Source of the DNA: Azonexus sp.
GTDB taxonomy: Bacteria; Pseudomonadota; Gammaproteobacteria; Burkholderiales; Rhodocyclaceae
Reading direction: 5' to 3'
DNA length: 64,000 nucleotides
NCBI RefSeq assembly: GCF_023150235.1
Contig: NZ_JAKLLH010000013.1
Coordinates: 1 to 64,000, forward strand
Part shown: positions 1-64,000 of the stretch, piece by piece
How positions within the stretch are numbered: the stretch's first letter is position 1
Layout: the number at the start of each line of letters is the position of its first letter
Translations under genes and position numbers: made by a program
The notes under the pieces: generated by a model
Told to the model about the DNA's origin: nothing
The model's database searches: none
What the model saw: the letters and a program-made list of their open reading frames with translations, nothing else

Positions 1-2
1 TC

Positions 3-113
3 AAAACCGACGACGATATGGCGGAGATGATCACAGAACGCCATCGACGACGACTTGAAGCCATGCAATCTGCTTACGAAAATCAGGCCAAAACCCTCGG
101 GGCATCAAACTGA
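3..113 (+). CDS. C-terminal end of an unidentified protein (partial)
   Basis: An open frame enters from the left edge and ends at TGA 111-113, giving 36 visible residues ending in TLGASN. The stretch is charged and helix-like, rich in Glu, Arg and Gln, as in a coiled C-terminal tail. No domain can be recognised. It is convergent with the ParB-like gene that ends at 215. It could be part of the same accessory region; it could also be a chance frame. Confidence 0.35.
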   Translation, partial: KTDDDMAEMITERHRRRLEAMQSAYENQAKTLGASN

Positions 114-214
114 TGCCGAATCTGACAAAGTAGAACTAATGCATCCGGATTGTTAAAGATCCACGTATCGCCCACACGGGCAGCACTACGACCTTCCGTA
201 GGGAAGGATTTCGC

Positions 215-1096
215 TCACTGATCCAGTGAAGTCGTCTCGACGATGACCTCGAACTGCTCCAGTACCTCAGGCCGCCGCTGTTTGATGTAGCGGACGACCG
301 ATTTGTTGTCGAGCAACTTGGCCAGGTAACCACGGGCCAGCACGAGGTTGAGCACATCTTCGGCATAGGTCTGCTCGACCAATTTGTACCGCCCCTGCAG
401 GTTTGCCATTTCTCGCTCCATGCGTGACATCTGCTCCTGGGTGACGCCGGTCAGCTTCTGCGGCTTCTTGCCGTCGACCAGCATCTCGGTGGGCGTGGCC
501 ACGAGTAAGGCTTCGGCATAGGCTACGGTGATGTTGTTGGCCGAAACCATCAGTTCCACGCATTCGACCTGGCGCGTCGGCTTCATCTTCCGAATCACCC
601 TGGAAATCTCAGCCGAGAATTGCCGATCCTTCAGAAGATCAGCAGCCTCTGGGCAAATGCCGTCCAGCAAGGTCATTTTCTTGATGATGTGGCTGACGTC
701 TACGCTTAGCGCTTTTGCCAGACGCTCCATCAACAGGCCACGCTCGATGGCGCGTCGGATCATGAAATGCTCCTGGATGGTCGAGAGGCGGTTGATCCGG
801 CTGTTGTATGTGTAGGCCTCGTCATCAGTGGCAACCAGGCACGGAGCCTCGGTGAAACCCAACTCTGTGAGCGCGATCAGGCGGATATGCCCGTCGAGCA
901 ACAAGTGTTGTCCAGTTGTTTTGTTCGCTGCCGTGACGGATAGTGGCTCGATCAGCCCGACATCATCGATTGAGGAGCGAATCTGCTTGAACTTGACCGA
1001 AGTAATCAGGCCGGTTGGCGTCTTGCGCGAAGGGAGAATTTGATCCAACGGCACCAACAAGGTATCCGGGATGAAGCCCAACGGAACCTTGGTCAT
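215..1096 (-). CDS. RepB/ParB-like protein, second of a pair
   Basis: This 293-residue protein begins with a ParB-type N-terminal region: residues about 15-110 carry LLLDGHIRLIAL, the equivalent of the ParB G-x-H/R-R loop. A helix-turn-helix-like segment (LAKALSVDVSHIIKKM) and a RepB-type helical C-terminus follow. It starts at ATG 1096 after a strong GGGAG site. That ATG overlaps the stop of the preceding ParB gene as ATGA, so the two are translationally coupled. ParB-fold proteins bind DNA and often CTP; here the partner is a recombinase rather than a ParA ATPase, so a role in the element's own movement or regulation is inferred. There is no ParA nearby. Confidence 0.8.
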   Translation of the reverse strand: MTKVPLGFIPDTLLVPLDQILPSRKTPTGLITSVKFKQIRSSIDDVGLIEPLSVTAANKTTGQHLLLDGHIRLIALTELGFTEAPCLVATDDEAYTYNSRINRLSTIQEHFMIRRAIERGLLMERLAKALSVDVSHIIKKMTLLDGICPEAADLLKDRQFSAEISRVIRKMKPTRQVECVELMVSANNITVAYAEALLVATPTEMLVDGKKPQKLTGVTQEQMSRMEREMANLQGRYKLVEQTYAEDVLNLVLARGYLAKLLDNKSVVRYIKQRRPEVLEQFEVIVETTSLDQ

Positions 1097-1995
1097 GCCG
1101 TACTCCCTCCAGACCAGACTCGGTCACCGAGATACTCTGGCAGGGTGTCCAGCCCCTCGGCGCGCAGCAGATTGATGAAATTCTCGTCGGCAAAGAACTG
1201 GCGCAGAGCGCTGACGACAAATAACAGACGCTGCTGGGTTAGTTCAGCTTTCTTGACCGTCATCTTCTGCCGCTCGACCTCGCGCTGATAGGTGCGGACG
1301 AGACTGGAGGTGGACACGTCAGCTACTTTGCGCGAGGTAGCCCTGGCGACAGAACGGCCCAGAGTCTGCCGACGCTCGATGATGCGGCGAACCTCCATCA
1401 ACTGCCGGCCACGTAGCTTGCCGCACTCGGAGGCTTCCTGCAGCGCTGCCTGCATGGCCTTGTCGTCGTCGCCCGCCCCAACGATGGCGAGGGCGGCATT
1501 GAGCAGTACTCGACCCGTCTCGACGGCGATCAGCAGTCGCTCCTCGCCCTGCTGGAGCAGGGTCAGGATGCCGACGACGTACTGGGCGGTGAGGCCGGTT
1601 TTCGTGGCAATGTCCTTGGGGCTGTAGCCCTTGTCGCGGAGTTGCTTGATGCCGGCCAGAATCTCCAGCGGCCGGCATTGGCGACGGGCGATGTTTTCGG
1701 ACAGGCTCATGATGAAGGCGTCTTCGTCGCTGACTGTGACCACCAGCGCCGGAATTTCAGCCTCGCCCAGCGAGCGGAAGGCGCTGAGGCGTCCCTCGCC
1801 GCACACCAGTAGATAGCGTTCTGCGCCATCCTCCCCCGTGCGCGGGGTGACGGTGATCGGCTTCTTTAGGCCGATGGTCTTGATGTTGCCGACGATCTCT
1901 TCGAACACCCGTTTGTTGCGGTCACGCGGATTCAGGACGTCGATCAGGTCAATGGGAATCATTCGGACTTCGCTGGTGCGGTGCTTGGGTGTCAT
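1093..1995 (-). CDS. ParB/RepB-like partition protein, first of a pair
   Basis: This 300-residue ParB-family protein has the N-terminal ParB/sulfiredoxin-like fold at residues about 10-105, with the motif VCGEGRLSAFRSLG and SLSENIARRQ typical of ParB. A KorB/RepB-like helix-turn-helix (DIATKTGLTAQYVVGIL) lies near residues 125-145. It starts at ATG 1995 behind AGGAGG. That ATG overlaps the recombinase stop as ATGA, and its own stop overlaps the next ParB start. The unbroken coupling says the three proteins are made together. Partitioning of a plasmid is the family role; with no ParA and a chromosomal setting, I infer an accessory role in a recombinase-driven element. Confidence 0.85.
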   Translation of the reverse strand: MTPKHRTSEVRMIPIDLIDVLNPRDRNKRVFEEIVGNIKTIGLKKPITVTPRTGEDGAERYLLVCGEGRLSAFRSLGEAEIPALVVTVSDEDAFIMSLSENIARRQCRPLEILAGIKQLRDKGYSPKDIATKTGLTAQYVVGILTLLQQGEERLLIAVETGRVLLNAALAIVGAGDDDKAMQAALQEASECGKLRGRQLMEVRRIIERRQTLGRSVARATSRKVADVSTSSLVRTYQREVERQKMTVKKAELTQQRLLFVVSALRQFFADENFINLLRAEGLDTLPEYLGDRVWSGGSTA

Positions 1996-3560
1996 GCAGC
2001 CCTCCTGAGTTTTGAGCGTGCGGCCATGCCGTAGAGGTATTCGAGGGTCTCGAATCGATAGCAGTCGAACTCGAGCGTGTTCTGGTCGGCCAGGCTGATA
2101 CGGGGTTGTCCGAAATCCAGCCGTGGCAGCAGGTAGTAATCCTGAGCAGTCTGATTGGCATGGTCGAGGCGCACGGCGACGGTGATGTCAGGGCACAGGC
2201 TGGTATCGAATCGCACCTTCCATCGGTGGCTGCCGCTGTCATTGGTCTGGCAACGAGCGAGCACCAGCGACACGCTGAACTCCTCATTGACGCGGAGGAT
2301 GTCGGTGGCCGGATCACGCACGACCGTGCCACCGATGGCGGCAATCTGCGCCTCGGTCTGAGCGACGATCTCGGGGTGCAGTTGGCGCAGGAATCGATTC
2401 ACCTCCAGATAGCGATAGTCACGATCGGGAGTGAAGCCGACCATCTGGTAGGCGCGAATCAGGCTGCCGAAGCGATGAACGTAAACCGAGGCGGACGGGA
2501 TGCCCTCGCTCTCGTCGATGATCAGGCCGGAAAGGATGCCCCGGTTCTCGTAGAGGTTGCGCAGGCGCTCGATCAATTCCTCGTCGGTATAGCGCCGGGC
2601 GCGTGCCCGCATGATGCCTTGGGCGGTGTAAAACAGATCGGGTTGGACGATGGCATCGAAGGCGCCTTCTTTCTTGATCCACATGTCTGGGGTGTTCACC
2701 ACCCGTGTTTTTTTGAGCTTGAACGAGATGCGGTAGTAGACGTTGTTGCCGATGTACTTCTCATTCGTCAGCACCTCGTTGACTGTGGCGCGCGTCCACT
2801 CGCGGTCCAGGTCAGTGCGTACCCTCATGCCATTTAGCCGACCGGCGATCTGGGATTCCGACAACCCTTCCTCGATGAACCACTGGTAGATCAGATTGAC
2901 GATGCGGGTTTCATCGTCGGGGCCGGGCATCAGGATCACGCGGTCTGTCTGAAGACTCTTGTGCTCGCCGCGCGCAAGCTCGCTTTTTACGGACCCGTTC
3001 TGATCGACCAGGATGCGGCGCAGTCCGTAGCCGGCTGGGCCGCCCTGGCGGTAGCCGAGTTCAATCAAGCGGCACTGGCCAGCGAAAACTTTGGTGGAAA
3101 GTTCCCGGCTGTATTCACCAGCCATTGCGCGCTTGACGCCTTTGACGATAGTGGAGACTGGCGATCCATCGTTCTCGAACTGTTCGGCGCAGTAGGCAAC
3201 CTGGATGCCGGCGCGGCGGCAAATGTACTCGTAGTAGGCGCTTTCGTCCGCGTCCTGGAAGCGCCCCCAGCGGCTGACGTCGTAGACCAGGATGATCTGG
3301 AAGTCCGCCGCCCCGGCTTCGACATCCTTGATCAGCTGTTGAAGTGCCTGCCGACCATCGATACGCAGACCACTCTTGCCTGCATCCGCATAGGTCTTGA
3401 TGATTTCGATGCCGCGCCGGGCCGCATATTCACGAATCTTGTCGGCCTGATTCTCCGTCGAGTACTGCTGGTGCTCGGTCGACATCCGCACGTACTCAGC
3501 GGCCCGGAATAGGGATGCTTGGGTTTGCCCCTCTCCACCTGTGTTTTCTTGTTCTTGCAT
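1992..3560 (-). CDS. Large serine recombinase (resolvase/invertase family)
   Basis: This is a 522-residue serine recombinase. The catalytic N-terminal domain begins with AAEYVRMSTEHQ, where Ser27 is the expected nucleophile. It continues through VYDVSRWGR, the second conserved block with the essential Arg, to about residue 165. A Recombinase domain follows (LNGMRVRTDLDREWT, residues about 170-300). Large serine recombinases cut and rejoin DNA at specific att sites. The usual zinc-ribbon cysteines are not visible in the C-terminal part, which is unlike phiC31-type integrases. It is first in an operon with two ParB-like genes. Start ATG 3560 has only a weak upstream GGGG. Confidence 0.92.
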   Translation of the reverse strand: MQEQENTGGEGQTQASLFRAAEYVRMSTEHQQYSTENQADKIREYAARRGIEIIKTYADAGKSGLRIDGRQALQQLIKDVEAGAADFQIILVYDVSRWGRFQDADESAYYEYICRRAGIQVAYCAEQFENDGSPVSTIVKGVKRAMAGEYSRELSTKVFAGQCRLIELGYRQGGPAGYGLRRILVDQNGSVKSELARGEHKSLQTDRVILMPGPDDETRIVNLIYQWFIEEGLSESQIAGRLNGMRVRTDLDREWTRATVNEVLTNEKYIGNNVYYRISFKLKKTRVVNTPDMWIKKEGAFDAIVQPDLFYTAQGIMRARARRYTDEELIERLRNLYENRGILSGLIIDESEGIPSASVYVHRFGSLIRAYQMVGFTPDRDYRYLEVNRFLRQLHPEIVAQTEAQIAAIGGTVVRDPATDILRVNEEFSVSLVLARCQTNDSGSHRWKVRFDTSLCPDITVAVRLDHANQTAQDYYLLPRLDFGQPRISLADQNTLEFDCYRFETLEYLYGMAARSKLRRAA

Positions 3561-3724
3561 CGCCGCGTCGCCCCTTTACATGCGAAAAGATGCCTCTCGA
3601 ACATCGGGCGTCACTTCGCGACGAGTGGTTGGTCAAGGCATACACGGGTCGAGTCGGATTCGGATGCTCGATAGTTCGAGAACGCACACGCGAGAAGTTA
3701 ACAGGCGGGAGCGGTGTCGCCGAT

Positions 3725-3894
3725 CACGTCCTCATTTGCAATCACACGTCTTCAGCGGCCGGGATCGCAGCCAGGACGGCGATCTCCACGATCCATGCGT
3801 CTCCGTTTGCACTTCCATCATCAATCAGCACCATCCGGTAGCGGCCGGCAGGTAGTTGGTTGAAGGGCCGTGACACGTCCTCATTTGCAATCAC
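3725..3894. repeat. 21-bp exact direct repeat, two copies 149 bp apart
   Basis: The same 21 bases occur at 3725-3745 and 3874-3894 (beginning CACGTCCTCATTTGC). On the minus strand the upstream copy encodes VIANEDV inside the zinc-finger protein, and the second copy supplies that gene's stop codon. This suggests a duplication or gene-end exchange. Both copies lie downstream of the zinc-finger domain and before the recombinase gene. Confidence 0.8.
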
Positions 3895-4167
3895 CGACGC
3901 CCTGAGGTTTTGATTCCGCTGCTGCTGTAGATTTCGATTGCGCTGATTCTCGTCGCGGTAGCGCTTCCAATATTCTGGATTTTCGGTGGCCCAGGCCTTG
4001 CGGGCACGGACGTCGTTGTCGCGGTAGTCGGCATCATCACGCCGCTTTTTCTGTTGCCAGCGCCGACGACGCTCACGTTGGCATTCCGGAGAGGAGCAGT
4101 AGGTTTGATTCTGAACTTTTGGGTGAGGCTGAAACGCGGTGCCACAGGCTTTACATTGCTTGGTCAT
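3742..4167 (-). CDS. Small zinc-finger protein of the recombinase cassette
   Basis: This 141-residue protein starts MTKQCKACG. A putative Zn-binding quartet is visible in the first 31 residues (C-x2-C ... YCSSPEC). A very basic stretch, RERRRRWQQKKRR, follows, then an asparagine/arginine-rich middle and an acidic tail. I chose ATG 4167, which has GGAG seven bases upstream, over the in-frame ATG at 4179. The product is probably a DNA-binding accessory or regulator. It lies about 180 bp upstream of the recombinase gene on the same strand. Function is not known to me. Confidence 0.65.
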   Translation of the reverse strand: MTKQCKACGTAFQPHPKVQNQTYCSSPECQRERRRRWQQKKRRDDADYRDNDVRARKAWATENPEYWKRYRDENQRNRNLQQQRNQNLRASVIANEDVSRPFNQLPAGRYRMVLIDDGSANGDAWIVEIAVLAAIPAAEDV

Positions 4168-4242
4168 GATGCACTCCATTCATAGATTAAAATGGAACGT
4201 GCGTGACCGGACCGCCTTCGGCCGGGAAGGGTGCTACCGGGT

Positions 4243-4388
4243 GGGCGTGTTCTTACACGCCCGTTCCGACCCATCGGGTCAGACGTCAATCACCCGATGT
4301 TCCGCAACACTACGGGATAAGTCGTTGAAATGGGTGTAATCGGGCGTGAGAATGGTTTTCTGCGTTATTGGGTGTAAATGGGCGTAGT
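4243..4388. promoter_or_regulatory. Hairpin and near-direct repeats upstream of the Fic gene
   Basis: Between the zinc-finger gene and the Fic gene are an 8-bp perfect inverted repeat (GGGCGTGT, TCTT loop, ACACGCCC, 4243-4262) and two near-identical direct copies of TGGGTGTAATCGGGCGT and TGGGTGTAAATGGGCGT at 4331 and 4369. All share GGGCGT. The second direct copy ends about 10 bases before the Fic ATG, the position expected of an operator. This is an inference from placement only. Confidence 0.5.
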
Positions 4389-4396
4389 ATTGGTTC

Positions 4397-5446
4397 ATGC
4401 TGAAAACTGACTCCATTCAGATCACCCCGGAGATCCTGAGTCTGATTGCCAGGATCGACGAGTTCAAAGGCGCCTGGCGCGCTTTGGGCACGCTCGCACC
4501 CGACCGCCTGTCGGCTCTGCGTCGTGTGGCCACCATCGAGAGCATCGGCTCCTCCACCCGCATCGAGGGCAGCAAACTGTCCGATCGGGAAGTGGAACAG
4601 CTACTGTCGAATCTGGAGATCAAATCCTTCGCCACCCGCGACGAGCAGGAGGTGGCCGGCTACGCCGAACTGATGGATCTCGTGTTCTCGTCGTGGCAGG
4701 ACATCCCGTTCACCGAGAACCACATCAAGCAGTTGCACCAGATCCTGCTGCGCCATAGCGAGAAGGACACCTGGCATCGCGGTAACTACAAAACCAACTC
4801 GAACAGTGTCGCTGCGTTTGACGAAACCGGTGCGCAGATCGGTATCGTGTTTCAGACCGCGTCCCCCTTCGATACGCCTCGGCTGATGACGGAGTTGGTG
4901 GCCTGGGTCAATCAGGAGCGGGAGACAGCCCGACTGCATCCACTGCTGGTCATTGCCCTGTGCGTCGTCGTTTTCTTGGAGATCCATCCTTTCCAGGACG
5001 GCAACGGGCGGCTCTCCCGGGTGCTGACCACGCTGCTGCTCCTGCAGGCCGGCTACGCCTATGTGCCGTACAGCTCGTTGGAAAGCGTGATCGAACACAG
5101 CAAGGAAGCCTACTACCTGGCGTTGCGCCAGACGCAGGGCACGATCCGCACCGAATCGCCGAACTGGCAGCCGTGGCTGGTGTTCTTTCTACGCTCCTTG
5201 GCCGAGCAGATGCGACGTCTGGAGAAGAAGGTCGAGCGCGAAAAAATCGTGCTGGCAGCCATGCCTGAGCTGCAACTACAGATTGTCGAGTTCGCCCGCG
5301 AGCATGGTCGTGTCACGATTGGTGAAGCGATCAAGTTGACCGGCGCTAGCCGCAATACGCTCAAGCAGCACTTCCGTACCCTGGTCGAGCGCGGCACGCT
5401 GGACCAGCACGGCAGTGGCCGAGGGGTTTGGTACGACCTCCGCTAA
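4397..5446 (+). CDS. Fic-family AMP-transferase with self-inhibitory helix
   Basis: This 349-residue Fic protein carries the catalytic loop HPFQDGNGRLSR with His197. The N-terminal inhibitory motif STRIEG has Glu57 in the class II layout, in which an N-terminal helix blocks the ATP site. The C-terminal part (about 275-349) contains a winged-helix-like segment (ITIGEAIKLTGASRNTLKQH is nearly this, near residues 308-326), suggesting DNA binding or autoregulation. Fic enzymes usually transfer AMP to protein hydroxyls. There is no clear ribosome site before ATG 4397, and a TAGTAT box lies only seven bases upstream, so a leaderless message is possible. It converges with the HTH gene that ends at 5453. 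Confidence 0.9.
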   Translation: MLKTDSIQITPEILSLIARIDEFKGAWRALGTLAPDRLSALRRVATIESIGSSTRIEGSKLSDREVEQLLSNLEIKSFATRDEQEVAGYAELMDLVFSSWQDIPFTENHIKQLHQILLRHSEKDTWHRGNYKTNSNSVAAFDETGAQIGIVFQTASPFDTPRLMTELVAWVNQERETARLHPLLVIALCVVVFLEIHPFQDGNGRLSRVLTTLLLLQAGYAYVPYSSLESVIEHSKEAYYLALRQTQGTIRTESPNWQPWLVFFLRSLAEQMRRLEKKVEREKIVLAAMPELQLQIVEFAREHGRVTIGEAIKLTGASRNTLKQHFRTLVERGTLDQHGSGRGVWYDLR

Positions 5447-5452
5447 AACGCT

Positions 5453-5653
5453 CTAAACGGTGACGGCCTTGCTGGTGGACGACATGAGGCATGCGGATTC
5501 ATACTCTTCGATATCGACAAGAGGATAGAGCACGCGACCACAGAGTTTCAGATATTTTGGGCCGATCCCTTCGGTTCGCCAGCGCTCAAGGGTCGCCTCA
5601 CTGACATTCCAGCGCTGGGCGAGGTTTCGTCGGTTGAAATGAATGATTTCCAT
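5453..5653 (-). CDS. AlpA/excisionase-like helix-turn-helix protein
   Basis: This is a 66-residue protein starting MEIIHFNRRNLAQRW. The segment NLAQRWNVSEATLERWR is a MerR/HTH_17-like helix-turn-helix, followed by a short wing (YLKLCGRVLYPLVDIEEYE). Such proteins are excisionases or prophage activators (AlpA type). ATG 5653 has GGAG seven bases upstream, preferred over the longer frame from 5707. It lies seven bases from the end of the convergent Fic gene and near the edge of the accessory region, consistent with a recombination-related role. Confidence 0.75.
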   Translation of the reverse strand: MEIIHFNRRNLAQRWNVSEATLERWRTEGIGPKYLKLCGRVLYPLVDIEEYESACLMSSTSKAVTV

Positions 5654-6145
5654 GCAGGGCTCCGAACGGGTTGGTGGGAGTCCATGAAGGCGCTGTTCCG
5701 TCCACAAGCCAAGTCAGCCACTGGCAACGATGTAAATTTGGGTTCGACTGCGGGATTCGGATTCAAACTGCGCCTTGATTGTTGATGCAACAACACATCG
5801 CATTTGATAGACTTGCGGCTGATCAGGCATCTTTCCGCGAATGTTCCAAGCAGCATTTTCCGGCAAGAATGCACTGAGTTGGTGGAGTTTGGCGGGAGTT
5901 GCCGCCCCACCGCCAGGATTCGACAAAAGCCCGCCTGATCTAACGATCAGCGGGCTTTTTGCTTTCCAGCCAGGCTTTCCTTTTCAGTCAGGTAGTGGCT
6001 GAAGCTTGCCGGAACCAGCAAATCAACTCCAAGTGTGATCAAAACGTGCCGAACTACTTCGGCGTGCCGCAACCTGGACAGACATTGATGAATGCGGCGC
6101 CTGGCTGCGGATGTTAAAGCGATCCCGAGGCTCGCTTTTTCAGTC
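5654..6145. other. Gene-poor junction between accessory and core DNA
   Basis: No convincing gene is present in these 492 bases. A minus-strand frame from 6145 down to stop 5947 continues from inside the next gene and could be the end of a small or decayed protein (its tail reads YLTEKESLAGKQKAR); its stop lies in the terminator stem. A 70-codon minus-strand frame at 5714-5926 has no recognisable domain. No tRNA or attachment site was found. Confidence 0.4.
5925..5960 (-). terminator. Hairpin terminator, probably of the smc-to-mtiP run
   Basis: An AAAAGCCCGC/GCGGGCTTTT stem with one bulged base and a TAAC loop is flanked by A and T runs on both sides, so it could work in either direction. It lies about 190 bp beyond the end of mtiP on the minus strand. 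Confidence 0.7.
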
Positions 6146-6916
6146 TCAGACCGACATACCCAGCGGTCGGCAAGCATCCTGGCAACCGACCAAGCGTTCG
6201 ATGAGAGCACGCACGCGCCCCATTGCTTCCTGCAATACCGGTTCCAGGCTCTCGAAGTGGATGCCGTTGCTGCTGTGGCCGCGCCCGGCTGCGTGGTTGG
6301 CAACGACATTGATGGCGGCATAGGGGATACCCAGTTCGCGCGCGAGAACGGCCTCGGGCATACCGGTCATGCCGACGACGTCGGCACCGTCACGCTCCAG
6401 CCGGTTGACCTCGGCCGCGGTTTCCAAGCGTGGCCCCTGGGTCGCGGCATAGACGCCTCCCGTCTTGATCTCGACCCCGAGTTCCTCGCCCGCCTTGAGA
6501 ATGCGCTGACGCAGGTCGCGATCATAGGGCTCGGTGAAGTCGACATGAGTCACCGGGCTGCTGACGCCATCGAAAAAGGTTGAATGCCGTCCCCAGGTGT
6601 AGTCGATGATCTGATCGGGGAGAACAACGTCGCCCGGATCGAGATCGTCGCGAATGCCGCCGACTGAGGCGACGGAAATGATCCCGGTAGCCTGATGGTG
6701 ATGTAGTGCCCAAAGGTTGGCCCGGTAATTCACCTGGTGCGGGGGAATGGTATGTCCGTAGCCGTGGCGCGGCAGAAACATCGCCGGCTGGCCGCAGATC
6801 TGGCCAAAAACCAGCGCGCCAGAAGGCTCGCCGTAAGGGGTCCGCACGACTTCACGGCGGGAGACATCGAGGTTGGACAGCGTGGTCAGGCCACTACCGC
6901 CGATAATTGCCAACAT
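6146..6916 (-). CDS. mtiP: S-methyl-5'-thioinosine/methylthioadenosine phosphorylase
   Basis: This 256-residue protein is of the MTA/PNP phosphorylase family. It shows the phosphate loop IIGGSG, RHGYGHTIPPHQVNYRAN and GVYAATQGPRLET. At the purine-contact position it has Asn (VVANHAAG) where MTA phosphorylases have Asp; Asn is the 6-oxopurine choice, so methylthioinosine is the likelier substrate (inference from family knowledge). It salvages the methylthio-nucleoside left by polyamine synthesis. I start at ATG 6916, six bases after GGAG, rather than the TTG at 6922. It is last in the smc-zipA-ligA-galU-methyltransferase run, 13 bases after the methyltransferase. Confidence 0.88.
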   Translation of the reverse strand: MLAIIGGSGLTTLSNLDVSRREVVRTPYGEPSGALVFGQICGQPAMFLPRHGYGHTIPPHQVNYRANLWALHHHQATGIISVASVGGIRDDLDPGDVVLPDQIIDYTWGRHSTFFDGVSSPVTHVDFTEPYDRDLRQRILKAGEELGVEIKTGGVYAATQGPRLETAAEVNRLERDGADVVGMTGMPEAVLARELGIPYAAINVVANHAAGRGHSSNGIHFESLEPVLQEAMGRVRALIERLVGCQDACRPLGMSV

Positions 6917-6929
6917 TTTCAACTCCTTG

Positions 6930-7622
6930 TCAGTTACTGCGCCGGATCAGTAGTGAAGCCAGTACCGGCACCACGCTCTTCAGCGACGGATGAGCTTGGC
7001 GCGGAGCGCCAAAAGCGACGACGTTGCCGTCCAGCTTGCGATACATGGCATCGCGCCGGCTGGCCTGCCAGGGCAGACCGGCGAGGGTTTTGCCCAGATG
7101 ATAATTGAGCAGCGTATCGCGGCCGATATCCTTGGCCTGCCAGGGAATCGCCGTGCGATCCACGAGATGCAGGTATTTGACCCCCGGCAGCGAAGTTGCC
7201 AGTTCGGCAACCGCGCGATGCACTTCTTCACGATAAGTAGCCACCGCTTTACCTCCGTCGCCGCTGGCGGCACCGGTTGTTTCCGCCGGTGCCCCCATTA
7301 GCCAGCAGACCACCGCCGTGGGCGAAAATTCCTCGATTTGCCGCCGGGCGTCGGCGCTGAGAGCCGTGATGTCGGCACGCAGACAGCGTGGTTCGTTGGC
7401 AGCGCAACGCTCCCGGCAAGCATCCAGGCATTCCTGCAGGGTATCGACGACGAGGACGGGGCATCCGGCCTGCAACAGCGCCAGGGTGCCGAAGCCCGGG
7501 CCGCAACCGACCTCCAGAACTCGCTGCCCGGCCAGTTGCTCGGCCATCCAGGCATAATCGCCACGTCGGAAATAGGCCTCGCCTTCGTCCAGCCAATAAG
7601 CCAGGAAGTCCGCAACACTCAT
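6930..7622 (-). CDS. SAM-dependent methyltransferase (class I)
   Basis: This is a 230-residue protein starting MSVADFLAYW. Motif I LEVGCGPGFG (about residues 36-45) is the SAM-binding loop, and VVDTLQEC is the motif II acidic strand. The substrate cannot be told from the sequence; nothing resembles a small-molecule O-methyltransferase signature. The ATG at 7622 sits five bases after the galU stop, so the two are cotranslated. The longer frame to 7736 overlaps galU and was not used. It lies between galU and mtiP. Confidence 0.8.
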   Translation of the reverse strand: MSVADFLAYWLDEGEAYFRRGDYAWMAEQLAGQRVLEVGCGPGFGTLALLQAGCPVLVVDTLQECLDACRERCAANEPRCLRADITALSADARRQIEEFSPTAVVCWLMGAPAETTGAASGDGGKAVATYREEVHRAVAELATSLPGVKYLHLVDRTAIPWQAKDIGRDTLLNYHLGKTLAGLPWQASRRDAMYRKLDGNVVAFGAPRQAHPSLKSVVPVLASLLIRRSN

Positions 7623-7627
7623 CCCGC

Positions 7628-12091
<4,464 letters not shown>

Positions 12092-15000
12092 TTAGGCCGC
12101 GTCCCTCATCTTCAAAGCTTCCTCGATATCCACTTCCACGACGCGCGAAACACCGGATTCCTGCATCGTGACGCCGACCAACTGTTCGGCCATTTCCATC
12201 GCGATTTTATTATGAGAAATAAACAGGAACTGCGTTGCCCCCGACATTTTCTTGACCATGCTGCAAAAACGCTCGGTATTGGTGTCGTCCAGCGGCGCAT
12301 CGACCTCGTCGAGCAGGCAGAACGGCGCCGGATTCAGCTGGAACATCGAGAACACCAGCGCAATCGCGGTCAGTGCCTTTTCCCCGCCCGAGAGCAGATG
12401 AATGGTCGAATTCTTCTTGCCCGGAGGCTGCGCGATCACCTGTACCCCGGCGTCGAGAATTTCGTCGCCGGTCATCACCAGTTCGGCGCGCCCGCCCCCG
12501 AACAACTCGGGGAAAAGTTTGCCGAAATGGCCGTTGACCGTGTCAAAGGTGCTTTGCAGCAATTCGCGGGTCTCGCGGTCGATGCGACGGATCGCATTTT
12601 CCAGCGTTTCCATCGCTTCGTTCAGATCGGCTGCCTGCATGTCGAGGTAGCCCTTGCGCTCGCTCGCGGTTTCCAGTTCCTGCAAGGCGGCGAGGTTCAC
12701 CGCGCCGAGTTCGGCAATCGCATTGTTGAGCCGGGTGATTTCGCCCTGCAGGCTGCTCGCCCGAGCTTCGCCGAGCAAGGGTACGAGCGCCGCCTCGTCG
12801 GCACCGGCTTCAAGCAACTGCAAGGCAAGCTGTTCGGCGTTGAGCGCCGCCGCCTGTTCCTTGAGCTTGAGTTCGCCGATCCGGGTGCGCAAAGGTTCCA
12901 GCCCCTGCTCGATCTTCAGCCGCTGCTCTTCGAGCTGGCGTAAAGCCTGAGTCGCGACTTCCAGTGCGTCGCGCGCCGCCGCCAATGCCAGTTCCCTCTC
13001 CTGCCGCGCTGCGAGAGCCGCCTGCAGTTGATCTTCCATCACGTCGGCAGGTGCCGTCGCGGCCTGCTCGGCGCACTGCCGGCGGTCGCTCTCGATCCGG
13101 TTGAGTTCGCGCTGCGCCACCGCCTGCTGCGCAAAGATGTCCTGCAGCTTGCCTTCGGCCTCGCGCGCCGAGAATTGCGCCTCGCGCAGCGCGCGGTCGA
13201 AATCGGCGTTGCGCTCGCGTTCGGCGCGCACCGCCCGCTCGCATTCGTCGAGCCGCGACTGGGCGCCGGCGACCAGCACGCGGATGCGCGCCAGGCCGTC
13301 GCGGATTTCCTCGATCCGCTCGTCGGCCGACATCTCGCGTTCGCGCTCGCTTTCCTCTTCCTCGGCCAGCTCGGCCAACTGCTCGGCGAGACGTTCCTTC
13401 ATCTCGCGCTGGCGCTCGATCGCCTGCGCCAGCTTGACCACCTCCAGCTGCACCGCATGTACGCGCTGCTGGCGGTCCTGCACGTACTGGCGGACTTCGC
13501 TCATTTCCTCGCGCTTGTCGTCGAGCTGTTCGTCGAGCACCGCCAGCTGCTCGCGGGCGGCTTCGGCCTGTTCCTCGGCGGCGGCGATGCCGGCGGCCAG
13601 CTGCTCGATTTCGCGCTGGCGCTCGAGCAAGCCGTGCTCGCCCTTGTCGGGCGCGAAGAAGGTCAGCGAGGCCCGGCTCAGCAAGTCGCCGCCGGCGGTG
13701 ACGATGACCTCGCCGGGCCCCAGCGTCGCCCGTTCGGCCAGCGCCGCATCGAGCGAAGCGACCGCGCGCACCGGCGCCAGCCAGTCGGCGAGGACCGCCG
13801 CCAGCGCCGGCCGCTCGCAGCGAATCTGTTCGGCCAAAGCGCCGGTTTTCACGGTCGACGCCGGATTTCCGCCATTTTCAACCGCCGGCAGCAGCACCGC
13901 GAGGCGGGCATCGGGGCGGTCGTGCAGCCATTCGTCGAGCTTGCCGGGGTCGCTGCAGGCAATTGCGTTGAGCCGCTCGCGGAGCACCGCTTCGACCGCG
14001 TTCTCCCAGCCGGCGGCGACCTGAATCTGTTGCCACAGCGGGATCGCGTCGCTCAGGCCATGCCGCGCCAGCCATTCGGGCAGCTTGCCGCCCTGGCGGC
14101 TCTTGCTCTGCATCTGCTCCAGCGCGGTCCGCCGCGCCTGGCCGGCGGCGAGTTCGCGCTCGATCCGCTGCAACTCGCCCTGCACCTCGCGCCGGCGGGT
14201 TTCGAGCTGCGGCAGCTCCTGCTGCAACTGCTGCAAATGCTCCTGGTCGCCGGCGATTTCCTCGCGCAGCAAGGCCAGTTCCTCTTCCTTTTCGGCCAGG
14301 TCGAGCGGGTCGACCGCATCGCCGCCGCCGGTTTCCTCGCGCAGGCGTTCGCGCCGCTGCGCCAGCGATTGCAGCGCACGCTGCGCGTGCGCCTTGTGCG
14401 TCAGTTCGACTTCCAGCTTCTGCTCGCCGTTGCTGGTGCGCGTCTTCAGCCGCTGCAATTCCTCGATCGCATGCCGATGATCCTCTTCCACCTGCGGCGC
14501 CAGGTTCATCTGCGCGGCCAGCCGCTCTTCGGCTTCGTCAACCCGCAGCTTGCTGATCTCGCGCTGCTCTTCCCAACGCTCGCGATCCTCGGCCAGCTTT
14601 TCGCCGGTTTCGCTCCAGTGCGCCAGCTCGCCTTCGAGTTGCGCCAGGCGCATTTCCAGCGCCCGCCGCGATTCGTGGCGATGGCGGATTTCGGCTTCGA
14701 GCCGGGCGACCTCGGCATTGGCCGTGTACATCTCGCTCTGCGCCTGATGCAGGCCGTCGCCGGCGGCGAAATGCGCTTCGCGGGTGACCTCGGCCTGGGT
14801 CTCGGTTTCGCGCAGCGCGGCGCTTTGCGCTTCCAGTTCGGTCGTCGCCCGCTCGACTTCGAGCGCCAGCCGCTGGCGCTCGGTCTCGGCTTCGCGTCGG
14901 CGCAGCAGCCACAGCAACTGTTGCTTCTGCACCGCCTGCTCATTAAGCGCGTGATAGCGCCGGGCGACTTCGGCCTGGGCTTCGAGCCGGCCGATCTGGT

Positions 15001-15607
15001 GCCCGAGTTCCTCGCGGATGTCCTCGACCCGCAGCAGGTTTTCGCGCGTATCTTCGAGTCGACCGTGGGTTTCCTTGCGCCGCTCCTTGTAGCGGGTGAC
15101 GCCGGCGGCTTCTTCGAGGAAGACGCGCAGGTCGTCGGGCTTGGCCTCGATGATGCGCGAGATCATGCCCTGGCCGATGATCGCGTAGGCACGCGGGCCA
15201 AGGCCGGTGCCGAGGAAGAGATCGGTGATGTCCTTGCGCCGGACCTTGAGGTTGTTGATGAAGTAATCCGACTGGCCGTTGCGGGTCAGCACCCGCTTGA
15301 CCGACAGTTCGGCGTACTGCGACCACTGGCCAAGCGCCCGGCCGAGGGCGTTGTCGAAAATCAGTTCGACCGAGGCCCGCGACACCGGCTTGCGGTTGCT
15401 CGAACCGTTGAAGATCACGTCCTGCATCGACTCGCCGCGCAATTCCGAGGCTTTCGACTCGCCCAGCACCCAGCGTACGGCATCCATGATGTTGGACTTG
15501 CCGCAACCGTTCGGACCGACGACGCCGACCAGCTGCCCGGGCAAGGCCACGGCAGTCGGGTCGACGAAGGATTTGAAACCGGCGAGTTTGAGTTTGGTCA
15601 GACGCAT
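12092..15607 (-). CDS. smc: Chromosome segregation ATPase SMC
   Basis: This 1171-residue SMC protein folds and segregates the chromosome. The N-terminal head begins MRLTKLKLAGFKSFVDPT and carries the Walker A loop GPNGCGKSN (31-39). Two very long coiled coils flank a hinge around residues 510-660. The C-terminal head has the ABC signature LLSGGEKALTAIAL and Walker B FCLLDEVDAPLDD. I start at ATG 15607; the frame stays open to 16270, but that part lies antisense to the deaminase gene and encodes no SMC sequence. It heads the run smc-zipA-ligA-galU, divergent from the deaminase. Confidence 0.97.
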   Translation of the reverse strand: MRLTKLKLAGFKSFVDPTAVALPGQLVGVVGPNGCGKSNIMDAVRWVLGESKASELRGESMQDVIFNGSSNRKPVSRASVELIFDNALGRALGQWSQYAELSVKRVLTRNGQSDYFINNLKVRRKDITDLFLGTGLGPRAYAIIGQGMISRIIEAKPDDLRVFLEEAAGVTRYKERRKETHGRLEDTRENLLRVEDIREELGHQIGRLEAQAEVARRYHALNEQAVQKQQLLWLLRRREAETERQRLALEVERATTELEAQSAALRETETQAEVTREAHFAAGDGLHQAQSEMYTANAEVARLEAEIRHRHESRRALEMRLAQLEGELAHWSETGEKLAEDRERWEEQREISKLRVDEAEERLAAQMNLAPQVEEDHRHAIEELQRLKTRTSNGEQKLEVELTHKAHAQRALQSLAQRRERLREETGGGDAVDPLDLAEKEEELALLREEIAGDQEHLQQLQQELPQLETRRREVQGELQRIERELAAGQARRTALEQMQSKSRQGGKLPEWLARHGLSDAIPLWQQIQVAAGWENAVEAVLRERLNAIACSDPGKLDEWLHDRPDARLAVLLPAVENGGNPASTVKTGALAEQIRCERPALAAVLADWLAPVRAVASLDAALAERATLGPGEVIVTAGGDLLSRASLTFFAPDKGEHGLLERQREIEQLAAGIAAAEEQAEAAREQLAVLDEQLDDKREEMSEVRQYVQDRQQRVHAVQLEVVKLAQAIERQREMKERLAEQLAELAEEEESEREREMSADERIEEIRDGLARIRVLVAGAQSRLDECERAVRAERERNADFDRALREAQFSAREAEGKLQDIFAQQAVAQRELNRIESDRRQCAEQAATAPADVMEDQLQAALAARQERELALAAARDALEVATQALRQLEEQRLKIEQGLEPLRTRIGELKLKEQAAALNAEQLALQLLEAGADEAALVPLLGEARASSLQGEITRLNNAIAELGAVNLAALQELETASERKGYLDMQAADLNEAMETLENAIRRIDRETRELLQSTFDTVNGHFGKLFPELFGGGRAELVMTGDEILDAGVQVIAQPPGKKNSTIHLLSGGEKALTAIALVFSMFQLNPAPFCLLDEVDAPLDDTNTERFCSMVKKMSGATQFLFISHNKIAMEMAEQLVGVTMQESGVSRVVEVDIEEALKMRDAA

Positions 15608-15724
15608 GCGAGATTCACGAAAACCCGCCCGTCGGCGGGGGCCGTATAATAGCATCGACCCGATTTTCCCGTGCCCACCTGATTTTCCAGCGTTTTCCGG
15701 CTGCCCGCCGCAGGGAGACAAGCG

Positions 15725-16198
15725 ATGTCCGATGATGATTTCTTTCTCGCCCGCGCCGTCGAACTGGCGGCGACCGGCAGCCGCAAGGGCGAAGGCGGTC
15801 CGTTCGGCGCGGTCGTGGTGGTTGCCGGCCGCATCGTCGGCGAAAGCTGGAACCGCGTCGTCGCCAGCAAGGACCCGAGTGCCCACGCCGAAGTCGGCGC
15901 GATCCGCGCCGCCTGCCTCGCACTCGACCACTTCCACCTGCCCGGCGCCACCCTCTACGCCTCCAGCGAACCCTGCCCGATGTGCCTGGCCACCGCCTAC
16001 TGGGCGCGCATCGCGCGCATCGTCTACGCCAACCCGCGCAGCGCGGCGGCGGCGATCGGTTTCTGCGACGACGAACTCTACGGCGAGCTGTGTCGCAGCG
16101 ACCGGGAGCGCAAGATCGTCATGGAACACCGGCCGCTGGCCAGGGCCGATGCGGTGCTGTGCGACTGGGCCAAGGATCCACAGCGGGTGAGCTATTGA
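15725..16198 (+). CDS. Guanine deaminase-like zinc cytidine-deaminase-fold enzyme
   Basis: This is a 157-residue deaminase. The zinc site is complete: HAEVGAIRAA supplies His and the catalytic Glu, and SSEPCPMCLATAYWAR supplies two Cys. The AIYWAR-like stretch and GFCDDELYGEL near the C-terminus match the Bacillus GuaD type better than TadA, so guanine to xanthine is the likely reaction. A tRNA-adenosine or other nucleobase substrate is possible. Start ATG 15725 follows GGGAGACAAGCG. It diverges from smc with a 117-bp gap. Confidence 0.85.
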   Translation: MSDDDFFLARAVELAATGSRKGEGGPFGAVVVVAGRIVGESWNRVVASKDPSAHAEVGAIRAACLALDHFHLPGATLYASSEPCPMCLATAYWARIARIVYANPRSAAAAIGFCDDELYGELCRSDRERKIVMEHRPLARADAVLCDWAKDPQRVSY

Positions 16199-16268
16199 CC
16201 CCGCCCCCGGCAAATCTCCCGCCCGACACCCCCAGTCGCCGCCATGCGCGCTTTTTTTAGCCAAAATC

Positions 16269-16280
16269 ACGGTCGACCGT
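16269..16280. repeat. Iterated palindrome ACGGTCGACCGT, copy 1
   Basis: A perfect 12-bp palindrome lies between the deaminase end and the DUF2062 start, with A/T-rich flanks. It is the shortest of the five perfect copies in the window; complementarity stops at the core. Confidence 0.8.
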
Positions 16281-16314
16281 AAATATCGGCCAAAACCAGC
16301 ACGCAGCCCCGTCG

Positions 16315-16848
16315 ATGCGCCGTTTCCTGAAAAATCGCCTACCCGACCCCTGCGCCATCGGCGACAACCCCTGGCTGCGGCCCTTTCGCAACGCCCTGTT
16401 GCATCCGCGCCTGTGGCATCTCAACCGCCACTCGGCGGCGGGCGCCGTTGCCGCCGGCCTGGCCTGCGGCTTGATTCCCGGCCCCTTGCAAATGCCCGGC
16501 GCCGCCTTGTGTGCCCTGCTTTTTCGCGTCAATCTGCCGCTGGCACTCTTGGTAACCTTGTATACCAATCCCCTCACCATCGTGCCGCTCTACCTGCTGG
16601 CCTACGAACTCGGGCGCTGGGTGCTGGCCGATGGCAGCAGCTTTATCGCGCCGCCGGAACCGCAACTGGGAAATTTGCTGGCGTGGCTGCGCGAACTGCC
16701 GCGCTGGATGCTTGGCGTCGGCAAACCGCTCGGCCTTGGCCTGCTCCTGCTCGCTGCCCTGTTCGCCAGCCTCGGCTATCTCGGCGTCAAGGCCGCCTGG
16801 CGTTACTACCTCGTCGCACGGTGGCGTAAACGCCGACGGCGCCCGTGA
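16315..16848 (+). CDS. DUF2062 membrane protein
   Basis: This 177-residue protein has the DUF2062 pattern: HLNRHSAAGAVAAGLACGLIP (a Gly-rich helix), FRVNLPLALLVTLYTNPLT with the conserved TNP, then a final membrane helix (GLGLLLLAALFASLGYLG) and a basic tail RWRKRRRRP. It sits in the inner membrane. The family is widespread and its function is unproven; some members are linked to lipid or sugar transferases. ATG 16315 is used. The stop codon lies inside the hairpin that follows. Confidence 0.8.
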   Translation: MRRFLKNRLPDPCAIGDNPWLRPFRNALLHPRLWHLNRHSAAGAVAAGLACGLIPGPLQMPGAALCALLFRVNLPLALLVTLYTNPLTIVPLYLLAYELGRWVLADGSSFIAPPEPQLGNLLAWLRELPRWMLGVGKPLGLGLLLLAALFASLGYLGVKAAWRYYLVARWRKRRRRP

Positions 16849-16860
16849 AGGGCGCCGTCG
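16834..16860. terminator. Strong hairpin between DUF2062 and chemotaxis genes
   Basis: Eleven perfect pairs (CGACGGCGCCC/GGGCGCCGTCG) enclose a GTGAA loop. No T run follows on either strand, so intrinsic termination is uncertain. The position between convergent genes (16848 and 16882) suggests transcript-end formation or protection. Confidence 0.55.
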
Positions 16861-16881
16861 GAAAGCATCCGCCGCTTGGTC

Positions 16882-18897
16882 TCAGGTGCGGAAACGCGCC
16901 ACCTCGGCACTGAGGATTTCCGCCAATCGGCGCAGGCTGTCCGCCGTTGCCGCATTCACTCCGGCTGCGGCATTGTTCTCTTCCGCCATCCGCGCAATGC
17001 TTTCGACATTGCGGGCGATATCGGCGCTGGAGCTGGCCTGTTCGTGCAGGGCGTTGGAAATTTCCGATACCGCCGCAACCACTTGCTGCGACTGCTGCTG
17101 CACCTGGCTGATGGTGGTCCCGGCTTCCCTGGCCTGCTCGACACCGGCGGCCACATCCTGAACACCGGTCTTCATGCTGCTGACCGCGGTCCGCGTCCCC
17201 TGCTGAATGGCCTCGATCATGCCAGCGATCTCCTGGGTCGATTTGGTCGTGCGTTCGGCCAGCTTGCGCACCTCGTCGGCCACCACGGCAAAACCGCGTC
17301 CACTCTCGCCGGCCCGCGCTGCCTCAATGGCGGCATTCAGTGCCAGCAGGTTGGTCTGGTCGGCGATTTCCTTGATCGTGCCGACAATCGCCGAGATCTG
17401 TTCTGAATGCTGCCCCAGGGCCTCGACCGCCGCTGCCGAGGCATTGACCGTGCCGGCGATGCTCTGGATACGGTCGACCACCGCCGCCACCAGTTGCGCA
17501 CCGCTACCGGCCACCGCATCGGAGTCGGCCGAGGCATTGCGGGCATGCTGGGCATTGCTGGCGATGTGATCGATACCCGTCGTCATCTCCTCGATTGCCG
17601 CCGCCATCGCCGAGGCTGAATCACTCTGCGCCCCGGTGCTGCCGGAAATCTGCACACTCGACGATGCCAGCTGCTCGGCGGTTTCGCGCAGGCTCGCCGC
17701 CTCGTCCTTGATGTGGGCAAAGAGCTTGCGCAGCGAATGCACCATGTTGTTGAAATCCTCGCCCGCCGCATGCAGTTCGTCGCGACCATCGGTCGAGAAC
17801 TCGACGGTCATGTCGCCGGCTGCCATCCGCTGGGCGCCCTGGGAAAAGACCTCGACCGTACCGATCACCGAGTAATAGGTGCCGATGCCGAAATAACCGA
17901 CGACCAGGACCACGGCAATGGCGAGCAGGATATTGAAGCTCAGGGAACGCTCGGCAGCTTGCTTGCGCAACTGCAATTGCTGCTCGAACTGCGGAATCAG
18001 CGTCTCGAAAACGACCTTGTAGCCGAGATCGATAATCCCGGTGGTAAGCGCGAAATAGGACTGCGGGGCGGTCTCGAATTTCTCGCCGAGGATATCCTCG
18101 CGCACCAGGGCAAAGATTTTTCCGGCACCGTCGGCAAACTCCCTCGACGGCCCGACCAGCGCCCCCTGCAAGGCCGGGGCAAAACGCACCACCTTGTCGA
18201 TATTCATGTTCTGCGCGCGCAAGGTGGCCTGCATCTGGGCCAGCGTCGCGGTCATGTCGACACGCATCTGCGGCGTCAGCTCCTTTTTGTTCAGCACGCT
18301 GGTGCCGCGCGCCCGCGTGATCCCGAGCGGCTCGAGCATCGCCGGCATCTTGGTGACGACGGTATCCATGAAGTAGTAAGTGTCCATCGCCGGGTCCAGG
18401 GTCAGCGCCGTCTCGTCAGCCACGGTGACCATGAAGATGAGTACCTTGTCGATCATCTGGCTGTGGCGCTGGATATTTTCCACCGCCGCCCAGCTCAAGC
18501 CCTGCGTGCGTATCGCCTCCCAGTCGCCACGAATGGTCTGCCAGGCCGGCAGGGTGCGCAAAGTCGGCGACAGCGCCGCGTCGGTAGCGGCCAGGGCATC
18601 GACCACCTCCCTTTCCTTGGCCGCGCGCTTTTCCTTCATTGCCTCATTGCCGCTGAGCACGCCGGAAGAAAGGCCACGATGCTGCTGCATGAATTGCACC
18701 ATGCGATTCATCGGCTTGAGCATCTGCAAGCCGTGCAACTCGGAGTCCGCCATCTGGATATCGCGGCTCAAACTAACAAAAATGGTAAACAACAGGGCCA
18801 GCATGACCAGGCCGATTGCCGAGCCAAGAACTAGGAATTTCGCCGGATAGCGCAGTCGATTCATCAAACCGATGGCGGGGCTGAACAGAGATCTCAT
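16882..18897 (-). CDS. Methyl-accepting chemotaxis protein with NIT-like sensor
   Basis: This is a 671-residue receptor. A membrane helix at about residues 19-43 and another near 320 bracket a long periplasmic sensor. The sensor starts [21 protein letters not shown], which resembles the NIT (nitrate/nitrite-responsive) domain. A HAMP region follows, then the signalling hairpin containing [20 protein letters not shown] and [14 protein letters not shown]. Ligand is not proven; nitrate or nitrite would fit the denitrifying context, which is inference. I start at ATG 18897, six bases after GAGG; the frame extends to 18945. It has no chemotaxis neighbours. Confidence 0.9.
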
Positions 18898-19017
18898 GGA
18901 TTTCCTCGCTGCGTCTTGGGTAGGGTCATCGCGGGTAGCCGGCAAAAAAAGGTTGGAAATGGCTGACAGTTAAAACAATTTTACCATTTTCAGGATAGCT
19001 CCCCGGTGGCGACCATG

Positions 19018-19731
19018 TCATGGATCAAAACGACCGTCGATCAAGTGCAAAACCCGGTCGGCGCGCGCCGCCAGACGGCGATCATGAGTGACCATCACCA
19101 AGGCGCCTCCCTGCTCGCGCACCCGTTCGATGAACAGTCCGAACACCGTGTCTGCTGTCTGACTGTCGAGGTTGCCGGTTGGTTCATCGGCCAGCAGGCA
19201 CGAGGGCTTGCCGACCAGCGCCCGGGCGATTGCCGCACGCTGCCGCTCGCCGCCGGAGAGTTCGCCGGGACGATGTTCCAGGCGATGCCCGAGCCCCACC
19301 GCGCGCAGCGTTTCCGCCGCCTGCGCCAGGGCTTCGCCGCGTTCGATGCGGCGGATCAGCAAGGGCATGGCGACGTTTTCCAGCGCCGAGAACTCGGGCA
19401 GCAGGTGATGGAACTGGTAGACGAAGCCGAGATGGCGATTGCGCCATTGTCCACGGTCGACCTCGCCCAGGCCCGAAAACGCCTGCCCCTGCAGGAAGAC
19501 CTCGCCACTGGTCGGGGCATCGAGGCCGCCAAGCAAGTGCAGCAAGGTGCTCTTGCCCGAACCGGAAGCGCCGACGACGGCGACGATTTCGCCCACCGCA
19601 ACGCTGAAATCGATGCCGGCCAATACCGGCACTTCGAGCCCACCACCGCGGAAGACCTTGCCCAGGCCGCGTGCCTGCAACACCGGCACCGCCGCCGACG
19701 ACTGTCGCTGCTCGCTGTGCAGATCATTCAT
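19018..19731 (-). CDS. lolD: Lipoprotein-releasing ABC transporter ATPase LolD
   Basis: This 237-residue ATPase has Walker [10 protein letters not shown], the signature LSGGERQR and Walker [12 protein letters not shown]. With LolC/E it extracts outer-membrane lipoproteins from the inner membrane and passes them to LolA. The start ATG 19731 ([10 protein letters not shown]) overlaps the lolC end by 8 bases; the longer frame to 19812 lies wholly within lolC. Only one permease gene is adjacent, as in species with a single LolF-like or LolC/E-hybrid permease. Confidence 0.95.
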
Positions 19732-20971
19732 AACGCAGCGCCTCCGCCGGGTTGACCCGCGCCGCTCGCCAGCTCGGGTAAAGCGTCGCCAGCAGCGACA
19801 GCACGAATGCAATCAAGGTCACCCCCCAGACGTCGCCCCATTGCAGGTCGGACGGCAGTTCGGAAATGTAATACACCTCTTTCGACAGGAAATGGATACC
19901 GAGCACCCGTTCGATGAAGGGCACCACCACGTCGATATTGAGTGCCAATGCAACGCCGCCGGCGATTCCCAGACCAAGGCCGATGAAGCCGACCAGCGCG
20001 CCCTGGACGACGAACACCGTCATGATCGAGCCGGGACTGGCACCGAGGGTGCGCAGAATGGCGATGTCGGCCTGCTTGTCGGTCACCGCCATGACCAGCG
20101 TCGAGACCAGGTTGAAGGCGGCGACGGCGACGATCAGCGAAAGGATGATGAACATCATCTTCTTTTCGATCGCAACGGCGCGGAAGAAATTGGCGTGACT
20201 CTTGGTCCAGTCGCTGAGATAGGCATCGGCGTCGATCATCCGCGCCAGTTCGCGGGTGATCCGCGGCGCCTCGAACAGATCGTCGACCTTGAGCCGCACG
20301 CCGCTGACCAGCTCGCCCATCTGGTAGAGCTTTTGCGCATCGGCCAGGTGGATCAAGGCCAGGCCGGAATCGTATTCGTACATTCCGACCTCGAAGATGC
20401 CGACCACCCGGAAGGACTTCAGCCGGGGGACCACGCCGGCCGGCGTCACCGTCCCCTGCGGTGCGATCAGCGTTACCTTGTCGCCGACGAAGACCTTGAG
20501 CGCCTGCGCCAGGTCGGCGCCGAGCACGACACCGAACTCGCCGGCCTTGAGCGCGTCGAGGCTGCCGTTCCTGACCGTCTTGCGGAAATCGGCCACCTTG
20601 TCTTCCAGATCGGGCTCGATCCCGCGCACCAGCGCGCCACGCACCCCGCCCTCGACCGAGAACATCGCCTGCGACTGGACGAAGGGCGCGCTAGCGCGCA
20701 CCTCCGGGTGCTTGGCTGCCTGCGCCGCGACCCGCGGCCAATCGGGGAGACTGCCGTCGACGCCGGTGATCTGGATATGCGAAGCGACGCCGAGGATGCG
20801 GGTGCGCAACTCCTTCTGGAAACCGTTCATCACCGACAGCACGACGATCAGTGCGGCGACGCCGAGGCCGATCCCGAGCATCGAGATCAGCGAGATGAAG
20901 GAAATGAAATGATTGCGGCGCTTGGCGCGGGTATAGCGCAGGCCGATCAGGAGTTCGTAAGGCAGAGCCAT
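19724..20971 (-). CDS. lolC: Lipoprotein-releasing ABC transporter permease LolC/E
   Basis: This is a 415-residue FtsX-type permease of the inner membrane. One helix ([20 protein letters not shown]) precedes a large periplasmic domain of about 220 residues. Three helices follow at the C-terminus, and the protein ends [18 protein letters not shown], the family signature. It is translated with lolD from overlapping stop/start codons. LolC and LolE cannot be told apart by eye here; a single permease would form a homodimer. Confidence 0.93.
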
Positions 20972-21112
20972 GCGGTGGCGGAAGCGAAAAAAACGCTATG
21001 GTACACTCATTGCCTCGGCCGCTCCGGCCTGCCGTTGCCAGCCTGGCCCGCCGGCCAACGCCGTCAGGCGCAAGCCGCCGCCCTCCCGTCGATTCCTTTC
21101 CCCCTGCGCACC

Positions 21113-22195
21113 GTGTCATCCACCGCTCCCGCCCGCCTGACCCTGATCGTTCCCGAATTGCTGTGGCCCGAACCGGCCGACCAGATCGCCTATGCCGGCC
21201 TGGCCCGCGACACCGCCGCCGGCTGGCTGCTTGCTCGCGGCCAGGCCCAGCCGACCACGGCACGCTCCTATGAAGCGGCACTGGCCGGCGCTTTCGGTCT
21301 GCACGACCCGGCGCTGGCGCATTTCCGCCTGCGCGGCGAATCGGCGGTTGCGGCCCCGGCCGGATTGCCGACCGCCGCCGGCGAAAGCTGGCTGTGCGCC
21401 GACCCGGTGCACCTGCGCTTTCACCACGAACGGATTGTCCTCGCCGATGCCGGCGCCTTCGAGCTGGAACGCACCGAGGCCGAAGCCATCGTCGCCGACC
21501 TCAACCGCGAATTCGCCGAAGTCGGCGAATTTCACGTCGCCGATGCCCGCCGCTGGTATCTGCGCCTGAATGCCACGGTCGACCACCGCAGTCAGCCGCT
21601 TTCCGCGGTCGCCGGCCGCCGCGTCGACAGCGAGCTGCCCGCCGACGACGCCTCGCTGACCCGCTGGCTCAACGAAGTGCAGATGTTCCTCCACCTCCAC
21701 CCGGTCAACGAACGTCGCCAACGCAGCGGCCAGCCGGCGGTCAACAGCCTGTGGCTGTGGGGCGGCGGTCGCCAAACGCACATTCCAACGCCGCCGCGCT
21801 TTAGCCGGGTCTGGACCGACGATCCGCTGGCCGCCGGTCTCGCCGCGGCCGCTGGCAGCCCGGTCGCTGCGCTGCCGCCAGCGGCGGAGGTGATCGCCAA
21901 GGCGCGTGCCGGTGAAACCCAGTTGCTGGTACTCGACTCGCTCTTGGCCCCTGTGCTTTACGAAAACGGCGACGACTGGAACCACCGCTGGCATGAACTC
22001 GACCGCAACTGGTTCGCCGCCATCCGCGCCGAGCTGGGCAAGGCCTTTGCTACGGTCGACCTGATCGCTCCGACGATTTTCGGCGAATTGCGCTGGCACT
22101 TTGCCGGCGGCGAACGCTGGAAATTCTGGGCCGGCTGCCGCGACCTGGCCGCCCTCGCCGGACAGCTCGCCGGACCGCAGAACGCCTCGCGCTGA
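21113..22195 (+). CDS. RpfE-like conserved protein (phosphoglycerate mutase-like)
   Basis: This is a protein of about 360 residues, LTLIVPELLWPEPADQIAYA near its N-terminus. The layout (NSLWLWGGGRQ, LHLHPVNERRQRSG, LLVLDSLLAP) matches the family variously annotated as RpfE-type regulator or cofactor-independent phosphoglycerate mutase-like protein, found next to recJ in beta- and xanthomonad genomes. Catalytic metal ligands of a true mutase are not evident. The start is probably GTG 21113, without a clear ribosome site; the reading frame is open far upstream, antisense to lolC. recJ follows after 72 bases. Confidence 0.7.
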   Translation: MSSTAPARLTLIVPELLWPEPADQIAYAGLARDTAAGWLLARGQAQPTTARSYEAALAGAFGLHDPALAHFRLRGESAVAAPAGLPTAAGESWLCADPVHLRFHHERIVLADAGAFELERTEAEAIVADLNREFAEVGEFHVADARRWYLRLNATVDHRSQPLSAVAGRRVDSELPADDASLTRWLNEVQMFLHLHPVNERRQRSGQPAVNSLWLWGGGRQTHIPTPPRFSRVWTDDPLAAGLAAAAGSPVAALPPAAEVIAKARAGETQLLVLDSLLAPVLYENGDDWNHRWHELDRNWFAAIRAELGKAFATVDLIAPTIFGELRWHFAGGERWKFWAGCRDLAALAGQLAGPQNASR

Positions 22196-22267
22196 AGTCC
22201 CCCGCCCCTCGGTTCAGCGAGCTTTTTTCCGCCCCCATTTTTCGCCTCACCTCCCGCAAGGATCGCC

Positions 22268-23956
22268 GTGACCCGACTCGTCACCCGCAACAGCCCGCCG
22301 CGCGCCGCCTGGCAACTCGAACAACAAGGCGTGCATCCCCTGCTCGCCCGCCTTTACGCCGCGCGCGGCGTCAGCGAGCGGAGCGAACTCGATTACGAAC
22401 TCAAGTCGCTGCTGCCGCCGGCCACCCTGACCCACGCCAGCGACGCCGCCGTGCTGCTGGCCGATGCGATCGAAGCCGAGGCCCGACTGCTGATCGTCGG
22501 CGACTACGACTGCGACGGCGCCACCGCGACGGCAGTCGGCATGCGCGGCCTGCGCCTGCTCGGTGCCGAAGTCGATTTTCTGGTCCCCGACCGCTTCAAG
22601 TTCGGCTATGGCCTGTCGCCGGAAATCGTCGACCTCGCCGCCGAGCAATCGCCGGACATGATCGTCACCGTCGATAACGGTATCGCCAGCCTGGCCGGCG
22701 TCGCCCGCGCGCAGGAACTGGGCATGGCGGTGCTGATCACCGACCACCACCTGCCCGGCGACGAACTGCCCAACGCCGATTGCATCGTCAACCCCAACCA
22801 GCCCGGCTGCGATTTTCCGTCCAAGTGCATCGCCGGCGTCGGGGTGATGTTCTACGTGATGCTCGCGCTGCGCGCCGAGCTGCGCACGCGCGGCTGGTTC
22901 GCCGAGCGCCCGGAGCCCAACTTCGCCAGCCTGCTCGACCTGGTCGCCCTCGGCACCGTCGCCGACGTGGTCAAGCTCGACCGCAACAACCGCATCCTGG
23001 TCAGCCAGGGCCTCAAGCGCATGCGCGCCGGCCAGCTGCAGCCGGGCATCGCCGCGCTGTTCAAGGCCGCCGGTCGCGACGCCGGGCGCGCCACCGCCTT
23101 CGACCTCGGCTTCCTGCTCGGCCCCCGGCTGAACGCCGCCGGCCGCCTCGCCGACATGCGCCTGGGCATCGAATGCCTGATCACCGACGACCCGGCGCGG
23201 GCGCTCAACATCGCCCAGCAACTCGACCAGCTCAACCGCGAACGCCGCGAAATCGAATCGGGGATGCAGGAACAGGCGCTGATCCTGCTTGAAAGCCTCG
23301 ACCCCGACGACCCGGCGCCCGGAATCGCGTTGTTCGACCCGGACTGGCACGAAGGCGTGGTCGGCATCCTCGCCTCGCGGATCAAGGAAAAACTGCACCG
23401 CCCGGTGTTTGCCTTTGCCCGCGGCGAGGGCGGCATCGTCAAGGGCTCGGGCCGTTCGATCCCCGGCCTGCACCTGCGCGATGCGCTCGATCTCGTCGCC
23501 AAGCGCGCCCCCGGCCTGCTGCTACGTTTCGGCGGCCACGCGATGGCGGCTGGGGCAACCCTGGTCGAGGCGGATTTCCCGCGTTTTCAGGCCTTGTTCG
23601 CCGAAATCGCCGGCGAGCTGCTGGCGCCGGCCGACCTCACCCGCACGCTGGAAACCGACGGTCCGCTCGAAGGCGGCTACATCTCGCTGGAAACCGCCCG
23701 CCTGCTGGAAAACGAGGTCTGGGGCCAGGGCTTCCCGGCGCCGCTGTTCCTCGACCAGTTCGAAGTCGAGCAGCAGCGCATCCTCAAGGACAAGCACCTC
23801 AAGCTGCGGCTGCGCAAGGGCAACTCGCGGATCGACGCGATCCAGTTCAATTTCCAGCAGCAGCCCGGCGCCCAGGCCCGCATTGCCTATCGGCTGGCGA
23901 TCAACGAATACCAGGGCGTCGAAAGCCCGCAACTGATGATCGAGTACCTCGAATGA
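22268..23956 (+). CDS. recJ: Single-stranded-DNA 5'-3' exonuclease RecJ
   Basis: This 562-residue RecJ digests single-stranded DNA 5' to 3' in recombination and mismatch repair. The DHH-family motifs are clear: GDYDCDGATA (Asp79, Asp81, Asp83) and TDHHLPG (Asp159-His-His). The DHHA1 region shows GRSIPGLHLRDAL and LRFGGHAMAAGATL. The start is GTG 22268 with AAGGA five bases upstream. The stop overlaps the next gene by ATGA. Confidence 0.96.
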   Translation: MTRLVTRNSPPRAAWQLEQQGVHPLLARLYAARGVSERSELDYELKSLLPPATLTHASDAAVLLADAIEAEARLLIVGDYDCDGATATAVGMRGLRLLGAEVDFLVPDRFKFGYGLSPEIVDLAAEQSPDMIVTVDNGIASLAGVARAQELGMAVLITDHHLPGDELPNADCIVNPNQPGCDFPSKCIAGVGVMFYVMLALRAELRTRGWFAERPEPNFASLLDLVALGTVADVVKLDRNNRILVSQGLKRMRAGQLQPGIAALFKAAGRDAGRATAFDLGFLLGPRLNAAGRLADMRLGIECLITDDPARALNIAQQLDQLNRERREIESGMQEQALILLESLDPDDPAPGIALFDPDWHEGVVGILASRIKEKLHRPVFAFARGEGGIVKGSGRSIPGLHLRDALDLVAKRAPGLLLRFGGHAMAAGATLVEADFPRFQALFAEIAGELLAPADLTRTLETDGPLEGGYISLETARLLENEVWGQGFPAPLFLDQFEVEQQRILKDKHLKLRLRKGNSRIDAIQFNFQQQPGAQARIAYRLAINEYQGVESPQLMIEYLE

Positions 23957-24534
23957 GCGCCCCCCGTCGTCCCAAACCCGCCGCACCGGCTGCGAAAAAG
24001 CCCCCTCCTGCCGCTGCGCCGGCGGCACGCCCCGACCTCGTCAAGCTGGCCGCCGCCTACCAGGCAACCTCGGTGATTCCGCATTGCACCCGCTGCACCC
24101 GGCCGTGCTGCAAGCTCGATGCGCTGGTGCTCGACCTCGAATGGCGCCAGGTCAAGACCTTGTGGCGGATCGAGGAAGCGCGTCAGGATTTCGACCGCCG
24201 CCTGCGCGCCGGCCAGGGGCCGAGCGAAATCCGCGAGGCCCACGGCCGTTACTACGTGCATACCAAGCCCTGCCCGGCCTACGACCAGGACGCCGGCACC
24301 TGCCGCGTCTATGGCCAGGACGTCAAGCCGGCCGGCTGTTCCGATTTCCCGGTCTACGAAGACGAAGGCGAAGTGATCGCCGACCTGCGCTGCGAAGCGG
24401 TCGCCCTCGACGCGCTCAGCGAATACCTGCGCCACGCCGCCGGGCCGGCTTACCGGCTGCAGCAGCGCGCCGACCCGGACTTTCCCTTCCTGGTCACGCT
24501 GGCGTTGAAGAAAGCCGGGCCGCGCCGCTGCTGA
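23953..24534 (+). CDS. YkgJ-like cysteine-cluster protein
   Basis: This is a 193-residue protein. An Ala/Pro/Lys-rich leader of about 30 residues precedes a cysteine cluster: CTRCTRPCCKLDALVL, then CPAYDQDAGTCRVYG and KPAGCSDFP. This spacing is that of the YkgJ (UPF0153) family, thought to bind zinc or an Fe-S cluster. The role is unknown. Start ATG 23953 overlaps the recJ stop (ATGA), so it is coexpressed with recJ. Its stop is just before a 40-bp perfect palindrome. Confidence 0.8.
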   Translation: MSAPRRPKPAAPAAKKPPPAAAPAARPDLVKLAAAYQATSVIPHCTRCTRPCCKLDALVLDLEWRQVKTLWRIEEARQDFDRRLRAGQGPSEIREAHGRYYVHTKPCPAYDQDAGTCRVYGQDVKPAGCSDFPVYEDEGEVIADLRCEAVALDALSEYLRHAAGPAYRLQQRADPDFPFLVTLALKKAGPRRC

Positions 24535-24540
24535 AGGCGT

Positions 24541-24580
24541 TTTTGCCGTTTGCCACGGTCGACCGTGGCAAACGGCAAAA
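24541..24580. repeat. 40-bp perfect palindrome with ACGGTCGACCGT core, copy 2
   Basis: Both 20-base arms pair exactly with no loop; the left arm begins TTTTGCCGTTTGCC. It lies between two convergent genes. The arms read T-rich outward on the left and A-rich on the right, the reverse of an intrinsic terminator on either strand, so a protein-binding or cruciform role is as likely as termination. Confidence 0.9.
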
Positions 24581-24602
24581 TTCACACTGCCCGCTGCCTG
24601 CT

Positions 24603-26795
24603 TCAGCCGCGCCCCGGATGCGCGTTGAGATAGGCCGCCAGCGCTTCGACCGGCAACGGCCGGGCAAACAGGTAGCCCTGGAATTCCTCGCAACCGAGCG
24701 CGTTGAGCACCGCCTGCTGCGACGGCCGCTCGACCCCCTCGGCCACCACCCGCAAACCCAGGCTGTGCGCCAGCGAAACGATGGCGCGGGTGATCGCGGT
24801 GGCTTCGGCGTCGCCGTCGCATTCGAGGACGAAGGAACGGTCGACCTTGAGAATGTCGATGGGGAAGCGCTTGAGGTAAGCCAGCGACGAATAGCCGGTA
24901 CCGAAGTCGTCGATTGCGATGTCCACACCCATCGCCTTGAGTTCGTGCAGGACCGCCAGCGAGCGCTGGACGTCGCCCATCAGCATCCCCTCGGTGATTT
25001 CCAGTTCAAGGTTCTGCGGCGGCAGGCCGGCCTCGTCCAGCACCGAGCGAACCAGCGCCGCCAGATCGCGTTCGCGGAACAGCCGTGGCGAGATATTCAC
25101 CGCCACCCGCAGGTCGAGGTGCCCCGCCTTGCGCCAATTGGCCGCCTCGTGGCAGGCCGCGCGCAGCACGAACCAGGTCAACTGGCCGATCAGCCCGGTT
25201 TCCTCGGCGAGCGGGATGAAGCGCACCGGCGAAACACTGCCGAACTCCTCGCTATCCCAGCGCACCAGCGCCTCGAAACCGACGGCCCGGCCGCGAGCAT
25301 CGACCTTGGGCTGGTAGACCACGTACAGGTCGCCGCCATCGACTGCCTTGCGCAGCGCCGATTCGAGCGCCAGACGGTCGCGAGCGGCCGCGTTCAGCGC
25401 CGCGGTATAGAACTGGTGCTGCCCCTTGCCGAGACGCTTGGCATGGTTGACCGCGACATCGGCATGGCGGAGCAGATTTTCCATCTCCTCGCCGTCGTCG
25501 GGAAAGACGCTGATGCCGATACTGCAATCGATGCGCAACTCGTGCCCGGCAAGCTCGAAGGGCTCGGCAATGGCCACCTTGATGCGTTCCAGCAGCGGCA
25601 ATCTTTCACCTTGTCCGTCGTAGTCGCCCAAGATGAGCACGAATTCGTCGCCACCGTAACGGGCCACGGTATCGGTATCGCGCAGGCAGGCACGCAGGCG
25701 CTGCGCAATCTCGACCAGCAAACGGTCGCCGGCAGCGTGACCGAGACTGTCATTGACCAGCTTGAAATTATCCAGATCGACGAAGGCAACGCCGCCGCGC
25801 CCGCCCTGTCGCCGGACGCGCAGCAGCGCCTGATGCAGACGATCCTGCAGGAGATTGCGATTCGGCAAGCCGGTCAGCGGGTCGTGTGTCGCCTGATATT
25901 CCAGCTCCCGCCGCGCCCGGTAGCGTTCGGTGATGTCCTCGACCGTACCTTCGTAATAGAGCGGCTCGCCACCCTGGTCATAGACGATGTGGGCATTTTC
26001 CGAAATCCAGATGCGGCTGCCGTCGCAGCGGTATACCTCGGACTCGAAATCGACGATGCAGCCGCTGGCGCGAATCCGCTGCTTGAATTCCTCGCGGCGC
26101 CCGGGATCGACATAAAGCCGACGGGCAATATCGGCCAGACCCGCGATCAGGTCGGCCACCGTGGCGTAGCCGTAAAGCCTGGCCAAGGCCCGGTTGGCGG
26201 CGAGGTAGCAGCCATCGATGGAAGTCTGGAACATACCGACCACCGAGTCCTCGAAGATGCTCCGGTAACGCAGTTCGGCATCGGCCAGTTGCCGTTCGCG
26301 CAGCACCTGCTCGCTGATTTCCTCGATAAAGCCTTCGAGCACGTGCTCCCCCGCCTCATCGCTGACGACCGCGCCGCGCTCGAGCACCCATTTCTCGCTG
26401 CCATCGCGATGGCGGATACGATACTGGAGGCGATAACGCCCGGAAGTCTCCAGGGCCGCGAGTACGGCCTGCCGCAATTTCAGGCGATCTTCCGGGTGCG
26501 TCAGCTGCTCGCGCGACAGCACCTGGTTGTGCTCCAGTTCCTCGGGAGCGTAGCCGGTCAGCGAGCGGCAGCCGTCGCTGACGAAGTGCAGGCTCCAGTG
26601 CTCGTCAATGGCGGAGCGGAAAACCATGCCCTCCAGGTTATCGACCAGCACCTGCAGGACGCGGCCAGAGTCGATGCGCGCCCAGGTCGAGACGTGCCGC
26701 GCACCGCCGGAGACAGCGGCGCGTGCGGGAGAACGAGTGGATGAGCGAGTGGATGAGCAACTAGGTGGGCGACTGGGCGATTCAGCGGTAAACAT
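24603..26795 (-). CDS. PAS-PAS-GGDEF-EAL cyclic-di-GMP signalling protein
   Basis: This 730-residue cytosolic protein has two PAS domains (about 45-165 and 175-300), each followed by a PAC-type segment. A GGDEF domain has an intact YGGDEF signature (381-385), and an EAL domain has EAL at residue 508 plus DDFGTGYSSL. Both synthesis and breakdown of cyclic-di-GMP are therefore possible. No membrane helix is seen. The start is ATG 26795 with GGAG six bases upstream; the frame is open to 26930. A 12-bp tandem duplication (26735-26758) adds an extra RSST repeat to the Ser-rich N-terminus. Confidence 0.92.
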   Translation of the reverse strand: MFTAESPSRPPSCSSTRSSTRSPARAAVSGGARHVSTWARIDSGRVLQVLVDNLEGMVFRSAIDEHWSLHFVSDGCRSLTGYAPEELEHNQVLSREQLTHPEDRLKLRQAVLAALETSGRYRLQYRIRHRDGSEKWVLERGAVVSDEAGEHVLEGFIEEISEQVLRERQLADAELRYRSIFEDSVVGMFQTSIDGCYLAANRALARLYGYATVADLIAGLADIARRLYVDPGRREEFKQRIRASGCIVDFESEVYRCDGSRIWISENAHIVYDQGGEPLYYEGTVEDITERYRARRELEYQATHDPLTGLPNRNLLQDRLHQALLRVRRQGGRGGVAFVDLDNFKLVNDSLGHAAGDRLLVEIAQRLRACLRDTDTVARYGGDEFVLILGDYDGQGERLPLLERIKVAIAEPFELAGHELRIDCSIGISVFPDDGEEMENLLRHADVAVNHAKRLGKGQHQFYTAALNAAARDRLALESALRKAVDGGDLYVVYQPKVDARGRAVGFEALVRWDSEEFGSVSPVRFIPLAEETGLIGQLTWFVLRAACHEAANWRKAGHLDLRVAVNISPRLFRERDLAALVRSVLDEAGLPPQNLELEITEGMLMGDVQRSLAVLHELKAMGVDIAIDDFGTGYSSLAYLKRFPIDILKVDRSFVLECDGDAEATAITRAIVSLAHSLGLRVVAEGVERPSQQAVLNALGCEEFQGYLFARPLPVEALAAYLNAHPGRG

Positions 26796-27137
26796 CCGTT
26801 TCTCCGACAGGAAGGCGTGTTTCGGCGGCACGCGGGAAAGCAGTAGACCAGCGTCACGAGCAAAAACCCTGCCACTCTCCCGGAGACAAGGCCAACGCGA
26901 CAAACAAGGCAAGGGGCAATGCAAAATCAATTAGTTGAAGCGGATGCGCGCCCTCCTCCACCGCCGAATGACACGGGCCGACGCCCCCCATTTCGGCGCA
27001 TGCCGGATGCCTTTTACCCAAAGCGGTGCATCGCCGGGTCAGCTTCCAGGCATGCACATCGCGCCGATGCCGCGCAACAGTCGCGCCTGCCCCGGCTATA
27101 ATTCGCGCCATTGCAACGCCTTAGTCACGGAAAGAAC
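26796..27137. other. Intergenic region between divergent EAL and prfB genes
   Basis: These 342 bases hold the upstream regions of two divergent genes. Frames overlapping it have no recognisable domain. The AATTAGTTG-like stretch near 26925 is the most A/T-rich part. No repeat or hairpin of note was seen. Confidence 0.5.
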
Positions 27138-28242
27138 ATGGAAGCCGAACAACTCAATGCCATCTCCAACCAGCTCGACGATCTGGCGCAGCGCGCCGCC
27201 GAGCTGCGGAGGTATCTTTGACTACGATCACAAACGCGAACGCCTGACCCTGCTCTCCAAGGAAATGGAAGATCCCAAGATTTGGGATGAACCGAAACGC
27301 GCCCAGGAAATGGGCCGTGAGAAAAAAGCGCTGGAAGACATCGTCCTCGTCCTCGAAGCGGTTGCTGCCGGCATCACCGACGGCCGCGAGCTATTCGAGA
27401 TGGGCCGCGAGGAAAATGACGACGAGACGCTGCACGCAGTCGAGGCCGACTGCGGCGAGATCGAGAAAAAGCTGGCGCAGCTCGAATTCCGTCGCATGTT
27501 CAACAACCCCGCCGACCCCTCGAACTGCTTCCTCGAGATCCAGGCTGGCGCCGGCGGTACCGAAGCCCAGGACTGGGCCTCGATGCTGCTGCGCATGTAC
27601 CTGAAATTCGGCGAAAAGAGGGGGTTCACCGTGGAAGTCATGGAAGAATCCGAAGGCGACGTCGCCGGCATCAAAAGCGCGACGGTCAAGATCTCCGGCG
27701 ATTACGCCTACGGCACCCTGCGTACCGAAACCGGCATCCACCGCCTGGTCCGCAAGTCGCCCTTCGACTCCAACGCCCGCCGTCACACCAGTTTCACCTC
27801 GGTCTTCGTCTTCCCGGAAGTCGACGATTCAATCGAGATTGCGATCAATCCGGCCGATGTGCGCACCGACACTTACCGTGCCTCCGGCGCCGGCGGTCAG
27901 CACATCAACAAGACCGATTCGGCCGTGCGCCTGACCCACGTTCCCACCGGCATCGTTGTCCAGTGCCAGAACGACCGTTCGCAGCACCGCAACCGCGACG
28001 AAGCCTGGTCAATGCTGCGCGCCCGCCTCTACGAGCACGAGTTGCGCAAGCAGCAGGCCGAACAGCAGAAACTGGAAGATGCCAAGTCCGACATCGGCTG
28101 GGGTCACCAGATCCGCTCCTACGTCCTCGACCAAAGCCGGATCAAGGATCTGCGCACCAACCACGAAGTCGGCAATACCCAGGCAGTGCTCGACGGCGAT
28201 CTCGACGACTTCATCGCGGCAAGCCTGAAGCAGGGGGTTTGA
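27138..28242 (+). CDS. prfB: Peptide chain release factor 2 (programmed +1 frameshift)
   Basis: RF2 ends translation at UGA and UAA. The gene starts at ATG 27138 and reads 27 codons to an in-frame UGA at 27219. A +1 shift then continues in the second frame at GAC 27220, giving 367 residues. After the shift the protein reads [18 protein letters not shown] and carries the catalytic GGQ ([18 protein letters not shown]), near residues 252-254. The usual downstream lysS is absent; instead an HDOD gene on the other strand overlaps the last 32 bases. Confidence 0.97.
27208..27222 (+). promoter_or_regulatory. prfB autoregulatory frameshift site
   Basis: An internal ribosome-site-like GGAGG (27208-27212) sits three bases before CTT TGA C. 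When RF2 is scarce the ribosome pauses at UGA and slips +1. The order is canonical; the common AGGGGGTATCTTTGAC is AGGTATCTTTGAC-like here, with CGGAGG in place of AGGGGG. Confidence 0.93.
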
Positions 28243-29074
28243 TCCCGGAGGAGAGGTAGCGGAAGCGCGCACGGCAGCGGCCCAGGCAATCCTGCATTGC
28301 CGGGGCCGCGAAATCGATCCCGAGTAGATCGCAAGCCAGTGGATTGAGGTGCTGGACGCGGTTATCCGGCGACGGCGGCAGGTCGAGCGCACGGGCGAGC
28401 ACCTCGGCGATCATCAGCACCGCCTGCAGTCGATTCTCCGGCGCCTCCCGGTCATGGTGCGTCGCAATGGCACGCAGAACCTCGGCCGGCAGATGCCAGT
28501 GCTCGGCAAGCAGGCTACCGATCAGGCAATGGTTGCTGCCCAAGGCGGCCACTTCATGCTCGATCAGCCGTCCATCCGCCCTGGCTCGCTCGAGCACCTC
28601 CCGGTAGAGCTCCGGGGCGGAAATGTGGAAACAGAGCTGACCGATATCGTGCAGGATGCCGGCGATATAGGCATCTTCCGGCGGAAGTTCGTGCAGGCTT
28701 GCCAGTTCCTGCGCAACAATGGCCACGGCCAGCGAATGACCGTAGAAAAAGGCGATGTTGCCGGCTGCCGTCTCGACAAAGCGGTTCATCCCGGCGCTGA
28801 TGACGATCTGGCGTACCCGGTTGAGCCCGATCAGGGAAGTCGCGGCAAAGGGGTCGCCGAGATCCGGCTGCAGGCGCAGGCGGCGTACCTGGTTGGCCAC
28901 CGACAGGATCTGGCCGGCGATGACCGGATCGTTGCGCGCGACACGGGCCAGGGTTTCAATCGAGAGCTCGTCATTGCGCAAGAGTTCGAGCAACTCGTGG
29001 ACAACGCGGGGAAAAGGCGGCAGGGCGGCAGCAAGACGGGAAATCTCGTGCGCGGGATCGATCTGGCTCAGCAT
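28211..29074 (-). CDS. HDOD-domain signalling protein
   Basis: This 287-residue protein is dominated by an HDOD domain (about 10-210). [16 protein letters not shown] opens it, and [15 protein letters not shown] keeps the HD pair, but the metal-site pattern of a true HD phosphohydrolase is incomplete. HDOD proteins are non-catalytic scaffolds in chemosensory and cyclic-di-GMP circuits. The start ATG 29074 overlaps the stop of the upstream small gene (ATGCTGA), so they are coupled. The 3' end overlaps prfB by 32 bases on the opposite strand. Confidence 0.85.
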
Positions 29075-29421
29075 CGGCACGGCCCGAGTTTGCACATTGC
29101 CGCCAGCAGGCCGGCACAACCGCCATGACTGCCGTCGCCACCGAAAATCTCGCGCAGACGGGCCTCATGAGCCGCCTGCCGTTCTGCCTGAACGCTGTCT
29201 TCGAGGGGGGCGGCAAATACGGCCACGCAGTCCACACCGCGCGCGATGAGTTGGGCGATGGTGCTTTCGCCGAGCACCGCGCCGGCACCGATAAGCAAGG
29301 TCGCCCGCCCGCCTTGCGTACCGACCGCAGGGCGGGCAAGCACCATGCCGGCCTGTAGCTCGACTACGGTACGCCAGCAAATCGGGGCGCCCGGCCCCTC
29401 CACCCAATCGTCATCCACCAT
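29068..29421 (-). CDS. Small HD-GYP-N-terminus-like protein coupled to HDOD
   Basis: This protein of about 117 residues contains VELQAGMVLARPAVG and ATLLIGAGAVLGESTIAQLIARG. This is the LKPGMVLA...LLL.G..L....I..L pattern that precedes many HD-GYP domains, here without the HD-GYP part. It probably interacts with the HDOD protein encoded by the overlapping downstream gene. The start is uncertain: ATG 29421 has GGAGG very close, and a TTG at 29451 would add ten residues and include the palindrome 29432-29449. No catalytic motif is present. Confidence 0.6.
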   Translation of the reverse strand: MVDDDWVEGPGAPICWRTVVELQAGMVLARPAVGTQGGRATLLIGAGAVLGESTIAQLIARGVDCVAVFAAPLEDSVQAERQAAHEARLREIFGGDGSHGGCAGLLAAMCKLGPCRC

Positions 29422-29431
29422 TGCCTCCAGG

Positions 29432-29449
29432 GTGTCAACCCGTTGACAC
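29432..29449. promoter_or_regulatory. Operator-like palindrome before the small HDOD partner
   Basis: Arms GTGTCAAC and GTTGACAC are separated by CC, a perfect 8-bp inverted repeat. It lies 10 bases upstream of ATG 29421. Placement suggests a repressor or activator site; the binding protein is unknown. Confidence 0.5.
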
Positions 29450-29536
29450 AAAGCAGCAATTTAACCTGAAAAGCCCGCCGATGGATGGGGGGAATAAGGC
29501 AGGTGGCGCACAGGTTCGTAACGCACGGGGATATGC

Positions 29537-30757
29537 TCACTGGTAGCGGAGTGCCTCGATCGGGTCGAGCCGCGCCGCCTTGCGCGCCGGGTACCAGCCG
29601 AAGAAGACTCCGACGCTGGCGGCCACCGCGAAGGCGACGAGCGCCGAACTGCCGGAAACGACGATCACCATGCCGCTCAGGAAATTGACCAGCAGGGCGG
29701 CGCCAAGGCCAAGCAGGAGACCGATCAGGCAACCGGCAATCGATATGATGATCGCCTCGAGCAGGAATTGCGTCAGGATATCTCGCTCGCGGGCGCCGAT
29801 GGCCATGCGAATACCGATTTCGCGCGTCCGCTCGGTCACCGAGACGAGCATGATGTTCATGATTCCGATGCCGCCGACCAGCAGGGAAATCGAGGCAATG
29901 GCCCCCAACAGGATCGACATGGTCCGCGTCGTTTCGGCCTCGGACTCGGCCGCCGCCGAGAGGTTGCGCATGAAGAAATCATCCGGTTGCCCCTCGCGCA
30001 GGCGATGCCGCTGGCGCAGCAAGGCGGTCACGGCTTCCATCGTTTTCTGCATGTTCTCGCTGTGGTCGGCCTGAATCATGATCATCCGCACCGAGCCGAG
30101 AAAAGGCGTGCCGAAGACCTTGCGCTGGGCCGTGGTCAAGGGAACGATGACCGTATCGTCCTGATCGCGCCCGTCGAGATTCTGCCCCTTGCTACCGAGC
30201 ACGCCGATCACGACAAAGGGATTCTGCTGAATACGCAGGGTTTTGCCGACCGGGTCTTCATCGGCGAACAGGTTATCGGCGACGGTCTTGCCGATCAGTG
30301 CGACGCGAGTCGCCGAGCGCACGTCCGAATCGCCAAAACCGGCACCTTGAACGATGTTCCAGGCGCGCGCCTCGAGGTATTCCGGCGTCGTCCCGATCAC
30401 CTGGGAACTCCAGTTCTGCGCCCCGTAGACCAACTGCCGCGAGCCTTGATGCGTCGGCGCGACGTTGGCCACTCCGTCGAGTTCGGCAATCGCTTCCGCA
30501 TCGGCGACATTGAGGGTCGGCGCACCGGCCGAGCCGCTGCGCACACCGGAAGTGGTGAAGGAGCCTGAAAGCACGATGAAGAGATTGGAACCCATGGTAC
30601 CGATCGTCTGCTGCACCGCGTACTGGGCCCCCTGGCCGATTGCCATCATGATCACCACCGCCGCCACGCCAATCACCATGCCGAGCATGGTCAAAGCCGT
30701 GCGCAGGCGGTTGGCCCCCATGGCCTGCCAGGCCTCGGAAAGCATTGCGCGGATCAT
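29537..30757 (-). CDS. MacB/FtsX-type ABC transporter permease, orphan
   Basis: This is a 406-residue MacB-family permease. One N-terminal helix (ALTMLGMVIGVAAVVIMMAIG) is followed by a ~220-residue periplasmic domain. A C-terminal half with three helices opens LLGAIASISLLVGGIGIMNIML and ends ARKAARLDPIEALRYQ. The family works with a separate or fused ATPase and a periplasmic adaptor to export peptides, antibiotics or lipoproteins. No ATPase or adaptor gene is adjacent: PCu(A)C lies upstream and an HDOD pair downstream. Start ATG 30757. Confidence 0.85.
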   Translation of the reverse strand: MIRAMLSEAWQAMGANRLRTALTMLGMVIGVAAVVIMMAIGQGAQYAVQQTIGTMGSNLFIVLSGSFTTSGVRSGSAGAPTLNVADAEAIAELDGVANVAPTHQGSRQLVYGAQNWSSQVIGTTPEYLEARAWNIVQGAGFGDSDVRSATRVALIGKTVADNLFADEDPVGKTLRIQQNPFVVIGVLGSKGQNLDGRDQDDTVIVPLTTAQRKVFGTPFLGSVRMIMIQADHSENMQKTMEAVTALLRQRHRLREGQPDDFFMRNLSAAAESEAETTRTMSILLGAIASISLLVGGIGIMNIMLVSVTERTREIGIRMAIGARERDILTQFLLEAIIISIAGCLIGLLLGLGAALLVNFLSGMVIVVSGSSALVAFAVAASVGVFFGWYPARKAARLDPIEALRYQ

Positions 30758-30778
30758 GCTCCCCTCACGCGGGATTTA

Positions 30779-30812
30779 TCCCCATTTTCACGGTCGACCG
30801 TGAAAATGGGGA
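30779..30812. repeat. 34-bp perfect palindrome with ACGGTCGACCGT core, copy 3
   Basis: A perfect palindrome with arms TCCCCATTTTCACGGTC and its complement lies between the PCu(A)C end and the MacB-type permease, 22 bases upstream of the permease ATG. It has the same T-out/A-in polarity as the copy at 24541. Confidence 0.88.
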
Positions 30813-30927
30813 ATTTCCGCCGCTCCCGGGTACAAAACCGCGGAAGCGACAGCCGGTCACGATCCGGTAAGCGGAAGCCCGCCCCGATCCTCCGCAGCAT
30901 CGGCATCGACACTGCTTCCTTCCGGGA

Positions 30928-31401
30928 TCAATGCTTGTGATCGTGCTGCGGCATCGACGGCATGGCGGCGGCCGTCGGGCGGACCACCTTGGCGTCGAAG
31001 GTCTTGCTGCTACCGTCGTCGAAGGAAAGCGTCAGCGGCACACTATCGCCTTCCTTCATCGGGGCCTTGAGGTCGATCAGCATCACGTGCAGGCCACCCG
31101 GCTTGAGCACGGCCTCGCCCTTGGCCTTGATCTCGATGGCCTGGACCGGCCGCATCTTCATTACGCCGTTATCGTTGATGTGGTTGTGCAACTCGGTGAT
31201 TTTCGAGGCCGGATTGGAAGCCTTGAGCACCTTCACATCCTTGTCGCCGTTGTTCTTGATCACCATGAAAGCCCCGGTGGCCGGCGCATTGGGCGGTGCC
31301 AGGCGGACATAGGGTTCCTGGACCGTGACCTGGTCGGCGGCACCGGCCAGGGCCGCTCCGGAAACGAACAGGGCGGAGAGCAGCAGGGAAACTTTTTTCA
31401 T
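30928..31401 (-). CDS. Periplasmic copper chaperone PCu(A)C
   Basis: This 157-residue exported protein has a Sec signal (about residues 1-22, ending ALAGA). Copper ligands of the DUF461/PCu(A)C family are visible: ITELHNH, then GVMKMRPV and GGLHVMLI, i.e. H...M...H-x-M. A His-rich tail MPQHDHKH is present. The family delivers Cu(I) to CuA sites; NosZ and cytochrome oxidase are the known kinds of client. It is last in an operon after the SCO gene (13-base gap) and divergent from nosZ, so NosZ maturation is the natural inference. Confidence 0.9.
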   Translation of the reverse strand: MKKVSLLLSALFVSGAALAGAADQVTVQEPYVRLAPPNAPATGAFMVIKNNGDKDVKVLKASNPASKITELHNHINDNGVMKMRPVQAIEIKAKGEAVLKPGGLHVMLIDLKAPMKEGDSVPLTLSFDDGSSKTFDAKVVRPTAAAMPSMPQHDHKH

Positions 31402-31414
31402 CGGGGACTCACTT

Positions 31415-32041
31415 TCAGTTTTGCTTCAGATAATTGCGGATGGTCGCAACGACTTCGCCCGGGGGAGTCGCATGCCCGATCTTGCCGAGCAGGCGACCAT
31501 CCGGGCCGACGACGTAGGTATCCGAGGTGTGGTCGACCACATAACCATCCCCGGCGGTAGCGATGGCCTCGCGGGCGTAGAAGGCACCATAGCGGCGGGC
31601 AATGCCCGCCAATTCTTCCGGCTTGCCGGTAACGCCGATGATGCCGGGATGGAAGAACTGGGCATACTCCTTGAGCCGTGCCGGCGTATCGCGCTCGGGA
31701 TCGACCGAAACGAAGAGCATTGCCACCCTGGCCGCCTCGTCCGGCGTCAGCTGCTTCAAGCCCTCGCTGGTTGCGGCCAGCGAGGTCGGGCAGACATCGG
31801 GACAGAAGGTGTAGCCAAAATAGACCAGCGTCAGGCGACCACGAAAATCGCGCAGATCCACCGGACCGTCGGCCGACTGGAGTACGAAATCGCCCCCGCT
31901 CGGCACGCTGGCGCGGGGCATGGGGATTTCGGGAATATCGGGTTGCCAGAACAAGGCCAGGCCGAGCACTGCCGCCACCAGGATCGCTGCCACCAAGGCG
32001 AGCAGTCGCTCCTGAGTTTTTTCCTTCAACATCAAGGGCAT
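31415..32041 (-). CDS. SCO1/SenC copper-binding thioredoxin-fold protein
   Basis: This is a 208-residue SCO protein with one membrane anchor (LLALVAAILVAAVLGLALF). The copper motif is YTFCPDVCPTSLA, with a conserved downstream His in VVDHTSDTYVV. SCO proteins assemble or reduce CuA sites. The start is ATG 32041 behind GGAGG; the frame opens 14 codons earlier. It lies one base after the preceding gene, so the three genes 32513-30928 form one operon. Confidence 0.93.
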   Translation of the reverse strand: MPLMLKEKTQERLLALVAAILVAAVLGLALFWQPDIPEIPMPRASVPSGGDFVLQSADGPVDLRDFRGRLTLVYFGYTFCPDVCPTSLAATSEGLKQLTPDEAARVAMLFVSVDPERDTPARLKEYAQFFHPGIIGVTGKPEELAGIARRYGAFYAREAIATAGDGYVVDHTSDTYVVGPDGRLLGKIGHATPPGEVVATIRNYLKQN

Positions 32042-32042
32042 G

Positions 32043-32513
32043 TCAATTTCCTCCACCGGCAGCGAAACGATAGGGAAGCGCAATCCGTCCTCCGCTCGTA
32101 CTCAGCAGAACCGTGGCTTGCCAGTCCATCTGCCCGGTGATGCATACCGGCAGCGTTGCCTCGCCGACGAACTCGCCGTTGCCGCGAGCCTCGAGCCGGG
32201 GACGATTCAACCCCATGTTCATGTCGATACCGGCGAAGTCGACCTCGACTGCCCGAACCTCCGCTCCCTCGACACGAACCATGACGGTAAAGGGCTTGAC
32301 CATGGGTATCGGGAGGGGCGAAGCCTTCAGTTCCACGCGCCCGCCCCCCGGCAGTTCCACGGCGCAGGACTGGCGCTGCAAATCGCAGCCGGGATCGGGA
32401 TGCACCACGGTATCGGCTTGCGGCATGAGCAGGGGAGAAAGTTTGTAGCCGACGACGACTATCAGTGCGATCAGCAGGAGGCCGATCAGATCTATCAGGA
32501 GTTTTTTCTTCAC
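32043..32513 (-). CDS. Membrane-anchored periplasmic protein of the copper operon
   Basis: This protein of about 156 residues begins at GTG 32513 with KKKLLIDLIGLLLIALIVVV as a single anchor. A beta-rich periplasmic domain follows, with two cysteines (DPGCDLQRQSCAVEL) and DMNMGLNRPRLE. The layout recalls FixH/YtkA-like domains. It is first in an operon with SCO and PCu(A)C. A role in copper handling is inferred from position; the exact function is unknown. The ribosome site is weak (GGAAAG). Confidence 0.65.
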   Translation of the reverse strand: MKKKLLIDLIGLLLIALIVVVGYKLSPLLMPQADTVVHPDPGCDLQRQSCAVELPGGGRVELKASPLPIPMVKPFTVMVRVEGAEVRAVEVDFAGIDMNMGLNRPRLEARGNGEFVGEATLPVCITGQMDWQATVLLSTSGGRIALPYRFAAGGGN

Positions 32514-32637
32514 GTGTCCGTCTTTCCGTGCGGCGAGCAAAAAGCTGAAAACGCCGACAGAGAGGGATTCTTGCCTGTATCGCCCCAACCGGAATTAACA
32601 AAAATCAATTTTTGATCACGGCATGAGGAGTAAAGTG

Positions 32638-32670
32638 TGCGACAAATTGCCGCAGCGGCGTTTTGTCGCA
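32638..32670. promoter_or_regulatory. Nested inverted repeat upstream of nosZ
   Basis: Arms TGCGACAAA and TTTGTCGCA flank an inner GCCGC-A-GCGGC; 14 of 16 positions pair. It sits 55 bases upstream of the nosZ ATG and in the shared intergenic region with the copper operon. This makes it a candidate operator; it does not match the FNR/DNR consensus. An RNA hairpin in the nosZ leader is the alternative. Confidence 0.5.
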
Positions 32671-32724
32671 ATGCAGCGATGGGGAATAGAAGGTTGAACT
32701 TCTTGATTTTCATGGGAGATTTAA

Positions 32725-35016
32725 ATGAAATCATTCGCAGTTAAGACCAGCACGCTGCTCATCGCAGCCACGCTGGGTCTGGGTGCCGCATCCGCCGGCG
32801 CCGCCGAATCGCTGCAGGACGTGATGAAGCGTCGTGGCCTGAGCCAGCAGGATCTGCTGGCCGCCGCCAAGACCTACGTTCCGACCGGCAAGCGCGACGA
32901 ATTCGTCGTCTTCGCCTCCGGCGGCCAGTCCGGTCAGATCATTGTGTACGGCATTCCGTCGATGCGCATCCTGAAATACATCGGCGTGTTCACCCCGGAA
33001 CCCTGGCAGGGCTACGGCTACGACGAAAACTCCAAGGCCGTGCTGAAGCAGGGCTGGATCGATGGCAAGGAAATCACCTGGGGTGACACGCACCACCCGG
33101 CCATCTCCGAAACCCAGGGCAAGTACGACGGTCAATTCCTCTTCATCAACGACAAGGCCAACCCGCGCCTCGCCGTGATTGACCTGCGCGACTTCGAAAC
33201 CAAGCAGATCGTGACCAACCCGATCTACAAGTCCGAACACGGTGGCGCCTTCGTGACGCCGAACACCGAGTACGTGATCGAAGCCGCCCAGTACCCGACC
33301 CCGATGGAAAACAAGAAGTTCTATCCGCTCGAGGATATGAACGAAAAGTACCGCGGCGGCATCACCTACTGGAAGTTCGACCGCAAGGAAGGTCGCCTCG
33401 ATCCGAAGGAATCCTTCTCGGTTGAAGCCCCCCCGTACTGGCAGGATCTCTCCGACTCCGGCAAAGGTCCGTCCGATGGCTGGTCCTTCACCAACTCCTT
33501 CTGTTCCGAACGTTACGTCGGTGGCATCGAAAAGGGTCGCCCCCCGTACGAAGCCGGTTGCTCCGCCAAGGACACCGACTACATGCACATCGTGAACTGG
33601 AAGAAGGCCGAGGAACTGGTCAAGGCCGGCAAGGCCAAGACCATCAACGGTCACAAGGTTCTGCCGCTCGAAGTCACGACCAAGGAAGGCGTGCTCTTCC
33701 TGGTACCCGAGCCGAAGTCGCCGCACGGCGTCGACGTCAGCCCGGACGGCAAGTTCATCACCGTTTCCGGCAAGCTGGATACCCACACCTCGGTCTACTC
33801 CTTCGAGAAGATCCAGGCTGCGATCAAGGCTGGCAAGTTCGAGTCCAAGGACCCGTACGGAATCCCGGTCATCGGCATGAAGGACGCGCTGCACACCCAG
33901 GTCCAGCTCGGCCTCGGCCCCCTGCATACCCAGTATGACTCCAAGGCTTGCACGGCTTACACCTCCCTGTATGTCGACTCCCAGGTCGTGAAGTGGAACT
34001 ACTGCGAAGGCAAGGTGCTCGACAAGATCTCCGTGCACTACAACATCGGCCACCTGATGGCCATGGAAGGCGACTCCGCCGATCCGAAGGGCCGTTACCT
34101 GGTTGCGCTGAACAAGCTGGCCATCGACCGCTTCGTGCCGGTTGGCCCGCTGCACCCGCAAAACCACCAGCTGATCGACATTTCGAACGACAAGATGCAA
34201 CTGTTGTACGACATGCCGCTACCGCTGGGCGAGCCGCACTACGCCGTCGCCATTGACGCCACCAAGCTGAAGCCGGGCGTGCGTTACAAGGTCGGTACCG
34301 ATTCCCGCACCGACAAGCCGCATCCGGGCGCCGTCCGTGCCGGTGAAGAAGTCACCACCAAGAAGGGCAACAAGATCGAGGTCAAGGGTACCCTGATCCG
34401 TTCGCACATCACGCCGGAAACCATCGAGGCGGAAGTGGGCGACGAAATCACCGTCCATCTGACCAACCTCGAACGTGCCCAGGACGAAACCCACGGCTTC
34501 ACCGTCTCGACCTACAACGTGCATGCGTCGGTCGAACCGGGCAAGACCGTGACCGTCAAGTTCAAGGCCGACAAGGAAGGCGTCTATCCGTACTACTGCA
34601 CGGAATTCTGCTCCGCCCTGCACCTTGAAATGATGGGTTACCTGCTGGTCAAGCCGAAGGGTTGGAAGCCGACCAAGACGGCGGAAGCCAAGGCCAACTA
34701 CACCGAAGTCGATTACAAGAACACCTTGAAGAAGGTAGCCGACACCCAGGCTGTCATCGATCAGGTGGTCGGCTACATCACCAGCGTCAACTTCAAGGAC
34801 TTCCCGGATGTTGTAAACATGGTCGACGATGCAACCGACCAGCTGGGCAAGATGAAGGATGCCAAGGCCAAGCATGAAGCCGCAGCCGCCAAGAAGGACT
34901 GGGACCAGGCCAATCTGTGGGCCGAGCAGGTCTGGCAGTACCAAGTCAAGGCAGCCGACCTCGGTCTGCGCGCCAAGACTTTCCTTGAGCAGAACGGCGC
35001 CAAGAAAGTCAAGTAA
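32725..35016 (+). CDS. nosZ: Nitrous oxide reductase, clade II (Sec-exported)
   Basis: This 763-residue periplasmic enzyme reduces N2O to N2. The leader (MKSFAVKTSTLLIAATLGLG...AGAAES) is a Sec signal with no twin arginine, which marks clade II (atypical) NosZ. The beta-propeller supplies the CuZ-cluster histidines (e.g. DTHHPA, SEHGGAF, PHGVDVS, GPLHTQ, GHLMAMEG). The C-terminal cupredoxin has the CuA motif: C625-T-E-F-C629 with His633 and Met636. An extra ~100-residue helical C-terminus (after GWKPTKTAEAK) follows, as in other clade II enzymes. ATG 32725 has GGGAG six bases upstream. It is followed by a strong terminator. Confidence 0.98.
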   Translation: MKSFAVKTSTLLIAATLGLGAASAGAAESLQDVMKRRGLSQQDLLAAAKTYVPTGKRDEFVVFASGGQSGQIIVYGIPSMRILKYIGVFTPEPWQGYGYDENSKAVLKQGWIDGKEITWGDTHHPAISETQGKYDGQFLFINDKANPRLAVIDLRDFETKQIVTNPIYKSEHGGAFVTPNTEYVIEAAQYPTPMENKKFYPLEDMNEKYRGGITYWKFDRKEGRLDPKESFSVEAPPYWQDLSDSGKGPSDGWSFTNSFCSERYVGGIEKGRPPYEAGCSAKDTDYMHIVNWKKAEELVKAGKAKTINGHKVLPLEVTTKEGVLFLVPEPKSPHGVDVSPDGKFITVSGKLDTHTSVYSFEKIQAAIKAGKFESKDPYGIPVIGMKDALHTQVQLGLGPLHTQYDSKACTAYTSLYVDSQVVKWNYCEGKVLDKISVHYNIGHLMAMEGDSADPKGRYLVALNKLAIDRFVPVGPLHPQNHQLIDISNDKMQLLYDMPLPLGEPHYAVAIDATKLKPGVRYKVGTDSRTDKPHPGAVRAGEEVTTKKGNKIEVKGTLIRSHITPETIEAEVGDEITVHLTNLERAQDETHGFTVSTYNVHASVEPGKTVTVKFKADKEGVYPYYCTEFCSALHLEMMGYLLVKPKGWKPTKTAEAKANYTEVDYKNTLKKVADTQAVIDQVVGYITSVNFKDFPDVVNMVDDATDQLGKMKDAKAKHEAAAAKKDWDQANLWAEQVWQYQVKAADLGLRAKTFLEQNGAKKVK

Positions 35017-35058
35017 ATCCGGTCCACGGACTGAATTGATCTGACTTAAGGCAATTTT

Positions 35059-35089
35059 CGGGGAGCAGAGGCAATCTGCTCCCCGTTTT
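35059..35089 (+). terminator. Intrinsic terminator directly after nosZ
   Basis: An 11-bp perfect stem (CGGGGAGCAGA/TCTGCTCCCCG) with a GGCAA loop is followed by TTTTA. It would stop or attenuate transcription between nosZ and the accessory genes, favouring a nosZ-only message. Confidence 0.85.
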
Positions 35090-35109
35090 ACTTAACGGAG
35101 GGAAAATCC

Positions 35110-35418
35110 ATGAAATTCGTAATGTCTCTGATTGCTGCAGCCATTGTCGCCACCCCCGCCATCGCCGCTCCCGATGGTGCCAAGCTGTACGCCGACAAGA
35201 CCTGTAACGCCTGCCACGGCCCCAAGGGCGACAAGCCCCTGATGCCGAACTATCCGAAGGTTTCCGGCCAGAATTCCGCCTACCTTGAGCAGCAGATGAA
35301 GGACATCAAGAGCGGCGCCCGCAACAACGGCCAGACCGCCGCGATGAAGGGTGTGATGCACCTGGTCAACGACGAGGAAATCAAGGCCATCGCCGATTAC
35401 CTCGCCAAGCTGAAATAA
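35110..35418 (+). CDS. Periplasmic monohaem cytochrome c (nosC-like)
   Basis: This is a 102-residue cytochrome with a Sec signal (cleavage near AIA-APDG), a CNACH haem motif at 32-36 and a likely Met axial ligand near KGVMH. It resembles small c-type cytochromes accompanying clade II nosZ, which pass electrons to NosZ from the quinol-oxidising NosG/H side. It starts at ATG 35110 behind GGAGGGAAAATCC. Confidence 0.9.
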   Translation: MKFVMSLIAAAIVATPAIAAPDGAKLYADKTCNACHGPKGDKPLMPNYPKVSGQNSAYLEQQMKDIKSGARNNGQTAAMKGVMHLVNDEEIKAIADYLAKLK

Positions 35419-35459
35419 GCCTGAAAGCCCCTTCACCAGGGGCAAATGACCCACATCAA

Positions 35460-35504
35460 GGAATGCTGATATTGGAAATGTGACAATCTTTTCCAAGGCA
35501 TTCC
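35460..35504 (+). other. Long imperfect hairpin between the two cytochrome genes
   Basis: Nested arms GGAATGC/GCATTCC and TTGGAAA/TTTCCAA enclose an 11-base loop. It lies 32 bases upstream of the second cytochrome ATG, so it may affect message stability or translation. A shorter GCCCCT/AGGGGC hairpin (35427-35443) precedes it. Confidence 0.5.
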
Positions 35505-35536
35505 CAAGTTATTTCCAAGTTAAAAAGGATTCAAAG

Positions 35537-36262
35537 ATGAAAGCATCCCTGTTGCTCGTTGGCCTCCTTGCCGCCGGCACCGCCTTTGCTGGCCCTCCGG
35601 CCCCTCATTCCGACGGTATCGAAGCGAAGGGCTACAAATGGAACGCCGACGGCGGTGAAAAATCCGAAGCGCTGAAGCTCAAGGGCGACAAGAAGCGCGG
35701 CGAGGAAGCCTATGAAGTCTGTGGCGCCTGCCACCTGCCTTCCGGCGCCGGTCGCCCGGACGGCACCTTCCCGCAGCTCGCCGGCCAGCACACCACCGTG
35801 CTGATCAAGCAGATGGCCGACATCCGCGCCGGTACCCGCGACAACCCGACCATGTACCCGTTCGCCGCCACCCTGACCGACCCGCAGGAACTGGCCGATG
35901 CCGCCGCCTACATCGAAAGCCTGTGCATCCCGGTCGAACACGGCAAGTACGAAGGTCCCGATGCCGCCATGCAAGTCGCCAAGGGCAAGGAACTGTATGA
36001 AAAGCAGTGCCTCGAGTGCCACGGCAAGAATGGTGATGGCAACAAGGAGAAGTTCTACCCCGTGATCGCCGGTCAGCACTACAAGTACCTGCTGCGTCAG
36101 ATGACCGAAATTCGCGACGGCCACCGCCGTAACGCCAACCCGGACATGGTCAAGGTGATCAAGCCTTACACCAACGACCAGCTGATCGCCATTTCGGCCT
36201 ACCAGGCCAGCCTGGTGATGCCGGGTTCGATGTGCAAGCCCAAGGCTGCCAAGAAGAAGTAA
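35537..36262 (+). CDS. Periplasmic dihaem cytochrome c (nosC-like)
   Basis: This 241-residue exported protein has two cytochrome c4-like halves: CGACH at 62-66 and CLECH at 158-162. Each has a later Met (e.g. NPTMYP, NPDMVKV). The signal peptide ends at TAFA-GPPAP. A lysine-rich C-terminus (KPKAAKKK) follows. It is the likely electron carrier to NosZ, together with the monohaem cytochrome. Start ATG 35537 has AAGGA seven bases upstream; the frame opens at 35480. Confidence 0.9.
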   Translation: MKASLLLVGLLAAGTAFAGPPAPHSDGIEAKGYKWNADGGEKSEALKLKGDKKRGEEAYEVCGACHLPSGAGRPDGTFPQLAGQHTTVLIKQMADIRAGTRDNPTMYPFAATLTDPQELADAAAYIESLCIPVEHGKYEGPDAAMQVAKGKELYEKQCLECHGKNGDGNKEKFYPVIAGQHYKYLLRQMTEIRDGHRRNANPDMVKVIKPYTNDQLIAISAYQASLVMPGSMCKPKAAKKK

Positions 36263-36331
36263 TTTCACTTAGCGGATCTTCGATTCCGCGACTGGACGAC
36301 ACCCGCTCCGTGTGGCAGCGGGTTCAGTCTC

Positions 36332-36357
36332 CCCGGCATCGCCGCGGCGATGCCGGG
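36332..36357. other. 26-bp perfect palindrome before nosB
   Basis: CCCGGCATCGCCG and its exact complement are joined without spacer, 80 bases upstream of nosB. It is GC-rich without a T run, so it may be an RNA-stabilising or processing hairpin between the cytochromes and nosB rather than a terminator. Confidence 0.6.
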
Positions 36358-36436
36358 CTCCTCGAGCGAATCCCGTAGAGGTGCCCCCGCCCTCTTCCCG
36401 AAATATCCTTATTTCACGCTGACAGAGAACAGTTCC

Positions 36437-37411
36437 ATGGAAAAGCAAAACAAAATCATCGGTGGCCTGACTTTCCTGGCCCTCATCGCCCTGGTCGCCG
36501 CCTATTTCTCCCCGATCTGGTGGGTCTCCCTCACCGCGCCGAATTATCCGGAAGATGCCTTCCCCGATGGCATCCGCATCCACTTCCACTTCGATGGTGT
36601 CTATAACGGCTGCAAGGTAGCCGGCAAAGGCACGCGGATGGCCAACGAAATCATCCAGAAGGACCTCTCTCACGACGACGAGCGCTACAACCCCATCCTT
36701 GATGCCAAGAAGAATATCGACAAGGGTGCCGAAGGTCTCGACTGCGTGCATGAGATGAACACCATCAACCACTACGTCGGCATGTTCCCCATCGCCACTG
36801 GCGCTCCGGTTGAAAAGCCGCTGGCCAAATTTTTCTTCGGCTTCTTTGCCGTGATGATGATTGCCTTCACCCTGACGCGCAAAAAAGCCCGTCTCGCCGC
36901 GTTGACCGTGGGCTTTGCCGCTGTTGCCGCCTGGATGCTGGTTGACCAGTTCGTGCTCGGCCACCTGGAAGCCCACGTCCAGCACTACATGCAGGAAGCC
37001 GGTGCCTTCTTCAAGGAACCGGACAAGATCAAGGTCTGGGGCGACAACGTGCGCAGCTATTCCCAGCTGGTCATCGCCGGCCTGATCGCGGTCATGATTT
37101 TCATCATTGCCGGCGTGGCCACGGTTCGTAACTTCCAGCTTCTGCTGCCGCTGATTCCGGCCCTTCTCCCGGTCTTCTTCCTGATCACCTACGCCGGCTG
37201 GCTGTGGTTTTTCGGTCACAACCTGCACCCGTGGGGCGCCTTCACCGTCAAGCCCTTCATGCCCACCGTCTTCGGCGAAGGCAAGGTCGCCCAGTTCTCC
37301 ACCTTCTCCTACCCGTACTGGGGTTATGGCCTGCTGGTGGTGATTTTCTTCTGCGAAACCCTGGCCCTGCTCCTGCGCCGCAAGCAATTGCGCGAAGGTC
37401 AGGCCGAATAA
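36437..37411 (+). CDS. nosB: NosB, membrane protein of clade II nos clusters
   Basis: This 324-residue integral membrane protein starts MEKQNKIIGGLTFLALIALV. It shows several membrane helices (about 8-28, 130-150, 160-180, 215-240, 245-265, 300-320) and a periplasmic loop of roughly 100 residues after the first. Order and features match NosB, found with clade II nosZ; its role is not established. ATG 36437 lacks a strong ribosome site. nosD follows after 13 bases. Confidence 0.85.
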   Translation: MEKQNKIIGGLTFLALIALVAAYFSPIWWVSLTAPNYPEDAFPDGIRIHFHFDGVYNGCKVAGKGTRMANEIIQKDLSHDDERYNPILDAKKNIDKGAEGLDCVHEMNTINHYVGMFPIATGAPVEKPLAKFFFGFFAVMMIAFTLTRKKARLAALTVGFAAVAAWMLVDQFVLGHLEAHVQHYMQEAGAFFKEPDKIKVWGDNVRSYSQLVIAGLIAVMIFIIAGVATVRNFQLLLPLIPALLPVFFLITYAGWLWFFGHNLHPWGAFTVKPFMPTVFGEGKVAQFSTFSYPYWGYGLLVVIFFCETLALLLRRKQLREGQAE

Positions 37412-37424
37412 GGCGACGAGCGGC

Positions 37425-38783
37425 ATGTCCTTCCCGTTTCGCGCCCTGACTTCCGCCCTGCGCCGTTTCGGGCTGGCCACCATCGCCGTGGCCGGCCTCG
37501 GGCTGGCCGGCCTGGCAATCTCGGAATCGGAAGACATGGGCAAGCCCAATCTTTCCGCCAACTGGGGTTCCTCCGACGAAAAATCCCGCCGCCCCTCGGC
37601 ACCGCACCGCACCGACCTGCCCTGGCTGCAGCCGCTGATCGATGCGGCTCCAGCCGGCTCGGTGCTCAAGATTCCGGCCGGCGACTACGCTGGCCCGGTG
37701 CTGATCGACAAGCCGCTGATCGTCGATGGCGAGGATCGGGTCAGTGTGGACGGCGGCGGCAAGGGTACCGTCTTCGTCATCGATGCCCAGGGCGTGACCT
37801 TGCGCAACCTGCGTCTGCAAGGCTCCGGCGACTCGCACGACAGCGACGACAGTTGCCTGAATGTGCGCGGCAATCATCACCTGGTCGAGCACGTCGACAT
37901 CCGCGACTGCCTCTTCGGGATCGACCTCAAGCAGGCGAATCACAACACCATCCGTGAAAATCACATCACATCCAAGGTACGCGATCTCGGCGTGCGGGGT
38001 GACGGACTTCGGCTCTGGTACAGCAACCACAACCTGGTTGAAAAGAACGAAGTCGTCGATTCCCGCGACATGGTGGCCTGGTACTCGAACCACAACGTCT
38101 GGCGCGGCAATATCGGCAAGCGCAGCCGCTACTCGATCCACTTCATGTTCGCCAAGGACAACGATGTCGAGGACAACGCCTTCTACGACAACTCGGTGGG
38201 CATCTACCTGATGTACACCGAGCGCGTGCATCTGCGCCGCAACACCATTTCGCACGCCACCGGTGCCGCCGGCATGGCTCTTGGCTTCAAGGAATCCAGC
38301 GATTCCGACGTCGAGGACAACGAGATCATCTACTGTGCCGTCGGCGTCGGTTCCGATCTCTCGCCCTTCGAGCCGGACACCACCTTGCGCTTCAATCGCA
38401 ACCGTTTTGCCTTCAACGGCATTGCCGTGCGTTTCACCAGTGAGTTGGGCGGCAACATCCTCGCCGACAACGTCTTCGAGGGCAACCTGACCGACGTGGT
38501 GCAGATGGGACGCGGCGTTGCCGACAAGAACGAATGGCGGCGCAATTATTTTGCCGACTATCAGGGCTTCGACCGTAACGGCGACGGTGTCGGCGATACG
38601 GCACACGAGTTGTATGCCTACGCCGATCAGATCTGGATCGAAACCCCGATGGCAACCTTCTTCAAGAACTCTCCGGTTCTTGAATTGCTCGATTTTCTTG
38701 AGCGCCTGGCCCCCTTTTCATCGCCCGAGCTGCAATTGAAGGATCCGGAGCCACGCTTCGTAAAACCTGAAAAAAGGGTCTGA
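37425..38783 (+). CDS. nosD: NosD, copper-site maturation factor
   Basis: This 452-residue periplasmic protein has a Sec-like leader and a parallel beta-helix of CASH/NosD repeats (GTVFVIDAQGVTLRNLRL, NHNTIRENHI, NDVEDNAFYDN, and so on). NosD helps load the CuZ cluster of NosZ. It ends with the family tail GVGDTAHELYAYADQIWIE and FLERLAP. It lies two bases before nosG. A second NosD-like gene is present at 50512. Confidence 0.94.
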   Translation: MSFPFRALTSALRRFGLATIAVAGLGLAGLAISESEDMGKPNLSANWGSSDEKSRRPSAPHRTDLPWLQPLIDAAPAGSVLKIPAGDYAGPVLIDKPLIVDGEDRVSVDGGGKGTVFVIDAQGVTLRNLRLQGSGDSHDSDDSCLNVRGNHHLVEHVDIRDCLFGIDLKQANHNTIRENHITSKVRDLGVRGDGLRLWYSNHNLVEKNEVVDSRDMVAWYSNHNVWRGNIGKRSRYSIHFMFAKDNDVEDNAFYDNSVGIYLMYTERVHLRRNTISHATGAAGMALGFKESSDSDVEDNEIIYCAVGVGSDLSPFEPDTTLRFNRNRFAFNGIAVRFTSELGGNILADNVFEGNLTDVVQMGRGVADKNEWRRNYFADYQGFDRNGDGVGDTAHELYAYADQIWIETPMATFFKNSPVLELLDFLERLAPFSSPELQLKDPEPRFVKPEKRV

Positions 38784-38785
38784 AC

Positions 38786-39655
38786 ATGACCGAGAGCACC
38801 CCCCCGCAAGCGCCGGGTGGCCAGCCTGCATCGCGTAAACCCGCGATGTCCCTGGAAAAGGCGCAAAAAGCCAGGCGCAAGTTCCTGCAGTCCCTGGGGC
38901 TGACCGTCGGCGTTTCCGGGCTGTCGCTGCTAGGCTATATCCCGCTTTCCGATGCCCGGCCGGCACGCCTGCGCCCACCCGGTGCGCTCGACGAGGCCGA
39001 CTTCCTTTCCTCGTGCATCAAATGCGGCCAGTGCGTCCAGGTCTGCCCGGTACAGGCAATCAAGCTCGCCGACATCACGGACGGTTTCGGGATCGGCGTG
39101 CCTTACATCGCTGCCCGCGATCAGGCCTGCGATTTCTCCTGCGATGCGGTGCAGTGCATCCTCGCCTGCCCGACTGGCGCACTGACTTACAAGAAGCCCG
39201 AGTTCATGGACGCCCGCGATGGCATGAAGATGGCTGCCGCGCCCATCCTGCTGGCCAAGGAAAAAGATGCCGAACCGACCCTGAACCTCAAGGAGCGGAT
39301 TGGCGTTGCCCGCCTGGCGCGTCCCGAGTCCTGTCTTGCGATTCAGGGCAAGGGCTTCAAGGGACAGGCACGCGGCGCCTCCTTCGAGGGCATGCTGCGC
39401 TACATGAAGGTCGACCGCTGGAAGCCGATTCCCGTACGCGACTACAGCTACGAAACCGAGATATGCGATCTCTGCGAGCAGGCCTGCCCGATCAAGGGCG
39501 CCATTACGGTAAAGAAGGGACTGGACAAGGACGGCAAGCCGAAAGGGCTACCCGTCGTACATGAACCCTGCGTTGGTTGCGGCGTCTGCGAGATGGTCTG
39601 CCCGGTCGAACCGGCGGCCATTGTCATCGATGCGCAAGCCCCCTGGAAAGCCTGA
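38786..39655 (+). CDS. nosG: NosG, polyferredoxin of the quinol-to-NosZ chain
   Basis: This is a 289-residue ferredoxin-type protein. It has a twin-arginine-like basic stretch (KARRKFLQSLGLTVGVSGLS) and several 4Fe-4S patterns (CIKCGQCVQVCP, CDFSCDAVQCILACP, CDLCEQACP, CVGCGVCEMVCP). NosG resembles NapG and, with NosH, is thought to move electrons from menaquinol toward NosZ. It lies 2 bases after nosD and 12 before nosH. Confidence 0.92.
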   Translation: MTESTPPQAPGGQPASRKPAMSLEKAQKARRKFLQSLGLTVGVSGLSLLGYIPLSDARPARLRPPGALDEADFLSSCIKCGQCVQVCPVQAIKLADITDGFGIGVPYIAARDQACDFSCDAVQCILACPTGALTYKKPEFMDARDGMKMAAAPILLAKEKDAEPTLNLKERIGVARLARPESCLAIQGKGFKGQARGASFEGMLRYMKVDRWKPIPVRDYSYETEICDLCEQACPIKGAITVKKGLDKDGKPKGLPVVHEPCVGCGVCEMVCPVEPAAIVIDAQAPWKA

Positions 39656-39667
39656 GCGGAGTTCGTC

Positions 39668-40633
39668 ATGAGCCGATTTATCGACCAAATCAAGATCATG
39701 CTCGGGGCTGCGCCGAAAAAGCCCGAAAAAGTCTCCGAGAATGTACAGAAGATCATGTTCCTCAAGTACGAGGACAAGGATCGTTTCGTCAAGGAAAAAC
39801 TCCACGCCCGCGCGCACCACGAAGTCAGCCACAAGTGGCGCAACCGGCGCTGGGCAGTGCTGCTGGCCGTCAATCTCCTCTTCGTTTTCAGCTTCTGGCT
39901 CGACATCCAGTTGCTCGAAGGCGCCCTGACGGCCTCGCGCTTTGCCGGCTTTCACCTGATCGACCTGAACTCCGCCCTGCAGGTGATGCTGGCCCACAAG
40001 CACATCATCGTGAACCTGTTCATCGGCACCTTCACCGTTTTTCTGATCTGGGTGCTGCTCGGCGGGCGTAGTTTTTGTTCCTGGGTCTGCCCCTACCACC
40101 TGCTGGCGGAATGGACCGAAAAGCTGCATCTCAAGCTGGTGGAAAAAAAGATCGTCACCGACCACGAATTTCATCGTGGCGCGCGCACGGTATTCTGGCT
40201 GCTGTTCGGCCTGATGGCGGTGGTGACTGGCTACACCGTGTTCGAGACCCTGTCGCCAACCGGCATCCTGTCGCGGGCGCTGATCTACGGCCCGGGCCTG
40301 GCACTCGGCTGGGTCTTCCTGCTGCTGCTGTTTGAAATCTTCTGGTCGCGCCGCGCCTGGTGCCGCTACGTCTGCCCGATCGGCCTGACCTACGGCGCCG
40401 TCGGCATCATTTCGCCCTTGCAGATCACCTACCACGTCGAACACTGCTTCCACGAAGGCGATTGCCGCAAGGTCTGCCTGGTACCGCACGTCCTCGACGT
40501 GACGGTCAAGGGCCGCGCCGACGAAGAACAGATCGGCCTCGGCCCGGACTGCACCCGTTGCGGCCTGTGCGTCGACACCTGCCCGACCGGTGCCCTGCGC
40601 TTCGAGGTCAAGGGCTTGTCCAAGCTGTTGTGA
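39668..40633 (+). CDS. nosH: NosH, membrane ferredoxin (NapH-like)
   Basis: This is a 321-residue NapH-like protein with four membrane helices. It has two cytoplasmic C-x3-CP motifs (FCSWVCPYHLL and WCRYVCPIGL) and C-terminal 4Fe-4S clusters (CFHEGDCRKVC, CTRCGLCVDTCPTGAL). NosH would oxidise quinol and feed NosG. It is the last nos gene present: no nosF, nosY or nosL follows in the window. A strong bidirectional terminator comes next. Confidence 0.93.
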   Translation: MSRFIDQIKIMLGAAPKKPEKVSENVQKIMFLKYEDKDRFVKEKLHARAHHEVSHKWRNRRWAVLLAVNLLFVFSFWLDIQLLEGALTASRFAGFHLIDLNSALQVMLAHKHIIVNLFIGTFTVFLIWVLLGGRSFCSWVCPYHLLAEWTEKLHLKLVEKKIVTDHEFHRGARTVFWLLFGLMAVVTGYTVFETLSPTGILSRALIYGPGLALGWVFLLLLFEIFWSRRAWCRYVCPIGLTYGAVGIISPLQITYHVEHCFHEGDCRKVCLVPHVLDVTVKGRADEEQIGLGPDCTRCGLCVDTCPTGALRFEVKGLSKLL

Positions 40634-40676
40634 TGCGGGCCTGAGTCGTTTTTGCCGCGCGTGGCGGTGGACCGTA

Positions 40677-40713
40677 AAAAAGGGCCGTGGCGGCAAACGC
40701 CACGGCCCTTTTT
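40677..40713. terminator. Bidirectional terminator between nosH and old yellow enzyme
   Basis: AAAAAGGGCCGTGGCG and its complement enclose a GCAAA loop. The A-run, stem, T-run layout fits termination for both convergent genes. A degraded copy of the iterated palindrome (GGTGGACCGT) adjoins at 40666-40675. Confidence 0.92.
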
Positions 40714-40730
40714 GCTGCAGCGGCCGGAGT

Positions 40731-41813
40731 TCAACCGGCCAGGGTCGGATAATCGGTGTAACCCGCCGCGCCCGGCGAATAGAAGGTTGCCGAGTCGGCC
40801 GCGTTGAGCGCTGCGCCGGCCTTGAACCGGGCCGGCAGGTCGGGGTTGGCGAGGAAAGGCACGCCAAAGGCCACCGCGTCGAGCTGGCCGGCGGCAATCG
40901 CGGCTTCGGCCTCGGCGGCCGAGTAACCCATGTTGCCGATCAGCACACCCTTGAAATTGGCCCGCGCCGGGGTCAGCACGTCGCCTTTCTGCAGACCGAA
41001 GAAATCGCTGCGCATCACATGCAGGTAAGCCAGCCCGAAATCGTTGAGGCGCCCGGCCAGCCAGGCCGTCAGCCCGACCGGATCGCTGTCGATCATGCTG
41101 TTGAAGCTGTTGAGCGGCGAAATCCGCAGCCCGACCCGCTCGCTGCCCCAAACCTTGCACACCGCCTCGGTCACTTCCAGCAGCAGGCGGGCGCGGTTTT
41201 CCAGCGGACCGCCGTAAGGACCGCTGCGGCGATTGGCGCCATCGCGCAGGAACTCGTCGAGCAGGTAGCCGTTGGCGCCATGCACCTCGACCCCGTCGAA
41301 GCCCGCCGCCTTGGCATTGGCGGCCGCCTGGGCGAAGCCGGCGACAATTCCCGGCAGTTCGGCGTCGGCCAGCTCGCGCGGCACGACATAGGGCTGCTTG
41401 CCTTGCGGCGTATGCACTTCGTCGTTTTCGATCGCCAGCGGACTCGGCGCCACCGGCTGCCGACCATCGTTGAGCAGCGGATGGCAGGCGCGACCGCCGT
41501 GCCACAACTGCAGCACGATCTGGCCACCGGCCGCATGCACCGCATCGGTCACCTGTTTCCAGCCGGCGATCTGCGCCGGCGAATAGATCCCCGGCTCCTT
41601 CCAGAAAGCCGAATTACCCTCCATCGCCATCGTCGCCTCGGCGATCAGCAGGCCGGCGCTCGCTCGTTGTGCATAATGTTCGGCCATCAGCGCGCCCGGC
41701 ACATGCCCCGGCTCAGCGCGGCAGCGGGTCAACGGCGCCATCAGGATACGGTTGGGCAAACGCAAGGCACCGGCGCGCAGCGGTTCGAAGAGAACGTTCG
41801 GAGTTTGACTCAT
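40731..41813 (-). CDS. Old yellow enzyme / alkene reductase (NemA-like)
   Basis: This is a 360-residue FMN-dependent TIM-barrel enzyme. The family features are LAPLTRxRA as LMAPLTRCRAEPG, GQIVLQLWHGGRA, FDGVEVHGANGYLLDEFL with His and Asn for substrate, and RSGPYGG. It reduces electrophilic alkenes, and some relatives reduce nitrate esters, using NADPH. I start at ATG 41813 (MSQTPNVLFEPLR), which is within typical length. It sits alone, convergent with nosH and divergent from bioF. Confidence 0.9.
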   Translation of the reverse strand: MSQTPNVLFEPLRAGALRLPNRILMAPLTRCRAEPGHVPGALMAEHYAQRASAGLLIAEATMAMEGNSAFWKEPGIYSPAQIAGWKQVTDAVHAAGGQIVLQLWHGGRACHPLLNDGRQPVAPSPLAIENDEVHTPQGKQPYVVPRELADAELPGIVAGFAQAAANAKAAGFDGVEVHGANGYLLDEFLRDGANRRSGPYGGPLENRARLLLEVTEAVCKVWGSERVGLRISPLNSFNSMIDSDPVGLTAWLAGRLNDFGLAYLHVMRSDFFGLQKGDVLTPARANFKGVLIGNMGYSAAEAEAAIAAGQLDAVAFGVPFLANPDLPARFKAGAALNAADSATFYSPGAAGYTDYPTLAG

Positions 41814-41892
41814 GGCATGTTTCCAGCGGCAAAGAGGTCTAAGAAAGCGGCGTCCGGCAGGAGTTCCCGCCGACCGGATTTTGCCTTGGCGA

Positions 41893-41906
41893 CACGGTCG
41901 ACCGTG
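41893..41906. repeat. Iterated palindrome ACGGTCGACCGT, copy 4
   Basis: A 14-bp perfect palindrome CACGGTCGACCGTG lies between the divergent old yellow enzyme and bioF genes, with TTTTGCC to its left and CAAAC to its right. Confidence 0.8.
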
Positions 41907-42000
41907 CAAACAGTGACTTTCCGGTACGCCATCGGCAGCGGCAAAATGTTACCCTCCCGCTCTTTCGTTTGTCTTGCCTTCCTTCACCCGCATCCGCCCG

Positions 42001-43200
42001 ATGAGTCTCGAACCGCTGTCCGCCGTCCCCCCGTCGTCACTCGAAACACGGCTGCTCGCCCATCTCGCCGAGCTCGACAGCAGCGGTCTGCGCCGTCGCC
42101 GGCGGCTACTGGCCAGCCCCTGCGGCCGCGAAGTCACGGTCGACGGGCAAAAATTGCTTAATTTCGCCAGCAACGACTACCTCGGCCTGGCCAGCGACCC
42201 GCGCCTCGCCGCTGCGCTGGCCGAAGGCGCCGGGCAATGGGGCGCCGGCAGCGGCGCGGCACACCTGGTCAGCGGTCACATGCAGGCGCACGAAGACCTG
42301 GAACAGGCGCTGGCCGCCTTCGTCGGCTTTCCCCGCGTGCTCAGCTTTGCCACCGGCTATCTGGCCAACATCGCCGTCACTCCGACCTTTGCCGGCCGTG
42401 GCGCCGCCGTGTTCGCCGACAAGCTCAACCACGCCTCGCTGATCGACGCGATGCAACTGGCCAAGGCGCAGGGCGCCGAGGTCCACCGCTACGCCCATAA
42501 CGACATGGCCGCGCTGGCGCAACTGTTGGAAAAAAGCCCGGCCGCCAGCAAGCTGATCGTCACCGACGCCGTCTTCAGCATGGACGGCGACCTGGCCCCG
42601 CTCAACGAGTTGTTTGCCCTCGCCGAAGCGTACGACGCCTGGCTGGTGATCGACGACGCCCACGGCTTCGGCGTACTCGGGCCACACGGCGAAGGCAGCC
42701 TGGCGCATTGCCGCCTGCCCTACCATCCGCGCCTGCTGCTGATGGGCACGCTGGGCAAGGCCGCCGGCGTCGGCGGCGCCTTCGTCGCCGGTTCGGAAAC
42801 CGCCATCGACTACCTGCTCAATTGCGGTCGCGGCTACATCTTCACCACCGCCGCGCCGCCAGCCGTCGCCTGCGCGCTGCACGCCAGCCTGCGCCTGATC
42901 GCCGCCGGCGACGACCTGCGCACCCGGCTGCAGGCGCACATCGCGCAATTGCGCGCCGGCCTCGCCGGCCTGCCGTGGACCTTGCTGCCGTCGGATACCG
43001 CGATCCAGCCGCTGATCGTCGGCGACAACCAGGCTGCGCTGCAACTCGCCGATGCCTTGCGCCAGCGCGGGCTGTGGACGCCGGCGATCCGCCCGCCGAC
43101 CGTGCCCAAGGGCAGCGCCCGGCTGCGCATTTCGCTGTCGGCCGGACACACCGCCGACGACATCGAACGCCTGATCACCGCCTTGAAGGAACTCGCATGA
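42001..43200 (+). CDS. bioF: 8-amino-7-oxononanoate synthase
   Basis: This 399-residue PLP enzyme joins pimeloyl-ACP and L-alanine in biotin synthesis. It shows FASNDYLGLASDP, HLVSGH, the PLP-aspartate loop VIDDAHGFGVLG and the Schiff-base lysine in LMGTLGKAAGVGG. It starts at ATG 42001. The stop overlaps bioH as ATGA. It opens bioF-bioH-bioC-bioD; bioA and bioB are not in the window. Confidence 0.96.
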   Translation: MSLEPLSAVPPSSLETRLLAHLAELDSSGLRRRRRLLASPCGREVTVDGQKLLNFASNDYLGLASDPRLAAALAEGAGQWGAGSGAAHLVSGHMQAHEDLEQALAAFVGFPRVLSFATGYLANIAVTPTFAGRGAAVFADKLNHASLIDAMQLAKAQGAEVHRYAHNDMAALAQLLEKSPAASKLIVTDAVFSMDGDLAPLNELFALAEAYDAWLVIDDAHGFGVLGPHGEGSLAHCRLPYHPRLLLMGTLGKAAGVGGAFVAGSETAIDYLLNCGRGYIFTTAAPPAVACALHASLRLIAAGDDLRTRLQAHIAQLRAGLAGLPWTLLPSDTAIQPLIVGDNQAALQLADALRQRGLWTPAIRPPTVPKGSARLRISLSAGHTADDIERLITALKELA

Positions 43201-43922
43201 CTGCTCCGCTGTTTTTCATTCCCGGCTGGTGTCTCGGCCGCGGCCCGCTGCAATCCACGGTCGACGCGCTCAACGGGCAATTTCTCGACCTCCCCGGTTA
43301 CCGCAACACCGCCGACGGCACCCCGCCGATCGATGACTTTGCCGCCGCCGTTGCCCATTACGCCGAGCGTCTGCCGCCCGGCGCGACGCTGGCCGGCTGG
43401 TCGATTGGCGCGCAGCTGGCGCTGGCGGTAGCGGCACAAGCCCCGGCCAAGGTCGGCAAGCTGCTGCTGGTCGCCGGCACCACCTCCTTCGTCCAGCGCG
43501 ACGGCTGGCCACAGGCCATGCCGCCGGTGGCGCTCGCCGAATTCACCGCCGCCATGGCCGCCGATGCCGAAGCCATGCTGCCGCGCTTCGTCGGTGGCTT
43601 CAACCGGGGCGATGTGCGTGCCAAGGAAGTCACCCGCATCCTGCTCGACCAGGCCGACCCACGCCCGGCCAGTGAAGTGCTGCAAAGTGGCCTGCGCTGG
43701 CTGGCCGAGGTCGATTTGCGCCCGCTCGCGCCGCAGGTGCAGGCACCGACCCTGCTGCTGCACGGCGCAGCCGACCCGCTGATGCCGCAAGGCGCCGCCG
43801 AAGCGCTGGCAGCGCTGATCCCCGGTGCCCGCCTTGAGCTGTTCGCCGAATGCGCACACGCGCCGTTCATTTCGCGCCCGGACGAATTCCTCGCCCGTGC
43901 CCGTGCCTTCATCGATGCCTGA
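43197..43922 (+). CDS. bioH: Pimeloyl-ACP methyl ester esterase
   Basis: This 241-residue alpha/beta hydrolase removes the methyl ester from pimeloyl-ACP, closing the BioC-BioH route. The oxyanion region is FIPGWCLG, the nucleophile Ser lies in AGWSIGAQLAL, Asp in LLLHGAADPLMP and His in AECAHAPFI. It overlaps bioF by ATGA at its start and bioC by 8 bases at its end. Confidence 0.93.
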   Translation: MTAPLFFIPGWCLGRGPLQSTVDALNGQFLDLPGYRNTADGTPPIDDFAAAVAHYAERLPPGATLAGWSIGAQLALAVAAQAPAKVGKLLLVAGTTSFVQRDGWPQAMPPVALAEFTAAMAADAEAMLPRFVGGFNRGDVRAKEVTRILLDQADPRPASEVLQSGLRWLAEVDLRPLAPQVQAPTLLLHGAADPLMPQGAAEALAALIPGARLELFAECAHAPFISRPDEFLARARAFIDA

Positions 43923-44694
43923 GCAACCCGCCAAGTCCCGGGTCCGCGCCGCTTTCGAGCGTGCCGCCGAAAGCTACGACAGCGCCGCGGCAGTCCAGCG
44001 GCGGATCTGCCAGCAGTTGTGCGCGCAATTGCCGGAGGCCTTTTCCCCCCGCCAGGTGCTCGATGCCGGCTGCGGTACCGGTTACGCCCTGAACCTGCTG
44101 CGACAGCGCTTTCCGCTGGCGCAGTATCTGGCGCTCGACTTTTCCCCGGCCATGTTGCAACGCTGTCTCGACAGCCAGCCGGGAAAAACGCTGGCACTGG
44201 CTGGCGATATCGAGCAACTGCCCTTGGCCGACGCCAGCGTCGACCTCTACTGGTCGAGCCTGGCCGTGCAATGGTGCGATCTCGGACGAGCCCTGGCCGA
44301 GGCTCGGCGAGTACTCAAACCGGGCGGCGCGCTGGCCCTGGCAACCCTGGGGCCGGCCACCTTCGCCGAATTGCGTGCCGCCTTCGCCGACGTCGACCGG
44401 CATGCGCACACCCTGAGTTTCCTTGAAGCCCGCGAGGTGGCACGCCTCGCCGACCGTAGCGGCTTTACCACGGTCGACGTCGGCATTCACCGGGAAACCG
44501 CGCACTATCCGGACTTCCCCGCCCTGCTCCGCGCCGTCAAGGCCGTCGGTGCCAACCAGATCGGTGCCGGGCGGCGTACCGGCCTGCTCGGGCGCAGTGC
44601 CTTTGCCCGTGCCGCCGCCGCTGCCGAAAGCGGTCGCCAGCCCGAGGGGCTCCCTCTCGGCTACGAAGCGATTCTCCTGCTTGCCCGTGCCTGA
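43915..44694 (+). CDS. bioC: Malonyl-ACP O-methyltransferase
   Basis: This 259-residue SAM methyltransferase starts the pimelate chain by methylating malonyl-ACP. SAM motif I is VLDAGCGTGYALN, and ARRVLKPGGALALATLG is a typical motif III/post-III. The start is ATG 43915 inside the bioH end. bioD follows after 45 bases. Confidence 0.92.
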   Translation: MPEQPAKSRVRAAFERAAESYDSAAAVQRRICQQLCAQLPEAFSPRQVLDAGCGTGYALNLLRQRFPLAQYLALDFSPAMLQRCLDSQPGKTLALAGDIEQLPLADASVDLYWSSLAVQWCDLGRALAEARRVLKPGGALALATLGPATFAELRAAFADVDRHAHTLSFLEAREVARLADRSGFTTVDVGIHRETAHYPDFPALLRAVKAVGANQIGAGRRTGLLGRSAFARAAAAAESGRQPEGLPLGYEAILLLARA

Positions 44695-44739
44695 CCCCCA
44701 CGCACCACCGCCTGCCGCCCCCTTGACCCACAACACCCC

Positions 44740-45438
44740 ATGACCGCTCAGCCCGCTCCCGCCTACTTCGTCGCCGGCACCGATACCGAGATCGGCAAGA
44801 CCTTCGTCAGTTGCGCCCTGATCCAGCGGGCCGCCCAGCACGGACTGCGCGCCGGAGGGCTGAAGCCGATAGCCGCCGGTACCGACGCCGCAGGCAGAAA
44901 CGAGGATGTCGAACAACTACTGGCAGCCAGCAATACCGCCCTGCCCCTCGATCTGGTCAATCGCTACCGTTTTCGTGCCGCCGTCGCGCCACATATTGCC
45001 GCCCGCGACGAAGACATCGCCATCCATTTTCCGGCAATTGCCGCAGACCTCGCGCAGGCACGCGGGCAGAGCGATTTCCTGATTGTCGAGGGCGTCGGCG
45101 GTTTTCGCGTGCCGCTGGGCGTGGACCGTGACGGTCGCCCGCAGGACAGCGCCGACCTCGCGCAAGCACTCGGCTTGCCCCTCATTTTTGTCGTCGGCAT
45201 GCGCCTGGGGTGCATCAACCACTGCCTGCTCAGTATCGAGGCCATTCAGGCACGCGGCTTGAACCTGGCCGGCTGGGTCGCCAACCGGGTCGATCCGGAG
45301 ATGTCGCGCTTCGACGACAATCTGCATACCCTGCAATCGCTGCTTCCCGCACCGCTGCTAGGCTGCATTCCCCACGCACCGGCTGGCGGCGCCGCTGGCG
45401 CTGCCCGGCATCTGCGCCTGCCCGGCGAACGGATTTAG
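44740..45438 (+). CDS. bioD: Dethiobiotin synthetase
   Basis: This is a 232-residue ATP-dependent enzyme that closes the ureido ring of dethiobiotin. The P-loop is GTDTEIGKT, and the CO2/DAPA region is ADLAQALGLPLIFVVGMRLGC-like. It follows bioC and ends the biotin block, 25 bases from the convergent Hpt gene. Fully typical. Confidence 0.95.
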   Translation: MTAQPAPAYFVAGTDTEIGKTFVSCALIQRAAQHGLRAGGLKPIAAGTDAAGRNEDVEQLLAASNTALPLDLVNRYRFRAAVAPHIAARDEDIAIHFPAIAADLAQARGQSDFLIVEGVGGFRVPLGVDRDGRPQDSADLAQALGLPLIFVVGMRLGCINHCLLSIEAIQARGLNLAGWVANRVDPEMSRFDDNLHTLQSLLPAPLLGCIPHAPAGGAAGAARHLRLPGERI

Positions 45439-45463
45439 CGGCAAACCGGGCAAACCGGGCGGA

Positions 45464-45811
45464 TCAGACCGCCGCTTCCTGGCGCAGGACGGAAGCCACC
45501 AGGCGGACCCTGGCCAGCAAGCCTTCGACCGCAGTGTCGAGATGGGCCACTTCCCCGTTTTTCGCCTTCTGTTCGATCCACAGCGCCTCGGCCGCGCCAT
45601 CCTCGTCGGACATCGTCGACAGCAAACCCTTGATCGTGTGCGCCTCGCGCCGCAAAGTCGCCGCATCGCCACTGGCGTATGCCGCACTCAGGGCCGCACA
45701 GTTACCGTCCACGTCCTCGAGGAACATGTCGATCATCATCGCGAGAATTTCCTCGTCGCCTCCGAGGCGGTCGAGGATCAAGCCGCGGTCAAGCACAAAG
45801 GGCTTGCTCAT
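45464..45811 (-). CDS. Hpt phosphotransfer protein
   Basis: This 115-residue four-helix Hpt module has the phosphorylatable His in REAHTIKGLLSTM. Such proteins pass phosphate between hybrid kinases and receiver domains. The neighbouring gene upstream on the same strand, a receiver-HD-GYP protein, is the likely partner; about 120 bp separate them. No kinase gene is adjacent. Confidence 0.85.
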   Translation of the reverse strand: MSKPFVLDRGLILDRLGGDEEILAMMIDMFLEDVDGNCAALSAAYASGDAATLRREAHTIKGLLSTMSDEDGAAEALWIEQKAKNGEVAHLDTAVEGLLARVRLVASVLRQEAAV

Positions 45812-45932
45812 TCGGTTCTCCCGGTCCGCACGCAGCCAGCGGCGGACCCGTCATGGTTCAAGTTATCCGGGAAGTCTAGCAGTCCGCCGACCGACAGGGC
45901 AAAAACGCCGGCCGGCCGACATTCGCGCTGGT

Positions 45933-46985
45933 TTACATCATGACCGGCTCGGCGTCCTGGAAACGGGCGCGGATTTCCAGCACCTGATCCCAGGCCGCCA
46001 GCAGGGCGTCGACACAAGCGGGGTCGAAGTGAGCGCCACGACCTTCCTTCAGCAGGCCCACCGCATCCTCCAGGGTCCAGGCGGGCTTGTATGGACGCTC
46101 CGAGGTCAAGGCATCGAAAACATCGGCGACGGCGACGATACGCCCGAAAATCGGAATCTGCTCGCCGGCCAGGGCATTGGGATAGCCGCTGCCGTCGAAT
46201 TTTTCGTGATGCGACAAGGCAATCTCGGCGCCGGCGTGCAGGATTTCGGAAGCACTGTCTTTCAGCAACTCGTAGCCCATGCGGGCATGCTGCTTCATGA
46301 TTTCGAATTCCTCCGGCGTCAGGCGTGCCGGCTTCAGGAGAATGGCGTCGGGAATGCCGATCTTGCCGACATCGTGCAGCGGTGCCGCCTCGAGCAGGAG
46401 TTTCTGGCGGTCGGCATCGAGACCGAGCTGCTTTCCGATCAGCAGCGAATAGTGCGCCATGCGCTGGATATGTGCCCCGGTCTCGGGGTCGCGGAACTCC
46501 GCCGCCCGCGACATGCGGTAGATCAGTTCCTGCTCGCGCGCCAGAATGGCCTGGGTACGTTCATCGACCATCCTCGCCAGGTGACGTGTCCAGTCCTCCT
46601 GAAATTTCTGACCATTGCGCAGATTGAGCATGTTGCGTACACGCGCCGAAAATTCGATGCGGTCGATGGGCTTGGTGAGAAAATCGTTGGCCCCGCCCTG
46701 CAGAACCTGGTAACGCACTTCTTTTTGATCGTTGGCGGTGACCATCAGGACGGGAATTTCCCCGGCACCACCCAGAGCGCGAAAAGCGGCGATGAACTGC
46801 TGACCGTTGAGGTCCGGCATCATGTAATCGACGATCACCAGATCCGGAATCGTCTGCCGGCACCAGTCGAGCGCCGCTTGCGGATGCTCGAAAAGCACCG
46901 GCTCGCAATCGCCCAACTTCTGCACCAGTGCCTTGATCAGGGTCAGGTTGATTGGACTGTCGTCAACGATGAGAACGGTATTCAT
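45933..46985 (-). CDS. Response regulator with HD-GYP phosphodiesterase domain
   Basis: This 350-residue protein has a receiver domain at about 1-125 ([18 protein letters not shown] with the phospho-Asp, LTKPID with Lys). A short helical linker follows, then an HD-GYP domain with HDVGKIGIP and [11 protein letters not shown]. It probably hydrolyses cyclic-di-GMP under control of phosphorylation, perhaps via the Hpt protein next door. It starts at ATG 46985, 52 bases from the divergent yciB. Confidence 0.93.
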
Positions 46986-47037
46986 GGGCCGCCTGCCTGC
47001 GAATGGAGGAAGAGCCTGCAAGTATATAATGCCGGCC

Positions 47038-47646
47038 ATGAAACTACTTTTCGATCTCTTTCCCGTCATCCTCTTCTTCGCCAGCTTCAAGTATGCGGAG
47101 AAGCACCCGGAACAGGCTATCGACTGGCTGACCTCCTTGCTCGGGCAAGCTCCGGGCGATGGAAAACAGGCGCCGATCCTGCTTGCGACACTGGTAGTCA
47201 TTGCCGCCACCGTCGGCCAGATCCTCTGGGTCCGCCTGCGCCACGGACGAGTGGACAAGATGCTCTGGCTCAGCCTGGTGCTGGTCGTCGTCTTCGGCAG
47301 CCTGACGCTGATCTTCCAGGACGAGACCTTCATCAAGTGGAAGCCGACCATCCTCTACTGGGCATTCGCGGGTAGCCTGGTCTTCAGCTCGCTGGTGCTC
47401 AAGAAAAACGCCATCCGCAGCATGCTCGGCGAGCAGTTGAGCCTGCCGGAGCCGGTCTGGGAAACGCTCCGTCGCGCCTGGATCGGTTTTTTCAGCGGCA
47501 TGGGCGTGCTCAACCTGCTCATTGCCTACAACTTTTCCACCGACACCTGGGTCAATTTCAAACTTTTCGGCGGCATGGGCCTGATGCTGGCCTTCGTTCT
47601 CGCCCAAGGCATGCTGCTCTCCAAATATATCGAGGAAGAAAAATAA
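47038..47646 (+). CDS. yciB: Inner membrane septation protein YciB/IspZ
   Basis: This 202-residue membrane protein starts [19 protein letters not shown] with about five helices and the family stretch [14 protein letters not shown]. It affects septation and envelope synthesis in other bacteria. ATG 47038 is used. The stop overlaps the YciI start as TAATG, so yciB-yciI-bolA are translated together. Confidence 0.92.
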
Positions 47647-47948
47647 TGTTCTACGCCATCATTGCCGAAGATCGTGCCGGCACGCTCGAACAGCGTCTGG
47701 CCGCTCGTCCCGACCATCTCGCCCGCCTGCAGGCACTGCAGGCCGAAGGGCGTCTCTTCGTTGCCGGCCCCTGCCCGGCCATCGACTCGCCGGACCCCGG
47801 TCCGGCCGGCTTCAGCGGCAGCCTGATCATCGCCGAATTCGCCTCGCTCGAGGCCGCGCGCAGCTGGGCCGACGCCGACCCTTACATTGCCGCCGGCGTC
47901 TATGAGCAGGTGACGGTCAAGCCCTTCCGGAAAGCCCTGCCGGCATGA
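47646..47948 (+). CDS. yciI: YciI-like protein
   Basis: This 100-residue ferredoxin-like-fold protein starts [15 protein letters not shown] and has the family [24 protein letters not shown] and [17 protein letters not shown]. The His-Asp pair (ARPDHL) is kept. The function is unknown, though some relatives are lyases. It is embedded between yciB and bolA and overlaps both by a few bases. Confidence 0.9.
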
Positions 47949-48208
47949 GCGACCGGATCGCCACCCTGCGTGCCCGGCTGGCGGTACTCGAACCGCAGCG
48001 CCTGGAAATCGTCGACGATTCGCATCGCCATGCCGGCCACGCCGGCGCCCGCGAAGGCGGCCACTATCGCCTGCACATCGTTTCCCGGCATTTTTGCGGC
48101 CAATCAACCCTGGCACGCCACCGCCTGATTTATGATGCGGTCGGCGACCTGATGCGCAACGGCATTCATGCCCTGATCATCGTCGCCCTCAGCCCCGAAG
48201 AAACCTGA
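47945..48208 (+). CDS. bolA: BolA-family protein
   Basis: This 87-residue BolA protein has [12 protein letters not shown] and [10 protein letters not shown], followed by HRLIYDAV and [12 protein letters not shown]. BolA works with monothiol glutaredoxins in iron-sulfur trafficking and stress morphology; histidines in these stretches bind the cluster. It overlaps yciI by ATGA and is followed by the peptidyl-prolyl isomerase gene after 37 bases. Confidence 0.92.
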
Positions 48209-48245
48209 TTTTTGCCTTACACGACCCCCATCGAGGTAGTTTTCC

Positions 48246-49037
48246 ATGCGTAACATCTCCCGTCTGTCCGCCCTGCTTGTTGCAGGCGCCATCGTCTCCC
48301 TGCCGGCACTGGCCGCCGACAAGGGGAAGGCCTTTGCCACGGTCAACGGCCAGGCCATCCCGAATTCCGTTTATGAAGCCTTCAGCAGCGAGCAAAAGGC
48401 ACAGGGCGCGGCCGATTCGCCCGAATTGCAAGCCGCGATCCGCGAGGAACTGATCCGCCGCGAAGTCCTGGCACAGGAAGCCAAGAGGAAGGGCTTGGAC
48501 AAGAACCCCGGCATCCAGGGCCAGATCGAACTGGCACGCCAGGCCGTGCTGATCCGCGCCCTGCTCTCCGAGCACGTTGGCGCCAACCCGGTCAGCGAAG
48601 CGCAACTGCGTGCCGAATACGACGCCATCAAGGCCGGCCTGGGCAATACCGAATACAAGTCGCGGCATATCCTGGTCGAAAGCGAGGAACAGGCAAAGGC
48701 CATCGTCGCCAAGCTGGACAAGGGTGAAAAACTCGCCGACCTCGCCAAGCAGTCGAAGGATCCCGGCTCGCGCGACAACGGCGGCGATCTCGGCTGGAGC
48801 AGCCCCGGCGCCTACGTCAAGCCCTTTGCCGATGCCCTTTCGCAACTGAAGAAAGGCGAGTACACCAAGACTCCGGTCAAGAGCGACTTCGGTTACCACG
48901 TCATTCAGCTCGACGATACCCGCGCCCTGAACCCGCCCGCCTTCGACCAGTTGAAGCAGCAACTCCAGCAACGCGCCCATCAGCAACAAGTGGAAAAACT
49001 GGTCAAGGAATTGCGCGCCAAGGCCAAGGTCAACTGA
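48246..49037 (+). CDS. Periplasmic parvulin-type peptidyl-prolyl isomerase
   Basis: This is a 263-residue exported PpiC/SurA-like protein. The signal peptide is MRNISRLSALLVAGAIVSLPALA. An N-terminal SurA_N-like helical part follows, then a parvulin domain (about 125-225) with SRHILVESEEQA, GGDLGWSSPG and FGYHVIQLDD. It probably helps fold outer-membrane or periplasmic proteins. A terminator follows 48 bases after its stop. Confidence 0.92.
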   Translation: MRNISRLSALLVAGAIVSLPALAADKGKAFATVNGQAIPNSVYEAFSSEQKAQGAADSPELQAAIREELIRREVLAQEAKRKGLDKNPGIQGQIELARQAVLIRALLSEHVGANPVSEAQLRAEYDAIKAGLGNTEYKSRHILVESEEQAKAIVAKLDKGEKLADLAKQSKDPGSRDNGGDLGWSSPGAYVKPFADALSQLKKGEYTKTPVKSDFGYHVIQLDDTRALNPPAFDQLKQQLQQRAHQQQVEKLVKELRAKAKVN

Positions 49038-49084
49038 GCCGACATCGCGGCGGACCTCCCTTGTTCCCGCCACCGGATGCTCAC

Positions 49085-49113
49085 TGCCCGCCCGCCGGCG
49101 GGCATTTCTTTTT
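49085..49113 (+). terminator. Intrinsic terminator after the isomerase gene
   Basis: TGCCCGCC/GGCGGGCA with a CGCC loop is followed by TTTCTTTTT. This separates yciB-yciI-bolA-ppiC from the following EAL-HDOD gene. Confidence 0.9.
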
Positions 49114-49134
49114 GTCGACGCCAGGAGAGTCCTC

Positions 49135-50442
49135 TTGTTCGGATTGAAAAACCTTTTCCCGCAATCCGCAGCGACAGCCGCTTCCCCCCCGTCGGCCACA
49201 TCGCCCACCAGCGATGCCCTGCTCTGCAGCGAGGCCGTTTTCGACCGTCGCAACCGGATTGCCGGCCATCTGCTGCGCATGCGCCAGGCAGACATCGCGG
49301 CCCGGGGACCGGCGTCGATTCAGGCCAGTCACGACGAGCAATTGCTGGCCCTGCTCAGTACCGAAGATCAGGCCGCACACGGCGGAATCTTCTTTCTGCC
49401 GCTATCTTCGGCCAGCCTCGCCCTATCCACGGTCGACCGCCTTGCCGGGCGAAAAATCATTCTCCTCCTGCAACTGGCCGACAAGGCACGGAGCGAGGAT
49501 CTGCTGCCGCGTATCGAACAACTCCAGGCACTCGGATTGCAGATCGGCCTCTACCGACAACCCCGCCATGCGGCTTTCGGCGAACTGGTCACGGCCACCG
49601 ACTGCGGCGCCATCGACATCGCCGGCAACACCCCGGAAACGCTACGCGACTTCTCCGCCGCCTACCGCGCCATCGAGAAGGTGCGGCCTACCGCCCTGTT
49701 CGCTGCCAATATCGAACACCTCGACGAATTGCGCCTCTGCCGGCAATGGCACTTCGATTATTTCCACGGCCACTTTGCCGACCTGCCGTCCGTGACTGAA
49801 GACGAACGCAGCGGCGCCGATCCGCACAAGATGCAGTTGCTGCACCTCCTGCGCCTGGTGCAGAGCGATGCCGACAATGCCAGCATCGCCGCCGCGCTCA
49901 AACACGACCCCCTGCTCGCCTTCCGCATCCTGCGTTACCTCAACTCACCGGCGCTTGGCCTCTCCGGACGGATCGACAACATGGAGCAGGCGCTGATGCT
50001 GCTCGGGCGACAGCGCCTGTTCCGCTGGCTCTCGGTCTTGCTGTTTTCGGTGCGCGAGCCGCAATTCGGCGACTGGCTACTGGTCGAGAGCGCGCTCACA
50101 CGCGGCCGGCTGATGGAATTGCTCGGCCGCGACAGCCTGCCGCAACAATCGGGCGACCTGCTTTTCCTCACCGGCATTTTTTCCTGCCTCGACCGCCTGC
50201 TACGCCGGCCGCTGCCGGAAATCATCGCCGACACGCCCCTGCCCGAGGCGGCGGCGGCCGCGTTGCTGCGCGACGAGGGGCCGCTGGCCCCCCTCCTGCG
50301 CACGGCCATGGCGGGTGACAGCTTCGATCCACAACGTCTGGCGGCAAGCGCCCGCAATGCCGGACTGGCACCGTCGAGCGTCAATCGCGCCTTCCTCGCA
50401 GCCACGGCCTGGGCCAGCGAAGTGACCGAGCACTGGGAATAG
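49135..50442 (+). CDS. EAL-HDOD signalling protein, EAL site degenerate
   Basis: This 435-residue YuxH-type protein joins an EAL-like fold (about 30-210) to an HDOD domain (about 225-420). The EAL core is degenerate: no E-x-L signature or DDFGTG is visible, so cyclic-di-GMP cleavage is unlikely and binding or a protein-scaffold role is probable. It starts at TTG 49135, seven bases after GGAG, an unusual but well-supported start. The HDOD part reads ALKHDPLLAFRILRYLNSPAL. Confidence 0.85.
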   Translation: MFGLKNLFPQSAATAASPPSATSPTSDALLCSEAVFDRRNRIAGHLLRMRQADIAARGPASIQASHDEQLLALLSTEDQAAHGGIFFLPLSSASLALSTVDRLAGRKIILLLQLADKARSEDLLPRIEQLQALGLQIGLYRQPRHAAFGELVTATDCGAIDIAGNTPETLRDFSAAYRAIEKVRPTALFAANIEHLDELRLCRQWHFDYFHGHFADLPSVTEDERSGADPHKMQLLHLLRLVQSDADNASIAAALKHDPLLAFRILRYLNSPALGLSGRIDNMEQALMLLGRQRLFRWLSVLLFSVREPQFGDWLLVESALTRGRLMELLGRDSLPQQSGDLLFLTGIFSCLDRLLRRPLPEIIADTPLPEAAAAALLRDEGPLAPLLRTAMAGDSFDPQRLAASARNAGLAPSSVNRAFLAATAWASEVTEHWE

Positions 50443-50511
50443 CCGGCTCCCGCAAAACCGGACCGGGCCGGGGATCGAATTGATCCAGGTCCATGCGCGG
50501 GCCGGGCAAAC

Positions 50512-51813
50512 ATGGCCAAATGGCGTCCCATGCTCTACCGTTCGCCCTCAGCCCCTTCCGCCGCCAGGCGCCCCCCCCTGCTCCCGACTCTCCTGCTCGT
50601 CCTGGCCGTCATCATCCACGCCCTGCCAGCCGGTGCCGCGCAACCACTGCAACCCTGGCTGGACGCCGTGGCGGCAGGCAGCGTCCTGCGCCTGCCCGCC
50701 GGCGAATACCGGGGACCGGCGGTCATCAGCAAGCCGCTGACGCTCGAAGGCAACCGGGAGGTCATCATCGACGGCGGCGGCAAGGGAACGGTAATCACCA
50801 TCCGCAGCGACGACGTCACCCTGCGCGGACTGCACCTGCGCGCCAGCGGCGACTCGCACGACAGCATCGACGGCGGCATCATGGCCGAGGGAAACCGCCT
50901 CCTGATCGAAGACAACCGGATCGACGACGTCCTCTTCGGCATTTCCCTTCACCGTAGCCGCGACAGCATCGTGCGTCACAACCGCATCCGTTCGCGCCCG
51001 GTCGATTCAGCCGAACGCGGCGACGGCATCCGCCTCTGGTACAGCAGCGGCAACCGTATCGAGGGCAACGACATCGCGCAGATCCGCGACATCACCGTCA
51101 GCAACGCCACCCATAACCGTTTTATCGGCAACCGCGTGCGCGACAGCCGGCGCGGTCTCAATTTCCTGTTTGCCCAGCGCACCCTGGTCGAAGGCAACCT
51201 CTTCGAATTCAACTCCACCGGCATCATCGCCCTCAACTCGGCCGGCATCATCATCCGCCGCAATCGCATCCTGCACGCCATGGACCCTTCGGGTGCCGGC
51301 GTCGCGCTCAAGGAGACCGATGCCGCCCTGGTTGAAAACAACGAGATCGTGCATTGCGCCCACGGCATCATGGCCGACTCGCCGATGCACCCGATCAATC
51401 GCATCGTCTTTATCGACAATTTGATCGCACACAACATTACCGGTGTTTATTTCTATGGCGCCAAAGGCGGTCACGTAGCCATCGACAACCGCTTTCAAAG
51501 CAATCTCTGGCCGGTGACCATCATCGGCGACGGCGACCCGATGGATGACGTCTGGCTGAACAACGAGTGGGACGATTACGAGGGTTTCGACCGCAACAAC
51601 GATGGCATCGGCGACACGCCGCACGAGTTGTACGCCTGGTCCGACCGGATCTGGATGGAAACACCCTCGGCACGCTTCTTCCGCAATTCGCCGGTGCTGG
51701 AACTGCTCGATTTTCTCGAACGACTGGCGCCTTTCGCCCCGCCTACCCTGATCCTGCGCGACAACGCGCCGCGCATGGGCAAGAAAAAGGCGGAACCCGC
51801 GTTCCGCCGCTGA
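50512..51813 (+). CDS. Second NosD-like beta-helix protein, away from the nos operon
   Basis: This 433-residue exported beta-helix protein closely follows the pattern of the NosD at 37425. It shares GSVLRLPAGEYRGPAVISKPL, ASGDSHDS, DGIRLWYS and the C-terminal GIGDTPHELYAWSDRIWME plus NSPVLELLDFLERLAPF. The signal is LLLVLAVIIHALPAGAAQ. No nos gene is adjacent. It could back up NosD or serve another copper/carbohydrate client; the function is not proven. The start is ATG 50512 or 50530. Confidence 0.85.
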   Translation: MAKWRPMLYRSPSAPSAARRPPLLPTLLLVLAVIIHALPAGAAQPLQPWLDAVAAGSVLRLPAGEYRGPAVISKPLTLEGNREVIIDGGGKGTVITIRSDDVTLRGLHLRASGDSHDSIDGGIMAEGNRLLIEDNRIDDVLFGISLHRSRDSIVRHNRIRSRPVDSAERGDGIRLWYSSGNRIEGNDIAQIRDITVSNATHNRFIGNRVRDSRRGLNFLFAQRTLVEGNLFEFNSTGIIALNSAGIIIRRNRILHAMDPSGAGVALKETDAALVENNEIVHCAHGIMADSPMHPINRIVFIDNLIAHNITGVYFYGAKGGHVAIDNRFQSNLWPVTIIGDGDPMDDVWLNNEWDDYEGFDRNNDGIGDTPHELYAWSDRIWMETPSARFFRNSPVLELLDFLERLAPFAPPTLILRDNAPRMGKKKAEPAFRR

Positions 51814-51846
51814 GTACCGGGCAGCCCAAACTGGCCGGGCGGGAAA

Positions 51847-52164
51847 TCAAGGCAGGAGCGCCGCGCCGATACCGGTTGAATTGCCGACAAAGTTACTCAA
51901 GGAACCCCGCAATTTTTCGCGGTCGCCGGCCTGCATCGCGGCATCGCACTCGGCGAGATCGCGCTGACACTGATGGGCAGCGCGGGTATAAGCGGCGAGG
52001 TGTTCTTCGGACAGATCCCAATGTTCCCCGGACTGCATCTCGTCGACCAGGCAATCGCAACGGATTTCTCCGGTACGCATGAAGCGGGCCGCCATACGGA
52101 ACCTGCGCGCATTGCACAGGTGGATCACCGTGGTGGCGGCCAGTTTCTCGAAGGCCTGCGACAT
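51847..52164 (-). CDS. Unrecognised small cytosolic protein
   Basis: This 105-residue helical protein starts MSQAFEKLAATTVIHLCN behind a strong AAGGAG site. It has several Cys and His (RCDCLVDEM, HQCQRDLAECDAAMQ) that could bind a metal, but no known motif. It lies between the NosD-like gene and cysB, convergent with the former. Confidence 0.6.
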   Translation of the reverse strand: MSQAFEKLAATTVIHLCNARRFRMAARFMRTGEIRCDCLVDEMQSGEHWDLSEEHLAAYTRAAHQCQRDLAECDAAMQAGDREKLRGSLSNFVGNSTGIGAALLP

Positions 52165-52237
52165 GCTCGACTCCTTGCCGGGAAATATACTTCCAAAATA
52201 TTACCCAAGAATCCGGTGGCTGCCTATTACACGAAAG

Positions 52238-53179
52238 TCATAGCTGGTAGGCATCGCCGCCACCCTGCATCGCGATGTCCACCACCCGGCGGGTAAGATG
52301 CGGAGCGAAGAGCAGCATCAGGTCGTAGTCATAGCGCCGCAGGTAGGCGCCCCGCCGCAAGGCCAGCCGCGTGGTATTGGACTCGAAGAGATGCCCGGCA
52401 TCGAGCGCCACCAGACCGCTGTCGCGCTGCGCATCGTAAGCCAGGGCCGAAATGATCCCCAGGCCCAGGCCGAGGCCGACATAGGTCTTGATCACGTCGG
52501 CATCGAGCGCGGTCAGCGCGATGTGCGGTGCCACGCCGATGCGCTCGAAGGCGCGATTGATGCGGGAGCGGCCGGCAAAGGCGGTGTCGTAGGTAATCAG
52601 TGGCCAGCGCACCAATTCCTGCAGGCTCAAAGCCGGGCAGCCGCAAATTGGATGCCCTTCCGGAGCGATCACGCAATGGCTCCACTGGCGTACCGGCAGG
52701 GTCACCAGTTGCGAATACTGGTCCAGGGCTTCGGTGGCGATACCGATATCCGCCTCGCCGGCCACCACCCATTCGGCAATCTGGGTCGGACTGCCCTGGT
52801 GCATTTCCAGCCTGACATTCGGATGTTGGGCAACGAAATCACGTACCACCAGCGGCAGGGCATAGCGAGCCTGCGTATGCGTCGCCGCCAGCACCAGCCG
52901 GCCGCTGTCGCCGGTGGCAAACTCGGCGCTCGCCCGCTTGAGGTTATCCGCTTCGCGCAAAATGCGCTCGGCCAGGGCCAGCACCACCTTGCCCGGCTCG
53001 GTAACGCCGGTAAAGCGTTTGCCGCTGCGCTCGAAGATGGCAATCCCGAGTTCCTCCTCAAGCAGCTTGACCTGCTTCGAGATCCCCGGCTGCGAGGTGT
53101 AAAGGGACTCGGCTGCCTCCGACACGTTGAGCCCCTGACGCTGGATTTCGACGATGTAACGTAGTTGCTGGAGTTTCAT
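52238..53179 (-). CDS. cysB: LysR-type sulfur-assimilation regulator CysB
   Basis: This is a 313-residue LysR regulator. The helix-turn-helix is typical (MKLQQLRYIVEIQRQ, SEAAESLYTSQPGISKQV). The inducer-binding domain follows CysB in length and motifs (AATHTQARYALP, TALDADVIKTYV, GLGLGIISA). It controls sulfate assimilation in response to N-acetylserine or O-acetylserine. It is divergent from tauE-cysI-DUF934-cysH, which it probably regulates. I start at ATG 53179. Confidence 0.93.
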   Translation of the reverse strand: MKLQQLRYIVEIQRQGLNVSEAAESLYTSQPGISKQVKLLEEELGIAIFERSGKRFTGVTEPGKVVLALAERILREADNLKRASAEFATGDSGRLVLAATHTQARYALPLVVRDFVAQHPNVRLEMHQGSPTQIAEWVVAGEADIGIATEALDQYSQLVTLPVRQWSHCVIAPEGHPICGCPALSLQELVRWPLITYDTAFAGRSRINRAFERIGVAPHIALTALDADVIKTYVGLGLGLGIISALAYDAQRDSGLVALDAGHLFESNTTRLALRRGAYLRRYDYDLMLLFAPHLTRRVVDIAMQGGGDAYQL

Positions 53180-53191
53180 GGTTGAGAGTTG

Positions 53192-53258
53192 AGGATTTAG
53201 GATCAAGGATCAAGGATCAAGGATTAAGGGGGTTGCTTGCAGCTGGATCCTTAATCCT
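53192..53258. repeat. Heptamer tandem repeat and matching inverted copy before cysB
   Basis: Five tandem heptamers (AGGATTT, three AGGATCA, AGGATTA) run from 53192 to 53226. AGGATTAAGG pairs exactly with CCTTAATCCT at 53249-53258. The array starts 12 bases upstream of the cysB ATG, in the divergent cysB/tauE region, where slippage could alter expression. Confidence 0.8.
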
Positions 53259-53330
53259 AATAACTAAAAAACATAACAATCTAACTCAATATTCTTTTTG
53301 TTTCAAATAAAGCCCGGTACGATGCCGGCC

Positions 53331-54107
53331 ATGGATTACCTCTACACTCTCTCCGGTTTTGCGGTCGGTGCCATCGTCGGTCTCACCGGTGTTGGCGGCG
53401 GTTCGCTGATGACCCCGCTGCTGGTCCTGGTCTTCGGCGTGCATCCGGCCACCGCGGTCGGCACCGATCTGCTCTACGCCGCGCTGACCAAGGCCGGCGG
53501 TACCGTTGCGCATGGTCGCAAGGGTCATGTCGATTGGAGCATCACCCTGCGTCTCGCGGCCGGCAGCATTCCGGCGGCAGCGATCACGATCTGGGTGCTG
53601 TCACAACTGCCCAAGGGCAGCAACGTCATTGGCGCGGTGATTTCGCACGGCCTCGGCTTTGCGCTCTTCCTGACCGCGATTGCCATCCTCTTCGGCAAGA
53701 AATTGCGCGACTATGCCAATCGCCACGAAGAATCGGAACTGCGCCGCTGCTGCCTGCCCAAGATCACCGTGCTGGTCGGCGCCATTCTTGGCGTGCTGGT
53801 CACGATTTCATCGGTCGGCGCCGGTGCGCTCGGCGTAGCCGTGTTGTTTTTCCTCTATCCCAAGCTGTCGACCGTGAAAATCATCGGTTCCGACGTCGCC
53901 CACGCCGTGCCGCTGACACTGGTTGCCGGCCTCGGCCACTGGCTGCTCGGCGGCGTCGACTGGGTGCTGCTCGGCTCGCTGCTGCTAGGCTCGTTGCCCG
54001 GCATCTGGCTCGGCAGCCATCTTTCCGCCAAGGTGCCGGAGCACATCCTGCGCCGCATCCTGGCCTCCATGCTGGTGCTGATCGGCACCAAGCTGGTCCT
54101 TGCCTGA
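53331..54107 (+). CDS. TauE/SafE-family membrane transporter
   Basis: This 258-residue protein has about eight membrane helices and the family pattern GLTGVGGGSLMTPLLV near the N-terminus, with GTDLLYAALTKAGG and ISSVGAGALG later. It probably exports sulfite or another sulfonate-derived anion. It is linked to cysI (20-base gap), so protection from sulfite made by APS reduction is an attractive inference. ATG 53331 (MDYLYTL) or 53322 may be the start; neither has a clear ribosome site. Confidence 0.85.
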   Translation: MDYLYTLSGFAVGAIVGLTGVGGGSLMTPLLVLVFGVHPATAVGTDLLYAALTKAGGTVAHGRKGHVDWSITLRLAAGSIPAAAITIWVLSQLPKGSNVIGAVISHGLGFALFLTAIAILFGKKLRDYANRHEESELRRCCLPKITVLVGAILGVLVTISSVGAGALGVAVLFFLYPKLSTVKIIGSDVAHAVPLTLVAGLGHWLLGGVDWVLLGSLLLGSLPGIWLGSHLSAKVPEHILRRILASMLVLIGTKLVLA

Positions 54108-54127
54108 GATTTCCCCAAGGAATCGCC

Positions 54128-55801
54128 ATGTATCAATACACTGCCCTCGACCGCCAGTTGATCAACGAGCGCGTCGCCCAATTCCGCGATCAGGTCCGCC
54201 GCTGGAAAGCCGGCGAACTTTCCGACGAGGAATTTCGTCCGCTGCGCCTGCAAAACGGCCTCTACATCCAGCGTCATGCCCCGATGTTCCGCATCGCCGT
54301 GCCCTACGGCATGCTCAACGCCGCGCAGCTGCGCAAGATGGCCCACCTGGCCCGCACCTATGACCGGGGTTACGGCCATTTCACCACCCGCCACAATCTG
54401 CAGCTGAACTGGCCGAAGATCGAGGATGTGCCGGAAATGCTCGCCGAACTGGCGACCGTCGACCTGCACGCGATCCAGACTTCCGGCAACTGCCTGCGCA
54501 ACATCACCACCGACCAGTTCGCCGGCGTCGCCGCCGACGAGATCATCGACCCGCGCCCGCTGGCCGAGATCCTCCGCCAGTGGACCACCTTCCACCCGGA
54601 ATTCGCCTTCCTGCCGCGCAAGTTCAAGATCGCGATTTCCGGCACCGAAGAAGACCGCGCCGTCACCTGGTTCCACGACATCGGCCTGCATCTGAAGCAA
54701 GTCGACGGTCAGGTCGGCTTCACCGTCATCGTCGGCGGCGGCCTCGGCCGTACCCCGATCCGTGGTGAAGTGATCCGCGACTTCCTGCCCTGGCAGGACA
54801 TTCTTTCCTATTGCGAAGCGGTGCTCCGCGTCTATAACCGCTACGGCCGCCGCGACAACGCCTACAAGGCGCGGATCAAGATCCTGGTCCAGGCACTCGG
54901 CATCGACGCCTTCCGCGAGCAGGTCGAGGCCGAATGGGCGCACGGCAAGAACGGCCCGATGACCATCACCCAGGCCGAGTACGACCGTGTCGCCGCGCAC
55001 TTCGCACCGCCGGCCTATGCAAGCCTGGGCGCCGCCGAACTGCCGCAGGAAAAAGCCTTCCGGCGCTGGGTCGACCGTAACACGCATGCCCACAAGGTGC
55101 CGGGCTACGCCGCCGTCACCCTGTCGCTGAAAAAGCACGGCATCGCACCGGGCGACATCACCGCCGAGCAGATGGAGGTCGTCGCCGACCTCGCCGACCG
55201 CTACAGCTTTGGCGAACTGAGGATCAGCCACGAGCAGAACATCATCCTCGCCGACGTCAAGCAAGCCGACCTCTACGCCGTCTGGCAACAAGCCAGCGCC
55301 GCCGGCCTGGCAACGCCGAACATCGGCCTGCTGACCGGCATGATCTGCTGCCCGGGCGGCGATTTCTGCGATCTGGCCAACGCCAAGTCGATCCCGATTG
55401 CCAACGCCATCCAGGCCCGTTTCGACGACCTCGACTACCTGTTCGACATCGGCGAGATCGACCTCAACATTTCCGGTTGCATGAATGCCTGCGGCCACCA
55501 CCACGTCGGCCACATCGGCGTCCTCGGTGTCGACAAGAACGATGCCGAGTTCTACCAGGTCACCCTCGGCGGTCGCCAGGGCAACCACGCCAAGCTCGGC
55601 AAGGTGATCGGCCCGTCGTTCTCGGCCGAAGAAATGCCCGACGTGGTCGAGAAGATCATCAAGGTTTACCTTGCCAACCGCCACGAAGACGAGCATTTCA
55701 TCGACACCTTCGACCGGATCGGCCTCGACCCCTTCAAGAACCTCGTCTACGAAGGCCGCGCCCACGGCAAGGCCAAGTCCGCCGCCCAGGAGAATGCATG
55801 A
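54128..55801 (+). CDS. cysI: Assimilatory sulfite reductase, haem subunit-like
   Basis: This is a 557-residue sirohaem nitrite/sulfite reductase. It contains HFTTRHNLQLNW, TSGNCLRNITTDQ, and the cluster-sirohaem cysteines ICCPGGDFCDLA and ISGCMNACGHHH. It reduces sulfite to sulfide, probably with ferredoxin or a reductase partner encoded elsewhere. ATG 54128 follows AAGGA. Its end overlaps the DUF934 start. Confidence 0.93.
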   Translation: MYQYTALDRQLINERVAQFRDQVRRWKAGELSDEEFRPLRLQNGLYIQRHAPMFRIAVPYGMLNAAQLRKMAHLARTYDRGYGHFTTRHNLQLNWPKIEDVPEMLAELATVDLHAIQTSGNCLRNITTDQFAGVAADEIIDPRPLAEILRQWTTFHPEFAFLPRKFKIAISGTEEDRAVTWFHDIGLHLKQVDGQVGFTVIVGGGLGRTPIRGEVIRDFLPWQDILSYCEAVLRVYNRYGRRDNAYKARIKILVQALGIDAFREQVEAEWAHGKNGPMTITQAEYDRVAAHFAPPAYASLGAAELPQEKAFRRWVDRNTHAHKVPGYAAVTLSLKKHGIAPGDITAEQMEVVADLADRYSFGELRISHEQNIILADVKQADLYAVWQQASAAGLATPNIGLLTGMICCPGGDFCDLANAKSIPIANAIQARFDDLDYLFDIGEIDLNISGCMNACGHHHVGHIGVLGVDKNDAEFYQVTLGGRQGNHAKLGKVIGPSFSAEEMPDVVEKIIKVYLANRHEDEHFIDTFDRIGLDPFKNLVYEGRAHGKAKSAAQENA

Positions 55802-56310
55802 TGGCGCAACTGATCAAGAACGGCTCGCTCACGGTCGACACCTGGAACAGCCTGGAAATCGGCGAGGGCGAGAGCCCCGAGACTCTGGCCCTGCCGGAAG
55901 GCGACCTGCTCTTCCCGCTCACCGTGTGGCTGGCGCGCAAGAACGAAATCATCGCCCGCTACCCGCGCATCGGCCTGCTGCTGCAGCCGGCCGACCGGGT
56001 TGAGGAGATCGCCGCCGACCTGCACTACTTCCAGGTGATCGCGGTCAATTTCCCCAAATTCGTCGATGGCCGTGGCTACTCGACCGCCGCCCTGCTCCGT
56101 CAGCGCTATCAGTTCGCCGGCGAACTGCGGGCCGTCGGCGACGTGCTGCACGACCAGCTGTTCTTCATGCGCCGGGTCGGCTTCGACGCCTACGCGCTCA
56201 AGGACGGCAAGAGCGTCGAAGCGGCGCTGGCCAGTGCCTTCGGCACCTTCAGCCAGCCCTACCAGGGCGCTACCGACCAACCGCAGCCGGCTTTCCGCCG
56301 CAACGCCTGA
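55798..56310 (+). CDS. DUF934 protein of the sulfur assimilation operon
   Basis: This 170-residue protein belongs to the DUF934 family, which sits between cysI and cysH in many proteobacteria. It shows FPKFVDGRGYSTAALLRQRY and the final VGFDAYALK. Its role is unproven; coupling with sulfite reduction is inferred from the operon. The first ATG, 55798, overlaps the cysI stop by ATGA; a second ATG follows at once. Confidence 0.9.
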   Translation: MMAQLIKNGSLTVDTWNSLEIGEGESPETLALPEGDLLFPLTVWLARKNEIIARYPRIGLLLQPADRVEEIAADLHYFQVIAVNFPKFVDGRGYSTAALLRQRYQFAGELRAVGDVLHDQLFFMRRVGFDAYALKDGKSVEAALASAFGTFSQPYQGATDQPQPAFRRNA

Positions 56311-56319
56311 GGCCTGCCG

Positions 56320-57039
56320 ATGACCCCGAACCTGCTCCGCATCACGCCCGAACTCTCGGCCAGCGTCGCGACCAAAACGGCGGAAGTCCAGCAGTTGCTG
56401 GCGCGCATTGCCCACGAGTTCGCCCCGGCGACCTTCGCCAACAGCCTCGGCGCCGAGGACATGGTGCTGACCGACCTGATCCTGAAGAGCAAACTGCCGA
56501 TCCAGATCTTCAGCCTCGACACCGGCCGCCTGCCGCCCGAGACCTACGACCTGATGGGCGCGGTGGAAAAACACTATAAAACCCAGTTGACCGTGTTTTT
56601 CCCACGCGCCGACGACGTCGAGCTGTATGTCCGCAACCAGGGCATCAACGGTTTCTACGACTCGGTGACGCTGCGCAAAGCCTGCTGTGCGATCCGCAAG
56701 GTCGAGCCGCTGAAGCGGGCACTAGCCGGCAAGCGCGCCTGGATCACCGGCATGCGCGCCGAGCAGGCGGCGACCCGGGGCAACCTGGCGGTGCAGGAAT
56801 ACGACGAAGGCAACGGCCTGGAGAAATTCAACCCGCTCGCCAGCTGGAGCGAAAAGGAAGTGTGGACCTATATCAAGGAGAACGCCGTGCCGTACAACGC
56901 GCTGCACGACAAGTTCTACCCGAGTATCGGCTGCGCCCCCTGCACCCGCGCCATTTCACCCGGCGAAGACGTACGCGCCGGCCGCTGGTGGTGGGAAAAC
57001 CCGGAATCCAAGGAGTGCGGCCTGCACGTCAAGGGCTGA
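56320..57039 (+). CDS. cysH: APS reductase (assimilatory)
   Basis: This 239-residue reductase turns adenylylsulfate into sulfite. The four cluster cysteines are present (KACCAIRKVEPL and GCAPCTRAI), which marks the APS-specific Fe-S type rather than the PAPS type. The catalytic Cys lies in SKECGLHVKG at the C-terminus. It follows DUF934 by 9 bases and ends before a strong terminator. Confidence 0.94.
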   Translation: MTPNLLRITPELSASVATKTAEVQQLLARIAHEFAPATFANSLGAEDMVLTDLILKSKLPIQIFSLDTGRLPPETYDLMGAVEKHYKTQLTVFFPRADDVELYVRNQGINGFYDSVTLRKACCAIRKVEPLKRALAGKRAWITGMRAEQAATRGNLAVQEYDEGNGLEKFNPLASWSEKEVWTYIKENAVPYNALHDKFYPSIGCAPCTRAISPGEDVRAGRWWWENPESKECGLHVKG

Positions 57040-57147
57040 ACCGGCACCAGTGGGGCTCTCGAAGGGCTCGCGAAAAACCTTGGCGGGGCTCGGCGGATCT
57101 CGACACCACAGTCCTCGCCGCCCACTGCCATTGCCGGGAACCACGGC

Positions 57148-57179
57148 GGGAAGCCCCTGAAGCGGGCTTCCCTTTTTTT
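57148..57179 (+). terminator. Intrinsic terminator of the cys operon
   Basis: GGGAAGCCC/GGGCTTCCC with a 7-base loop is followed by seven T. It ends the tauE-cysI-DUF934-cysH message. Confidence 0.95.
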
Positions 57180-57268
57180 CGTCCGGAAAACGGCCGATCC
57201 GCGTTCATTGGCGCGATGCGCGCCTGAATTGAGGTTTTTACCTTGCGCCCGACCGGCGGGAACGACGA

Positions 57269-57775
57269 TCAGCGGACGACGCCGCAGGCAATGCGCTTGC
57301 CGCTATTACCTTCGGGATGCGACATGTAGTCGTCGGGATCGGCGGTAATGATCAGGCTGAGGCCGATCACATCCTTCAGCAACAAGCCCTGCACCTCGGT
57401 GCTGTAATTGGCATTGCCCTTGCCATCGGCCAGCAGGTTGGGCAGGTCGCCAACATGATGTTCCGGCTTGTCGTAGTGGCCGTGACGCTTGCCGAGAGGG
57501 TTGTAATGCCCGCGCGCACTGCTGGCATCGGGTGCGCTGCAGTCGCCGAGCTCGTGCAGATGAATGCCGTGCTCGCCCGGCGTCAGATTGCGAGCGGTGA
57601 CTTCGATACGCAGCTTGTCCTCCCCCGTATCGGTAAAGCGGGCGCTGGCGCTGGCGCGGCTACCCGAGCGCGCCTGGAGTTCGGCGCTCGCATCCGGTTT
57701 GACGGGTTGCGAAACACAAGCCGACAACAGCAGCGACAAGCCGCCGAGCAGCAGGTAACTGGTACTTTTTTTCAT
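57269..57775 (-). CDS. sodC: Cu/Zn superoxide dismutase-like lipoprotein lacking one copper ligand
   Basis: This is a 168-residue lipoprotein: LSLLLSAC is a lipobox with Cys20. The SodC fold is clear: EHGIHLHELGDC gives His72 and His74, RGHYNP gives His90, KRHGHY and EHHVGDLPN give the zinc side, and GKRIACGVV the conserved disulfide end. At the place of the fourth copper ligand, where VVHAGPDDY is usual, it reads LIITADPDDY: Thr144 replaces His. It may be inactive as a dismutase or bind metal differently. ATG 57775 follows AAGGAG. Confidence 0.88.
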   Translation of the reverse strand: MKKSTSYLLLGGLSLLLSACVSQPVKPDASAELQARSGSRASASARFTDTGEDKLRIEVTARNLTPGEHGIHLHELGDCSAPDASSARGHYNPLGKRHGHYDKPEHHVGDLPNLLADGKGNANYSTEVQGLLLKDVIGLSLIITADPDDYMSHPEGNSGKRIACGVVR

Positions 57776-57966
57776 GGTTTTCTCCTTGTCTGTCAAAGCC
57801 CGGGCGACCCCCCGGCAAGGGCTGGAACATCCAGCTTCAAGGATACGCGACTCTTTCCCGCAGCGGCGCGCGACAAACTCCGCGGGCATTTGATGCCGGC
57901 TATTTGCTGCGCCGCAACATTACGGTAGTCTTGCGGGCTTAAACTTGCTCGAACTTGAGGAATATC

Positions 57967-60294
57967 ATGAGCGAAATCGATCTCAAACGTTTTTTCCTGG
58001 AACAGGTCAAGCTGTTTCAACATTGCCCCGCCGACATCGTCGAAAAAATCATCGACCAGTCCCGCCTATCTACTTTTGAGGGCAACGAAGCGATGCTCGA
58101 GACCGGCGACGACAGCCAGTATCTCGGCATCCTGATCGACGGCCATGCCGAAATTTCGGTCAGCGACAATACCGGCGCCCGCAGCGTCGTCGCCCAGCTC
58201 GGTGCCGGCGACGTCTTTGGCGTGATGTCGCTGCTCACCGGCGAGCGGATCGCCGCCGACGTGATCGCCGGCAACCGCTGTTTCGTGCTGCTGATCCCGC
58301 AGGATGTTTTCAACACCCACATCCTGACCACGCCCAAAGCGGTCGCCTATCTGTCGCGCCTGCTCACCGAGCGCATCCGCGCCATGAGCGCCAGCGAGGC
58401 CGAATCCACGGTCAACCACGGCAATCCGGCAAAATCGAGCGACCCCTATGCCCTGTCGCTGATCAACAACCGGCCAGGCAAGGTGGTGGCGCTCAATATC
58501 GGCCTCAGCCAGATCCACTTCGGCATCTACAACACCGCCGAGAGCGGCGCCGACGTGCATGGCATCATCGACCAGACCGAGCCGGAACTGGCCCGGATCA
58601 CGGTCCACGTCGGGCCACAGCAAAAAACCCTGGACTGGCCGCAATTCAAGCTCTCCGACCTGTTCAAGGTGATGGTCGAGGCGAGCCGCCTGCTCGGCCC
58701 GGCCTTCACCTTCCACCCGGAAGACGTCAGCGCCATCGGTCATCGCGTCGTGCATGGCGGCAACAAGTTCGCCAGCTCGGTGGTCGTCACCCCGGCGGTG
58801 ATGGCCGACATCGAGGAGTTGTCGGTCTTCGCACCGCTGCACAACCCGGCCAACCTCGCCGGCATCCGCGTCGCGCTCCAGGCCTTCCCCAGCGTTCCGC
58901 AGGTCGCCGTCTTCGATACCGCCTTCCACCAGACGCTGGCGCCCTATGCCTACCTCTACGGCCTGCCCTACGAGCTGTACAAGCAGCACGGGATCCGCCG
59001 CTACGGCTTCCACGGCACCTCACACCGCTATGTCTCGCTGAAATCGGCAGAAGTGCTGCAGCGCCCGCTCGGCGAGCTGGAAATCGTCTCCTGCCACCTC
59101 GGCATCGGGGCTTCGCTGTGCGCCATTGACCACGGCCGTTCGGTCGACACCACGATGGGGATGACCCCGACCGACGGTCTGATCATGCCCAGCCGCTCCG
59201 GCAGCATCGATCCGGCGGTGATGATCCACCTGATGGAAGAACACAAGATGTCGCCGGCCGATCTGTCGGCGCTGATCAACAGCGAGAGCGGCCTCAAGGG
59301 CATTTCCGGCATTTCCAGCCACATCGCCGAAATCGAAGCCGCCGCCGCCGAAGGCCATCACCGCGCATTGCTCGCGCACAAGGCCTTCTGCTACCAGGTG
59401 CGCAAGAACATCGGCGCCTACGTCGCAGCCATGGGCGGCATCGACGTCCTCGCCTTCACCGGCGACATCGGCGAAGGCAGCGCCACGGTGCGCAGCCTGG
59501 CCTGCCAGGGCCTCGGCTACATGGGGATCAAGCTCGACGAGGAAAAGAACCGCAACCTCGGGCCGGTCGACGGCTACGCGGTGATCTCGACCGACGATTC
59601 GCCGGTCAAGATCCTGGTCATCGCCAACGACGACGAACGCCTGGTCGCCTGGGAAACCCTGCGCGCCATCGAACGCAACCAACTGCTGCTCGAAGCCAAA
59701 GCCGAAGAAACGCCGGCGATCCCGGTTGAAATCTCGGCCCACCACGTGCATCTGGCGCAAGCCGACGTCGAAGCCCTGTTCGGCCCCGGCCACCAGCTGA
59801 CGCCAATGCACGAACTGTCGCAGCCCGGCCAGTACGCCTGCGAGGAAAAGGTGCACCTGGTCGGACCCAAGGGACGCATCGCCAACGTCCGCGTGCTCGG
59901 CCCGACGCGTAAGGAAACCCAGGTTGAAATCGCGATGACCGAGCAATTCAAGCTCGGCGTGCAGCCGCCGATCCGTCAGTCCGGCGACTTGGCCGGCACC
60001 CCGGGGATCACCCTCGAAGGCCCCTACGGCAGCACCACCATCGAGCGTGGCGTGATCTGCGCCCAGCGCCACATCCACATGTCGCCGGAAGACGCGATGC
60101 GTTTCCGCGTGCGCGACAACTACGTCGTCCGCGTCCGCGTCGAAGGCGAGCGCGAGCTGATCTTCGGCGACGTCGTGGTCCGCGTGAACCCGGCTTTCCG
60201 CCTGGCCATGCACATCGACACCGACGAAGGCAACGCCGGCAATATCCACACCGGCATGCTCGGCTACATCGAGGAAATCCAGAGCCGCGCCTGA
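57967..60294 (+). CDS. Fusion: cNMP-binding-like domain, acetate kinase, PduL phosphotransacylase
   Basis: This 775-residue protein has three parts. Residues about 5-140 form a cyclic-nucleotide-binding-like domain (FGVMSLLTGERIAADV: Arg94 kept, the usual Glu after FG replaced by Val86). Residues about 170-565 are acetate kinase: GHRVVHGG (Arg260), FDTAFH (Asp317), YGFHGTSH (His349), RSGSIDP (Arg410) and GDIGEG (Glu503) are kept. The N-terminal phosphate loop is altered (NIGLSQIH for NxGSSSxK). Residues about 585-775 are PduL-type phosphate acyltransferase (SAHHVHLAQ, AQRHIHMSPEDA). Together the two enzymes would convert acetyl-CoA, phosphate and ADP to acetate, ATP and CoA. ATG 57967 follows GAGGA. 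Confidence 0.92.
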   Translation: MSEIDLKRFFLEQVKLFQHCPADIVEKIIDQSRLSTFEGNEAMLETGDDSQYLGILIDGHAEISVSDNTGARSVVAQLGAGDVFGVMSLLTGERIAADVIAGNRCFVLLIPQDVFNTHILTTPKAVAYLSRLLTERIRAMSASEAESTVNHGNPAKSSDPYALSLINNRPGKVVALNIGLSQIHFGIYNTAESGADVHGIIDQTEPELARITVHVGPQQKTLDWPQFKLSDLFKVMVEASRLLGPAFTFHPEDVSAIGHRVVHGGNKFASSVVVTPAVMADIEELSVFAPLHNPANLAGIRVALQAFPSVPQVAVFDTAFHQTLAPYAYLYGLPYELYKQHGIRRYGFHGTSHRYVSLKSAEVLQRPLGELEIVSCHLGIGASLCAIDHGRSVDTTMGMTPTDGLIMPSRSGSIDPAVMIHLMEEHKMSPADLSALINSESGLKGISGISSHIAEIEAAAAEGHHRALLAHKAFCYQVRKNIGAYVAAMGGIDVLAFTGDIGEGSATVRSLACQGLGYMGIKLDEEKNRNLGPVDGYAVISTDDSPVKILVIANDDERLVAWETLRAIERNQLLLEAKAEETPAIPVEISAHHVHLAQADVEALFGPGHQLTPMHELSQPGQYACEEKVHLVGPKGRIANVRVLGPTRKETQVEIAMTEQFKLGVQPPIRQSGDLAGTPGITLEGPYGSTTIERGVICAQRHIHMSPEDAMRFRVRDNYVVRVRVEGERELIFGDVVVRVNPAFRLAMHIDTDEGNAGNIHTGMLGYIEEIQSRA

Positions 60295-60324
60295 TACCCA
60301 GGAACAAGCACCCGGCAAACCACG

Positions 60325-60350
60325 CAAAGCCTCCACCCCCGGAGGCTTTG
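60325..60350 (+). terminator. Weak hairpin after the fusion gene
   Basis: CAAAGCCTCC pairs with GGAGGCTTTG around a six-base loop, 30 bases after the stop. Only a short T stretch, inside the stem, supports termination. Confidence 0.6.
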
Positions 60351-60413
60351 TGCCTTGCGGGCCGCGCAGACTGCAGTCGTGTGACCACCACATCCGAGAA
60401 TTGGGTGGATTTT

Positions 60414-60427
60414 CACGGTCGACCGTG
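60414..60427. repeat. Iterated palindrome ACGGTCGACCGT, copy 5
   Basis: CACGGTCGACCGTG is a 14-bp perfect palindrome with ATTTT to the left and GCAAACC to the right. The flanks mix the TTTTC arm of copy 3 with the GGCAAAC arm of copy 2, as if recombined. Confidence 0.8.
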
Positions 60428-60551
60428 GCAAACCGACAATCTTCTGAAGCAGTCCGAACATGTCTTTGCCCATCACAGCAAGCGCTTGCGCACTGAATGA
60501 TCGGCGCACCGTTCCAGCTCGCACCGATTGATCGTAAGACTAACTCCGGTT

Positions 60552-60609
60552 TGAAACCCCGCCCTTCAGGGCGGTGGGAGCCGACCCCGGCCTGAAGGCC
60601 GAGGTTTCA
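60552..60609. repeat. Cloverleaf-like repeat, possible IS200/IS605 or REP remnant
   Basis: An outer stem TGAAACC/GGTTTCA encloses two hairpins, CCGCCCT-TC-AGGGCGG (60559-60574) and CGGCCT-GA-AGGCCG (60588-60601). The CCCGCCCTTCAGGGCGG-type hairpin is common at the ends of IS200/IS605 and tnpB-type elements and in REP sequences. No transposase is present. A further perfect hairpin CGACAGGCA/TGCCTGTCG lies at 60659-60680. Confidence 0.55.
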
Positions 60610-60827
60610 GGCGACCGTTTCGGGAGGGGATGCAAACCCCTTCCAAAACATGTTTGACCGACAGGCATGAATGCCTGTCGCTAATTTCTTGCTGCCGGGC
60701 ATGACCGCGCCGCATTCAACGGCGATCCGGAGCCGCTGAACCGCCACCTGTGCGAACAAGTCACTCCACCGCCGCTCACCTTGCGACCCAAGGTAAAATC
60801 CCCTCCCCTGCCTGATTTGTTACTTCC

Positions 60828-60872
60828 ATGAGCGAACCGATCTGCCGTGCATACGGCATCATAAGACGCTGA
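60828..60872 (+). pseudogene. Orphaned 5' end of an ArsC/YffB-family gene
   Basis: ATG 60828 opens MSEPICRAYGIIRR and a stop. ICRAYGI matches the start VCRIYGIKNCD of the intact gene at 62671, and similarity ends exactly at GGCATC (60855-60860), which recurs at 62710. A promoter-like TAAAAT lies about 34 bases upstream. This is the native 5' end cut off by the integrated element. Confidence 0.75.
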
Positions 60873-61144
60873 AAACGAAACTAACAATCTGTATATAAAG
60901 CGTTTTATTGGCGCAAGTGTCTAAGGAAAATAGATATTTTTCGATAAACCCGGGCTAGATTTCATGCGGGTTTCCGGGGCTATCTTAGACGCTTTTTTCA
61001 TGATGCCAATCGCATGAATCCAGCCGATGGTGGAACGAATACACCCCATTCTGTTCGATCAATGGACATGCTCCTCCTGCCGCACCAAAATTTCCCCAGC
61101 AGAAATTTCTTGAATGACTGTCTCCCGAAAGATACAATCGATGC

Positions 61145-61441
61145 ATGACTTACGAATTGCACAGCACCGAGGTGTTCGATGACTGGCTGACCGATCTGGA
61201 TGGCTCACTGCGGCGCCGCTTGGCGAACCGGCTGGCGCAGGTAGAGAGCGGCCATTTTGGCGACCACAAGGCGCTGGCAGCGGACCTGTTTGAGTTGCGC
61301 TGTTTTTTCGGTGGCGGACTGCGGCTGTATTTTACGCAGCGTGGAGAACGCATCGTGCTGTTGCTGGCCGGCGGCGACAAGTCGTCGCAAAGCGCCGATA
61401 TTGCCAGAGTCCGTGCGATGCTGGCTGATCTGGAGGATTGA
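61145..61441 (+). CDS. RelE/HigB-type toxin
   Basis: This is a 98-residue toxin of the addiction-module killer family (RelE/HigB superfamily). MTYELHSTEVFDDWLTDLD, LRRRLANRLAQVESGHFGDHK and FELRCFFGGGLRLYF are typical. It probably cleaves mRNA on the ribosome. It is followed after two bases by the antitoxin gene, the toxin-first order of HigBA-like systems. Confidence 0.9.
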   Translation: MTYELHSTEVFDDWLTDLDGSLRRRLANRLAQVESGHFGDHKALAADLFELRCFFGGGLRLYFTQRGERIVLLLAGGDKSSQSADIARVRAMLADLED

Positions 61442-61443
61442 CC

Positions 61444-61737
61444 ATGCTTAAGACAAGAAAATTCGATGTAGCCGAGTTGCTGGATGACGAGTCCGAAGTG
61501 CAGGCGTTTCTGGACGAGGCGGCGACATCCGGCGATGCCGCAGCATTTGTGCATGCACTGGGGATCGCTGCCCGTGCCAAGGGAATGACCGAGGTAGCAC
61601 GGGCAGCTGGGGTAACGCGAGCTAGCTTGTACAAGTCGCTGGCCGACGGCGGTAACCCGCAGTTCGAGACGATCTTTAAGGTCTGCCGGGCGCTGGGGGT
61701 GCGGCTGGCTGCGATACCTGAGATGGCTGCACATTAA
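61444..61737 (+). CDS. Helix-turn-helix antitoxin (HigA-like)
   Basis: This 97-residue antitoxin has an acidic N-terminus and a C-terminal helix-turn-helix (MTEVARAAGVTRASLYKSL), of the probable addiction-module antidote family. It should bind the toxin and repress the pair. ATG 61444 lies behind GGAGG at the end of the toxin gene. Confidence 0.9.
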   Translation: MLKTRKFDVAELLDDESEVQAFLDEAATSGDAAAFVHALGIAARAKGMTEVARAAGVTRASLYKSLADGGNPQFETIFKVCRALGVRLAAIPEMAAH

Positions 61738-61804
61738 GCAGGACAATCCGTTCTGCACGTAACGCACGCGACCTACACGGCCGCCATTGCATGGCGATTT
61801 CAAG

Positions 61805-62215
61805 CTACCGCAACCTCGACTGCAACCCAGCCGCCGGTCTGGCGAAATCCGGCACCACGGCATTCTTCTCGGCCTCATTCAGCTTCTGCACCCGCTTCCT
61901 GATTTCTTCGGTGTGGTCGCCAATCGCGCTCTGCCTCTGCGCTTCGCTGAGGCTTTGGTCCGCCAGGCGCTGCCGCAGCCGCCTCTTGACCTCAAGAATA
62001 TCGCGCCGCAACCCGCTCATTTCCGATGCCCGGCTGTGCTCCGGGTCAACGCCCTTGACGTTGACTCCGACGAGCCCGGCCACCGCCTGCAGGTCGATCC
62101 CGAAGGATTGCGCCTCGCTCATGAGCCGGTCGCGGTAGCCGCCCGGCTGGGCCGCCGTACCGGTGGCATAGGCGGCCTGCAGCCCGGCAGTGCGGCCATT
62201 GTTCAGGGCCACCAC
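61805..62215 (-). pseudogene. C-terminal fragment of a phage-like protein
   Basis: A minus-strand frame ends at 61805 with a helical, charged tail (LRRDILEVKRRLRQRLADQS, KRVQKLNEAEKNAVVPDFAR). It resembles the C-terminal region of large phage polyvalent proteins; this is a tentative recognition. Upstream it runs into the opposite-strand integrase fragment near 62220 without a start of its own, so it is a truncated remnant. Confidence 0.5.
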
Positions 62216-62221
62216 CGTCCC

Positions 62222-62644
62222 GGCCAGCGCATCGGCGACGTGCTGAAAATCCGCTATGCCGACATCGACGAAGACGGGATCTTCTTCAAGCAGGAGAAGA
62301 CCGGGAACCGGCTCAAGGTAGCGATGACCGATGACCTGAAGGCCGCGATCGATACCGCCCGCGCTCTGCATCAATCGGTCAAGGGCCTGACCCTGTTCCA
62401 TACCCACCAGGGGAAACCCTTCGCCTATTGGACCGTGCGCACGCTTTGGGATCGCGCCATCACGGCGGCCGGCGTTCAGGACGTGCATATCCACGACATC
62501 TGCGCCAAGGCCGCAACCGATGCCAAGGCCCAAGGCCTGGACAGCAAAACCCTTCTTGGCCACGCCAGTAAATCGGCCCATTCGCGCTATTTGCGCAGCA
62601 AGGAAATCCCGTTAGCGAAACCGGTTAAAATCCGCAAACCTTAG
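62222..62644 (+). pseudogene. Tyrosine recombinase C-terminal fragment, catalytic Arg lost
   Basis: About 140 residues remain from RIGDVLKIRYADID to the stop at 62642-62644. They contain the second half of the catalytic domain (TLFHTHQGKPFAYW, then KTLLGHASKSAHSRYLRSK with the nucleophile Tyr). At the H-x-x-R box it reads IHDICAKAATD: TGC at 62501 gives Cys where Arg is required. It lacks the N-terminus and is fused at about 62220 to unrelated sequence, so it is doubly inactive. Confidence 0.85.
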
Positions 62645-62670
62645 ACACCCACGCCGAATTCTTAGACAAA

Positions 62671-63039
62671 ATGACCGGAAACCCGCACCACTCCGTATGT
62701 CGCATATATGGCATCAAGAACTGCGACACGATGAAGAAAGCCCTGGCCTGGCTGGCCGAGCACGGTGTGGCGCACGAGTTTGTCGATTACAAGAAGGCCG
62801 GCGTGGTCGAGGCGCATCTGGCCGACTGGATGGCGCGAACGGAGTGGGAAATCCTGCTCAACAAGCGTGGACTGATGTGGAAGAAACTGAGCGAGGCCGA
62901 GCGGGCTGATGTTGATGCGGCCAAGGCGGCACGGCTGATGATTCAGTACCCGGCATTGATCAAGCGGCCGGTACTCGATAGCGGTACGCAGTTGCTGGTC
63001 GGCTTTGCCCCCGAAATTTATGCGGAGAAATTGAAATGA
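62671..63039 (+). CDS. ArsC/Spx-family protein (YffB-like)
   Basis: This 122-residue thioredoxin-fold protein starts MTGNPHHSVCRIYGIKNCDT with the family C-x-x-(x)-C-like start (CRIYGIKNC) and the later KRPVLDSG. YffB/ArsC proteins act on glutathione mixed disulfides or arsenate; for this type no substrate is proven. Its first 13 codons differ from the orphaned native start at 60828, so the present 5' end appears to have come with the integrated element. hslO overlaps its stop by ATGA. Confidence 0.88.
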   Translation: MTGNPHHSVCRIYGIKNCDTMKKALAWLAEHGVAHEFVDYKKAGVVEAHLADWMARTEWEILLNKRGLMWKKLSEAERADVDAAKAARLMIQYPALIKRPVLDSGTQLLVGFAPEIYAEKLK

Positions 63040-63917
63040 GCGAGAGCACTGTCCGGCGTTTTTTGTTTGAGCATCTCGATATTCGCGGTGCGGTGGTGCA
63101 TCTTGGCGACACCTGGCAGCAGATGCAGGAGGGTCGCAACTACCAGCCGACCGTGGCGCAACTGCTCGGCGAGCTTGCGGCGGCGACGGCGCTGATTGCG
63201 GCGCAGTTGAAGCAGCCCGGCCGCCTGACCTTTCAACTGCGCGGCGGCGGCCCGATCCAGATGCTGGTGATGGACTGCGACGAGCAGTTGCGCATGCGCG
63301 GCATGGCACGCAGCAATCCGGTGGTCTTGCCGGCACCGGCCTCCGACCTGCTCGGCGCGCACCAGGGTGGCCAGTTGATGCTGACACTGGACCTGCCGAC
63401 CGCCCGCCAGCCCTACCAGAGCTATGTGCCGCTGGTTGGCGAGAGCATGGCGACCATTTTCGAGCATTACCTGGAACAGTCCGAGCAGCAGCCGTCGCGC
63501 CTGTTCCTGACGGCCAGTTCCAAGTCTGCCGTGTGCCTCTTCCTGCAGAAGATGCCGGAGGCCGACCAGCGCGACCCGGACGGCTGGCACCGCATCACGC
63601 AGCTGGCGAGCACGGTCAAGACGCAGGAATTGCTTGAGCTGGATGCCGAAGCCCTGCTCTCCCGACTGTTTCACGAAGAAGTCAGCGGTGAGGGGATTCG
63701 CGTGTACGACCCGCGTCCAGCGGTGTATTACTGCCCGGAAAACCGCGCCAAGGTCGCCGACATGATCCGTGGCCTGGGGCGTGGCGATGCCGAAACCCTG
63801 CTTGCCGAACATGGCGAAATCGTGATCGCCGATGAAATCTGCAATCGCGAATACCGCTTCGGTGCCGACGAGGTTGCCGCCCTGTTTGCCGAAAGCGAAG
63901 GCAAGAAGCTTAATTGA
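63036..63917 (+). CDS. hslO: Hsp33 redox chaperone with incomplete zinc site
   Basis: This 293-residue Hsp33 homologue is normal in length and core (GRLTFQLRGGGPIQMLV, YQSYVPLVGESMA). The C-terminal redox switch normally has C-x-C and C-x-x-C. Here the sites read VYYCPEN (Tyr231 in place of the first Cys, Cys233 kept) and ADEICNREY (Asp266 in place of Cys, Cys269 kept). So the four-cysteine zinc site is lost although folding elements remain. It is cotranslated with the ArsC-like gene. Confidence 0.92.
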   Translation: MSESTVRRFLFEHLDIRGAVVHLGDTWQQMQEGRNYQPTVAQLLGELAAATALIAAQLKQPGRLTFQLRGGGPIQMLVMDCDEQLRMRGMARSNPVVLPAPASDLLGAHQGGQLMLTLDLPTARQPYQSYVPLVGESMATIFEHYLEQSEQQPSRLFLTASSKSAVCLFLQKMPEADQRDPDGWHRITQLASTVKTQELLELDAEALLSRLFHEEVSGEGIRVYDPRPAVYYCPENRAKVADMIRGLGRGDAETLLAEHGEIVIADEICNREYRFGADEVAALFAESEGKKLN

Positions 63918-63954
63918 AGCCGGAAACGGTACTTTGCCGAAAGCCACACCGTTC

Positions 63955-64000
63955 ATGACCGAAGAGGCTGCCTACATCCTGGCCCGCAGCAACGAGCTGA
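63955..64000 (+). CDS. Start of an unidentified gene (partial)
   Basis: ATG 63955 opens MTEEAAYILARSNEL and runs off the window. No domain can be assigned from 15 residues. The start lies 38 bases after hslO on the same strand; a ribosome site is not clear. Confidence 0.4.
   Translation, partial: MTEEAAYILARSNEL

Follow-up and report, generated by a model that had tools for sequence, protein, structure and literature searches.

The window analysed here, a stretch of 64,000 nucleotides from Azonexus sp., contains a gene that places a cyclic-nucleotide-binding-like (CNB) domain, an acetate kinase domain and a PduL domain on one chain, and whose kinase part has lost seven residues of the ATP and metal site while keeping those that line the acyl site. 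We think it probable, on the strength of the alignments, that the protein is a PduL enzyme joined to an acetate-kinase domain that is uncoupled from ATP and either binds or hydrolyses acetyl phosphate, with the CNB domain as a regulatory or assembly module.

The three-domain gene and its distribution

The gene is a single open frame with an ATG start, and its 775 residues make up three domains on one chain. Its features are listed below, with kinase residues numbered after the Methanosarcina AckA (Mt) given in brackets.

57967..60294, + strand: three-domain gene, 775 aa, stop included (domain profiles; one frame conserved in relatives)
58072..58314, + strand: CNB (cNMP-binding-like) domain, residues 36-116, phosphate cassette altered (profile and alignment)
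58480..59649, + strand: Acetate_kinase domain, residues 172-561, acyl-site residues retained and ATP-site residues replaced (profile, residue alignment)
58504..58518, + strand: PHOSPHATE1 replacements L180, Q182 and H184 (Mt S10, S12, K14; alignment)
59104..59106, + strand: PHOSPHATE2 replacement I380 (Mt N211; alignment)
59188..59190, + strand: LOOP3 replacement P408 (Mt G239; alignment)
59464..59466, + strand: ADENOSINE replacement D500 (Mt G331; alignment)
59632..59634, + strand: metal-site replacement D556 (Mt E384; alignment)
59722..60243, + strand: PduL/PTAC domain, residues 586-759, zinc ligands all kept (profile, alignment)
57957-57962, + strand: likely ribosome-binding sequence GAGGAA (from sequence)
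57903..57921, + strand: palindromic operator-like site TTTGYTGC-N3-GCARCAAA, two mismatches in the window (conservation upstream of relatives' fusions)

The order CNB, acetate kinase, PduL, which the first-pass annotation had read from the sequence, is borne out by three Pfam domains that score above cut-off in the one frame: cNMP_binding at residues 36-116 (E 9.5e-14; 51.6 bits against a cut-off of 27.5), Acetate_kinase at residues 172-561 (427.5 bits against 22) and PTAC/PduL at residues 586-759 (263.2 bits against 25), the last within the stretch, residues 585-775, where the first-pass annotation had called for such a match. The NCBIfam models for the ackA subfamily, TIGR00016 (409.9 against 293.4), and for phosphate propanoyltransferase, NF011652 (268.8 against 209), match as well.

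The fusion is conserved in a single group of bacteria from water and soil. It is present near full length, that is over at least 752 of the 775 residues in a single frame with no stop, in 69 of 199 relative genomes, the window's own included, and in pieces in two more of the 199, on two contigs in G035 and as a fragment in G063. Within the window's genus it is found in 67 of 76 genomes, the own genome and the pieces included. For residue-level comparisons we used the best 80 of 305 confirmed stretches, which correspond to 79 distinct named loci from, among others, Azonexus, Dechloromonas, Zoogloea, Thauera, Azoarcus, Parazoarcus and Rhodocyclus; the whole protein is spanned in 76 of these, and contig ends cut the other three (L063, L092, L109). 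One-frame copies in so many genomes and loci rule out a sequencing error or frameshift joining separate genes, so that the fusion is not an artefact of assembly and can be taken as the single gene it was first read to be. In one relative the fusion is interrupted within the kinase part by a shift of frame (L172:1468-3802), through either assembly error or decay, and Rhodocyclus purpureus carries two tandem copies (L101:3346-8319), with the ATP site lost in both.

Within the window's family, 117 of 395 genomes, belonging to 20 of 68 genera, have a match to PF06130; with frame length as the criterion, 91 of the 118 family-wide rows lie in frames of at least 770 aa and 27 in shorter ones. Across the order the count is 8 of 399 genomes, all of the window's family and all with frames of at least 777 aa, and across the phylum 7 of 398, made up of the own genome, three standalone proteins (211-216 aa) and three long frames. 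Among the relatives of genome G782 it is 6 of 198, and in the class of G782 it is 2 of 385, one of them below the cut-off. Other arrangements of the same parts exist. At six loci of one genus, g718 (L167-L170, L175, L176), ackA and pduL are separate neighbours and the ackA is canonical. AckA-PduL proteins that by length and alignment have no CNB domain are found on plasmids of Polaromonas, Sinorhizobium and Paracoccus and in three further genomes (L139-L141), the Sinorhizobium one being annotated as two genes with a broken frame. Finally, two genomes that share the window's phylum, though not its class, encode the three-domain form with a canonical kinase (L134, L138).

These last two proteins share the domain order of the window protein and, unlike the window clade, retain all seven ATP and metal residues. 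PduL-Ack fusion proteins, and channelling in them, had already been proposed (PLoS Biol 2016, PMC4784909); the likeness lies in having both domains on one chain, and section 11 of that paper mentions neither an N-terminal CNB domain nor a loss of ATP-site residues in the kinase, both of which are seen here. The earlier suggestion that no enzyme of this order had been described therefore stands in part: the PduL-Ack fusion is known, and neither the added CNB domain nor the altered kinase, that is no such three-domain protein and no acetate kinase without its ATP site, was found among the papers listed from the open-access literature.

The PduL part aligns without gaps to the PduL of Rhodopseudomonas palustris (PDB 5cuo) over 173 residues and shares all of its zinc ligands, although the latter is a separate chain of 202 residues and not part of a fusion. 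The published ligands H48, H50, E109, H157, H159 and H204 correspond to H593, H595, E654, H702, H704 and H749 in the window, and the phosphate-binding R103 to R648. Equivalents of H48, H50, E109, H157, H159 and R103 are kept in all 80 rows from the 79 loci, and that of H204 in all 79 rows with data; the place of the CoA-contacting K70 is taken by H in 72 rows and by S in 8. With the profile match and the zinc ligands kept, the phosphotransacylase part looks intact, as first proposed, and the window protein is probably a PduL-type phosphotransacylase.

The CNB domain presents a different picture. In CNB receptors a Glu and an Arg of the phosphate cassette are the marks of cyclic-nucleotide binding. 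Only 3 of the 79 rows with data have the Glu, which is replaced by Val in the window, and none of the 79 has the Arg at its canonical place, although in 62 of them an Arg stands at the position just before; the two canonical three-domain sister forms keep the Glu and have no Arg at the canonical place. Of the control by cyclic nucleotides that had been suggested, the CNB fold is upheld by its profile score, while the altered cassette makes binding of cyclic nucleotides doubtful.

Loss of ATP-site residues in the kinase-derived domain

In acetate kinases S10, S12, K14, N211, G239, G331 and E384 hold the ATP phosphates and the metal, and H123, D148, F179, H180 and H208 act on the acetate and transition-state side. 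Acetate-side roles have likewise been described for R91 and R241 (PMC6461089). Across the 80 rows the two groups of residues behave in opposite ways. The acetate and transition-state residues R91, H123, D148, F179, H180, H208 and R241 are kept in every row, as are V93 and P232 of the acyl pocket, with L122 in 76. The seven ATP and metal residues are kept in none of the rows, the window included, and the residues that replace them are themselves conserved (Q/R, H/R, mostly I/V, P and D/E). R285 is kept in 7 rows, and N7 and E385 in 78 each. As a control, 32 standalone AckA proteins have S10, S12, G239, G331 and E384 in 32 of 32 cases, K14 in 31 and N211 in 30, and all seven residues are canonical in the eight outgroup fusions (L134-L141; two three-domain and six two-domain).

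The same seven positions emerge from a scan that is blind to motifs and considers only columns that are invariant in nine outgroup rows, with at least seven of the nine filled (L136 was omitted for its broken frame). Of 83 such columns, those never kept in the window clade are exactly these seven; another 60 are retained in at least 98% of rows, and the remaining 16 are intermediate, among them N7 (78 of 80), D283 (60), I332 (43) and R285 (7). The 16 also include three columns with no tie to ATP in which similar residues have almost taken over: V549 (kept in 9 of 80 rows), L288 (2) and I560 (1).

Single mutations at N211, G239 and G331 lower the activity of the M. thermophila enzyme 6- to 200-fold and leave some activity, and the Ile, Pro and Asp replacements found here are not among the mutants in the part of that study covered here (PMC4390882); the metal-site mutant E385A of the P. 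gingivalis enzyme is reported as dead (PMC6461089). With seven changes combined at the ATP and metal site, ordinary ATP chemistry is unlikely, whereas weak or compensated use of ATP is conceivable, given that single mutants retain some activity and the exact replacements differ. The formation of ATP that had been ascribed to the kinase part finds no support in these residues, and we infer that the domain has lost its ATP chemistry.

One could also imagine that the domain has exchanged ATP for another phosphoryl partner, such as pyrophosphate or phosphate, as in the acetate kinase of Entamoeba, so that the fusion would make or spend PPi. The PPi-dependent enzyme of E. histolytica also departs from the ATP enzymes at the N211, G239 and G331 positions (PMC4390882), where it has Thr, Ser and Gln and the window clade has other residues, and an Asp at the G331 place is reported for four Anaerolineaceae AckA sequences whose donor is unknown (PMC5517563). 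However, the further features given for the PPi type in the latter paper, a PHOSPHATE2 loop extended with an extra Gly and an Asp at Mt 330, are both absent from the window clade: the loop has its ordinary length and the Mt 330 place holds Gly in 80 of 80 rows. With K14, S10, S12 and E384 lost too, and an acidic residue sitting in the phosphate site, we regard a switch of partner as unlikely.

The timing and tempo of the changes were followed in trees that combine outgroups with 21 rows, namely the window and 19 of the 79 named loci, Rhodocyclus being represented twice. In both the kinase and the PduL tree the window clade groups with the canonical three-domain forms L134 and L138 (support 100 and 99), and the simplest history is accordingly that the fusion came first and the ATP site was lost later, which suggests descent from an ATP-competent fusion. 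The stem branch of the clade measures 1.18 changes per column for the kinase against 0.13 for PduL, in a tree whose software warns of long branches. Identity between the window clade and the canonical three-domain forms is 53.9% for the kinase and 72.4% for PduL, compared with 69.6% and 77.6% between the two canonical forms themselves. There is a burst of change on the stem that is specific to the kinase, and the contrast is milder by plain identity than by the tree. Eight pairs, each including the window, gave dN/dS values of 0.08-0.34 (kinase), 0.02-0.12 (PduL) and 0.10-0.40 (CNB domain); being well under 1, they indicate that the kinase domain is still under selection. Recent decay of the kinase is ruled out by the fixation of the changes in the rows seen, the conserved replacements and the low dN/dS.

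The same observations bear on the notion that the kinase domain is an inert, ligand-free scaffold that merely holds PduL and CNB together. A lost ATP site, and the lack of a conserved gene partner hinting at a ligand in the crude survey described below, would fit such a role; invariant acetate-site residues, conserved replacements and dN/dS well under 1 would not, and we hold the scaffold to be rather improbable.

The upstream palindrome and neighbouring genes

The palindrome TTTGYTGC-N3-GCARCAAA begins about 67 bases upstream of the start codon. With up to three mismatches it is present in 70 of 77 upstream regions (the window and 76 of the 79 loci), 33 times perfectly, against 0.7 of 77 in dinucleotide shuffles, a count that is flattered because the consensus was drawn from the same regions. 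All 74 sites with up to four mismatches contain the core TGC-N3-GCA, which leaves three regions that lack a site of this kind. The window's own copy has two mismatches, and two matches in the window alone are not above chance. A perfect copy also stands upstream of a LysR-type regulator gene (L049:4809), and a similar site is seen at L053:4813.

When the 655 genes in 800 kb of a near relative are ranked by the score of the motif in front of them, isocitrate lyase comes third (L238:16503) and malate synthase, with the weaker site, eleventh (L239:2749). The fusion sites score 14.8-31.9; the 15.5 of isocitrate lyase is thus at the bottom of their range and the 12.1 of malate synthase beneath it, and some higher-scoring sites stand before other genes. 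Control of the fusion by acetate or glyoxylate metabolism, a link noticed after the fact, is a lead and no more. In another genus a standalone PduL gene adjoins malate synthase (L173), and the 300 bases that precede malate synthase there contain no palindrome. Other candidate signals were dropped: FNR-like boxes (15 of 77 against 4.1 in shuffles) are scattered in place and partly overlap the palindrome, and CRP-like boxes (7 of 77) are as frequent as in shuffles (6.6). RamB/ScfR was rejected as the palindrome's regulator on layout, the Paracoccus RamB motif consisting, as reported, of two near-identical boxes with an 18-base spacer (PMC10370305), unlike the palindrome.

No conserved operon partner was seen and neighbours vary, in a crude ORF survey that missed the fusion itself in 18 of 90 loci and whose negative result is for that reason weak. 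In the window, a gene at 57269-57889, presumably a Cu-Zn superoxide dismutase by resemblance, is divergent from the fusion, its longest frame starting about 78 bases from the fusion start, and a small ORF at 61145-61441 resembles what we take to be a RelE/HigB-type toxin of a toxin-antitoxin pair. Among the two-domain forms, one AckA-PduL gene is convergent with a phosphoketolase gene (L127:1-3360), which suggests use of AckA-PduL with acetyl phosphate from phosphoketolase; on the Polaromonas plasmid fabI, the AckA-PduL fusion and DUF3141 stand in a row (L135:5068-9462), and in Paracoccus a phasin gene lies near AckA-PduL. Apart from the fusion, the own genome encodes a canonical ackA that adjoins a gene with a Pta domain (profile positions 102-319 of 319), and two more Pta-domain genes lie elsewhere in it; both kinds of acetate kinase are present in 13 of 15 genus genomes, the own included.

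A possible role in acetyl phosphate metabolism

To the original proposal of a full bifunctional enzyme, which would convert acetyl-CoA to acetate and ATP on one chain with channelling of acetyl phosphate, we give little credence: both families are on one chain, channelling has been suggested for PduL-Ack fusions (PMC4784909) and eight outgroup fusions, two three-domain and six two-domain, have canonical kinase residues, but the seven ATP- and metal-site residues are missing in 80 of 80 rows, the kinase stem is accelerated and the genome has a canonical ackA of its own.

In the reading that we prefer, that of a PduL enzyme with an ATP-uncoupled kinase domain, the PduL part would interconvert acetyl-CoA (perhaps propionyl-CoA) and phosphate with acyl phosphate and CoA. 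The kinase-derived domain would no longer use ATP or ADP and would retain the pocket that grips the acetyl group; because the ATP residues are lost and the acetate-binding ones kept, its task is probably to handle or sense acetyl phosphate, with no ATP being made. Most likely it would bind acetyl phosphate, or acetate and phosphate, and binding of an acyl phosphate is what we infer from the conserved pocket. What follows from binding is a guess: the domain might be a sensor that tunes the PduL site, or a slow hydrolase that drains acetyl phosphate to acetate. The CNB-fold domain would be a further regulatory or assembly module and is probably not a classical cAMP receptor. The fuller proposal, a clade-wide pseudo-acetate-kinase that has lost its ATP half and kept its acetyl-phosphate half, acting as a PduL-linked sensor or acetyl-phosphate hydrolase and possibly co-expressed with the glyoxylate cycle, we put forward tentatively, as somewhat short of an even chance.

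The separate genes, the two-domain fusion, the three-domain form with an intact kinase and the form with the ATP site lost together offer a natural series for the evolution of a pseudoenzyme. If the hydrolase version were true, the protein would hydrolyse acetyl-CoA in two steps, without ATP and with recycling of the phosphate. Acetyl phosphate is at once a metabolic intermediate, a global signal and a protein-acetylating agent, and a producer of acetyl phosphate paired with a kinase relative that probably holds it and does not spend it would be a direct control device.
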